Shown here in pieces: positions 1 through 38,770 of a stretch of DNA of 38,770 bases. Numbering within the stretch: the stretch's first letter is position 1; every line of letters starts with the position of its first letter. Origin of the DNA: a virus. The notes under the pieces were generated by a model that saw nothing but the letters and a program-made list of their open reading frames with translations, did no database searches and was not told where the DNA came from. Location: positions 1 through 38,770 of IMG/VR virus record IMGVR_UViG_3300032242_003384; one strand, written 5' to 3'. Made by a program: the position numbers and the translations under genes.

Positions 1-123
1 GAGGCCAGCAAGGCAAAACTCGCGGCTACGCTCGACCGACACCTCCACACTCCCAAGGCCCGGGCCATTACTCCGGCCAAACCGACCCTACGTGGCAAAG
101 ATGACATTGTCCGTGTGATTATC
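1..123. repeat. Terminal direct repeat, left copy (assembly overlap or terminal redundancy)
   Basis: Bases 1-123 are identical to 38648-38770. The repeat lies inside one reading frame (the metallophosphoesterase gene), which reads through the join without a break. This shows a circular map or a circularly permuted, terminally redundant genome with a unique length of 38,647 bp. A repeat this short is also typical of assembler k-mer overlap, so it does not prove physical terminal repeats. Confidence 0.95.
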
Positions 124-888
124 CCGGACACTCATGGTGCCAAGGTGGACAAGGGTGCGCTCGCTGCCTGTCTCGGGGATCTGAAGGCGCTTGATCCGGA
201 TGAAGTGATCCTCCTCGGGGACCATGTGGACTGCGGGGGATTCCTAGCACAGCATCATGTGATGGGGTACGTCGCTGAGAGCTCCTACACCTATGAAGCC
301 GACATCGCGGCCACCAATGCCTTCCTCGATGCCGTGCAAGCCGCAGCACCCCGTGCCAGGGTGGAGTACGTTGAGGGAAATCATGAGCGCCGGATCGAGA
401 GCTGGGCTCTCACACAAACGTTAAGGAATTCAAAGGATGCGGAGTATCTGCGCCGAGCCTTTGCACCGGAATTCCTTCTCAAGCTCAAGGAACGGGGGAT
501 CAGCTACTATCGGCAGGGGGAATTCTACAATGATCTCCCTCTCCCTGGGACGATCCGCAAGGGGAAATGCTATTTCTTTCACGGAAGCTCAACCTCAAAG
601 CAGGCGACTACCACGACTCTAAACAGCTTTGCCGGAAATGTGGTTTTCGGCCACACCCACCGGGAGCAGTCTTCCTCGGCCCGTCCTGTCCATGCCGGTC
701 AGATCAAAGCATGGAACCCAGGGTGCCTTTGCGAACTGCAACCGCTCTGGCAGCATACCAATCCGACCTCGTGGACGCATGGTTTTGCGGTCCAGCTGGC
801 TGCACGGTCGGGAGAGTTTCTCCACCTCAACATCCCGATTATCGGGGGCAAATCTCTTCTGGGACAACTTGCAGGGAAATTCCAATGA
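1..888 (+). CDS. Metallophosphoesterase (calcineurin-like), main part of a gene split by the window ends
   Basis: This is the body of a 329-residue protein whose first 34 codons lie at 38546-38647, across the circular join. The two-metal phosphoesterase motifs are present in order: PDTHG (D77, H79), GDHVDCG, GNHE, a histidine in FFHGS, and VFGHTH. The family hydrolyses phosphomonoesters, phosphodiesters or nucleotides; the substrate here is unknown. Residues 1-72 are an extra Ala/Lys-rich, probably coiled-coil leader before the catalytic domain. A start at 115 (GTG) would remove this leader and has no ribosome-binding site, so the 38546 ATG after GGAGGT is preferred. It overlaps the next gene by 4 nt (ATGA). 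Confidence 0.88.
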   Translation, partial: EASKAKLAATLDRHLHTPKARAITPAKPTLRGKDDIVRVIIPDTHGAKVDKGALAACLGDLKALDPDEVILLGDHVDCGGFLAQHHVMGYVAESSYTYEADIAATNAFLDAVQAAAPRARVEYVEGNHERRIESWALTQTLRNSKDAEYLRRAFAPEFLLKLKERGISYYRQGEFYNDLPLPGTIRKGKCYFFHGSSTSKQATTTTLNSFAGNVVFGHTHREQSSSARPVHAGQIKAWNPGCLCELQPLWQHTNPTSWTHGFAVQLAARSGEFLHLNIPIIGGKSLLGQLAGKFQ

Positions 889-1115
889 AGCGCCCGCCAA
901 CGCTCAAAGAAATTAAAACCTTCCAGCGTGCCGATACAGTGCCCGATGGGTGGTTTTCTCGGAAAATGCTAGAACAGGAATGGAATCTTTCCCGCGAATA
1001 TGTCAGCAAGCTGATCCAAGCCGCGGTCGTGTCGCGCCGGTGTCGGATGAAGAAATTCCGAATCGATACCGGCACCCGTGGGCTCTACCCGACGCCACAT
1101 TACAAATTCAAATAA
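885..1115 (+). CDS. Small HTH-like protein (76 aa)
   Basis: This basic 76-residue protein starts at the ATGA overlapping the phosphoesterase stop. The segment around residues 22-50 (WFSRKMLEQEWNLSREYVSK, then LIQAAVVSRR) looks like a winged or simple helix-turn-helix with a basic follow-up, so DNA binding is likely. It is the last rightward gene before the integrase, whose stop codon faces it only 2 nt away with no visible terminator between. Possible roles are a late regulator or an unrecognised small terminase subunit; neither is demonstrated. Confidence 0.72.
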   Translation: MKRPPTLKEIKTFQRADTVPDGWFSRKMLEQEWNLSREYVSKLIQAAVVSRRCRMKKFRIDTGTRGLYPTPHYKFK

Positions 1116-1117
1116 GG

Positions 1118-2332
1118 TCAAGCCACGGCCTCAAGGGAAGATAATCCGTAGATTTGATTTCTTGCGGCGCTGTCAGCGGATGAAAGGCTCTTCAAATAAC
1201 TGGCGTAGTAGGTCTCTGTCGTGGTGACGCTACGATGGCCGAGAAACTTCTGTGCCTCATATATACCATATCTAGTAGCCACGATGGATCCGGCCCATTT
1301 GCGCAACTCGTAGGAAATCTTTTCACGATCCCTGATGAATCTCTCGGCGAAACGGTTGATCTGCCGTAAGCAAGTAATCGACCGCTCGCTTTTGTTCTTC
1401 CCAGGGCAAACGAACTCGGTCAATGCCTCATCCTTAAAAGCCTTGAGCTTCTCCCATAGGGAATCAGAGACTGGCAACTCGCGGCCAACGGCCTCAGCAT
1501 AGTCAGCGCGCACCCTAAAGAAGCGCTTGGTCGTTGCAATACCCTTGTCATCAAAGACCGGCCGCTCGATGAACTGATCCCAAAGTGCCTTGGCGACCTC
1601 TCCGTTGCGTAACCCGAGCTGGCTCATCATGGCATAAACAATCCAGACCGAGTCCCTATTCTCCCATAGGCGCTGAGCGGCGGCCTCCATGTCGATGACC
1701 GTCTGCCGATCAAAGGGGACGAATCCCTCGTTAACCTTCTTCTTGAACCGTTTCTTAACACGGAATCCGGTCAGGTCGGGAAGCATGAGCTCGCGGTAGA
1801 TATCGGAGAAGTTCTCCTGGAGGACGCATCGTGCCTGGGTGATGGAGCTCTGGATGCTGTGGTCGGGACGATAGGGCAAGCCGGTCTCAGGATTGATCTT
1901 GCGGCAGGCTGCCATGTATTTTCGGATCAGCTCCTCCGTAAGTAAGGAACTGCTCATTGTGTCCTGGTACTCCTTGCCGAGTGCGGTGGATACCAATTCC
2001 TCAAGGCTGCCTGCATATTGTCGTATGCTGCGCGGACTTAGAAGCGTCTCAGCGCTGCTACGTCTAAAGATCTCTAGGATCTCTCCAAGCGTAGCAGTCC
2101 TCTTCGGTGCTACGACCTTGGCCTCGGGTTTCCAGTCGTTCTTCTCTAAGGAATCAAGCTCCTTCTTGGCCCGCTCCAGAGCTGCTGGCTTAGAGGTAGT
2201 CTTGAGACTCTTCCAAAGGGCCTTTCCGTTGCGGGTAAGCCGGAGATAGAACTTGCCCCCTCTTAGCCATAGTGTGTAGCTTTCGCCCCTGTGATTGAAG
2301 GAAATATCAGTGCGTATTGCGGTGGTGCTCAT
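1118..2332 (-). CDS. int: Tyrosine recombinase (phage integrase), 404 aa
   Basis: This is the site-specific recombinase for lysogeny. An N-terminal arm-binding region (about 10-70) and a SAM-like core-binding region (about 80-190) precede the catalytic domain. Arg I is R242 in LGLRNGE, Arg II is R344, LGHR gives H366, and the nucleophile is Y375 or Y376 in TETYY. The first histidine of the usual HxxR box is replaced by Tyr (Y341-E-L-R344), a tolerated variant. The gene reads leftward and starts 183 bp from a tRNA-Thr half sequence, the expected attP arrangement. It converges with the HTH gene at 885-1115. No strong Shine-Dalgarno precedes the ATG. Confidence 0.95.
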   Translation of the reverse strand: MSTTAIRTDISFNHRGESYTLWLRGGKFYLRLTRNGKALWKSLKTTSKPAALERAKKELDSLEKNDWKPEAKVVAPKRTATLGEILEIFRRSSAETLLSPRSIRQYAGSLEELVSTALGKEYQDTMSSSLLTEELIRKYMAACRKINPETGLPYRPDHSIQSSITQARCVLQENFSDIYRELMLPDLTGFRVKKRFKKKVNEGFVPFDRQTVIDMEAAAQRLWENRDSVWIVYAMMSQLGLRNGEVAKALWDQFIERPVFDDKGIATTKRFFRVRADYAEAVGRELPVSDSLWEKLKAFKDEALTEFVCPGKNKSERSITCLRQINRFAERFIRDREKISYELRKWAGSIVATRYGIYEAQKFLGHRSVTTTETYYASYLKSLSSADSAARNQIYGLSSLEAVA

Positions 2333-2391
2333 GGGATCGTTTTGGTTCTGTGGGTTGTAGCAGTTTCCTGTGTGATTCGTATCTCTAAGAA

Positions 2392-2413
2392 TGCTACGTC
2401 GAGTGCTACGTGG
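2392..2413 (+). repeat. Left pair of arm-type repeats (TGCTACGT, 12-bp spacing)
   Basis: Two direct copies of TGCTACGT start at 2392 and 2404. A matching pair with the same 12-bp spacing lies on the other side of the tRNA core, at 2582 and 2594. Direct repeats flanking the core are the usual form of integrase arm-type binding sites. Confidence 0.6.
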
Positions 2414-2431
2414 TTGGCAAGTGGCTTATTG

Positions 2432-2460
2432 TTGACAATGGTGGGGTATGGTGATGTAAC
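2432..2460 (+). promoter_or_regulatory. Candidate promoter reading into the attP tRNA half
   Basis: TTGACA at 2432-2437, a 17-bp spacer and TGTAAC at 2455-2460 form a good sigma70-type promoter pointing right. It lies 54 bp before the 5' end of the tRNA half. After integration this phage-borne promoter would sit in front of the rebuilt tRNA gene. Confidence 0.5.
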
Positions 2461-2514
2461 AAACGCCCATTCATCAGAGTGTAATCATCTGATTGATCAA
2501 ATTTACAGAGTAAA

Positions 2515-2564
2515 GCCGCTTTAGCTCAGCTGGTAGAGCATCTCATTCGTAATCCGGAGATTAC
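2515..2564 (+). other. attP: attP core: 5' half of tRNA-Thr (anticodon CGT)
   Basis: Bases 2515-2553 match the 5' half of a tRNA-Thr: acceptor strand GCCGCTT, D arm GCTC-AGCTGGTA-GAGC, anticodon 5' stem TCTCA and loop TTCGTAA with anticodon CGT. The match ends in the 3' anticodon stem, where TGAGA would be needed but TCCGG is found, so this is not a functional tRNA. An inverted repeat GTAATC-CGGA-GATTAC (2549-2564) spans the end of the homology and may be the core-type integrase sites. The integrase gene is adjacent, and arm-type repeats lie on both sides. Confidence 0.88.
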
Positions 2565-3526
2565 CTCTTTTGAGTTTCAGTTGCTACGCGGTTTGCTACG
2601 TGGGTGTGAATCCATTGGCGGAGATATGGGATCATTTCTTTAATTTCGATCTGCTTGGGATCTTTGACTCCGAAATCTTCGCACAGGTGCAGCCGGAATT
2701 GTGCTTTTTGGTCGGCGCTTAATGGCGCTATGAGTTCAGCGAATTGCTGGTGGTATTTCTTCTCGCTAATGGGATCTGTGCCAATCCGTATTTTGTAAAT
2801 TTCTAATGCATTAAAACCATCCAAATAGGCAAACATGGTGCGTTCTCTCATCAATTTGTTGGAGGGAACTTTGCAAGCAATCAGGTATTGCTGCCAAGGA
2901 CCAGGATTTACGGGAGGATGATCGGTTGGGGTAACTCCATGCGTGTATGGGTTGAGTAATGGTTCACCCAGAGAGGTGTGTTTGAGACCGGCTGGGGCTG
3001 GCGCTGGTTTTCCGGTGTAAGGGTCGACCCACATTTCTGGAGTTGGGTTTGCATGGGGTGCTGATTGTTGTTGAGGATAGTATTCCAAGCCAGCAATTGG
3101 CATAGGCATCGGTATGGGATAATTTGGAGCCGGTTCTGGTGCGTTTGGTGTAACGATAGGGACAATATCGCCGTGAGATCCAACTACGGCGCTGACGGTA
3201 GTTCCTGGAGCCGCAGTGACGCCTCCCCAAACTGATCCACCGTTTCCAATCCGGCTGTAGTTGTAGCCGCCATTGCCATTTGGCAAAATGGTCGTGGTCA
3301 TAGGAAAACTGGAAGAACTATAGGTAGTAATGCTTTGCATTTGGGCACCGCAGCTGCTGGTAATTGCCAACAGAGCGATGAGCGCCTTGAAAATTGTCAG
3401 ATCTTTGGTGGCCCGTAAGAGCGTTTTAAGCTCGCGCAGGATCATCACGACCATGCCCGGTGGATGTTTGGCCAGCAGCTCTTTGATCACGCGCTGGGCT
3501 TCGAGTTTGGCGTCCTGGTGGCTCAT
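2561..3526 (-). CDS. Proline-rich exported protein with one membrane segment, candidate lysogenic-conversion gene (321 aa)
   Basis: I do not recognise the family. A short charged N-terminus (1-42) precedes a hydrophobic segment (about 43-56, FKALIALLAITSSC). The cysteine at its end resembles a lipobox but has Thr at -3, so lipidation is uncertain. A Ser/Gly/Pro-rich low-complexity region with repeated proline-methionine segments follows to about residue 190. The last 120 residues look globular. It begins at an ATGA overlap with the LPD29 gene behind a good AAGGAG site, so the two genes are translated together. Its stop codon lies inside the attP inverted repeat, and its 3' end contains the right arm-type repeats. 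That position suggests cargo expressed in the lysogen, perhaps at the envelope. Confidence 0.72.
   Translation of the reverse strand: MSHQDAKLEAQRVIKELLAKHPPGMVVMILRELKTLLRATKDLTIFKALIALLAITSSCGAQMQSITTYSSSSFPMTTTILPNGNGGYNYSRIGNGGSVWGGVTAAPGTTVSAVVGSHGDIVPIVTPNAPEPAPNYPIPMPMPIAGLEYYPQQQSAPHANPTPEMWVDPYTGKPAPAPAGLKHTSLGEPLLNPYTHGVTPTDHPPVNPGPWQQYLIACKVPSNKLMRERTMFAYLDGFNALEIYKIRIGTDPISEKKYHQQFAELIAPLSADQKAQFRLHLCEDFGVKDPKQIEIKEMIPYLRQWIHTHVANRVATETQKR
2582..2603 (+). repeat. Right pair of arm-type repeats (TGCTACGC/TGCTACGT)
   Basis: Copies at 2582 and 2594 keep the same 12-bp spacing as the pair at 2392/2404, on the opposite side of the core. They are inside the 3' end of the 2561-3526 gene, so the same bases serve as coding sequence. 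Confidence 0.6.
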
Positions 3527-4227
3527 TTTGATTTCTCCTTATCGACAAAGATATAATTGGAGCCAAAATGCACAAGCACCGCATCCCCGCTCAATGGGGA
3601 TCCAATGGTTTCAAGAATAACGCCACCGGATCCATGAGTACCGTGATTGATTGCTAGGCTGGCGGATCCGTCGCGATAAAGCCAACAATAGCGTGAAGTC
3701 TTGAGATCGATTGTGCCGTCAAAATCGGCGCCCTCGTACTGATACAGAATTTCTTCTACTGCTTTAATTTCCGCGGGGCCGGTGTATCGCACGTTGATGG
3801 ATGATCCTCGGGAGCACCGGACGCTAAATTTGTTGCCTGGAAATTTCTTGGCCAGCACTGACCGTATCAGCACTGCGGTTTCCGGTCCGCTGAGATAAGC
3901 GCCGCTTTCTCCTGCCTTGGTCCTGGCCTTTTCCCACACCTCGAGAGGGGTATTAGCGGTCTTGCGGATGACGCGTTGATCGGCGCGGTATTTTGCCCAC
4001 AGCTCAAGTTTAGAAAACCATTCCTTGGCCTGGGCATCAAATCCCTCGGCGGTTTTAAACGTGTAGTGCCAATCAGAACGACCGGCCGTACCTTTGTACG
4101 CGATGCCTTGGGATTTGTCCGGGCTGTGATAGATAACGCCTAGTGGCGTTTCGATTGTTTCAGTGCAATTGCTGGGCCTCCAACGTGCTGCGAGGCGGTC
4201 GGTTTTGGTGATGAGACGTGTGTTCAT
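3523..4227 (-). CDS. LPD29-domain protein (large polyvalent protein-associated domain 29-like)
   Basis: A 234-residue protein. The central part (about residues 105-175) reads GPETAVLIRSVLAKKFPGNK, then FSVRCSRGSSINVRYTG and YEGADFDGTIDL. This pattern of FPG-KFSVR-GSSI-V and FEGADFDG is how I know LPD29, a domain of phage and plasmid mobile elements with no settled function. The N-terminal third and the C-terminal hydrophobic strands are not assigned. I prefer the ATG at 4227; an upstream TTG at 4272 would add 15 residues without a ribosome-binding site. It is the first gene of a leftward two-gene operon whose promoter carries two repressor operators. Confidence 0.78.
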   Translation of the reverse strand: MNTRLITKTDRLAARWRPSNCTETIETPLGVIYHSPDKSQGIAYKGTAGRSDWHYTFKTAEGFDAQAKEWFSKLELWAKYRADQRVIRKTANTPLEVWEKARTKAGESGAYLSGPETAVLIRSVLAKKFPGNKFSVRCSRGSSINVRYTGPAEIKAVEEILYQYEGADFDGTIDLKTSRYCWLYRDGSASLAINHGTHGSGGVILETIGSPLSGDAVLVHFGSNYIFVDKEKSK

Positions 4228-4270
4228 GTTTTGATTTGCCCGTTTGGTCGGTCGGCTCTTCCGTGAAACC

Positions 4271-4299
4271 AATATCTGACAAATCTTTTAAAGAATCAA
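4271..4299 (-). promoter_or_regulatory. Leftward promoter of the LPD29 operon
   Basis: Read on the minus strand, TTGATT (4294-4299) and GATATT (4271-4276) are separated by exactly 17 bp. The operator copy at 4283-4295 covers the spacer. The same arrangement is seen at the RHH repressor promoter, which supports repression of this operon by the switch. Confidence 0.6.
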
Positions 4300-4317
4300 G
4301 AAAAATCTTTTAAAGAT
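4283..4317. promoter_or_regulatory. Operators O1 and O2 (ATCTTTTAAAGAW), 22 bp apart
   Basis: O1 at 4283-4295 matches 12 of 13 bases of the palindrome ATCTTTTAAAGAT; O2 at 4305-4317 matches all 13. They are spaced 22 bp start to start, about two helical turns, the same spacing as O4/O5 in the early control region. They probably bind an RHH regulator. Confidence 0.75.
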
Positions 4318-4402
4318 TTTCTTAATCTGGCGCTTCAAGGGATTTGAAAGTGTATTACCTTGACGTCTATCAAGTCGTTGCAGTATGTATAACAGGGTGC
4401 GG

Positions 4403-4663
4403 TTATGCCGTTGCCTCTAATTGAGGTCCGGTGCCATGTGATCCTCCCGTCGTTAAAGGGATTACGGTTTCCCGGATCACAGGTGTCCGTTGAAATTTCT
4501 TATCGCCTTTTGAGCTTTCGATAATTGCTTCCCTCATCCAAGAAGCCCTGGTGATCCCATCGCGGGCCGCTAGCTCATCAATTCGACGAAGCAACGGTAG
4601 TTCGACAGAACAAGCGATAAGCTTCATTCCGGAACCGACTGCGTTGGTCTTTCCTTTTGCCAT
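4403..4663 (-). CDS. Ribbon-helix-helix (Arc/CopG-type) DNA-binding protein, candidate lysogeny repressor (86 aa)
   Basis: The RHH fold is visible. A beta strand KLIACSVEL is followed by helix A (PLLRRIDELAARDG) and helix B (TRASWMREAIIESS), with a polar C-terminal tail. RHH dimers insert the strand pair into the major groove and often bind tandem palindromes. The start is placed at the ATG at 4663 because it opens MAKGKTNAVG just before the strand; the longer frame has no support. It is divergent from a second RHH gene at 4792, and the 128 bp between them hold four operator-like sites. This position is where a cI-type repressor would sit, and no HTH repressor is found elsewhere. Confidence 0.82.
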   Translation of the reverse strand: MAKGKTNAVGSGMKLIACSVELPLLRRIDELAARDGITRASWMREAIIESSKGDKKFQRTPVIRETVIPLTTGGSHGTGPQLEATA

Positions 4664-4669
4664 TAGTAT

Positions 4670-4699
4670 AATGTAATACAATCTTTGAAAGATTGTCAA
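4670..4699 (-). promoter_or_regulatory. Leftward promoter of the RHH repressor, with operator in the spacer
   Basis: On the minus strand TTGACA (4694-4699) and TACATT (4670-4675) are 18 bp apart. The perfect operator O3 lies wholly in the spacer, which implies autoregulation. Transcription would start about at the ATG (4663), so the repressor mRNA may be leaderless, as is known for lambda cI from PRM. Confidence 0.65.
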
Positions 4700-4770
4700 A
4701 GATTTTGTCACCATGAATAAAATCTTTTAAAGATTTTCCTTGTATCTTTAAAAGAATTCCTTTAAAAGAT
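4681..4770. promoter_or_regulatory. Operator cluster O3-O6 between the divergent RHH genes
   Basis: O3 is ATCTTTGAAAGAT (4681-4693), followed by an extra half site AAAGAT (4698-4703). O4 is ATCTTTTAAAGAT (4722-4734), O5 is ATCTTTAAAAGAA (4744-4756) and O6 is TCCTTTAAAAGAT (4758-4770). O4 to O5 is 22 bp start to start. A weak rightward promoter, TTGTAT (4740-4745), 17 bp, TAAAAG (4763-4768), has O5 in its spacer and O6 over its -10. These sites would control the early operon. Confidence 0.75.
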
Positions 4771-4791
4771 CCGGCCATAAGCACAATACTT

Positions 4792-4968
4792 ATGACCAAA
4801 ACAACCACCATAGCAGCCTCAGGAGTCCCATTGGAACTTGTTCAATGGATCGACGAGAAAGCCAAAGAACAAAGCACAAATCGTTCAACAATCATTCGCC
4901 AAATCCTAATGAAACGCGTTGCTGAGCTTACAAATATTTCTGAACAGAAAGAAAGGGAGGCTGCATGA
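4792..4968 (+). CDS. Second ribbon-helix-helix protein, Cro/Ant-like position (58 aa)
   Basis: This 58-residue protein has a short strand (TTTIAASGV) followed by PLELVQWIDEKAKEQSTN and RSTIIRQILMKRV, the strand-helix-helix pattern of CopG/Arc proteins. It opens the rightward early operon, facing the RHH repressor across the operator cluster. That gives the switch two opposed RHH proteins, as Arc and Mnt do in P22 immI. The stop overlaps the next start (ATGA). No clear Shine-Dalgarno precedes it. Confidence 0.8.
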   Translation: MTKTTTIAASGVPLELVQWIDEKAKEQSTNRSTIIRQILMKRVAELTNISEQKEREAA

Positions 4969-5135
4969 TCGCCCTGCTTTTCGCTGTTTTTACGGTGGTT
5001 CTTTTCATTGGCCGTCGTGAGGCCGCTGAGATCCTAGCGGCCGTAGCGGTACTCGTTATACGCCGCAAGAATGGCTGGCTAGATAGGTCACTGCCTGCTC
5101 GTCGGCAACCGGGTTACCGGATGGCTCTTCGATAA
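4965..5135 (+). CDS. Small membrane protein (56 aa)
   Basis: The N-terminus is a membrane segment (MIALLFAVFTVVLFIG, residues 1-16). A second hydrophobic stretch follows (about 21-32, AEILAAVAVLVI), then an Arg-rich tail. A GGGAGG sequence lies just upstream and the start overlaps the previous stop. The family is unknown. Its place in the early operon would fit host takeover or superinfection exclusion, without direct evidence. Confidence 0.65.
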   Translation: MIALLFAVFTVVLFIGRREAAEILAAVAVLVIRRKNGWLDRSLPARRQPGYRMALR

Positions 5136-5137
5136 TC

Positions 5138-5383
5138 ATGAGCGCCGAGATTATTGAGCTTGAAATTAAGCAAGGTCGCAATCGATTGACCCTTCGCAAG
5201 GTTGTCCCTGGTGAATTCCTAAAGGCGATTCACGGCGCGGGCGTTTCTTTTTTTTATGAGGTGCTACTAAACGGTGAGATGAGGGCATTTACGAATGACC
5301 AGGCGGCCGCAAAGGCAATTTGGCGTGGATGTCATCGATGGATGCGCACCGGGCAATCGATCACCGCGGATATCTTGCCATGA
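5138..5383 (+). CDS. Hypothetical early protein (81 aa)
   Basis: An 81-residue soluble protein beginning 2 nt after the previous stop and ending in an ATGA overlap with the next gene. It opens with an alternating charged strand (EIIELEIKQGRNRLTLRKV) and contains FFYEVLLNGEMRAF, which looks like a small beta-rich fold. No family recognised. The codons for VSFFYE contain an 8-T run (TTTCTTTTTTTTAT at about 5243) that also occurs near 5719. Confidence 0.62.
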   Translation: MSAEIIELEIKQGRNRLTLRKVVPGEFLKAIHGAGVSFFYEVLLNGEMRAFTNDQAAAKAIWRGCHRWMRTGQSITADILP

Positions 5384-5499
5384 ATTTCATCTGCCGAATG
5401 TGGGATTGGTATTGCAGGGTGACCGGGTATACGGCCGCTCTGGAGCGTGAGGAAGGCCTTCGTATTCAGTCCACGGTATATCCAAGGATCAATCAATGA
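5380..5499 (+). CDS. Hypothetical microprotein (39 aa)
   Basis: A 39-residue ORF coupled by ATGA overlaps at both ends. It is rich in Trp, Cys and Arg at the N-terminus (MNFICRMWDWYCRVTGYT), possibly a small helix. Its support is the unbroken chain of overlaps; no family recognised. Confidence 0.5.
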   Translation: MNFICRMWDWYCRVTGYTAALEREEGLRIQSTVYPRINQ

Positions 5500-5684
5500 G
5501 TGCTACTGCACAGGATCGCTGGGTTACTACCAGGGAAGTCGCTGACCGGCTTTCAATACATCTCAACACGGTGGCCAGGTACATCAAATCCGGTGTCTTT
5601 GGTCAGGTCCTGATTCTTTCGACTAAGGACAAGCGCGTCCGAGAGTCGGCCATTCAGGAGTTTATAGCACAGCGCCTGGCATGA
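5496..5684 (+). CDS. Excisionase/MerR-type helix-turn-helix protein (62 aa)
   Basis: A 62-residue protein with the pattern RWVTTREVADRLSIHLNTVA then RYIKSGVFG and a terminal helix (ESAIQEFIAQRL). This is the usual layout of small HTH_17/excisionase domains: a first helix presenting the target, a recognition helix around NTVARYI, and a short wing. Size and early-operon position fit a recombination directionality factor acting with the integrase, or an early regulator. Both ends overlap neighbours by ATGA. Confidence 0.75.
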   Translation: MSATAQDRWVTTREVADRLSIHLNTVARYIKSGVFGQVLILSTKDKRVRESAIQEFIAQRLA

Positions 5685-5758
5685 ATGATCTGATCGAGGC
5701 CTGCCTCACCGCGGCCCTTTTCTTTTTTTTATACGGTTGCTGGAAGTCTAGAATGTAA
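5681..5758 (+). CDS. Membrane microprotein (25 aa)
   Basis: A 25-codon ORF whose ATG overlaps the previous stop (ATGA) and whose TAA shares a base with the next ATG (TAATG). The product MNDLIEACLTAALFFFLYGC then WKSRM is one hydrophobic helix with a basic end. It may be a genuine membrane microprotein or only a translational bridge that feeds ribosomes to the next gene. Confidence 0.42.
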   Translation: MNDLIEACLTAALFFFLYGCWKSRM

Positions 5759-6579
5759 TGGCTTCCAAAGAATCAAATCCCCCGGCTTCTCTTTTTTCTG
5801 AAGAAGAGATGGCACTTGAAAAGGTAGGATCTCCAGTTTTCACCGGAGCTTCGACCGGCGACCGGCTAATCTCTCAGCGTCCAGATCTGTACCGGATCAC
5901 GGTGCAGCTTCTTGGTCAGGGTACTGGCATTCGGGAGATTAAACGACTGACTGGCCTGCACCATCGCACGATCGAAGCGGTGATGATCAGAGAGGGAAAT
6001 ACTATTGACACGCATAGAAAGGAACTTGGTGCCCGAGCCTTGAAGGTTGCAGCCATGGGAGTAGAGCGTCTGGAGGAGATCATCGCCGATGGAAATATTA
6101 AGCCAGGTGAGCTATCGATGGCCGTCGGTATCCTTATCGATAAGGGACAGGTCCTCACCGGTGGCGTCACAGCTAGGGTGGAGAAGATAGAGCAAAGTCA
6201 GGTGGCTGCCGGTTTGGAACGGATGCTCGATGAACTGCCGGTGATTGATGCCGAGTGGGAAGATGCTCCTGAGATCAATCTGGTGTCGGGGAATCTCTCT
6301 CCAATAGAGACCCTCCTCAATGCGGATCCGGTCCTACTGGAGGCCCCTGTATGTCAAATCGACCAGGACAAAATTAACATACAAATCCAGACAGCTGATC
6401 CTTTATCAGATGCTCCAGCGCAGATTAACTCTGTATCGTATGAAACTGCTACACCAAAAGCTACGACTGCTGCCAAGAAATCCCCCGAAAAGTCCCCGGC
6501 ATCAAATGGCAAAGTCAAGTCCTCCAAAGGGGGGGGGAGGGGGTCCGCGGCGAAGCCGAAGGTCGAAAATCCCGACTGA
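5758..6579 (+). CDS. HTH protein with long acidic/Lys-rich tail (273 aa)
   Basis: A helix-turn-helix occupies about residues 45-82 (LYRITVQLLGQGTGIREIKR and then LTGLHHRTIEAVMIREG). A helical segment to about 130 follows, then a long low-complexity tail ending in a Lys/Ser/Gly/Pro-rich stretch. The HTH resembles those of transposase-like regulators and some small terminase subunits, but the gene is 6 kb from the large terminase. A G9-A-G5 tract at 6529-6543 near the 3' end is a likely slippage site. Gene regulation or DNA packaging are both possible. Confidence 0.7.
   Translation: MASKESNPPASLFSEEEMALEKVGSPVFTGASTGDRLISQRPDLYRITVQLLGQGTGIREIKRLTGLHHRTIEAVMIREGNTIDTHRKELGARALKVAAMGVERLEEIIADGNIKPGELSMAVGILIDKGQVLTGGVTARVEKIEQSQVAAGLERMLDELPVIDAEWEDAPEINLVSGNLSPIETLLNADPVLLEAPVCQIDQDKINIQIQTADPLSDAPAQINSVSYETATPKATTAAKKSPEKSPASNGKVKSSKGGGRGSAAKPKVENPD
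6529..6543 (+). repeat. Poly-G tract (G9 A G5) in the 3' end of an HTH gene
   Basis: Nine G, one A and five G occur in a row inside the 5758-6579 coding region. A one-base slip would replace the last 17 or so residues and extend the frame up to about 6751, over the start of the next gene. Confidence 0.8.
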
Positions 6580-6641
6580 TTGGTCATATAGAAATTTTAT
6601 TTTAATCGATTGCCTTCATTTCAACAAACCACATCACAACC

Positions 6642-7193
6642 ATGACAATAGAACAAAAAAACTCGTCAAAAAAAGAAGGGGGGACACTTGGTGCTATTTC
6701 CACCTTATTTGGGAAAAAAACAACGCCCACGGATCCCACAACCGCACCTGAATCTGTTTTAGAAAAGCATCAGGAGGAGATTTTAGAAAAAAAGAGCGCC
6801 GCCATGGTAGGCCTCGGCATCACATATTCCGAGGATGCGGCAGCAGAGCGTCTAGGGATTTCAGCGGATGATGTACGGTGGATGCGCAAGGAGCTGCTTA
6901 AGGCTGGGGAGGATTTCACCAGAGAGGGTGGATTCGTTCGGATCGCCGACCGTGGGCTAGGAAAGATTGAGGCCGAGCTTGCGCTAGGGACCACCTTGAT
7001 TTGCACAGGAACAAATTTGAGCAATCCTAATCTAGTCCTGGCGCGATTCCCTGGACAAATGCATACCATGCGCGTCCGCGTGGCTGACAGCTCCTCCTGG
7101 TGCAAAGGAATGCTCCTTCGGGGATGCATATCCACCGAAAACCACACGATATGGATCTGTGAAGTGCGTCCACGTTTTAAGGGGAGGATCTAA
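6642..7193 (+). CDS. Hypothetical protein with HTH-like segment (183 aa)
   Basis: Not recognised. Residues 1-55 are polar and probably disordered. Then a segment SEDAAAERLGISADDVRWMR resembles the start of a MerR/HTH domain. The C-terminal half is beta-rich (RVRVADSSSWCKGMLLRGC) and may be an OB-like or nucleic-acid-binding fold. The leader before the ATG is A/C-rich (6621-6641) with no Shine-Dalgarno. It ends in a TAATG overlap with the replication gene, suggesting a role beside replication. Confidence 0.65.
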   Translation: MTIEQKNSSKKEGGTLGAISTLFGKKTTPTDPTTAPESVLEKHQEEILEKKSAAMVGLGITYSEDAAAERLGISADDVRWMRKELLKAGEDFTREGGFVRIADRGLGKIEAELALGTTLICTGTNLSNPNLVLARFPGQMHTMRVRVADSSSWCKGMLLRGCISTENHTIWICEVRPRFKGRI

Positions 7194-8128
7194 TGCATTT
7201 CTACCGATTTTACATTAACGACTACATGGTTTCTACCCGGCACCTTAGCAACGATGAGGATCTTTGCTACCGCCGACTCCTCGATCTCTACTACACCGAG
7301 GAAGAGCCATTAGCAGATGACAAGCTGATGCTTTCACGAAAGATCCAAATGAAAGCAGATGTTGTTGAGGTGATCTTGAATGAGAAGTTTGAGAAGACAC
7401 CTGAGGGATGGATTAACGGCCGAGCGCTCGCAGAAATCACCGCATATGCACAACTTTGCGAGAAAAAATCCACCGCAGGCAAATCTGGTGGACGACCAAA
7501 ATCGAAGCAAAAGAAAGCGGGTGCTAATCAAAAGCTAACCACCAGCAAAGCTAATGGTTTGATATCAGTAATCAGTAATCAGCTATCAGATCCCCCTGTA
7601 GTCCCCACGGGGGACACATCCATCGCCCTCATCGATGACAATCTTGCCCTGCACCGGGCAAAGATGCTGTTTCGGATGAAGCCATCGACAGCCCTTGATT
7701 CGTCCCAAGAGCGTGCATGGAAAAAAAATAAAGGGGCCGTCGAATCCACCTCTGAGGGAGATTGGTTACTGCTTGAATGGTACTTTGCCCAGGGAGGAGA
7801 GGTTGCAGAGTACCGCCGCCGTGACCTTGCAACCCTGCTCAACAATTGGAACGGAGAGATCCAGAGAGCGACCGAAATTGCAAAAAAGAAAGGGTCGTCC
7901 TTCGGGAAGAAAGAAAAGTTCACCATTGTTGAGTCTTACCCTGCCAACTGGCGAGAGCTCCTGGTCGACCAGTTCCCTGAGAGCTATCCGGACGGCCTTG
8001 CCAGTGCAAATTTCCCGAGTTCATTCGCCCTGCTCCCTCAGTCCGTCCAGGCCGAGATTCGCGAATGCGCAACCTTGGCCGCCGAGATCAGTGACGACAT
8101 CCGGCGCAATGAAAAGGAGGCCGCATGA
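7193..8128 (+). CDS. DUF1376 (YdaU-like) replication initiation protein
   Basis: The N-terminus (about 1-90) is a clear DUF1376 domain: HFYRFYINDYMVSTRHLSND, then a YRRLLDLYY segment, an EEPLADD turn and GWINGRALAEI. This family occurs in phage replication modules beside helicase or helicase-loader genes and is thought to act at origins. A Lys/Ser/Asn-rich linker (about 95-150) follows, encoded by repeat-rich DNA at 7523-7615 that could be the origin. The C-terminal half is unassigned. It overlaps the DnaB gene by 4 nt. Confidence 0.85.
   Translation: MHFYRFYINDYMVSTRHLSNDEDLCYRRLLDLYYTEEEPLADDKLMLSRKIQMKADVVEVILNEKFEKTPEGWINGRALAEITAYAQLCEKKSTAGKSGGRPKSKQKKAGANQKLTTSKANGLISVISNQLSDPPVVPTGDTSIALIDDNLALHRAKMLFRMKPSTALDSSQERAWKKNKGAVESTSEGDWLLLEWYFAQGGEVAEYRRRDLATLLNNWNGEIQRATEIAKKKGSSFGKKEKFTIVESYPANWRELLVDQFPESYPDGLASANFPSSFALLPQSVQAEIRECATLAAEISDDIRRNEKEAA
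7523..7615 (+). other. Candidate replication origin inside the DUF1376 gene
   Basis: Three GCTAA boxes (7523, 7534, 7550) are followed by four contiguous 7-bp repeats of ATCAGNN type (7564-7591). Then comes a C-rich stretch and a perfect hairpin GTCCCC-ACG-GGGGAC (7601-7615). The cluster lies in the linker region of the initiator gene, as the lambda origin lies in O. A 7-bp repeat is not the usual iteron spacing, so this may instead be a simple repeat. Confidence 0.4.
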
Positions 8129-9525
8129 GCAACCTGTTCTCCCTGCCAAATGCCTCTCCTGAATCGGAGAAGATCGTCCTTTCCTGCATGATGCAGGACC
8201 CGGCGAATTACGTCGGGCCTGTCCTCGAGGGCGTTGGCATGGCCTTGGCCGAGGCCTTCCGCGGTGGTGGTCATTTGACCATTTGCGAGGCGATCCTGGA
8301 TCGTCATGCGAACCGCCAAGGTTGCGACATGATTTCGGTGACCCAGCACCTTATCGACAAGCAGCTCCTCGATGCAGCCGGTGGCGCCGCGGCCGTGGCC
8401 GAAATCGCCATGTTTGCTTCTACGACCCACCTCTTTACCGAGCACATGAACGAGGTGCAGCGGAAGGCCGTCCTTATGCGCCTGGTGAAGTCCTGCGACA
8501 CAATTCGTGCCCAGTGCCTGAGCTATGACGACCGTGGCAATCCACAGGAACTGATCGGCATGGCCGAGAGCGAATTCCTTGGCATCCGTGACGTGTACAA
8601 GAAGCAGGGTGACAACCTTGCCCACATCAGCAAGTGCGTCGAGGAATCGCTTGACCAGATTGAGACCATGTACAAGAACCGAGGCAAGGCCGTCCAACCC
8701 GGCTGCATCCCCACCGGATTCAAGGACATGGATCGAATGCTGACAGGGTTCAAGCCCGACCAGTTCATCGTCCTGGGTGCACGTCCTGCCATTGGAAAGA
8801 GCTCTTTGGCGCTTAACATCCTGACCCACGCGGTCAAGGAGGGTTTTAATTGCCTGTTCTTTAGCATGGAGATGAGCCGAACCCAGCAAACCAACCGCAT
8901 GATCTGTGGGGAATCGGGAGTCACCCTGCAGCGGATCAAGGATGGACTGATGAGCAGGCAGGATCTCCAGCGGATCGGCATGGCCGGAGCACGGATCGCC
9001 GAAGGCAACCTTTGGCTTGAGACTACTCCCGCCATCACATTGCACCAACTCCGTTCGGTCGCACGCCGCATGAAGTACCAGGGCAAGCTCGATTTCATCG
9101 TCATCGATTACCTTCAGCTTATGCGCTGCCCCAGCCGTCGTGCCGATGGCAACCGGGCGCTTGAGATTGGAGACATTACCGGAGGGCTCAAACAACTGGC
9201 CATGGAACTCCACATCCCGATCATGGCATTGGCGCAGCTTAACCGTGATGCCGACAAGCGTTCTTTGCCGAAGGCCAGTGACCTTAGGGAAAGCGGAACC
9301 ATCGAGCAGGATGCCGACGTCATCATCCTCATGCATCGAGATAAAGAGGCTCCTGTTGAACCATGCACCATTCTTATTGAGAAACAACGTGACGGAGCCA
9401 CCGGCCCGCTTGAGCTCATGTTCTCCGGAGAGAACACCAAGTTCAGCGACAAGACCGAGGAGATGTATACCAACAATTCCGAGAAATATCAGTCCGGGTA
9501 CTCGGGTGGAAAGAAAGCCGCATGA
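8125..9525 (+). CDS. dnaB: Replicative DNA helicase, DnaB family
   Basis: A 466-residue protein of typical DnaB length. The N-terminal DnaB domain (about 8-115) begins with PNASPESEKIVLSCMM. The RecA-like core has Walker A GARPAIGKSS (218-227), the FFSMEMS segment (H2 region), Walker B FIVIDYLQLM (D327), and the sensor region ALAQLNRDADKR followed by DLRESGTIEQDADVI. It would form the hexameric 5'-3' helicase at the phage fork. The upstream DUF1376 protein may load it or open the origin. The stop overlaps the next ATG. Confidence 0.96.
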   Translation: MSNLFSLPNASPESEKIVLSCMMQDPANYVGPVLEGVGMALAEAFRGGGHLTICEAILDRHANRQGCDMISVTQHLIDKQLLDAAGGAAAVAEIAMFASTTHLFTEHMNEVQRKAVLMRLVKSCDTIRAQCLSYDDRGNPQELIGMAESEFLGIRDVYKKQGDNLAHISKCVEESLDQIETMYKNRGKAVQPGCIPTGFKDMDRMLTGFKPDQFIVLGARPAIGKSSLALNILTHAVKEGFNCLFFSMEMSRTQQTNRMICGESGVTLQRIKDGLMSRQDLQRIGMAGARIAEGNLWLETTPAITLHQLRSVARRMKYQGKLDFIVIDYLQLMRCPSRRADGNRALEIGDITGGLKQLAMELHIPIMALAQLNRDADKRSLPKASDLRESGTIEQDADVIILMHRDKEAPVEPCTILIEKQRDGATGPLELMFSGENTKFSDKTEEMYTNNSEKYQSGYSGGKKAA

Positions 9526-9794
9526 TCATGGAAACCGAGAACCGCAAATTCCACATCAGCAAGATCCTCATGGGTGAACCCTACGTCATCCATCAGCCGG
9601 CCGACATTATGATCCCGGCCACCAATGTCCGGGTCATCGTTGAGAATGGCGGGATGTATCAACGCACGTTCCTTTCCTTTGGCCTGAATGACCAATTGGT
9701 CAGAAATGCCTGGGATCAGGAACATGAAAAATTCCTTAAGGTTGACCCTCATCACTTACATAGCCAAAGCACCCCGTGCTTTCTTCCAACTTAA
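9522..9794 (+). CDS. Hypothetical protein (90 aa)
   Basis: Overlaps the helicase stop by 4 nt (a second in-frame ATG lies 6 nt later). The first 75 residues look like a small mixed fold (FHISKILMGEPYVIHQPADI), with nothing recognised. The last residues are low quality (LHSQSTPCFLPT) and may reflect 3' decay. Confidence 0.58.
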   Translation: MIMETENRKFHISKILMGEPYVIHQPADIMIPATNVRVIVENGGMYQRTFLSFGLNDQLVRNAWDQEHEKFLKVDPHHLHSQSTPCFLPT

Positions 9795-9799
9795 AAATC

Positions 9800-9997
9800 A
9801 TGAAAGAAACCAATCCTAAAATGAATAATAAATACCTTCGCTTTGAAGTAAGTGAAAGCGGGGGTGAGATTAGCCACGGTGATGCCGCCGTAATGAGAGC
9901 CCGCTGCGATGCATGGCTACGCAAGCATGACCCATTCTTTAGAGAACCCGGAAGCTTTAGCTTCGGGTCACTCCAGCAACGAAAGAAAGCCGCCTGA
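9800..9997 (+). CDS. Hypothetical protein (65 aa)
   Basis: A 65-residue hydrophilic protein. The ATG at 9800 is preferred to a GTG at 9776 because it follows the previous stop. Another ATG 21 nt later (MNNKYLRFEVSESGGEI) could be the true start, since that is where the structured part begins. A helical stretch (GDAAVMRARCDAWLRKHD) follows. No family recognised. Confidence 0.52.
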   Translation: MKETNPKMNNKYLRFEVSESGGEISHGDAAVMRARCDAWLRKHDPFFREPGSFSFGSLQQRKKAA

Positions 9998-10000
9998 TTT

Positions 10001-10177
10001 ATGAGCAAACAAATTTACACCGAAGACCAGTTTAATAGGCTTTTGGAAAAACTTCATGAGCTTGTTCAAGCAAATGATGCCTTGCGGATAGAAATAGCCA
10101 TTTTGCGTAACCTTTTGGCGCCGCACTCATTGAAAGATTCGTTTTGTGATCAGCCATTGAATTTTCCAAAAGCATGA
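10001..10177 (+). CDS. Small coiled-coil protein (58 aa)
   Basis: A 58-residue protein, mostly one amphipathic helix with heptad-like Leu/Ile positions (FNRLLEKLHELVQANDALRI). It ends in an ATGA overlap with the next gene. Probably a small oligomer; function unknown. Confidence 0.58.
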   Translation: MSKQIYTEDQFNRLLEKLHELVQANDALRIEIAILRNLLAPHSLKDSFCDQPLNFPKA

Positions 10178-10647
10178 CACGCATCGAAAATCCCGCCCGG
10201 GCCCTGGCCTTATCCATGCTTGAGTTGGCCGTTGAAGATTACGTTACCCTGCGAGAGATTGGGGCCGTTGTCGGAACTGAAATTGACGAAGCTAGGTGGA
10301 ATTACGAAATTAACAAGAACTGGCGTTACCGCCCGTTGGGTTATGCCACCGTGCAAAGTGTCCGCGAGCTGATTGAGTTTTTATCAGGCGAACATTTTGA
10401 ATTGTTATGCGATTACGTTTCGACTGATGCGGCCAGATGGCAAGCTTGGCAATTTAGAAAAAGGATTGGGCTGACCCATAGTGAACCTGGCACCCGGCTG
10501 CTTGGAACGGCTGATTTGTGGTGGACCATGACCCCGAAACATATGCGCGACCGCATGGTCACGGCTCGGACGGGAAAAGATCTTTTGGCAACGGATCGCA
10601 ACATAATCCTCACCTCTGAAGAACCGGATGAAACCATTGCCGCTTAA
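10174..10647 (+). CDS. Hypothetical protein (157 aa)
   Basis: A 157-residue soluble alpha-rich protein with several Trp residues (NYEINKNWRYRPLGYATVQS, and later ARWQAWQFRKRIG). The N-terminal segment YVTLREIGAVVGTEIDEAR could be a degenerate HTH. No family recognised. It overlaps the DUF6378 gene by 20 nt. Confidence 0.62.
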   Translation: MTRIENPARALALSMLELAVEDYVTLREIGAVVGTEIDEARWNYEINKNWRYRPLGYATVQSVRELIEFLSGEHFELLCDYVSTDAARWQAWQFRKRIGLTHSEPGTRLLGTADLWWTMTPKHMRDRMVTARTGKDLLATDRNIILTSEEPDETIAA

Positions 10648-11005
10648 TCAAGAGATGAAAGCCCTGATCCGTGAAGAGTACCGGGGTGAATGCGTCGACC
10701 AGATCCTGCCCGAAAAGCCCGATGCCTTTGTACCGTCCATTCTTGAAGAGGCCATTGAATGCACCTCGGGTGAGCGAAGAAGGGATTACGACCATGCCCT
10801 GCCCAATCATCAAAGAATTGCCAGTTACTGGAATGCCCACCTGAAATCGATTGGGATTGAAGGTGTGCTTAGTCCAGCGGACGTCGCCCTGATGATGATT
10901 CTTCTTAAGGTAGCCCGCCAAGCAAGGACACCTAAGCGGGATAACTTGGTCGATATAGCGGGCTATGCACGCTGCGTCAGCCAGATCGAGCAAATGGAGC
11001 CGTGA
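10628..11005 (+). CDS. DUF6378 domain protein (MazG-like helical fold)
   Basis: The core reads ECTSGERRRDYDHALPNHQR, then IASYW, ADVALMMILLKVARQ and PKRDNLVDIAGYARC. This matches the phage DUF6378 pattern: an RxxDYGHP-like turn, a K-ARQ helix and a DNxVDIAGYA helix. The helices with conserved D/N resemble all-alpha NTP pyrophosphatases, so a nucleotide-pool role is plausible but unproven. The family usually accompanies phage replication genes. Confidence 0.75.
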   Translation: MKPLPLNQEMKALIREEYRGECVDQILPEKPDAFVPSILEEAIECTSGERRRDYDHALPNHQRIASYWNAHLKSIGIEGVLSPADVALMMILLKVARQARTPKRDNLVDIAGYARCVSQIEQMEP

Positions 11006-11042
11006 ACTTTCAAGTCAGCAAAAAAACCAACACCCAACACCC

Positions 11043-11252
11043 ATGACATCTGAAGAGACACGCCAGTACCAGCTCGGGGGAGAGATGATGCGCGAGCGCC
11101 TCATCGCCCTCATCCATCATTACTACGAGACCCTGAAAAAATACCATGGCCGTAACGACGACCGGTGCGCATTGCTTCGGAACATCGTCGAAGACATTCG
11201 GATCGATCAGGCCGAATCATCCGAAAGGGAATCGGAATCAACCCATGAGTGA
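11043..11252 (+). CDS. Hypothetical helical protein (69 aa)
   Basis: Starts at ATG 11043 directly behind an A/C-rich leader (11016-11042) of the type seen at several genes here. The product is a helix-rich, charged 69-residue protein (MRERLIALIHHYYETLKKYH), family unknown. It overlaps the next gene by 8 nt. Confidence 0.6.
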   Translation: MTSEETRQYQLGGEMMRERLIALIHHYYETLKKYHGRNDDRCALLRNIVEDIRIDQAESSERESESTHE

Positions 11253-11535
11253 TCCCAAGCTGCAGGCCGCCTATGCTGCCGCCGAAGAAAAACGCCGCCG
11301 TACTGCCATTGCCAGGGATCGTGACACCATGCCGTTCGATTTTGACCAACCCTTTGACCCGATTGACAACCCGGGAACTTATGCGGAAGACCCGATTTGG
11401 AAACGGTATTGGAAAACAGAGGGCATCCGCTCGGTGAACCCGGACGGCACCATCATTACCGATGCCATGGAACGATTCAGGCAAGCCTTTGAACTTGGAT
11501 ACATGGCCTGCCGAAAAATTGAGAAAAACGCATGA
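11245..11535 (+). CDS. Hypothetical protein (96 aa)
   Basis: Begins MSDPKLQAAYAAAEEKRRRT; the start at 11245 is chosen because it overlaps the preceding stop and gives a natural N-terminus. The C-terminal half (AMERFRQAFELGYMACRKIE) is an amphipathic helix. No family recognised. Confidence 0.6.
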   Translation: MSDPKLQAAYAAAEEKRRRTAIARDRDTMPFDFDQPFDPIDNPGTYAEDPIWKRYWKTEGIRSVNPDGTIITDAMERFRQAFELGYMACRKIEKNA

Positions 11536-11681
11536 GTGGCAAGGGATCATCCCCAAGGAATATGGGACCGAAGTTTCGTGCTAATTGGGATGCCATCTTT
11601 AGGAAACCAAAACTCAGCTCAGCGCGGGTCAAAATCCAAAATACAAATCAACGAACCGTTCCTCCGCATCCCGAGTCATGA
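11532..11681 (+). CDS. Basic microprotein (49 aa)
   Basis: A 49-residue, Lys/Arg/Pro-rich peptide with no predicted secondary structure (MSGKGSSPRNMGPKFRANWD). ATGA overlaps link it to both neighbours, which supports translation. It may bind nucleic acid through charge alone. Confidence 0.48.
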   Translation: MSGKGSSPRNMGPKFRANWDAIFRKPKLSSARVKIQNTNQRTVPPHPES

Positions 11682-12088
11682 ATCATCTCAATATCAAACT
11701 GCCGATTTTTGAAGATCGGTGTCACATCCTTTGGCCGTATACCAAGACGGAGGCGGATGCATGGCTTAAGAAACGAAAATACGATGTCGATCCCCCTGGT
11801 GAAAACTCCTGCCAGGGATTCACTTGTTTTTCTTCAAAGAGGGGAAATGGGGCGGCGATTTTCTTAAAGAAATGGACCGGATCAATCAAAGATATTGGCG
11901 TCCTGGTGCACGAAGCTGTTCATGCGGCCAGTTTTATCCGGTCAGGTCTCGGTGTTGAGGAAACTAACGACACGGCGGAAGTTCTTTGCTATGTGACCGA
12001 TTTCATTACTCAACGTGCCCTTAATCGCATGGGCATAACTCCAATTCACAATCCAACCAACCAAAACAAACCCACCAAAAAACCATGA
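11678..12088 (+). CDS. Zincin-like protein with HExxH motif (136 aa)
   Basis: Residues about 74-86 read IGVLVHEAVHAASFI, containing HEAVH, the Zn-binding motif of metallopeptidase-like proteins. A downstream acidic helix (ETNDTAEVLCYVTDFITQ) offers a Glu third ligand, as in gluzincin-type minimal peptidases. Proteins of this size occur in many phage early regions; targets are unknown. The last 12 residues (NPTNQNKPTKKP) are encoded by the A/C-rich leader of the next gene. Confidence 0.72.
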   Translation: MNHLNIKLPIFEDRCHILWPYTKTEADAWLKKRKYDVDPPGENSCQGFTCFSSKRGNGAAIFLKKWTGSIKDIGVLVHEAVHAASFIRSGLGVEETNDTAEVLCYVTDFITQRALNRMGITPIHNPTNQNKPTKKP

Positions 12089-12384
12089 CACCAACCGAGC
12101 AACCCCAGATGGCAACCAAAGGCTCCTTTGTCCTTTTCAAAACAATTAAGCGCGAAGGGGATCACCCGCGCAAACCCCAGTACTCCGGGTCGGTCGAGTT
12201 GCCCGACGGCACCAAATTTGAACTGGCCGGTTGGGTCAACGAAGGAAAACCCGGTTCCAAAATCGAAGGCCAAAAATACATCAAGGGCGAAGTCAAGGAG
12301 CCATGGGTTCCCCAGCAGAAGGTCGAAGCTCCTGTGGTCAAATCACAGGAATCCGATCACGGCACCGACGACATCCCCTGGTAA
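12085..12384 (+). CDS. Small OB-like protein with SSB-type C-terminal tip (99 aa)
   Basis: The first 75 residues form a compact beta pattern (YSGSVELPDGTKFELAGWVN, then KIEGQKYIKGEV) that resembles DUF736-like or OB-fold small proteins. The C-terminus is a disordered linker ending in DHGTDDIPW, closely like the DDIPF tip of bacterial SSB that recruits repair and replication proteins. It may be the phage single-strand-binding protein or a decoy for SSB partners. An unusually long A/C-rich leader (about 12047-12084) precedes it. It ends immediately before the terminase start. Confidence 0.68.
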   Translation: MTPTEQPQMATKGSFVLFKTIKREGDHPRKPQYSGSVELPDGTKFELAGWVNEGKPGSKIEGQKYIKGEVKEPWVPQQKVEAPVVKSQESDHGTDDIPW

Positions 12385-14073
12385 ATGATCCAGACACCGC
12401 ATCCAGTTCACCCCATTGTCGAGCTGCTCGGCCGCCGCAAGGATGGCCGTATTGCGGCCCGTGTGGGTGAGCGGGAGCGTTTGTTTACCCAGGATCAGCT
12501 GGCGGCCTACATCACGCAACGGGAAGAGGGGATACGTTTAGAGAAAGCGGACCCCTTGCGGTATGGCGTGGAGCCGGTGAGCTGGGGTCGTGCCGATGCC
12601 GAGCGTGCCCGGCTGCGGGAGAAATTCCCTGTCGGGGTGATTGAGGAATGGAACCTCGGAGGGAACCGCGCCGGTAAGAGCGAGCGAGCTGCCAAACGAA
12701 TCGTCGAACTGATGATCGCCAAAGATTTTGCCAAGGTATGGTGCCTGCAATCGACCGAAGCCTCATCGATTGAGAACCAGCAAGGGCTCATCTACAAATA
12801 CCTTCCACCCGAATACAAAACCGAGACCGGAAAACTCCGGCAGGGAACCACCACCAAGATCAACTACTCGGTCTCGGGCGGATTTACCGAGAACAAGCTC
12901 GTGCTGCCGAATGGTTCCATGTGCGTCTTCAAGTTCTACTCCATGGATGTGAAGAGCGTCGAGGGTGCCGAGTTGGATTGTGCCTGGGCAGACGAATTGG
13001 TCACCCCAGACTGGTTGGAGGCGCTCCGCTACCGTTTGCTTACCCGCAACGGACTCCTCCATGTGACATTCACCCCGGTGGCTGGTTACACCCCGACCGT
13101 GGCCAGCGTGCTGAATGGCGCCGTGACGACCGAGGAGGCCGAAGCCGAACTCCTGCCGAAGATTACGGGTGAGGGATTTGAAAAAGTTCCACTCATTCAG
13201 CAGCCAGTCATGCGGAATGCCGGGATCATTTATTTCCACACACAGGAAAACCCCTTTGGCAACTATCCTTCCCTCAAGGTCGTGCTGGAGGGAAAAAACA
13301 AGGAAACCATCCTTTGCAGGGCCTATGGTGTGGCTACCAAGAGCCGCGTTAGCCGGTTCCCGCGCTTCCGCGACGACGTCCATGTGGTCGATCCGGAATC
13401 AGTACCCAAGGATGGAAGTAACTACCACATCGTCGACCCGTGCTCGGGTAGGAATTGGTTCATGATCTGGGTGCGGGTCGACATCCGTGGGAGGCTCTTT
13501 GTGTACCGGGAGTGGCCAGATTCATCCCGCTACATTACTGGGGTGGGTGTGGTCGGTCCCTGGGCTGTGCCAAGTGCAAACAAGGCCGACGGCGACATGG
13601 GTGACGCGCAGAAGACCTTTGGCTGGGGTCTCCAGGAGTACAAAGAGGAGATCGCACGCCTTGAAAGTGATGAGGTCATCCGCGAGCGACTCATGGATTC
13701 GCGCTATGCATCGAGCGCTACGATCCTCCGTGATGGGGTGACGACACTACTCGATGAGTGTGCCGACATTGATCTTGATTTCAATCCTACCTCCGGACGA
13801 GCCATCGATGAGGGGGTCGATTTGATTAACAACGCCCTCGCCTATGATCCCGACAAACCGGTTGGCACGGGAAATGAACCAAGGCTTTTCATCTCCCGCG
13901 ATTGCGCCAATGTGATCTATGCACTCAAGGAATGGACGGGTGCCGACGGGAACAAAGCCGCCACCAAGGATCCACTGGACTGCGTCCGCTATGCGGTGAC
14001 CGCCGAGCCGGAGCTGCTCTATGTGGAAGGCGACATCTTGAGGCCGACCGCACACCCTGGCGGGTGTTATTAG
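12385..14073 (+). CDS. terL: Terminase large subunit
   Basis: A 562-residue packaging motor. The ATPase has Walker A GGNRAGKS (92-99) and Walker B LDCAWADE (197-204). The RNase H-like nuclease domain follows with candidate acidic residues D351 (YHIVDPCSGRNW) and D532 (KDPLDCVRYAV). The gene starts one base after the previous stop. No adjacent small subunit is recognisable. The next gene is the portal, with a late-type promoter between. Confidence 0.95.
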   Translation: MIQTPHPVHPIVELLGRRKDGRIAARVGERERLFTQDQLAAYITQREEGIRLEKADPLRYGVEPVSWGRADAERARLREKFPVGVIEEWNLGGNRAGKSERAAKRIVELMIAKDFAKVWCLQSTEASSIENQQGLIYKYLPPEYKTETGKLRQGTTTKINYSVSGGFTENKLVLPNGSMCVFKFYSMDVKSVEGAELDCAWADELVTPDWLEALRYRLLTRNGLLHVTFTPVAGYTPTVASVLNGAVTTEEAEAELLPKITGEGFEKVPLIQQPVMRNAGIIYFHTQENPFGNYPSLKVVLEGKNKETILCRAYGVATKSRVSRFPRFRDDVHVVDPESVPKDGSNYHIVDPCSGRNWFMIWVRVDIRGRLFVYREWPDSSRYITGVGVVGPWAVPSANKADGDMGDAQKTFGWGLQEYKEEIARLESDEVIRERLMDSRYASSATILRDGVTTLLDECADIDLDFNPTSGRAIDEGVDLINNALAYDPDKPVGTGNEPRLFISRDCANVIYALKEWTGADGNKAATKDPLDCVRYAVTAEPELLYVEGDILRPTAHPGGCY

Positions 14074-14080
14074 GAACCCC

Positions 14081-14118
14081 CTTAAGCTGGCCACCTCTGC
14101 GGGATAGTCTCCCCGCAT
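14081..14118 (+). promoter_or_regulatory. Late promoter A (portal)
   Basis: CTTAAGCTGGCCAC starts at 14081 and TAGTCT lies at 14105-14110. The portal ATG (14119) is only 8 nt after the -10, so transcripts would start 1-3 nt before the start codon. One of five sites with the same element and spacing. Confidence 0.68.
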
Positions 14119-16308
14119 ATGTCTCTTGCAAATGACGGTACAGGGTCGAAGATTGAGCGCATCGGGTCACTCGATGCCGGTGGTGACCTTGCTGACAATC
14201 TGGCGATCCTATCGACCGAACTGATCCAGTCAACCCGCGACGCCTTCTGGTACTACAACCGATCCGAGCAGGCCTACCACACCCGTCTCAATCTGTGGAA
14301 CGGTCAGTCTGCCGACGGCCGTAAGCATGGTGCCGATCTGAATGCCCAGCCATTTCCCTGGGAAGGTGCTAGCGACATGAGGCCACGAGTCATTGATTCT
14401 GCAATCAATGAGCAAGTGATGCTCATGATGAGTGCATTTACTAGGGCAAATACTCAGGCCGTGGCCATGGATTCCGATGATTTGGAGTATGCTGAAAAGG
14501 TTTCCACGTTGCTGAAATACGTCATCTGGAACCAAATGCGCCCGCAAATCCGCCGGGAACTGCAACTGGCGGCCAACTGGCGGCAGACCTACGGAGCCAG
14601 CATCACGGCCATCATGTGGGACCAGCAACTTCGCCGGACGACACAGGATATCACACTCGACGGCCTGGCCACCATGATGGGTGCCACTGAGGATCCCCAG
14701 CAACTTGCCGCCATCAAACAACAGGTCACCGAGCAAGTGATGGACCCCCTACGCGAGGAAGAGAACCTCCGCATCCTGACCGGCATGAGCCCGATTTTGA
14801 AGAAAGGTCCCGCCCGCGCCTGCTTGAAAATGCTTCGCGAGACAGGCCGCTGCGAGATTCCTATTCCCGAAGTCTTTTCAGCAATGCCGAAATGGAGCGC
14901 CCTGCTCCCGATGGTCGATGTCTTCTTCCCTTGCATCACCGATGACATCCAGCGTGCCCCTTGGGTAGCGCACCGCGAGCGCCTGACCGAAAGCGAACTT
15001 CGGGACCGCATCAACACCCACGGCTACGATCCAGATTGGGTCGAGGAGGCGGTTAAGCGCAAAGGATACGTTGTCGACACCCTGACTTCCAACCTCCTGT
15101 TGCTATCCGAATCTCGCCGCAACTTCTGGGGCATCCTAGACTACGAGCGCCGCGACCTGATCGAAATCTTTCATTTTCATCGCAAGTCGGTGGATGACGA
15201 TGGCATTCCAAACGTCTGGAATACCGTGCTCTGTCTCGGCGTCCGTGATTCGGTTGCCCTTGACGAGGCACTCCCCTACGAGCACGGCCAGTATCCTTAC
15301 GTCGTCCATCAGCGGGAACAGATTGCCCGCACCATCCTTGAGTCCCGCGGCATCCCGACCATTGCCGACACCTGGGAACATGAAATTAAAGTTCAGCGCG
15401 ATGCCCGTACGGATCGCACCTCCATTTCCGTCCTCCCGCCAATTCTCGTCCCAGCGTCTCGTGGCGCCATGAACCTTTCCTTCGGCCCGGGCACCAAGTG
15501 GCCGAGCCGTCGTGGTGAGGAAATCTCCTGGATGCAGATACCGCCGGGGGACGGATCCTCTATCGAAATCGAAAAGGCCTCCCAGACGACGTTGGATCAA
15601 TACCTTGGCCGAATGACCGAGAATTGCCCGCCGCAGTTGGCTCAGCTCCATCAGCAAGATCTCGTGGACGGGTGGCTGCTTGAAATGCGCCAGGTCGTGG
15701 GACAGACGTTGCAGCTTTGTCAGCAATACATGAGCGAAGATCATGTCACGCGCATTGTCGGAACATTATCCCGGCCGTGGAATGCCGGACGTAGCGAGCT
15801 GCAGGGAATGTTTGATGTTTCCCTTGAGTTTGACATTCGTGACCTCAATCACGAACTGCTTAAGGAGAAGTTTGGCCTTATCCAAAGCGTCCTGGCCAAT
15901 GACCGATTCGGGCGGGTCGATTATAGCAAGTTTACGGAACTGATGTTCCGCGCCATCGATCCAAACATGGCCGGAGCCGTGCTTCAGCCAATGGATCAGG
16001 CCACGCAGGCACAGGTTTCCGACGAGCAAAGTGCATTGACCCAAATGGTGGCTGGAATCGAGCCGCCCATGCAGCCCCAGGCAGGAATGAATTATCAGCT
16101 CAGACTCCAGACATTGCAGCAAAGCATTCAAGTAAACCCGGAACTTCAGCAAATGATCGCAGCGCGGCCAGTGCTTTCCAAAATGGTGGAGAACCGGGTC
16201 AAGTTTTTGAATTTTCAAATACAACAGCAAGGAAACGCCCAGATCGGGCGCGTCGGCACGCAGCCGGTGTTGCAGTCGGGGCAAGGTGACCAATCGGCAC
16301 AAGCATGA
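14119..16308 (+). CDS. Portal protein
   Basis: A 729-residue protein, the length of P22-type and SU10-type podovirus portals. Features include an N-terminal helix with YYNRSEQAYHTRLNLWNG, the segment FPWEGASDMRPRVIDSAINE typical of this portal family, the central crown/wing region, and a Gln-rich helical C-terminus (QPQAGMNYQLRLQTLQQSIQ) like the barrel of P22 portals. It would form the dodecameric vertex through which DNA is packaged. It follows terL and precedes scaffold and capsid, the standard order. No Shine-Dalgarno is present. Confidence 0.92.
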   Translation: MSLANDGTGSKIERIGSLDAGGDLADNLAILSTELIQSTRDAFWYYNRSEQAYHTRLNLWNGQSADGRKHGADLNAQPFPWEGASDMRPRVIDSAINEQVMLMMSAFTRANTQAVAMDSDDLEYAEKVSTLLKYVIWNQMRPQIRRELQLAANWRQTYGASITAIMWDQQLRRTTQDITLDGLATMMGATEDPQQLAAIKQQVTEQVMDPLREEENLRILTGMSPILKKGPARACLKMLRETGRCEIPIPEVFSAMPKWSALLPMVDVFFPCITDDIQRAPWVAHRERLTESELRDRINTHGYDPDWVEEAVKRKGYVVDTLTSNLLLLSESRRNFWGILDYERRDLIEIFHFHRKSVDDDGIPNVWNTVLCLGVRDSVALDEALPYEHGQYPYVVHQREQIARTILESRGIPTIADTWEHEIKVQRDARTDRTSISVLPPILVPASRGAMNLSFGPGTKWPSRRGEEISWMQIPPGDGSSIEIEKASQTTLDQYLGRMTENCPPQLAQLHQQDLVDGWLLEMRQVVGQTLQLCQQYMSEDHVTRIVGTLSRPWNAGRSELQGMFDVSLEFDIRDLNHELLKEKFGLIQSVLANDRFGRVDYSKFTELMFRAIDPNMAGAVLQPMDQATQAQVSDEQSALTQMVAGIEPPMQPQAGMNYQLRLQTLQQSIQVNPELQQMIAARPVLSKMVENRVKFLNFQIQQQGNAQIGRVGTQPVLQSGQGDQSAQA

Positions 16309-16418
16309 AGCCCAAGAAAATCCGATTTAAGAAACTGACCCCGGCAGAGAAATTATTGGCCATGCTGGAAGCAAATCTCCGAGCAAGCAAATTTAGTTCT
16401 GCCAAGAAATCCCAATGA
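16305..16418 (+). CDS. Basic microprotein (37 aa)
   Basis: A 37-residue Lys/Arg-rich peptide (MKPKKIRFKKLTPAEKLLAM) joined by ATGA overlaps to portal and to the next gene. No family recognised; the coupling at both ends is its main support. Confidence 0.5.
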   Translation: MKPKKIRFKKLTPAEKLLAMLEANLRASKFSSAKKSQ

Positions 16419-16708
16419 TCAAAAAGTTTTTGTCCCGATTCCGCGCCGCTCCCTATGTGCTGCGGGCGACGCGCATGGATGATGCGCAATTGATTGGCGC
16501 CCTGTCGGTCGATGCCGACCATCCCGTCCTGCAGGCCGTGATGGAAGTAATTGACCGCGCACGCACCGAAGCCCGGAGCGAGGCCAAAGCGATTATCAAG
16601 AGCGAACGTGAGACCATTTTTGCCCTGGGCGGGGAGAATGGCCTCGACCGCTTGGAAGAATACCTCCTTAACCTCCGGGCTGAAGCAATGAGGCAAAAGC
16701 AAAGCTGA
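16415..16708 (+). CDS. Hypothetical head-region protein (97 aa)
   Basis: A charged helical protein (DHPVLQAVMEVIDRARTEAR and a final LEEYLLNLRAEAMRQK) between portal and scaffold. Position and composition fit a small head-assembly factor. Proteins of this kind near portals are common but poorly defined. Confidence 0.62.
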   Translation: MIKKFLSRFRAAPYVLRATRMDDAQLIGALSVDADHPVLQAVMEVIDRARTEARSEAKAIIKSERETIFALGGENGLDRLEEYLLNLRAEAMRQKQS

Positions 16709-16715
16709 AAAGTTT

Positions 16716-16750
16716 TCCCTTTGTGCTTCTTGTGCATTTTGTGGCTAATC
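16716..16750 (+). repeat. Host-type degenerate repeat (CTTTGTGC/TTTTGTGG) in leader
   Basis: The stretch reads as successive degenerate copies of a CTTTGTG heptamer ending in GGCTAATC. Tandem strings of this kind are dispersed in intergenic DNA of several bacterial phyla; here one lies just before late promoter B. Confidence 0.4.
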
Positions 16751-16777
16751 CTTTTTGTTTTCCCTCCGCAAAACCTT

Positions 16778-16814
16778 CTTAAGCTCGCCACGTTGAGGGA
16801 GCACATTCCGCGCA
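16778..16814 (+). promoter_or_regulatory. Late promoter B (scaffold/capsid)
   Basis: CTTAAGCTCGCCACGTTG starts at 16778, CACATT lies at 16802-16807, and CGCATGGG begins at 16811. It matches promoter D in 18 of the first 18 positions except one. The ATG at 16814 opens a 24-codon frame (MGSSCASIGSASCGAKASAD...) that ends at 16888, before the scaffold start at 16903. Confidence 0.7.
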
Positions 16815-16902
16815 TGGGATCTTCCTGCGCTTCGATCGGCTCCGCATCCTGCGGGGCAAAGGCAAGTGCTGACTTAATGGCCCCTTAGTGGCCTAAAACA
16901 CT

Positions 16903-17955
16903 ATGAGCGAAAGCACCCAAGAAACAGTCGCACCCGTCACGGAAACCGCTGAAGAATCCTTTAGCGATATCTTAGACCATCTCCCGCCCGAGGTGGCTCA
17001 AGCCCTTGGAAAGTCAAAAGACTCCAAGAGCAGTCCCGAGCCCGAGCCTACGGATGCCGAGACGGAAGATCCGGAAACGGAGACCGAAACTGACAACGAC
17101 GCGCCTGAGGAATCCGATGAGGAATCCAAGGACGATCAAGATACGGAAGAGAAAGAGGAATCCGAGGAGGAGAAACCCAAGGGGATTGAGAAGCTCGAAA
17201 AGCGGATCGACAAACTGACGCGGCGCCGCAAGGAAGCCGAATCGGTTGCCGAGTCACTTCGTGCCGAAAACGAAACCCTCAAGGCGGAGGTCGAAAAACG
17301 ATCCGTCATCAAACTTGAGCCCACGGCCGACGACCCATTGGCCGACCTCGACTCGATGAGTGACCTTGAGTCCAAGGTAAGTGCCGCCAAGAAAGTCCGC
17401 GCCTGGGCGTTGGCTAATCCCGACGGCGCCGCCGTGACCAACCCCGACGGTAGTGAACGGTATGTGGATCGTGGCGAGATTGCCAAATTCGTGGCCCAAA
17501 CCGACGCCCTCCTCACCGACCATGCCCCGGCTCGCAAGGAATACCTGGCTCAACGTGAAGCCATCCTGCCGGAAGCCAAGGCCGCCTACCCTGATTTGTT
17601 CAAGGTAGGATCTGCCGAGCACAAAATCATGGTGGATACCCTCAAACAAGTCCCCGCGCTCAAGCGCCTGCCAGGCTACGAAATGGTCATTGGCGACGCC
17701 TTGCTGGGGATGAAATACCGGATCGAAGCTTCCAAGTCAGCACAATCCAAGTCCGCGCCTGAGTCAAAAGGTAGTAACGCAGCCAAATCCTCAACCACCG
17801 CGGCCCTGGGAGCTAGAAAAGTAATCGCCCCGGCGATTCCCAAGCCCTCAGCAAGCCGCCCCCCCGCTGCCAGTACCAAGGGGAAATCCAATCGCCTCGA
17901 CCGAGTGATCGGATCGGGAAGCGTGGATGACCTTGCGGCCTACTTCGGCGGGTAA
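16903..17955 (+). CDS. Scaffolding protein
   Basis: A 350-residue protein directly before the capsid gene. An extremely acidic Glu/Asp/Thr-rich region (about 45-95) leads into a long coiled coil (KLEKRIDKLTRRRKEAESVA, about 97-135). A globular middle and a basic Ser/Pro/Ala-rich tail follow, ending GSGSVDDLAAYFGG. Disordered acidic head, coiled coil and basic C-terminal capsid-binding tail are typical of phage scaffolds. It would direct procapsid assembly and leave before maturation. Confidence 0.82.
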   Translation: MSESTQETVAPVTETAEESFSDILDHLPPEVAQALGKSKDSKSSPEPEPTDAETEDPETETETDNDAPEESDEESKDDQDTEEKEESEEEKPKGIEKLEKRIDKLTRRRKEAESVAESLRAENETLKAEVEKRSVIKLEPTADDPLADLDSMSDLESKVSAAKKVRAWALANPDGAAVTNPDGSERYVDRGEIAKFVAQTDALLTDHAPARKEYLAQREAILPEAKAAYPDLFKVGSAEHKIMVDTLKQVPALKRLPGYEMVIGDALLGMKYRIEASKSAQSKSAPESKGSNAAKSSTTAALGARKVIAPAIPKPSASRPPAASTKGKSNRLDRVIGSGSVDDLAAYFGG

Positions 17956-17957
17956 TC

Positions 17958-17988
17958 TAACACGTCAGCAACAACTCAAAACAACAAC
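17958..17988 (+). promoter_or_regulatory. A/C-rich leader of the capsid gene without Shine-Dalgarno
   Basis: The 31 nt before the capsid ATG contain repeated CAA (CAGCAACAACTCAAAACAAC) and almost no G. This is the most expressed gene of any phage, so SD-free initiation on an unstructured CAA leader is implied. Similar leaders precede 6642, 11043, 12085 and 22491. Confidence 0.6.
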
Positions 17989-18999
17989 ATGGCAGCAACA
18001 ACTTACATCAATTCCGTCGGCAAGAGGGAAGACCTCTCCGACATCATCGCCGTGGTGGACGCCAAGGAGACAGTCCTGACCTCCACCATCAAGAAGGGTT
18101 CCAAGAAGCCCACCAACGCCTACGTCGAGTGGCTCGTTGATTCCTATCCTTCCACCAGCACCGCTGGCACGGTTGACGGAACCGAGGTCAGCTACTCCAG
18201 CGCCGCCGATTTCGCATCGACACGCGCCCGCATCGGCACCTACATCCAGCAGTTCCGCCGCATCCCCGGCGTCAGCCGTCTGGAAGAGGTCGTCGCAACG
18301 GTTGCCGGTGTCAACAACCCTGATCCTCAGGGAGTGGCCGGAGCCACGGAATTTGCCCGTGCAAAGGCCAAGGCAACGGTCATGGTCAAGCGTGACATCG
18401 AGGCGACTTTCCTGAGCGCCAATGGTGCCCAGGCAGATGATGGTACCAACCCGTACCTCACCCGTGGTCTTGGAAAGTGGCTTAGCTCCTCGGCTGATAC
18501 CGTGGCGCTCGGCCAGTCCAACGTCCTCCTCAACAGCGCCCAGATCTATTCTGGCACCCTGGCAAACTTCACGGAGGATTCCCTCCGCACGGTTCTCCAG
18601 CAGCGCTGGAGTGTGACGGGCCGTGGTGGGGACCTCCTCGCCATCGTCGGCAGCGACATCAAGAACTCGGTTTCCGATTTCTCCCGCTACCTCCCGAGCA
18701 AGACCAGCAACACCCCTGTGCGTTTCTACAATCAGGATGTGAACAGCAAGATGGTCTCCTCCGTTGTGGATATCTACAGCGGTGACTACGGCAATCTGGA
18801 GCTCCACCTGAGCGCCTTCCTGCCCAACACCAAGACCGGCTACATCGTTGACCCCGAGTATGTCGAGGTTCGCACCCACACCGCCCCGTACTTCACCGAG
18901 CTCCCTGATCTCGGTGCAGGCCGCCGCGGCATCGTGGAGGCTATCGTGGCCTTGGTTCCTACCAACCCACAGGCACACGCCAAGATCAGCGCAAGCTAA
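17989..18999 (+). CDS. Major capsid protein, SU10-like (DUF5309 type)
   Basis: A 336-residue HK97-fold capsid protein. The N-terminus (TTYINSVGKREDLSDIIAVV then DAKETVLTSTIKKG) and the following EWLVDSYP match the DUF5309/SU10 capsid pattern of a REDLSD motif and a T-PL-S-IGK-like E-loop start. The centre (RFYNQDVNSKMVSSVVDIYS) and C-terminus (YFTELPDLGAGRRGIVEAIV) are also characteristic. There is no protease gene or cleaved N-arm, so assembly uses the separate scaffold. Codon use is strongly biased to C-ending codons, as expected for high expression. Confidence 0.92.
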   Translation: MAATTYINSVGKREDLSDIIAVVDAKETVLTSTIKKGSKKPTNAYVEWLVDSYPSTSTAGTVDGTEVSYSSAADFASTRARIGTYIQQFRRIPGVSRLEEVVATVAGVNNPDPQGVAGATEFARAKAKATVMVKRDIEATFLSANGAQADDGTNPYLTRGLGKWLSSSADTVALGQSNVLLNSAQIYSGTLANFTEDSLRTVLQQRWSVTGRGGDLLAIVGSDIKNSVSDFSRYLPSKTSNTPVRFYNQDVNSKMVSSVVDIYSGDYGNLELHLSAFLPNTKTGYIVDPEYVEVRTHTAPYFTELPDLGAGRRGIVEAIVALVPTNPQAHAKISAS

Positions 19000-19018
19000 G
19001 AACTGGTTCGTGATACTC

Positions 19019-19044
19019 AGCGTCCGGGGGAAACCCCGGGCGCT
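19019..19044 (+). terminator. Strong hairpin with GAAA tetraloop after the capsid gene
   Basis: An 11-bp stem (AGCGTCCGGGG / CCCCGGGCGCT, one G-U pair) closes a GAAA loop 20 nt after the capsid stop. No U-tract follows, so it may stabilise the capsid mRNA 3' end or mark processing rather than end transcription. Confidence 0.5.
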
Positions 19045-19070
19045 GCAATCACCAACCAATTCATGATTCT

Positions 19071-19107
19071 TCTATCTCCGCGCCTCTGCGCCGCTGCGCG
19101 ATAAAAT
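19071..19107 (+). repeat. Host-type degenerate repeat (CTCTGCGCC) between capsid and next gene
   Basis: Successive copies of a CTSYGCGC unit followed by GATAAAATCC. This resembles the CTCTGCG-type heptamer strings scattered in intergenic DNA of several bacterial phyla. It lies immediately before the 19111 start. Confidence 0.4.
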
Positions 19108-19110
19108 CCT

Positions 19111-19572
19111 ATGACCGATTCCCTCATTGAACCTATCGAATGTAGTTCCGCGGTCATTTCGGAATTTCGTCAAGGGTTTAGGGCTCACGCGGTGGAAGCA
19201 GCACTCCGCCAGGAAAAGGTAAATGCCTATTCGCGTCGTATAGAAAATTCTTCCCGGTTGATGGATGGGATTGGTCAACTCAAGTACCGTATTGATGCCG
19301 ATTTGTATCATCACATGAGGGCAATCTTTGGCCCTGATTGTTGGAAGGATACTTCCTTTACCGATGCCCTGGAACGTGACGGGGTGATCCAGCGGGTCAA
19401 AGGAGTTTCTGATAAGATCATGTCGTTTGCTTCAGCACCTCAGCCGGATTCCTCAACCGCATCCAAGATTATTGCCGAGCACACATTTCCGGAATCCGAT
19501 CTCCCTATTCCCTCCACTGAAGGGACTGTGGATGGCACCGAAGTGGTCGAAACCGATACGATTGTCTCATGA
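19111..19572 (+). CDS. Hypothetical head-to-tail region protein (153 aa)
   Basis: A helical N-terminal two thirds (EFRQGFRAHAVEAALRQEKV; later YRIDADLYHHMRAIFGPDCW) is followed by an acidic Ser/Thr-rich tail with EGTVDGTEVVETDT. A similar TVDGTEV string occurs in the capsid protein, by coincidence or shared ancestry. Position between capsid and connector suggests a head completion factor. Family not recognised. It overlaps the connector gene by 4 nt. Confidence 0.65.
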   Translation: MTDSLIEPIECSSAVISEFRQGFRAHAVEAALRQEKVNAYSRRIENSSRLMDGIGQLKYRIDADLYHHMRAIFGPDCWKDTSFTDALERDGVIQRVKGVSDKIMSFASAPQPDSSTASKIIAEHTFPESDLPIPSTEGTVDGTEVVETDTIVS

Positions 19573-20360
19573 GAACCGTCACTTTTAAAAGCGTCATTGA
19601 CGGCGCCCTGGCCCGCATGGGTCTCGATCCTTTGGTCTCCCCGTCATCCAATACGCTCGCCGCGTTTACGGAATACGCCAACTCATCATATCGGGCAGCA
19701 TGGGAGATGTACCCGTGGCCGGAGGCCGTCCGATTTGAAAACCGCCAGTTCTATCCTTCCTGGGTAACTGCTACTTCCTATGCTGCCAATGATGTCGTCC
19801 TGGCCAGTGATGGAAATTATTATTATGCAGTCCAGGCCAATTCGTCACAGGATCCCACGACAGATTCCTCCGATACCTATTGGGCACCGGCTAGTTCGTA
19901 CCCGACAACCAACGGAAGCGGTATCCTATTTGCGATTTCCCTTGATCAAATCCTCAATGGAGTGACCAAGACTCCGATTGGTGAAGTGATTGGTGTTTGG
20001 CAAAGCGACCCAAGAACCAACCGTTATTCTACTCCGGTCAACTGGATGCTGACGGGTGATGGGATTGTGGTTGGGCAGAATGGGCTTTCGGTCACTTCCA
20101 TTCCGTCGACCGTATGGGTTGAATTTACAACCCGCCCAACGGTCTTTACGACTGCGAATTATTCCGATGGCTCGACCATTCCCTATGTCGTGGCCGAGGC
20201 CGTGAAATATGGAATCTGTGCCGAAGCGCAACGGGAAGATGGTCAGTTCGATAAAGCTGCCGCGCATGATGCCAACGCCATTGCCTGTCTTAATACGGAA
20301 TGGGACAAGCTTGAGATGAAACAAGGTCAGCGGGGCCGATTCACGGCCATGACACGGTAA
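19569..20360 (+). CDS. Head-tail connector / tail-tube-A-like protein with carbohydrate-binding-like insert
   Basis: The 263-residue protein starts TFKSVIDGALARMGLDPLVS and has the AAFTEYANSSYRAAWEMYPW segment typical of podovirus gatekeeper/tubular-tail-A proteins; its C-terminal helices (VVAEAVKYGICAEAQREDGQ) fit too. Between them lies an insert at about 58-100 (WVTATSYAANDVVLASDGNY and YYAVQANSS), the Y-x-x-(G/N)-D-V-V pattern of small CBM5/12-like sugar-binding modules. The protein probably closes the portal, and the insert may decorate the neck. Confidence 0.78.
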   Translation: MRTVTFKSVIDGALARMGLDPLVSPSSNTLAAFTEYANSSYRAAWEMYPWPEAVRFENRQFYPSWVTATSYAANDVVLASDGNYYYAVQANSSQDPTTDSSDTYWAPASSYPTTNGSGILFAISLDQILNGVTKTPIGEVIGVWQSDPRTNRYSTPVNWMLTGDGIVVGQNGLSVTSIPSTVWVEFTTRPTVFTTANYSDGSTIPYVVAEAVKYGICAEAQREDGQFDKAAAHDANAIACLNTEWDKLEMKQGQRGRFTAMTR

Positions 20361-20384
20361 CTCCGGAAAAGGGAATATAAATTT

Positions 20385-20759
20385 ATGAGCGAACTAATGA
20401 TCGGAAAGACCGCGGGTGGCCTTAAAATCCCGGTGCAAGTTGATAGCACAGGCAAACTCCAAGTGGGAGGTGTCCAGCTCGATAATCTAAACGTCAACAC
20501 CGATCAAATCGAAAGCAAACAAGACACGACCAACGCTTTGCTTACAACGACTGCGGCGGACGTAGCGACCATCAAAGGCAACAGCGCCAAAGTACCCGGC
20601 TTCAGCCTCCCCGCTTACGATTATATTTCCTGTAGCTACACGGGTAGCAACCTCACGGGGGTCGTCTACAAGTCTGGCGGGTCTAGCGGAACAACGGTCG
20701 CTACGTTGACCCTAGGATACGACGGCAGCAACAACCTCACCTCGGTCACCAAGAGCTAG
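20385..20759 (+). CDS. Small tail/fibre-associated protein (124 aa)
   Basis: It begins MSELMIGKTAGGLKIPVQVD and continues with GKLQVGG, a pattern also found at the N-terminus of the 22491-22805 product (IGKDSAGNRHPLLTLTNGAL). The middle is a helical NTDQIESKQDTTNALL segment; the end is a small beta domain. Likely a structural adaptor for fibres. It lies 3 nt before the fibre gene. Confidence 0.66.
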   Translation: MSELMIGKTAGGLKIPVQVDSTGKLQVGGVQLDNLNVNTDQIESKQDTTNALLTTTAADVATIKGNSAKVPGFSLPAYDYISCSYTGSNLTGVVYKSGGSSGTTVATLTLGYDGSNNLTSVTKS

Positions 20760-20762
20760 GTT

Positions 20763-21836
20763 ATGGGATACCAATTTAACCCCTTTACGGGAAACTTTGA
20801 CATAGCTGGCGGCGGCTCCGCACAGGTCAACTCCGACTGGAATGCCAGCACGGGGGTTGCGCAGATCCTTAATAAGCCTTCACTCGCCACCGTTGCAACA
20901 TCTGGAGCGTACTCCGACCTGACAGGCAAGCCGACTCTCTTTTCTGGTGCATATTCGTCCCTAACAGGAGTTCCATCAAGTTTCACACCATCTGCCCACG
21001 CATCATCCCATGCATCCGGCGGGTCTGATGCGTTGACTCTTGCAGCAACTCAAATCACCAGCGGAACGCTTGCCGATGCACAACTCTCCTCGAATGTTCC
21101 GCTTATCAATGCTGGCAACAGCTTTTCGGCAGGGCAGACGATCACCTCCGCCGCAAATACCTCTGCCCTGACTGCTTCTTACAGCGTCACGGGAGCGAAC
21201 ACGACTCCGTTGCTGAATCTGTCTGGCACTTGGAACACGACGGGTGTTGCACAAGGTATCCTTCTAAACATCACCGACACGGCGAGCAGTGGAAATAGCA
21301 AATTGCTTGATTTGCAAGTTGGTGGCGCAAGCAAATTCTCGTTTCGAAAAGGAAACTTAATTGTAACCGACACCTCATTTACATTTGCGGTCGCTGGCGG
21401 CAGTAATGCTATGTCCATAAACAGCACATTTGGAATCAATGTAAGAAATTATATTGGAGTCACAAATGGCAACGGCGGAACAGGAACATCGGATTGTTAT
21501 TTGTATTCCGATGGCGCAAACACGCTTGCCCTGCGAAATGGCACCAATGCCCAAACCTCACGCATCTACGGCACTTATACAGACGCCTCAAACGGACGCA
21601 GATTAGATATCACATCCACCACGGGCGGAATTTTCACACTGACTGCAACGGGTAACGGAACAGGCGCATCCGGCAATCTTCTCAAATTGACTCAGCCTAT
21701 CTTACTTCCTGCTTCCTCGGTCACTCTAGCAACCAATGGAGACCTTGCTTTTGAAGCTACCAGCAACACGACGCTCACCATCCGGTATCGCGGGTCAGAT
21801 GGAACCACCCGTAGCGCAGCACTCACACTTGCATAA
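20763..21836 (+). CDS. Tail fibre protein
   Basis: The 357-residue protein has the phage-fibre pattern SDWNASTGVAQILNKPSLAT followed by repeats SGAYSDLTGKPTLF and SGAYSSLTGVPSSF, then an ASSHASGGSDALTL segment and a Ser/Thr/Gly-rich beta region to the end. Such repeats form trimeric beta-helical shafts. The distal half (from about 21300) is more AT-rich than the shaft, as expected for a swapped tip. It probably takes part in host recognition. Confidence 0.82.
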   Translation: MGYQFNPFTGNFDIAGGGSAQVNSDWNASTGVAQILNKPSLATVATSGAYSDLTGKPTLFSGAYSSLTGVPSSFTPSAHASSHASGGSDALTLAATQITSGTLADAQLSSNVPLINAGNSFSAGQTITSAANTSALTASYSVTGANTTPLLNLSGTWNTTGVAQGILLNITDTASSGNSKLLDLQVGGASKFSFRKGNLIVTDTSFTFAVAGGSNAMSINSTFGINVRNYIGVTNGNGGTGTSDCYLYSDGANTLALRNGTNAQTSRIYGTYTDASNGRRLDITSTTGGIFTLTATGNGTGASGNLLKLTQPILLPASSVTLATNGDLAFEATSNTTLTIRYRGSDGTTRSAALTLA

Positions 21837-21837
21837 C

Positions 21838-21996
21838 ATGACCCCACAAGAAGCCCTCCAACTCCTTTCCGATGCTCTGGAGCCTCGGAATATCAACGCC
21901 ATCTCCCGCGCTGGATACATCGCCATCCAAAAGGCACTTGAAACCCTCGCAGAAGTAGTCGCCCCTAAACCCGAATCCCATGACTCTCACGATTGA
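21838..21996 (+). CDS. Small helical protein (52 aa)
   Basis: A 52-residue helical protein (MTPQEALQLLSDALEPRNIN) whose start lies 1 nt after the fibre stop. The tail is His/Asp-rich. Its size and position suggest a fibre chaperone or adaptor; not recognised. Confidence 0.55.
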   Translation: MTPQEALQLLSDALEPRNINAISRAGYIAIQKALETLAEVVAPKPESHDSHD

Positions 21997-22156
21997 TTTC
22001 ACGCCAGAGCAGATCCGAGGCATCACCGCCGCACGGGAAGCTCACAATGCTAACCCGCCCTCCGAGTCGGATGCTCCCTTCTCCACTAACGAGGAGTATC
22101 TTGCCTGGGTGATGGGTCGAGCCGCCGATTCCTACGCTTTGCAGTATCCAGCATGA
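21980..22156 (+). CDS. Small protein (58 aa), fibre region
   Basis: Translated from ATG 21980, overlapping the previous gene by 17 nt and the next by 4 nt. The product MTLTIDFTPEQIRGITAARE followed by an acidic loop and NEEYLAWVMGRAADSYALQY resembles small phage proteins that share the FTPEQ start and a C-terminal helix. No function assigned. Confidence 0.6.
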   Translation: MTLTIDFTPEQIRGITAAREAHNANPPSESDAPFSTNEEYLAWVMGRAADSYALQYPA

Positions 22157-22377
22157 AATTCCTCCGTGATCTCTGGCTCCTAGTCCGCTGCTACCCTTCT
22201 GCAAAGAGGGCGGTCACCCTAAAGCGTGACGCTTCCTATCCCGGAGCGGTCTGCCACATGATCGCCTACAACGAAACCCGAACGGAGCTAGTCAATCGCG
22301 GGATTCGTGAGGAGGGTCAGATTACAGGAGCGGTCGTGATGATTGCCGTGGGTCTTGCATACATTCTTAACCGGTAA
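22153..22377 (+). CDS. Small membrane-associated protein (74 aa)
   Basis: A basic N-terminal half (FLRDLWLLVRCYPSAKRAVT) and a C-terminal hydrophobic segment (ITGAVVMIAVGLAYIL). The C-terminal anchor suggests a membrane protein. No family recognised; it closes a coupled trio after the fibre gene. Confidence 0.58.
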   Translation: MKFLRDLWLLVRCYPSAKRAVTLKRDASYPGAVCHMIAYNETRTELVNRGIREEGQITGAVVMIAVGLAYILNR

Positions 22378-22381
22378 ATTC

Positions 22382-22420
22382 CCACCTTAAGGTGGCTCGT
22401 TCTCATCGGTAGATTCTTTG
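22382..22420 (+). promoter_or_regulatory. Late promoter E (fibre module), with palindrome CCACCTTAAGGTGG
   Basis: CTTAAG at 22386-22391 and TAGATT at 22410-22415 keep the same 24-base offset as the other four late sites. The -35 here is embedded in a perfect 14-bp palindrome (22382-22395). The flanking CTCGC is only partly kept (GTGGCTCG). Confidence 0.52.
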
Positions 22421-22431
22421 CAAGACACCTC

Positions 22432-22462
22432 ACCCGCAATTTCCCTGCCAGGGAGCGGGCGG
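22432..22462 (+). other. Two-tier hairpin in the leader of the 22491 gene
   Basis: CCCGC pairs with GCGGG and, inside it, CCCT pairs with AGGG around a GCC loop. It sits between late promoter E and an A/C-rich leader. It may be an attenuator or only leader structure. Confidence 0.35.
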
Positions 22463-22490
22463 GACCAACAACCCAACACCCTCACGTTTT

Positions 22491-22805
22491 ATGGCAGAAG
22501 TCGCTATTGGCAAAGATTCCGCAGGGAATCGCCACCCCTTACTCACACTCACTAACGGCGCCTTGGTCGTTGCAGATCACTCATCCGGCACCAATGGTGG
22601 CATTGTGGTGGCGGCATCGACGGCATCGGGATCGGGATCCTGGTATGCCCTCCAGTTTGTGACATCTGGAACTCTTACGGCTTATTCAGGAAATCTTACC
22701 GGGACGATTACGGGCGTTACCTTTCCGGCGAATTTCGTGCTGTACGGAACGACGACGGCATTTACGACCGGTTCCGGAACTTCAGTCATCGCTTACACGC
22801 TTTAA
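22491..22805 (+). CDS. Small tail structural protein (104 aa)
   Basis: The start MAEVAIGKDSAGNRHPLLTL shares the IGK-x-G-x-P-x-G-L-V pattern with the 20385 product. The rest is a beta-rich Thr/Gly/Ser domain (GTLTAYSGNLTGTITGVTFP) like phage fibre head-binding or tip domains. It lies behind late promoter E and an A/C-rich, SD-free leader. Probably an adaptor for the receptor-binding protein that follows. Confidence 0.66.
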   Translation: MAEVAIGKDSAGNRHPLLTLTNGALVVADHSSGTNGGIVVAASTASGSGSWYALQFVTSGTLTAYSGNLTGTITGVTFPANFVLYGTTTAFTTGSGTSVIAYTL

Positions 22806-22808
22806 ACC

Positions 22809-23699
22809 ATGCCTAGTTTGGGACTAGGATTAGGTTTGGGTCGAGGATCTTTTATTGGATCTTCTGGTAGTGGATACACATCCACAAACACAGAAGTAGC
22901 TACTTGGTACAATACTATTGTCACTAACGGGGGTTCTGTTCAAAACACAGGATCTTCCAATAATCTTAAAGCCGTTGATACATTTGTCACTTCGTTAAAA
23001 AACAACAATGCGCCAAACGGCAACAGCCTGTGGAGTTGCATAAGTTACTGCGGATTGCTTTGTGCCGTTGATGACATCCAAGGAATTACTGTTCCCTTGC
23101 AGGGTGCAATAACGCTTACTAACAACAACTTTCCAAGTGTTGCGAGTGGGGGAACTAACTATGACAGGCTTTCGGGACTTACTGGCGATGGTTCCACGAT
23201 GTATATTTCATCGAACCTAAACGACAATCAGCTTCCACTTCCTAGCAACAAGCATATGTATGCCTATGTTGCCAATCCTACCAGTGGTCAGGTGATTGGA
23301 ACTAGGAGTTCTGGCGCGTATTCATCAATATCTTATTCAGCCGTAGTTAATAATGCTTATTCTGGAACAAATGCATTAAGTCAAAGTCTAGCTAATTCTT
23401 TTACTATAGGTGGATCTTCTGCTACTGGCGGAGTGGGTTGGGACGCAAACTATTATACACCAAGTGTCGGAACTCCTGAAATTTCTTGGCAGGGATCTAC
23501 ACAAGGGGCAGGTGGAATTACTATGGCAACAAGTGGTTTAAGCACAAAGTTTTCTATTTTTGCGGCGACTACTTTATCAAAATTTAACGGCAAAATTGCA
23601 TTTTGGTCTGTTGGCACTTCTTTGAGGGCGGCAGGAAGCAATAATTCCACCAATCTCTTTGACCCATACGTTGCAACTTTACTTGCCTCTCTGACATGA
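22809..23699 (+). CDS. Putative receptor-binding / tail spike protein in an AT-rich module
   Basis: The N-terminus MPSLGLGLGLGRGSFIGSSG is a glycine-leucine repeat that may attach to the tail. The remaining 270 residues are Ser/Asn/Thr/Gly-rich and beta-like (NKHMYAYVANPTSGQVIGTR), like lectin-type fibre tips. The codons are visibly more A/T-rich than those of the flanking structural genes, which points to recent exchange, as expected for a host-range determinant. The family is not certain. Confidence 0.68.
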   Translation: MPSLGLGLGLGRGSFIGSSGSGYTSTNTEVATWYNTIVTNGGSVQNTGSSNNLKAVDTFVTSLKNNNAPNGNSLWSCISYCGLLCAVDDIQGITVPLQGAITLTNNNFPSVASGGTNYDRLSGLTGDGSTMYISSNLNDNQLPLPSNKHMYAYVANPTSGQVIGTRSSGAYSSISYSAVVNNAYSGTNALSQSLANSFTIGGSSATGGVGWDANYYTPSVGTPEISWQGSTQGAGGITMATSGLSTKFSIFAATTLSKFNGKIAFWSVGTSLRAAGSNNSTNLFDPYVATLLASLT

Positions 23700-23926
23700 G
23701 CTTTCTAATTGTAACGCCAGATCAAAACACAAAGATTGAGGCAATTAACCCCACCCTCACGGATCGTAACATTGTGCCTGTAGCAACTGCAGATGGCACG
23801 TTGTTGATTCCTGCAAATCTCAATAACGATCCTTATTGGTCAGCTTATCAGGGTGTTATTTCTACCCTTACGCCTCTTGTCGGAAATCCTGTTTGGCCAG
23901 TTTCTGACTCGGAGCAAATATCATGA
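23696..23926 (+). CDS. Small protein following the receptor-binding gene (76 aa)
   Basis: It overlaps the preceding gene by 4 nt (ATGA) and shares its A/T-rich codons, so the two move as one module. The product (NRNIVPVATADGTLLIPANL in context, then PYWSAYQGVISTLTPLVG) resembles small tail-fibre assembly proteins in size and place. Chaperone role inferred. Confidence 0.58.
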   Translation: MSFLIVTPDQNTKIEAINPTLTDRNIVPVATADGTLLIPANLNNDPYWSAYQGVISTLTPLVGNPVWPVSDSEQIS

Positions 23927-24153
23927 GTTCTGACGAAGTTTCAGCTTTACGAGAAGATATCGCCGTTCTCCGAGCCATTGTTGAGGAGCGTGCCAAGTCG
24001 GCATCTAATAACTCGGCCCTGCTTAAGACAATTGGTGCAGCGGTGGCACTTCAGATCGTCATGAGCATTTATATTGCCGGACAGAAGACCCAAATGCTCG
24101 ATAGGTTGCAAAGTGATGTCATTTCCATTCAGCAAAAGCTCGAGGGAAAATGA
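23923..24153 (+). CDS. Coiled-coil membrane protein, first gene of the lysis cassette (76 aa)
   Basis: An N-terminal coiled coil (VSALREDIAVLRAIVEERAK) is followed by one membrane segment (about 36-52, IGAAVALQIVMSIYIAG) and a short second coil. This is similar in layout to XhlA-type haemolysin/holin accessory proteins. It is ATGA-coupled to the spanin-like gene. A pinholin or holin partner are alternatives. Confidence 0.6.
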   Translation: MSSDEVSALREDIAVLRAIVEERAKSASNNSALLKTIGAAVALQIVMSIYIAGQKTQMLDRLQSDVISIQQKLEGK

Positions 24154-24671
24154 AATTTCAACATTTGCTGTTTCTTGTCTTGGTTGTTTTTGGAATTTCG
24201 GGATGTGCCCATGAGCAGCGTCAGGCTGCAGTTACGCCCCCTTCCGCAGTTCCCGTCATCAATGCAGTGTCTAATGCCAGGATCAAGGCGGCACAGCTTC
24301 GTGCGGAAGTACCCGAGTCAAATCGAGCCCAGGTAGAAGATCTTTCGGCCACGCTGGCCACGGCCCAGTCGGCGCTTAACGACTACACGATACAATCCGA
24401 AGCGCAGTCCTCAGAACTGGGCAAGGCACTTCTCTGCACCTCCAAATACAAGGCCGAAGCCCATCAGAATGCCAAGGAGCGTGATGTGGTGCTCTTTCTC
24501 TTTGCCCTAATCGTCGCCCTTGGTGTCGGACGACTTACGGGAACCTTCACGGCCGGACTCCCTCCTCCGTGGAGTCTGCTCGGCCCTTACCTTTTCTTGG
24601 CCGGAGGATTTCTTGGTGGGTATGCCGTGGGCCGCTTTGCTCTCAACTATGCTTCCCGACTGATCCCATGA
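24150..24671 (+). CDS. Lipoprotein with C-terminal membrane segments, spanin-like (173 aa)
   Basis: The N-terminal signal LLFLVLVVFGISGC has a good lipobox (ISG-C19). A periplasmic helical region follows (about 35-105, with SARNARIKAAQLRAEV-type Ala/Arg/Gln coils). Two hydrophobic segments come last (about 112-130 and 141-165). An outer-membrane lipid anchor, a coil and an inner-membrane C-terminal anchor define unimolecular spanins such as T1 gp11, which fuse the two membranes at lysis. A second C-terminal segment is unusual. Gene order before holin and lysin supports the role. Confidence 0.62.
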   Translation: MKFQHLLFLVLVVFGISGCAHEQRQAAVTPPSAVPVINAVSNARIKAAQLRAEVPESNRAQVEDLSATLATAQSALNDYTIQSEAQSSELGKALLCTSKYKAEAHQNAKERDVVLFLFALIVALGVGRLTGTFTAGLPPPWSLLGPYLFLAGGFLGGYAVGRFALNYASRLIP

Positions 24672-24934
24672 CCGTCATGAATGCAAATTGGTTAAAGCGC
24701 ATTTTTGAAGAAACTAATGGCACTCCCAGCTCCATGCGGGTTGCCCTTCTTTGCATCGTGGCCGTGATTGTCGGGGTGGTTTGCTATTGCGTGACCCGTC
24801 ATATTTTAAGCCGTGAGCCTTTTGACCTGGGCCCCAATTTGACCAATCTTTTGTCCGTTACGATTGGTTCGCTTTCGGCCGCCAAGTTGGGAAGCAAATT
24901 TGGTGAAAGGAATGATGGAGGGCAAAATTCATGA
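24668..24934 (+). CDS. Putative holin (88 aa)
   Basis: A short protein with one strong membrane segment (MRVALLCIVAVIVGVVCYCV, about 26-45) and a second weaker stretch LTNLLSVTIGSLSAAKLGSK near the end, closing in KFGERNDGG. The Ala/Gly-rich second segment before a KFGE-like tail is common in two-segment phage holins. It is ATGA-coupled to both the spanin-like gene and the hydrolase. It would permeabilise the inner membrane to release or activate the lysin. Confidence 0.68.
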   Translation: MTVMNANWLKRIFEETNGTPSSMRVALLCIVAVIVGVVCYCVTRHILSREPFDLGPNLTNLLSVTIGSLSAAKLGSKFGERNDGGQNS

Positions 24935-25524
24935 GCCGTTTCATTTGCACGATCAATGGTAAGCCGCTGATGCAGGCCGAGGATGGGTCGATTCAATTCA
25001 TCGGTGAATTGTGCGTCGATGCCGATGGTTCGCCACGAGCCTATGGCCCCAATGGTCAAGGACTCGATTATTTGGATAATGCAGGCCACTCGGGAAACTG
25101 GTGGGGAATTGTCACCGATGCCGAAGGGTATCCCATCCTGCAAGGTGAGAAAGACCCGGCTCCGGGATATTACGTCTCCACAACAAGCTTGCAGCATTCG
25201 CAATACGCAACAACCGATCCCCGCCGCTACGTCAATTCCGAGGAAGTTCCATTTATTGTTGTGCCTGGACAGGTGGCCAGAATGTGCACCGGCATCGTCC
25301 TGGGATGCCGCGCTGAAATTCTGAACCAATCCACCGGCATCCGTGTTTCTTGCGTGGTGGCGGATTTGGGTCCGGCCACGCATCTTGGCGAGGCATCCAT
25401 TGCTGCCGCCAAGCAACTTGGAATTAATCCGGATCCCAAGACGGGAGGAAGTTCTTCTCAGGATTTTCGTTACACGTTCTGGCCTGGAAAAGCTGCTCCG
25501 GGATTCACCCTTCAACACATTTGA
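24931..25524 (+). CDS. GH75 chitosanase-like hydrolase, candidate endolysin (197 aa)
   Basis: The sequence follows the fungal/bacterial chitosanase pattern of glycoside hydrolase family 75: DADGSPRAYGPNGQGLDYLD, NAGHSGNWWGIVTD, DPAPGYYVSTTSL, YVNSEEVPFIVVPG, CVVADLGPATHLGEASIAAA and FRYTFWPG. GH75 enzymes cleave chitosan. In a phage, between a holin and tail genes, the more likely substrate is the glycan of peptidoglycan. No signal peptide is present, consistent with holin-dependent release. No other lysozyme or amidase is seen in the genome. Confidence 0.85.
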   Translation: MSRFICTINGKPLMQAEDGSIQFIGELCVDADGSPRAYGPNGQGLDYLDNAGHSGNWWGIVTDAEGYPILQGEKDPAPGYYVSTTSLQHSQYATTDPRRYVNSEEVPFIVVPGQVARMCTGIVLGCRAEILNQSTGIRVSCVVADLGPATHLGEASIAAAKQLGINPDPKTGGSSSQDFRYTFWPGKAAPGFTLQHI

Positions 25525-25527
25525 TTT

Positions 25528-27639
25528 ATGAATACGCCTTTGTCATCCCCGATCGTCCGTGATGGTGACACATCCTTCATCGGACTCCAGTCCCGGCGCA
25601 ATCCCCTCACGATCCCCTCAGGATACTTACAGGTCGCGCAGAACATCCGCCTAGACCGTGGCATCGCCCAGACGCGCAAAGGTGCCAAGCGCCTGGCTTC
25701 AGGCATATCTGTCGGGGCAACGCCTGTCACGGTTCCATTCACCCTCCATGGTGGCGATTCTGTCACTTCAATTACCCAATCGGGAAATGTGGCCACGGTC
25801 ACAACTGCCGCACCCCATGGACTGGGATCGGTGGGTAACCAGTTCTATGTGGAAATTGCCGGAGTCACCGGAGCCACGGCTGCTTCCTACAATGGGAAGT
25901 GGACCGTCACGATCACCGGGTCCTCGACCTTTACTTACCCCGTAAGTGGATCCCCTGCCTCTAGTCCGCCCGGCACGATCACTTGGGCATGGCCGGTCAT
26001 CCTCACTTCCTACTCGGGCGGTCTCTTCGGGGCCGGTGTCTACTCCTCCCCCCGTTATGATTACAACAACGAATATGTCATTCTTTGTGGTCCGACCAGT
26101 GCCTACCTTTACAGGCAAGGGTCCTCATTGTTGACGCTTTCTTACCCCATAAGCCCGATTGCCGAACAAATTTTACCCGGTGATACGGTGACGACGTTGC
26201 AAGCTTTTGACCGGCTCTTCCTTTTCCGATGGAGAGCAAGCGACCTGATGCAGAAAGTAACTTCGATCACTCAATCGACTGGCACGGCCACGGTCACCAC
26301 ATCTTCCGCGCATGGATTTAGCACCGGGGAGGTCGTGCGCCTCACGGGAAGTGATCAGGCGGGATTTAACCTCGATGCGGTCATCACGGTGACTACGCCC
26401 ACCGCGTTCACCGTATCTGTCCCGTCGGCCACGGCTGCCAACACGGCAACTTCCCTGTTTGCCCAGCGGGTCTGTTGCCCTCTGGTTTGGGATGGCATTA
26501 CGAGCGGATTTGTCCGGGTGCCGACCGGTACCTCCCCCATTGGCCCGACCTACTCCCGCATGATCGCACCCACCAATGGGGTGGCCGCCTATTACAACAA
26601 TCAAGTCGTGATCTGCAGCGGGCGCGACACGGTTTTAGTTTCCGATGTGCTAGACCCGGACACCTATGATCCGGTGCTTAAGGAATTCCGAACTAACACG
26701 GGATCCAACGATTACATCACGGCGCTTCACCCGTATGCAAATGGTGACATTTTGGCCTTTTTGCGCAAGAGCATCTACCTGGGCAAAATTGTAATTTCAA
26801 CTTCGGACGGTGTTTCCATTGATCCAACCCAGTCCAGTCTTCAGCTCCTCACCAATGAAATTGGCTGCAATGCCCGCATGACGGTGGCCACGGCTGGAAA
26901 CTATGTTTACTTCCTGAGCGACAACGGCGTCTATCGTCTCGATAATACCCAAATCGACCTCGCACTCCGCGGAAACACATTGCCGCTTTCCGAACCGATT
27001 GCCGACATCATGGCGACGATCAATCAATCGGCCGTGGCTACCTCAAATGCGGTTTATTTTAACAACCGATACTACCTTGCAGTCCCAACCGGCAACGCCA
27101 CATCCCCAAACACTCTTCTCATCTATAGCCAACTCAACGAGTCCTGGGAAAGTGTTGATACAAATCTTCCCGCCCTGGATAAATTGGTCGTAAGCGATTA
27201 CGGTACGACGCGTCGACTCTTTGCAGCATCTAATGCCGGTGCCCTTTTCCTCCTTGAGGAATATGATTCTTCAAACGATGACACTGGAACAGGAAGTGCT
27301 CAGTCAACAGTTAATGGCATCATCACGACCCGTCGCTACTTCTACGGACAGCTTGCACGCAAACGTCTTGGGAATGTAGCGGTCAGTGCCTACCTCCCTT
27401 CCGGCAGTGGGATCGATGTGGCTGCAGTCACCACCGACCCTGACAATACTACCCACATTGCCACGGTCACCAACTCGGGTGTCGATAACGACTACACGGT
27501 CAGGGCACCTATCCGCAGGCCAGGCACTTACCTTGACCTGACGGTAACAACATCAAATGGGCGGCCCACGATCCGCGCCGTTTCGGCCGATGCCACGACA
27601 AGTAGTGACCCGAGCAGGCTTGCCCGCACGGAATCGTAG
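25528..27639 (+). CDS. Large tail structural protein with two FCCH-like beta modules (703 aa)
   Basis: The N-terminus reads SPIVRDGDTSFIGLQSRRNP, then SGYLQVAQNIRLDRGIAQTR and KGAKRLA. This opening is typical of a podovirus tail hub/tube protein. Two inserted modules start VTSITQSGNVATVTTAAPHG (78-155) and VTSITQSTGTATVTTSSAHG (243-305), the recurrent FCCH-like beta repeat of virion proteins. The rest has beta-propeller-like repeats (VLVSDVLDPDTYDPV; YYLAVPTGNA). It would form part of the short tail below the connector. No Shine-Dalgarno precedes the ATG. Confidence 0.8.
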   Translation: MNTPLSSPIVRDGDTSFIGLQSRRNPLTIPSGYLQVAQNIRLDRGIAQTRKGAKRLASGISVGATPVTVPFTLHGGDSVTSITQSGNVATVTTAAPHGLGSVGNQFYVEIAGVTGATAASYNGKWTVTITGSSTFTYPVSGSPASSPPGTITWAWPVILTSYSGGLFGAGVYSSPRYDYNNEYVILCGPTSAYLYRQGSSLLTLSYPISPIAEQILPGDTVTTLQAFDRLFLFRWRASDLMQKVTSITQSTGTATVTTSSAHGFSTGEVVRLTGSDQAGFNLDAVITVTTPTAFTVSVPSATAANTATSLFAQRVCCPLVWDGITSGFVRVPTGTSPIGPTYSRMIAPTNGVAAYYNNQVVICSGRDTVLVSDVLDPDTYDPVLKEFRTNTGSNDYITALHPYANGDILAFLRKSIYLGKIVISTSDGVSIDPTQSSLQLLTNEIGCNARMTVATAGNYVYFLSDNGVYRLDNTQIDLALRGNTLPLSEPIADIMATINQSAVATSNAVYFNNRYYLAVPTGNATSPNTLLIYSQLNESWESVDTNLPALDKLVVSDYGTTRRLFAASNAGALFLLEEYDSSNDDTGTGSAQSTVNGIITTRRYFYGQLARKRLGNVAVSAYLPSGSGIDVAAVTTDPDNTTHIATVTNSGVDNDYTVRAPIRRPGTYLDLTVTTSNGRPTIRAVSADATTSSDPSRLARTES

Positions 27640-27650
27640 TGAGAAAGGTT

Positions 27651-27688
27651 CTTAAGCTCAAAACTCCCTCGGGCTAACCTCTGACGCA
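27651..27688 (+). promoter_or_regulatory. Late promoter C
   Basis: CTTAAGCTC starts at 27651 and TAACCT lies at 27675-27680, the same 24-base offset as the other sites. The ATG at 27689 is 8 nt after the -10, as at the portal, so the mRNA would be leaderless or nearly so. Confidence 0.65.
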
Positions 27689-28012
27689 ATGGCAACAATT
27701 TCCTCCGGTTACACTTTTGTTAATAACGAAACGGTCACTCCGGCCAAACTGAATAGCCTTGCAGGATCTGCGACCATTTCAGGTATCGTAAATGCGGAGA
27801 TCGATGCATCGGCCGCTATTGCTGACACGAAGCTTGCTACGATCTCCACGCCGGGAAAGGTAAACGGTAGCGCCATTACCTCCGGAAATATTTCTACATC
27901 CGGAAATATTTCTACATCCGGAAACATTTCCACCAGCGGATCCCTCACCGCAGCATCGCTCTCCGGTGGTGCTCTAGCTCAGATTGCTCAATACGCCCTT
28001 GTTCTTGGTTAA
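27689..28012 (+). CDS. Small tail-associated protein with tandem repeats (107 aa)
   Basis: It starts ATISSGYTFVNNETVTPAKL and continues SGIVNAEIDASAAIADTKL, a pattern frequent in phage tail/fibre proteins. Near the C-terminus three copies of GNISTS occur, encoded by an 18-bp tandem repeat (27881-27934). The protein probably attaches or extends a fibre. The start lies directly after late promoter C. Confidence 0.68.
   Translation: MATISSGYTFVNNETVTPAKLNSLAGSATISGIVNAEIDASAAIADTKLATISTPGKVNGSAITSGNISTSGNISTSGNISTSGSLTAASLSGGALAQIAQYALVLG
27881..27934 (+). repeat. Three 18-bp tandem repeats inside a tail gene
   Basis: The unit TCCGGAAATATTTCTACA is perfect at 27881 and 27899 and has three changes at 27917. 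It encodes SGNIST repeats in frame, so copy-number changes keep the frame and change fibre length. Confidence 0.92.
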
Positions 28013-28024
28013 TTATTTACGCTC

Positions 28025-28690
28025 ATGAAATCCGTCCTCTCCTCCGCCGCCTCTCCAACTTTTACCCCCGGCGCTGCCAATGCTGGCACGCTCAACTTTG
28101 CCACGGCCGTCGCCTCCTACGGCTTCCAGTTCGGAAGGCTCCTCGGGATCATCAACCTGACCCAAAACGCCATCATCTACACGGCGGGCGTGACCGGCTT
28201 CGGCGGTGCCTGGAACAGCGGAACCAGCGTCCTAACCCTCGCCCAAGCCACGACCGGAATGGGATCCGGTGATGTCATCGAAATCATCTGGGATGATCCA
28301 GCTCCGAGTGTTGTAGTGGTACCTCCGTCATTAACTACGCCATCATCTCTCTCTTTTCAGCTAATAGCTGCAGCAGGGACTAATGCAACGGTTGTTAAAG
28401 CATCCCCTGGCATTGTTAATGCCATATACTTTTCTGCCGCCACCACAAATCAGTTTTTAAAGTTTTATGATACGGCGACCGCGCCTATTGTTGGAACAAC
28501 TACTGTAAAGCTGACATTTGCCGCTGTCTCAAACGCTGCCAACTTTAATGGAATTGTCTCGGTCTTTGCTCCTCCTCATGGAATAAAGTTTTCAAATGGC
28601 ATTTCCATTGCAATCACTGGTGGAATTGCAAATACGGACACGACTGCAATCGGAGCTAACGCCAGCGCGGTCAACGTGCTTTACGTCTAA
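28025..28690 (+). CDS. Virion structural protein, probably mosaic (221 aa)
   Basis: The N-terminal half (NFATAVASYGFQFGRLLGII and later GDVIEIIWDDPAP) is GC-rich and structured. After a Val/Pro linker (about 97-105) the DNA becomes clearly more AT-rich, and the C-terminal half ends GIKFSNGISIAITGGIANTD, a segment shared by many phage virion proteins. The compositional step at about 28310 marks a recombination joint. Likely a tail-surface protein. Confidence 0.66.
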   Translation: MKSVLSSAASPTFTPGAANAGTLNFATAVASYGFQFGRLLGIINLTQNAIIYTAGVTGFGGAWNSGTSVLTLAQATTGMGSGDVIEIIWDDPAPSVVVVPPSLTTPSSLSFQLIAAAGTNATVVKASPGIVNAIYFSAATTNQFLKFYDTATAPIVGTTTVKLTFAAVSNAANFNGIVSVFAPPHGIKFSNGISIAITGGIANTDTTAIGANASAVNVLYV

Positions 28691-29044
28691 ATGCCAGCAT
28701 GGGAAACCGCCCGACAATGGTGGCTAGATCACTCAACCGAACCTTTCGAGGAACGGTTGGGATGGCATTTGTCGTGTGGATTGGTTTATTCCACGCCGTC
28801 GGTTTTTCTCATGGCATCGGAAGTTTGCTGGAACGGAATGGAAATCCTTTCTGGTCCTCCGAACGCTTGGTTTGTGGAATTGGCCGTCCTTCACGAATCT
28901 CCAATTTCACTTTTGCTCAAGGTGGCCACGCAACCCCGGGAATGGGTTTTATTCCGTCGGGACAACGGATTCAAAATCCACGCCTACCGCTGGTCGCATT
29001 TTGCACGCCGAGTTGGCCTTCCGCCCCTAACTTCCATTACCTAA
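28691..29044 (+). CDS. Hypothetical Trp-rich protein (117 aa)
   Basis: The ATG follows the previous stop directly. The protein has many Trp and a mixed alpha/beta pattern (EERLGWHLSCGLVYSTPSVF, SGPPNAWFVELAVLHESP, REWVLFRRDNGFKIHAYRW). A competing frame (28699-29058) is less convincing because it lacks this ordered pattern. I recognise the type from phage structural regions but cannot name a function. Confidence 0.6.
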   Translation: MPAWETARQWWLDHSTEPFEERLGWHLSCGLVYSTPSVFLMASEVCWNGMEILSGPPNAWFVELAVLHESPISLLLKVATQPREWVLFRRDNGFKIHAYRWSHFARRVGLPPLTSIT

Positions 29045-29064
29045 ACCCTATAACATAATCTATC

Positions 29065-30057
29065 ATGGGCGGCTCTAAATCATCTTCACAACCAGTGCCT
29101 GCAGCACCGCAGCAAATCGACTATAACCAGTTGATGCAGTCAGCTTCGGCCGCAGCCAGGGCTCAGGTCGACCAACAATTTCAAGATCAGATCAAATATT
29201 ACCCACAGATGGAGGCTCTCCAGCTGGGGACGATTGGAAAACTTTCTGGAAACCTAAACAATGGTTATACTGGTCAGGCCAAGGGAATTATTGATCAGAC
29301 GCTCCAGCAGGGTGCAACTCAGCTTTCGGATACCGGCAACCGGATTAATGCCTTGGGAGATCTCTCCGGCGCCATGTCTGCACAAGCCCAGCAACGTGCC
29401 ATGGCTGGTCCAACATCGATCGAGCAGGGTCTCTATAATCGCGCCAATGCAGATCTTGCCCTTGGTTCTTCACTCAATCCTGAAGAAGAGCGGGCCGCCT
29501 CGCAACAGGCTTCCAACGCGTATGCGATGCGTGGTCTCGGAACCGGATCCTCTGCCGCGGCCGCCGATCTCCTCAACCGTTATCAATATGGCCAGGCACG
29601 CCTTCAGCAACGTCTTGGCAATGCTCAGGCAGCCAATCAAACCATGGAACAAGGAATCCAAGGGCGTCAAAATACGGCTGCCGGTCTCCTGGGCCAATCT
29701 GCAAATCTTTATGGACAAGCTGGAGGTGCTTATCAAAATGCCGCCTCACTCGGATTCGGTGGGGCTAATGCGCTAGTCAATCTCGATCCCTATCAGCGAG
29801 CCATGGGCACCGGTGTGCAACTTGGCAGCGGAATTCAATCGAACAACGGCCAGATGATTGGCAACACCTATAACCAAGCCCTCGGCATGGCTGGAAACGT
29901 GGCCTCATTTAACACAAATATGCAGGCCTCAATGTACAATTCCGCCCTCAATAATAATGCGGCAACGTCTGCTGCCAATACCGCGGCAAATGGTCAGATG
30001 ATCGGGGCCGGGGTCGGTGCTTTGGGTATGTTGGGCGGCTCGGCCATCATGTTGTGA
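29065..30057 (+). CDS. Internal virion / ejection-type protein, Ala/Gln-rich (330 aa)
   Basis: The protein starts MGGSKSSSQPVPAAPQQIDY and is dominated by Ala, Gln, Asn and Gly with long helices (ASAAARAQVDQQFQDQIKYY; QYGQARLQQRLGNAQAANQT). The end is glycine-rich and hydrophobic (GAGVGALGMLGGSAIML). This resembles podovirus internal proteins that leave the capsid with the DNA. The N-terminal MGG-SKS is common in this class. It overlaps the PAPS-reductase-like gene by one base (TGATG). Confidence 0.74.
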   Translation: MGGSKSSSQPVPAAPQQIDYNQLMQSASAAARAQVDQQFQDQIKYYPQMEALQLGTIGKLSGNLNNGYTGQAKGIIDQTLQQGATQLSDTGNRINALGDLSGAMSAQAQQRAMAGPTSIEQGLYNRANADLALGSSLNPEEERAASQQASNAYAMRGLGTGSSAAAADLLNRYQYGQARLQQRLGNAQAANQTMEQGIQGRQNTAAGLLGQSANLYGQAGGAYQNAASLGFGGANALVNLDPYQRAMGTGVQLGSGIQSNNGQMIGNTYNQALGMAGNVASFNTNMQASMYNSALNNNAATSAANTAANGQMIGAGVGALGMLGGSAIML

Positions 30058-30878
30058 TGGTTTCATTCCGTGAGAAGGTAGAAGTCACGCGCTCCCGAAT
30101 TGCCGGATGGCTTGGTCATTTTAAGAATCCTTGCATCCTCTGGTCGTCTGGCAAAGATTCCCAAGTCCTCCTCCACTTGATTCGCTCAATGGGTCACGAC
30201 CTTCCGGTCGTCACTTTCCAGGAGCCGTGGCAGCGGGGGCGTCTTAATTTTACCCAGCAAGTTGCCGCGGATTGGAACCTGACACTTTACGATTTCCCAC
30301 CTTCGGAACTGGGGCTCAATCATGGAAATGGCCGCATCGACATCATGCAGCGCTTCCAGTTAGGGAATTTCTCCATGTGGCTGGCACGAGGGACGGAAGC
30401 CCCGTGTGAAAGTGAACCATTCCAATGCGGAATTGATTGGTTGAGTCGTCCCACCGGGGGAATGCAGTTCCCCTGGGATGCCGCCTTCCATGGTCAGAAA
30501 TCCTCGGACAAAGATCCCTGCTCGGGCCGCGTGCCACTTGCCCTCGACATGATTGCCACCCCGAACTGCCCGGCCGCGCTCTATCCGCTGCGGGAGTGGA
30601 CCGATAAAGATGTGTTTATTTATTGCGAACTCAACCAAGTCCCCCTCGATCCATTCCGCTATGGACGCATCGATGGGGAAATGGATGTTTTGAAAAATGA
30701 GAAAGTGGGAAACCCTGATTACTACCGCACCTGTACGTCCTGCCTGAATCCTGAAAACCCCTCGGTCGTGGAATGCCCCAAGCTGAAATGCCAGGTCAAT
30801 AATGTCAGCGCCACGGCGCCGTGGGTGCGATTGGAAATGCCCTTATGTGGGTATTCTGCTGGAGTCGATAATCGATAA
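30057..30878 (+). CDS. PAPS reductase-like PP-loop ATPase with Cys cluster (273 aa)
   Basis: The ATP-pyrophosphatase PP-loop is SSGKDS (30-35) after PCILW, as in CysH, CysD and DndC proteins. Later features are FQEPW, a long insert, and a C-terminal four-Cys cluster (C226-x2-C229, C240-x4-C245) that could bind zinc or iron-sulfur. The CysH signature near the C-terminus (ECGLH) is absent, so sulfate reduction is unlikely; nucleotide or RNA/DNA modification is more probable. The start is the ATG at 30057, not the GTG before it. It lies among virion genes and converges with a Cys-cluster gene, overlapping it by 36 nt. Confidence 0.84.
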   Translation: MVSFREKVEVTRSRIAGWLGHFKNPCILWSSGKDSQVLLHLIRSMGHDLPVVTFQEPWQRGRLNFTQQVAADWNLTLYDFPPSELGLNHGNGRIDIMQRFQLGNFSMWLARGTEAPCESEPFQCGIDWLSRPTGGMQFPWDAAFHGQKSSDKDPCSGRVPLALDMIATPNCPAALYPLREWTDKDVFIYCELNQVPLDPFRYGRIDGEMDVLKNEKVGNPDYYRTCTSCLNPENPSVVECPKLKCQVNNVSATAPWVRLEMPLCGYSAGVDNR

Positions 30879-31163
30879 GCCAGCGGAGTGGCGTGCCTCT
30901 AAGCACAACGCACTTCCTGCCTTAAACGCCCGGCACGCCGCCGGCCTGTCCATATAAATACTGCAGCCGGTCGAGACGCCGACACTTCCTGTCAGGGCTA
31001 CACATCTTCCTTTGATGGTTTTCATGAGGGGATAATCCTTACGCATCATTTCCGGGGGGATCCCCACTGCATCCGAGCGGTCCCGCTTTAAGATTGGCCA
31101 GCTCCATTTGTGGGAACAACACGCCCCGCAAGCTTGGCAATCATAGTTATCAGTCACCGCCAT
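30843..31163 (-). CDS. YkgJ-family Cys-cluster protein (CxxCxxCC), antisense to the late operon (106 aa)
   Basis: The N-terminus YDCQACGACCSHKWSW carries the CxxCxxCC signature of the YkgJ/UPF0153 zinc- or iron-chelating family. Later cysteines (GRCVAL, GCSIY, PAACRAF, ALCLEA) complete the pattern. It is the only leftward gene between 4663 and the end. Its 3' end overlaps the PAPS-reductase-like gene tail to tail, so the two may act together, perhaps as metal-dependent modification partners, while opposing transcription could regulate them. Confidence 0.85.
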   Translation of the reverse strand: MAVTDNYDCQACGACCSHKWSWPILKRDRSDAVGIPPEMMRKDYPLMKTIKGRCVALTGSVGVSTGCSIYMDRPAACRAFKAGSALCLEARHSAGLSIIDSSRIPT

Positions 31164-31212
31164 CGTGTGCTTTCAGAATGATCATTTCGTCAAGAAATAA
31201 TCTTTCTTCCAT

Positions 31213-31252
31213 CTTAAGCTCGCGACGTTGTCGCCATACTCTTTCCGCATGG
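31213..31252 (+). promoter_or_regulatory. Late promoter D (internal-protein genes)
   Basis: CTTAAGCTCGCGACGTTG starts at 31213, TACTCT lies at 31237-31242, and CGCATGGG begins at 31246. The ATG at 31249 opens a 12-codon frame (MGSHPKFCRISF), parallel to the MGSS frame at promoter B. Confidence 0.72.
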
Positions 31253-31277
31253 GTTCCCATCCCAAATTTTGCCGCAT

Positions 31278-31309
31278 CAGCTTTTAACCTTTAGCTTTTA
31301 GCTTTTTTC
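31278..31309 (+). repeat. Host-type degenerate repeat (AGCTTTTA) in leader
   Basis: Repeated AGCTTTTA/ACCTTTAGCTTTT units sit between promoter D and the 31312 start. Strings of this type are dispersed in intergenic DNA of many bacteria. Confidence 0.45.
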
Positions 31310-31311
31310 TT

Positions 31312-31773
31312 ATGTTTGGATACGCTCCTACCGTCAACGATAACTCCGGCGAAATTAAAGCCGCCGGAACCATCAAGGGGGCAGAAGGAATTTCTTCTGG
31401 AATTTCACAAGCGGCTTCCGGCATCAGCGGTGCGCTCGACAAGTTGACGGCATATAAAATGCAAGCAGATCAAGCCGACTCAACGGCTGCCTTGGCTGGC
31501 AAAATGAAAATTATCGACCCGGAAGCCGTGCAGATGATTCAAGCGTTACCCTGGAATCAAAAAGTTTCGATCGCGCCAAATCTTATCCAAATGGTCGGCC
31601 AGAAGACTGCTGCGGATCATTATGCGGCCATGATGTCGATCGCCCAACAGAATGCCAATATCAAGGCAGGGTCGGCAGCCCTTAAGAATACAGGAATCAA
31701 CCCGTGGAATAGCACCCCGGCACCCGGTGGGCTTGGATCATCTGGTGCGGGTGTTGATGATAGTGCCCAGTAA
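31312..31773 (+). CDS. Small internal virion protein (153 aa)
   Basis: The N-terminal third is Gly/Ser/Ala-rich (GISSGISQAASGISGALDKL) and amphipathic, the middle is helical (MKIIDPEAVQMIQALPWNQK), and the end is a disordered Gly/Pro tail. Likely part of the internal/ejection set with the next two genes. Not recognised by name. Confidence 0.64.
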   Translation: MFGYAPTVNDNSGEIKAAGTIKGAEGISSGISQAASGISGALDKLTAYKMQADQADSTAALAGKMKIIDPEAVQMIQALPWNQKVSIAPNLIQMVGQKTAADHYAAMMSIAQQNANIKAGSAALKNTGINPWNSTPAPGGLGSSGAGVDDSAQ

Positions 31774-31776
31774 GCC

Positions 31777-32880
31777 ATGACTGCAGAGGAACTTGCTTTG
31801 CTTGGTTATCCTGCAACCCAGCAGGATCAGTCAACTGCTCCCGCAATAACAGGTGGAGATCTTTCAGCGCTAAATGCTCCAGTTGGAAGTGCGCCTATTC
31901 AGCCTGGTGATGCAATGGCGGCCCCTGGCATCGATGCAGCTTCCTTGGCGGCCATGAGTGGTCCAGTTCCATCTCCAGTTACTGAATCCATGTATCCCGA
32001 CCAGGCGGGATATCCAATTTCACAGACAACTCCACAGCCGACATCCGGCTCGGGACCTGATGGAAGCGTAGCAATGGGTGATCCTTCCGTTGCAGCACAA
32101 CGACAGCAGCAACCGCAACTTACGGCGTGGCAACAATATTTGAGCGAGCGAGGTATCGGTCCAAATTCTGTGGTCGATATGGCTTCCCACCGAGAATTGC
32201 TGAAAGGTTTCAACGCAATGCAGCTCAAACAGCTTGAACTGCAAGACCCGGAGAAAAAACTCAAACTCCAGCAGATGCAACATGAAATCTCCACTCAAGG
32301 GATGAAGGATCAAAATCTGCAGGGAGAATTGGCGGCGCAACAACGTGCTGCTATCAATGCGGCGCAGGAACAACTTGATAAATATAACACTAAACAAAGT
32401 GCCCTTGATCAGGTCGATGATTCGATTAGCAAAATTCAAGCGCTGATCGATCACCCTGGAAGGGCATGGATTTCTGGTGGCACCAGCGTCTTGCCTAATG
32501 CACCTGGTTCTAGTGGGGCTGATGCGCAGGCGCTTTACGATCAGGTAAAGAATCAGGCATTCCTTGCTGGCCGCGACAAACTTCGTGGCACTGGTTCGCT
32601 TTCTGACATGGAAAGCAAGGCCGCCGGATCTGCGGCTACGCGTCTCACGACCCGGCAATCGGAACCGGAATTCCTCAAGACTCTTGAGGAAATGAAAGGA
32701 ATTCTAGCTACCGGCCGCACGCGTCTTTCAGACCAAATCAAAACGATGCCAAAGCCATCAAATTATGCTGATAACGTGCAGTCACAAACTGCATCGAACG
32801 CATCGGCACCCATACTGCGTACCACGGCCCGGGGCACTTTTCGATCAATTGGAAACGGTCAGTGGGTTCAAATTAAATAA
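31777..32880 (+). CDS. Internal virion protein with long Gln-rich coiled coil (367 aa)
   Basis: Residues 1-110 are Pro/Ser/Ala-rich and disordered. Then come MASHRELLKGFNAMQLKQLE and a long coiled coil (about 145-225, KLKLQQMQHEISTQGMKDQN). A helical segment ALYDQVKNQAFLAGRDKLRG-TGSLSDMES follows; this type of segment occurs in podovirus ejection proteins. The tail ends in a small beta stretch (GTFRSIGNGQWVQIK). It lies 3 nt before the giant gene and probably works with it at DNA entry. Confidence 0.68.
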   Translation: MTAEELALLGYPATQQDQSTAPAITGGDLSALNAPVGSAPIQPGDAMAAPGIDAASLAAMSGPVPSPVTESMYPDQAGYPISQTTPQPTSGSGPDGSVAMGDPSVAAQRQQQPQLTAWQQYLSERGIGPNSVVDMASHRELLKGFNAMQLKQLELQDPEKKLKLQQMQHEISTQGMKDQNLQGELAAQQRAAINAAQEQLDKYNTKQSALDQVDDSISKIQALIDHPGRAWISGGTSVLPNAPGSSGADAQALYDQVKNQAFLAGRDKLRGTGSLSDMESKAAGSAATRLTTRQSEPEFLKTLEEMKGILATGRTRLSDQIKTMPKPSNYADNVQSQTASNASAPILRTTARGTFRSIGNGQWVQIK

Positions 32881-32883
32881 CCC

Positions 32884-35800
32884 ATGGCCATCGGCGACAT
32901 CGTCACGGATGCCGAGCTCGATGCCCCGGCAGTTCCAGCATCGGGGGCTGTCTTTACGGATGCCGACCTCAATGCCATGGATGCCCAGAAGGCTTCCCTA
33001 GCAAACATCAACAAGGCCTATTCGGGATCGTTTTCTGACACGGATCCACTTCGCGTAGCCGTAAATCAAGCCACGGCAAAATCCTCCCCGGCATTTTCTT
33101 ATTCAACTGGGGTTGCAAACGCGGGTCCAGTGCAAGGACCTAAAGTGTGGACGGATCGTGAGCTTGATATGCAGGCCGCTGATTCTTTGGATGATCCCAA
33201 TACTGTCCTTCCAATAGATCAATACCGTGAGGCTCGCGACGCCGCAAAACGGCTTGGCAGGGATTCATTCACCTATCAGGCACCCAAAGCACTCGGCGGC
33301 CTCCTGCAGCTCGCCACAGGTGCTGCCAAGGAGCTTCGTGATAATGTCGGCATGGAGGCTCTCATGGGTGGCCCAGGGGCTGCTATCAGAAAGCTTGCTC
33401 CCTCTATGTATGAGGGCATTCTACGCAAAGGCCCCGTCACTTCAGTGGGGTTTTGGAATGGCGTAGGAAACAAGCTCGATAATTTCTTTAATGAAAAACA
33501 GGCCCAGATCGATGCGGCCAATGAATTGTCCTCGGCGGGTTCTTTAACCGGAACCCCCGAAGAGCAACAGAAAATCATTGAGGACCGGGCTGCACAAATT
33601 TCGGTCCAGAGAGGAAATAGTCCTGAGGATCTCCAGCTGCGCGAGTGGCAGAACTATGCATTCCACAAGGGAATCGATCAGGAGCTCGCTAATCCCCAGC
33701 TTACCAAACTCCCGGGTCAGGATTTGATGCCTGCACCGATGCCGAATGTTTCGGATGTGGCATCGATGTTTTCACCAACTCCGGAGAATCTGGCCATGAT
33801 GGCCGCGGGTGAATTGGGTGGTCCATTGCTTGGCACTGCAGTCAAGGCCACGGGTGGTCGAGCGCTCTCAGCAATTGCCGCTGGCGGCATGAAGCTCGAC
33901 CAAGGATTAATCGATGCCGGTGCCGCGATTGGTCGTAAGATTGAAGACATTACCGGATTTGCACCTGAGACACTCAAGAAGGCCGGTGACTTTGTAGCCG
34001 GTGCCGGTGGACTTTCTGCGGTCGGTGGCGCCATCGGAGCAGTTGATCCCCAATATTCTAAAGCCGCTGCCGAAGCTGCCTTGGCCTATGGCTTGCTCCG
34101 CAAAGGTGCTGCCATCATTCGCGTAGGATCAAAAGCGGCAGGCACCGCCGGGGTTTTCTTCCGAGAAGCTGCCGATCCCATGGGTCCACTCAGGGCCGAG
34201 ACAATCCGATCCCTTGCCGCCGATCCATCGATTCCCGAGGCCTATCGTGCCGGGATGCTCTCCACGGCCAGCGCCATCGATTCCACTCCCAAGCGGGTCG
34301 CCGCCAATCCTGACCTTCCCGATAACGTCCGAAAGTTTGCCAGGACGCTTTCCAATCCCGCCATCGTGGCCGGGGTGCGTGGTGCCGGAGCCTTAGCCGA
34401 AGGCGCCACGGCTGGCACGCTTTCCATGACGCCATTGATGATGGCTTCGGGTGATGATGAAAGCCCCGCATCCCTTGCTATTACCGGCGCCGCTATGGGG
34501 GCGGCCGGACGGTCTTTGGGAATGATTGGCAGCCGTGCTCGCCAAGTAGATGCCGACATCGGTCGCTTCCTAGTCGACACGCATCTTTCCGGTGGAAATG
34601 TCGAGCGCACAAGTGCTCTGCCACGCACCCGACTTGAGCAGATGGCCGCCATGCAGGGCTTCCTTGGCCGCAAAGGAGTCGACCTCATTCCACTCTCGGG
34701 TCAGGAATATTCGGCCAATATCATGGCGCTGGGTGGCACGCCTGGGTCGGCTGGATTTCACCTTGAAACTCCAACCGACGGTGGCCGCCCGCGCGTGCTG
34801 GTCAACCTCGATGCCAAGGCTGCATCGGAAGGGCATGAATTTCCTCATGCATTAGCTGCCAGCAATGTGCTGGGAGGCCGCATCCGGGCCGACATTTTTA
34901 ACTGGGTCAACCAATCCTACGGAACCGACGGCGTCCTGGCTCGTGGACGCGAATATGTGAAGCGATTGATCGAAAGCGAGGACCGTGCCTACGAATCGCA
35001 ATATCCCAACGGACAAGCGCCAATCCGATCGCTTCCAGACATGGAGTCGCGCATTTCCATGCGCATGGACGAACTTGGGCAACAGTCCCTAAAGGAAGGT
35101 AATGCCGATCCGCTCGACTGGGCACGCAACGAGATCTGGGCCGAACAACTTTCCAACGGCGGACTCGATCTTAACAAGATCCGCCGCGGAACTCCGCTCG
35201 GAATCGACCCGGCAGCCATGGGTGAATCCATCCTGGGCGGTGTGTCGCGGGTCCTGCGCGGGCTCGGTGTCGCAATCGATGATCAGACCGGAAAGGTGCA
35301 AGGATCGCTTTCGTCAATCTTCAAAGAAAATCCACTCATCGGTAATTCTCCCAAACTACGCAAGACGCTCGCCAATTATGTCGAATCCTATGACCGCTGG
35401 CTTCCGGGTGTCACCGAGGAATCGACCAAGTCTGCTCCCGGGATTCGCGTGGCACCCACCGGCAACATTACCGACTTCATCAACTCGCCCCTGACCAAGC
35501 TCCATGAGACGCGCCCAGGCGTGCGTGAGAATGAGTTTATCATTGAGGAAAATGGGGTGCCTAGGTTCAAAACCCAGCCCGAGATCAATGCCGATACCAA
35601 AGCCAAGGAAGCTCAGGTTGGGATGCTCTACACCCCTGGCCGATTACTTCCCAGGGATTCTTCGGAGTTCGGACCTCGCAAAATCGATGGCCGCATCGTG
35701 GTAGGCGGCCCGGTGCTACCCGCTCAATTCGATTCCCTTGTTCATTTCTCCCCATACCTTCGCCAATCGGCCCGGGCCATGGAAGCCAACCGAGGTCCGG

Positions 35801-38412
35801 GAGGTCCTGGGTCATCCTTTAATGTCATCTACCACCGCATCGGCACCAGTGAGAGCGGGACATTTAAGGTTATTAACCGCGGCAATACTGAGGCCGTCTT
35901 GCGCGAGGTGGTGCCTTTTGGATGGCGGGTCTCCAATGCCAACAAGATCCTGGCAAATGTCCTAGACATGACCGCGCTGCGCGGATCGGTGATGAAAGCA
36001 CTGAATGAAGGGAAAATGGGGATTTTTAACCATAACCTTGACCAGTTCTCTGCTGATTTGAAGACCTACTTTGACAATCATTCTAAGGGCCTTGCGGGAG
36101 AGAATCGCATTGGCGTGGCCAAGAAGAATGCCATCGACTCATTCCTCTTTGCTGGAGGCACCAAGGCCAACCGCGCCGCCAATCCGGTTTACGGTGATTT
36201 TGGCACCCGTGGCACGATCCGCACGCTGCGCCTAGATCGTATTCAGTCGGTGGAGCCGACCGGCCGCGGTGGGTTGCATTTCGACTACGACAAGGTCAAC
36301 CACAACCTGATGCCCGATCTTGCAGAAGCTCCGCATGGCCAGGCCATGCCGGATGTGGGGGATGAAAATGGTTTTCCGCTTCAACTGGGATATGGCCGAG
36401 AAGTCGGACGTATGCGTCAAACTAAAGGCGGAAATTGGCAAGTTGTTGGCCCTTCTGGAAAACCATCAACTTACCAGAATTTCGCTAAAGCCATCAAACG
36501 GTCTGACTATGAAGTCAACATGGCAAAATCCATCAATGAGCTAAAACCATTGTACGGCCCGGAAGACCGCAAAGCACTCACTGCAGCTCAACAACGGATA
36601 GCCGAAGTCTCCAGAAATAATCCCGAAGCGATCCGTTTGGAAATTGCAAGAGACAAAGACACTGGGCTTCCCAAAATCGACAAGCTCTTTGACGCAGATG
36701 GCGAGCCGATTTTGGATGCCAAAGGCAAACAAATGCGCGGTGTGATTTTCAACAAAGAGGCATACCAGCTGCGCGATGCCCCGGGCCTTTCCAAAGATGA
36801 TGCCACGGCAATCCATCAGGGCGCTAACGCCTTGGTGGCTCACACGAATGAGGCCATCAAGGATCCATCGATTGCCGCGGGCGTCGGCTGGTACGGAAGA
36901 ATGCGTAGCTTTCTTCAAAAAGCTTTTGGAGCAAACATTGAACTATTCGGTCAGCTCTTGGGTGCTACTTCAGCCCGCACGCCGGTCGACACAAATTTCA
37001 AACAAGCCCTTGAGGCAATCAGGCTTTTCTCACGCGGTCATTACGATGATCTGCTGCAGCGATTTGCTAATCACATCAATGAAGTTCACGGCAAAGCAAA
37101 CGACGGGACGTTGTTGCGCCAGTGGCTTGCCAAAAGCTCAAAGAATAACGAAGGAAACTTTGACCTTCAGAAAGCAGTTCGCCAGGAGATCAACAAATTC
37201 GATGAGGTCCCGCTTAGGGAAGCTGGTGCCAAGTACAATGCCAACTCGCAGAAAGTCCTTCATGCTCTGTATGGAAACTGGATCGAACAAACCGTAGGCC
37301 CCAAGACCCCGAACTTTGCTGGAAACCTGACTGGCCGAACGCTCAAAGCCACCATTGATGTCTGGGCTGCCCGCAATCTTCGCCGGTTGCTTTATGAAGG
37401 CAAGGTAAAGCGCTGGCGCATCCTTCCGGAACAGGAACAGGCCGTGGGAAGCAATTACAACAAGGCGGGTGAACTCACCGGAGATTTCCCTTTTGCACAG
37501 AAAATCTATGATGAGGCGGCCAATCGCTTGGGGATGAATCCCGATGATCTTCAAGCCCTGATCTGGTTTGCTGAGAAAGATGTCTGGGAGAAAAACGGAT
37601 GGACAAACACGGTCGGTGCAGAGAAGAGCAGTTTCGACAAGGAAGCGGGCAAGCTAAACATGGACCGCTACCAAAGCGGAGTAACTACTTTCCAAAACCA
37701 TGAGCAATTTGATCCGGCTGTTCAAAATCAAGAGCGTCTCAAACTTCGTGATGCAGCCAGCAAAATTCCCGGGCTTCAGGCTTCAAGGTTTTCCCATTCC
37801 GATGGTCTTTATGGAGATGTGATTGAGCCGACCTTTGATGCCGAATTAAGCGTTCAAAGAAATCCTGACGGCTCTGCTCCATCGATCGCGCCTTTTACAA
37901 AACAGATTATTGATATTGCTAAAGAGCATAATCAAAGCGACGCATTCATTTCCAAAGTGGTTGATGTGAATCATCCAAACGCCCGACCGATGGTTGAAAT
38001 TGGATTTAAAACACCTGGATCGCCTGAAGATATTCAAAAAATTATTTCGGCATTTCAGTCTGAAGGTATTGATGGGTTCACTGTTTCAAAAGATTCCCAT
38101 GGAAGAATCTTGGGAATTCGCTCGCAATATATTCCGGAAATTTCAGCCAGGCATGATGGGGGACATGAAAGTCAACATTTAGACCCGGATTTGTTTGTTT
38201 CAAACTGTAAAGCCTGGGGTTTTAAGACACGCAAAGCACTTGATTTTTTATCTGGCATCGATAACATTAGCTACAAAGAGGAATCTCACGTTTCTACTCA
38301 CGTTTATGGAAAAGAAGAATACACCACCGCAACCCCAGCAGACTTATCAAGAAGCCATGCTGGAGATGAATTGGGGAGGCGCAAACGCATCCTCGCAAAC
38401 GCCGCAAAATAG
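32884..38412 (+). CDS. Giant polyvalent internal virion protein with HExxH metallopeptidase-like motif (1842 aa)
   Basis: The largest gene of the genome. Residues 1-100 hold three degenerate TDAELD-type repeats. Residues about 270-580 are Ala/Gly-rich helices of the membrane-active kind (AAAEAALAYGLLRKGAAIIR). At 651-655 is HEFPH, an HExxH Zn motif, with E750/E754 (ARNEIWAEQL) as possible third ligand. Around 1336-1576 is a conserved-looking helical block (LFGQLLGATSARTPVDTNFK ... KATIDVWAARNLRRL ... WFAEKDVWEKNGWTN) resembling DUF7178-like parts of phage polyvalent proteins. Size and place suit an ejected protein acting on the host envelope or cytoplasm. Confidence 0.8.
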   Translation: MAIGDIVTDAELDAPAVPASGAVFTDADLNAMDAQKASLANINKAYSGSFSDTDPLRVAVNQATAKSSPAFSYSTGVANAGPVQGPKVWTDRELDMQAADSLDDPNTVLPIDQYREARDAAKRLGRDSFTYQAPKALGGLLQLATGAAKELRDNVGMEALMGGPGAAIRKLAPSMYEGILRKGPVTSVGFWNGVGNKLDNFFNEKQAQIDAANELSSAGSLTGTPEEQQKIIEDRAAQISVQRGNSPEDLQLREWQNYAFHKGIDQELANPQLTKLPGQDLMPAPMPNVSDVASMFSPTPENLAMMAAGELGGPLLGTAVKATGGRALSAIAAGGMKLDQGLIDAGAAIGRKIEDITGFAPETLKKAGDFVAGAGGLSAVGGAIGAVDPQYSKAAAEAALAYGLLRKGAAIIRVGSKAAGTAGVFFREAADPMGPLRAETIRSLAADPSIPEAYRAGMLSTASAIDSTPKRVAANPDLPDNVRKFARTLSNPAIVAGVRGAGALAEGATAGTLSMTPLMMASGDDESPASLAITGAAMGAAGRSLGMIGSRARQVDADIGRFLVDTHLSGGNVERTSALPRTRLEQMAAMQGFLGRKGVDLIPLSGQEYSANIMALGGTPGSAGFHLETPTDGGRPRVLVNLDAKAASEGHEFPHALAASNVLGGRIRADIFNWVNQSYGTDGVLARGREYVKRLIESEDRAYESQYPNGQAPIRSLPDMESRISMRMDELGQQSLKEGNADPLDWARNEIWAEQLSNGGLDLNKIRRGTPLGIDPAAMGESILGGVSRVLRGLGVAIDDQTGKVQGSLSSIFKENPLIGNSPKLRKTLANYVESYDRWLPGVTEESTKSAPGIRVAPTGNITDFINSPLTKLHETRPGVRENEFIIEENGVPRFKTQPEINADTKAKEAQVGMLYTPGRLLPRDSSEFGPRKIDGRIVVGGPVLPAQFDSLVHFSPYLRQSARAMEANRGPGGPGSSFNVIYHRIGTSESGTFKVINRGNTEAVLREVVPFGWRVSNANKILANVLDMTALRGSVMKALNEGKMGIFNHNLDQFSADLKTYFDNHSKGLAGENRIGVAKKNAIDSFLFAGGTKANRAANPVYGDFGTRGTIRTLRLDRIQSVEPTGRGGLHFDYDKVNHNLMPDLAEAPHGQAMPDVGDENGFPLQLGYGREVGRMRQTKGGNWQVVGPSGKPSTYQNFAKAIKRSDYEVNMAKSINELKPLYGPEDRKALTAAQQRIAEVSRNNPEAIRLEIARDKDTGLPKIDKLFDADGEPILDAKGKQMRGVIFNKEAYQLRDAPGLSKDDATAIHQGANALVAHTNEAIKDPSIAAGVGWYGRMRSFLQKAFGANIELFGQLLGATSARTPVDTNFKQALEAIRLFSRGHYDDLLQRFANHINEVHGKANDGTLLRQWLAKSSKNNEGNFDLQKAVRQEINKFDEVPLREAGAKYNANSQKVLHALYGNWIEQTVGPKTPNFAGNLTGRTLKATIDVWAARNLRRLLYEGKVKRWRILPEQEQAVGSNYNKAGELTGDFPFAQKIYDEAANRLGMNPDDLQALIWFAEKDVWEKNGWTNTVGAEKSSFDKEAGKLNMDRYQSGVTTFQNHEQFDPAVQNQERLKLRDAASKIPGLQASRFSHSDGLYGDVIEPTFDAELSVQRNPDGSAPSIAPFTKQIIDIAKEHNQSDAFISKVVDVNHPNARPMVEIGFKTPGSPEDIQKIISAFQSEGIDGFTVSKDSHGRILGIRSQYIPEISARHDGGHESQHLDPDLFVSNCKAWGFKTRKALDFLSGIDNISYKEESHVSTHVYGKEEYTTATPADLSRSHAGDELGRRKRILANAAK

Positions 38413-38518
38413 TGATCACTATATTGCCAGCACATTGCCAAATCCAAATTGGAGCCCTTCCGAAAAGGATTGGGAATTGCTTGCTTCTATGGGCCAAACA
38501 AAACAAACAGTTTTGTAA
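38306..38518 (+). CDS. Possible overlapping small gene or frameshifted C-terminus (70 aa)
   Basis: A frame overlapping the last 107 nt of the giant gene and continuing past its stop. The product ends GANASSQTPQNSDHYIASTL then PNPNWSPSEKDWELLASMGQ, which looks like a genuine protein end. There is no good ribosome-binding site for ATG 38306 or the later ATGs (38357, 38366). It may be a separate gene or the true C-terminus of the giant protein reached by a frameshift. Confidence 0.4.
   Translation: MEKKNTPPQPQQTYQEAMLEMNWGGANASSQTPQNSDHYIASTLPNPNWSPSEKDWELLASMGQTKQTVL
38498..38516 (+). terminator. Weak A/T hairpin at the end of the internal-protein operon
   Basis: ACAAAAC, an AAACA loop, and GTTTTGT form a 7-bp stem followed by AATTTAG. 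It lies at the end of the 38306-38518 frame, 29 nt before the phosphoesterase start. The stem is weak and the tail is not a proper U-tract. Confidence 0.25.
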
Positions 38519-38545
38519 TTTAGAAAATCATGTTGGAGGTGCGGT

Positions 38546-38770
38546 ATGAAATCGCGCCTCATCTCAGCTAAAGCCCTCCGTGCTGATCTGGAGGCGTCGT
38601 CTCAGGCTTCTGAAATTGCCCGGTTGAAAGATCAGCTAAAGGCCAGCGAGGCCAGCAAGGCAAAACTCGCGGCTACGCTCGACCGACACCTCCACACTCC
38701 CAAGGCCCGGGCCATTACTCCGGCCAAACCGACCCTACGTGGCAAAGATGACATTGTCCGTGTGATTATC
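38546..38770 (+). CDS. Metallophosphoesterase, N-terminal part (continues at position 1)
   Basis: ATG 38546 follows a strong GGAGGT site 5 nt upstream. The frame continues without a stop to the window end and rejoins position 1 through the 123-bp repeat, giving a 329-residue protein. This part encodes a basic, helical leader (ADLEASSQASEIARLKDQLK) and then the first motif-bearing strand. See the entry at 1-888 for the catalytic motifs. Confidence 0.88.
   Translation, partial: MKSRLISAKALRADLEASSQASEIARLKDQLKASEASKAKLAATLDRHLHTPKARAITPAKPTLRGKDDIVRVII
38648..38770. repeat. Terminal direct repeat, right copy
   Basis: Identical to 1-123; see the left copy. The repeat lies in the coding sequence of the phosphoesterase leader. 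Confidence 0.95.

Follow-up and report, generated by a model that had tools for sequence, protein, structure and literature searches.

Between the presumed repressor and the attachment site of a phage genome, and on the same strand as the repressor, lie two genes that encode an LPD29-domain protein and a putatively exported proline-rich protein (PRP), and the question that this locus raises is whether the two genes work together. The first-pass annotation had treated them as one operon linked to the repressor and had placed them as a pair among lysogenic-conversion or superinfection-exclusion cargo. The location of both genes is confirmed by their coordinates (Table 1).

The stretch of DNA analysed here (38,770 nucleotides; hereafter the window) repeats its first 123 bases exactly at its end and therefore represents a complete circular genome of about 38.6 kb. 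Pfam and PHROG searches show the phage to be temperate: besides a tyrosine integrase and a pair of divergently oriented RHH regulators, they identified a major head protein (PHROG 1328, E 1.5e-37), a head-scaffold-like protein and a DnaB-like helicase. Its attP core lies 7 bp from the PRP stop codon. A pattern scan of named genomes for the tRNA 5' half in this core returned 15 exact matches, 12 of them in records of Spartobacteria, Chthoniobacterales, Opitutae or Verrucomicrobiota, and ARAGORN placed a tRNA-Thr(CGT) at the attB site in all four such loci that were checked. Because the tRNA 5' half matches in such genomes, the host is most likely a freshwater Spartobacterium, an assignment that draws on attB; a profile of the integrase gave no match in named bacterial genomes. 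Attachment sites usually contain the 3' half of a tRNA gene (PMC10865867), whereas this phage carries the 5' half instead. Upon integration the restored tRNA gene would thus need a promoter from the phage side, and the host tRNA promoter would face the antisense strand of the PRP gene. The same 5' half is found in the attP of L003-L005, L010, L012, L013, L017 and L139, and the integrase is 73-83% identical to those of L003-L005. A calcineurin-like phosphoesterase gene (115-888) adjoins int and is out of step with its surroundings, being 84-97% identical across phages of which the integrases are down to 35% identical.

Table 1. Features of the locus and its surroundings. Coordinates refer to the window unless a relative is named.
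Feature	Position	Strand	Basis or remark
Tyrosine integrase	1118..2332	-	PHROG 1, E 2e-20
Integrase arm-type repeats TGCTACGT, int side	2392..2413	+	Repeat analysis
attP core	2515..2553	+	Positions 1-39 (5' half) of tRNA-Thr(CGT)
PRP, predicted exported proline-rich protein, 321 aa	2561..3526	-	ORF; relatives in 12 phages
Integrase arm-type repeats within PRP 3' coding end	2582..2603	+	Encode VANRVAT
Proline-rich linker of PRP	2879..3142	-	25% Pro, residues 129-216
Predicted signal peptide / single membrane segment of PRP, LTIFKALIALLAITSSCGA, cleavage-like CGA-Q	3344..3400	-	Residues 43-61, sole hydrophobic segment
LPD29-domain protein, 234 aa	3523..4227	-	Pfam PF18847, E 4e-14
Conserved leader of about 35 nt, GGAAGAGCCGACCGACCAAACGGGCAAATCAAAAC, directly before cassette start codon	4228..4262	-	7 copies in 5 phages
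Leader copies in relatives	L010 7928-7962, 8540-8574; L014 8391-8425; L019 1126-1160; L139 1350, 2428		
Putative promoter of the pair, TTGATT-17-GATATT	4271..4299 (reads 4299-4271)	-	By analogy with L010, L019
Operator overlapping -35 and spacer of pair promoter	4283..4295	.	Palindrome scan
Operator abutting upstream side of pair -35	4305..4317	.	Palindrome scan
RHH (CopG-like) protein, presumed prophage repressor, 86 aa	4403..4663	-	RHH_1, E 8.5e-4, just below curated cut-off
Operator of divergent switch	4681..4693	.	Palindrome scan
Operator of divergent switch	4722..4734	.	Palindrome scan
Operator of divergent switch	4744..4756	.	Palindrome scan
Divergent RHH protein, Cro position, first gene of rightward early operon	4792..4968	+	RHH_1, E 4.8e-4

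The identification of the upstream gene as LPD29 was upheld, as its product scored 53.5 bits and so exceeded the curated cut-off of 27 (PF18847, E 4.1e-14). The domain covers approximately residues 108-234 and is preceded by an N-terminal region of about 105 residues without a known domain. A longer reading frame starting from TTG 4272 was rejected, as L014 keeps the DNA at this place and not the frame. Polyvalent proteins have at least two recognised domains; in the 234 residues encoded here LPD29 is the sole domain detected with Pfam and PHROG. The AF2 model of the protein reached a pLDDT above 90 across most of residues 100-170, and its comparison with the PDB gave no match with an E under 0.001. 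Many of the weak structural matches were Pol-beta or Rel nucleotidyltransferases, but every VIA-align Z was under 5, and Z values that low are uninformative. The solo LPD29 proteins of plasmids and phages also score above the cut-off and share the conserved FPGxKFSV and FDGxID motifs with the window protein, which differs from them in its N-terminal region and in its place in a repressor-side cassette, most viral LPD29 proteins being only 180-200 aa long.

The stop codon of the LPD29 gene and the start codon of the PRP gene overlap by 4 nt as ATGA, which makes the translational coupling that had been noted earlier plausible. This overlap, the common promoter and the position between repressor and attP would all suit a dedicated two-gene exclusion or defence system, with LPD29 acting inside and PRP outside, both being made in the lysogen. 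The distribution of the two genes argues against such a system. Scans with the integrase, with a conserved early gene and with PRP, together with a genome search for the leader described below, led to 12 independent phages that cover the site. All 12 carry PRP, and none carries LPD29, which among these phages is present in the window only. In 10 of the 12, no other gene separates PRP from the att/int side (in L019 PRP runs off the contig, and in L139 it is located just beyond int), and it is kept in L007 and L018 despite an integrase that is about 36% identical and an att other than the tRNA-Thr site. The region upstream of PRP is far from constant: there is nothing in L012, L013, L017 and L055, an ORF of 83-100 aa for a single-pass membrane protein in L007, L009, L016 and L018, the leader with small ORFs in L010, L014 and L019, and the leader with RadC (Pfam E 2.5e-35) in L139. 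Seen from the side of LPD29 the result is the same: among 80 viral LPD29 loci collected by profile, not one contains a PRP relative at a distance of up to about 4 kb, and the next genes differ between these loci. An alignment of eight LPD29 sequences proved too diverse as a scan query. Also on plasmids the neighbours of LPD29 are mutually unrelated (an endonuclease, TrfA, Uma2 and unknown ORFs). A scan of viral contigs with the single LPD29 protein gave no match, and a search that does recover the window copy yielded no LPD29 in 286 host-class genomes. Furthermore, in L014 and L010 the genes for the MSHQ module and PRP are coupled equally tightly to unrelated upstream ORFs, and PADLOC had no match for PRP, for LPD29 or for five alternative cassette ORFs. 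The first-pass annotation had itself proposed looking for the same gene pair in other prophages and had regarded a variable partner as evidence against its proposal; the partner indeed varies. We therefore consider a two-gene system very improbable. A toxin-antitoxin pair was rejected because LPD29 and PRP do not co-occur.

These findings indicate with high probability that the locus is a cargo slot between repressor and attP, consisting of a constant PRP gene and an exchangeable upstream cassette, and not a two-part system. An accessory gene is exchanged here among close relatives at one site, which is one of two properties that characterise a prophage cargo (moron) locus, the other being expression in the lysogen. 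What stands of the cargo role proposed previously is that the locus is accessory and belongs to the lysogeny module, at the end of the prophage, and that PRP is predicted to be exported; the pairing does not stand. This is important because it shows the need to check relatives before neighbouring prophage genes are interpreted as a system.

In five phages (the window, L010, L014, L019 and L139) the first cassette gene is preceded, once per phage, by a conserved leader with the consensus GGAAGAGCC[AG]ACC....CAAACGGGCAAATCA[AC]AA, after which the ATG follows. L010 has an extra copy ahead of an internal gene of its cassette, and L139 has a second, degraded one. The window cassette is LPD29, located between the leader and the start of the MSHQ module. 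The RadC/JAB cassette of L139 has in common with it the arrangement of the promoter, the spacer of which contains a palindrome, as well as the leader and a downstream MSHQ gene, but it differs in its cargo and in the location of PRP beyond int. The cargo genes behind the various leader copies are mutually unrelated, and some phages have two leaders. The possibility that the leader encodes an in-frame peptide was rejected, as L014 keeps the DNA with a broken frame. No family was matched in an Rfam search, and with the L139 phage contig as the sole exception, the leader sequence was absent from 210 genomes of the host order. It may serve as a translation or regulatory leader, as a recombination seam, or as both.

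When in the phage life cycle the cassette is expressed depends on its promoter. The start of the presumed repressor was set by the conserved start of its relatives in L019 and L010, which begin with MPKGK/MTKGK, and its matches to PHROG transcriptional repressors have E values of 0.012 and weaker. Allowing for at most one mismatch, the palindrome RTCTTTNAAAGAY occurs five times in the 38,770 bp, all copies lying within 4283-4756, three between the divergent regulators and two before LPD29; by chance 0.33 copies are expected, and none of 100 shuffles reached five. The two switch operators that the first-pass annotation had assigned to an own promoter of the pair are thus non-random. The promoter itself is weaker than it had suggested, with four of six positions matching the consensus in each hexamer, and a promoter scan does not call it. 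It is nonetheless credible because L010 and L019 repeat the same layout: TTGACA is followed by a 17-bp spacer that contains an operator, GTCTTTGAAAGAC, and the same leader lies 9 bp further on. L014, which has a switch operator of the TTGGTGCAC type, carries a related, half-site-like palindrome at its cassette promoter, and the palindrome at the L139 promoter has no second copy elsewhere in its short contig. The RHH repressor presumably recognises these operators. The operator types vary among the relatives (CTTTTACAG, CCTTTAAGG, CATTCAATG, TGTGCCACA and TTGGTGCAC), as expected of immunity groups.

An operator that overlaps the -35/-10 region of a promoter normally results in repression by the repressor. 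Since the operators in the window overlap or abut the leader promoter, this promoter is predicted to be silent in the lysogen and active upon entry or induction. It should be noted here that the two earlier statements, namely that the pair reads with the repressor and that it has its own promoter with switch operators, are in tension, as they predict opposite expression in the lysogen. The whole leader operon including PRP could accordingly be an early lytic or entry operon for counter-defence or take-over that is located on the repressor side by coincidence, with PRP acting on the envelope during infection and not in lysogeny. Apart from the repression predicted from the operators, this would agree with the fact that a terminator scan predicted no minus-strand terminator from the leader to PRP, and with a survey of polyvalent proteins that placed LPD29 and RadC among the entry-phase functions of mobile elements (PMC5512222). 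A cassette promoter that is on at entry or induction fits LPD29 and RadC because both are such entry-phase domains. However, in eight relatives without a leader, PRP or a membrane ORF follows the repressor with no operator in between, which implies expression together with the repressor. This makes PRP a better candidate for a role in lysogeny than LPD29, and we regard an entry operon that includes PRP as unlikely, though worth serious consideration. In the window phage PRP is located downstream of the same operator-bearing promoter, so that it may be made mainly outside lysogeny there.

The composition of PRP was examined with the same set of relatives. As described before, the protein has one membrane segment and a proline-rich domain; in order, it comprises the MSHQ module (residues 1-46), the signal or membrane segment, a beta-rich N module, the proline-rich linker and a helical C module. 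The MSHQ module (MSHQ...TIF, 46 residues, 3389-3526) is a separate gene of 50-63 aa in L010, L014 and L139, and the window PRP looks like a fusion of this gene with a signal-peptide protein. The separate MSHQ gene is translationally coupled in some relatives. AF2 predicts the module to be helical before the membrane segment (pLDDT 75-89). Signal-peptide-like N termini are found throughout the family, with A or G at -1 and mostly Q at +1, and by eye most of 14 family members have sites of the A-x-A or G/S-x-A type followed by Q. No lipobox was seen by eye in PRP, of which the signal ends with TSSCGA-Q, nor in its relatives. Behind the common signal the family is mosaic, combining one of two N modules (QSITTY...GVTAAPGTTVSA or QIVNGPNGGYIV) with one of at least three C modules. 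The AF2 model of the window protein was poor overall (pLDDT 63), with a beta N module, a low-confidence proline-rich linker and a helical C module, and had no PDB match with an E under 0.001. PRP thus represents a protein family that none of Pfam, PHROGs and PADLOC recognises, and nothing retrieved from these sources or from the PDB, whether family, defence model or fold, connects it to exclusion.

Tandem arm-type repeats flank the attP core on both sides, and those on the PRP side coincide with the last codons of the gene. In the family, VANRVAT or NVAxNV goes with TGCTACGT, and SDAKSDAK goes with another arm type, TTTGCGTCGGA. The end of the PRP gene is therefore physically tied to attP. This coincidence could suggest that PRP is kept for its DNA, the reading frame being incidental. 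We find this hardly credible, as the conservation of the signal peptide, the modules and the length spans about 1 kb and thereby extends far past the arm sites, and as PRP lies on the other side of int in L139.

The mosaic N and C modules would also be compatible with PRP being a host-adaptation gene that alters the surface, adhesion or biofilm-like properties of the lysogen without any role in exclusion. A search of 384 genomes of the host class with the PRP profile returned a single weak match (E 3e-5), and there was no match in the 12 genomes that carry attB. A lone PRP relative of 192 aa (L036, 9395-9973 on contig C256 of the Spartobacteria MAG G208) is located on an apparent host chromosome, and the chromosomal neighbourhood speaks for host adaptation. 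On the other hand, G208 is the only one of 213 host-order genomes with a PRP relative, and its bin additionally contains one of the phages related to the window, so that this gene may be a remnant or a domesticated copy. We therefore rate host adaptation without exclusion as rather unlikely. The neighbours of the L036 copy are, as named by eye, a dihydrolipoamide acetyltransferase-like gene and a dicarboxylate-transporter-like gene.

The explanation that we prefer combines the cargo slot with separate roles for its two genes. PRP would leave the cytoplasm via its signal segment and remain in the envelope, either anchored or free, and there modify or guard the surface of the lysogen. As to its function, superinfection exclusion as exerted by Ltp or Glo is our first choice, although we put it forward as possible rather than probable, and general lysogenic conversion comes second. 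The leader promoter would be shut by the phage's own repressor, so that LPD29 would be made mainly at induction or while the phage DNA is entering a cell without immunity, and the lysogen would contain some LPD29 owing to low-level read-through of the repressor transcript. LPD29 would then help the phage in its entry phase as a passenger and not as a partner of PRP, a role to which we give an even chance. The explanation as a whole, with slot, envelope PRP and entry-phase LPD29, we consider tentative and somewhat short of an even chance.

The closest parallel to this arrangement is ltp of the Streptococcus thermophilus phage TP-J34, a proven exclusion gene in the order int, exported exclusion protein, repressor and cro (PMC3952083). 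This gene is transcribed in the prophage, and its lipid-anchored product has been proven to block DNA injection (PMC3952083). PRP has the same position, being likewise a small, in its case putatively exported, protein encoded leftward between integrase and repressor in the lysogeny module. The two proteins differ in that Ltp has a lipid anchor, whereas PRP has a cleavable-type signal without a lipobox, a proline-rich linker and no detectable family match. Glo of Vibrio cholerae, a soluble periplasmic exclusion protein mentioned in the same paper (PMC3952083), is exported without a stable membrane anchor, as may be true of PRP, their sequences having been compared via family libraries only.

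The locus is hence a variant of a known prophage cargo locus, in which the cassettes headed by the leader and the putatively exported protein with its mosaic modules are worth following. These two features, the arm sites in the 3' end of the PRP gene and the attP with a tRNA 5' half were all missed in the first-pass annotation. Speculatively, and on balance improbably, the slot may be one in which the cargo travels with its head of about 35 nt, this being both a leader behind an operator-controlled promoter and an exchange seam, and feeds into a mosaic exclusion protein that is specific to the phage family and the gene end of which doubles as integrase arm sites. For temperate phages whose uncultured hosts are freshwater Verrucomicrobiota, the locus provides a cargo slot that is defined and comparable. 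It also represents a natural exchange experiment, in that the same setting holds LPD29, RadC, small membrane proteins or no gene at all, which gives hints at the function of poorly understood genes. Lastly, in 24 of the 80 viral LPD29 loci (L058-L137) we observed a nearby divergent DnaD-like primosomal gene that is related to the window gene at 7193-8128, at a distance of a few hundred bases from LPD29 where this was checked.
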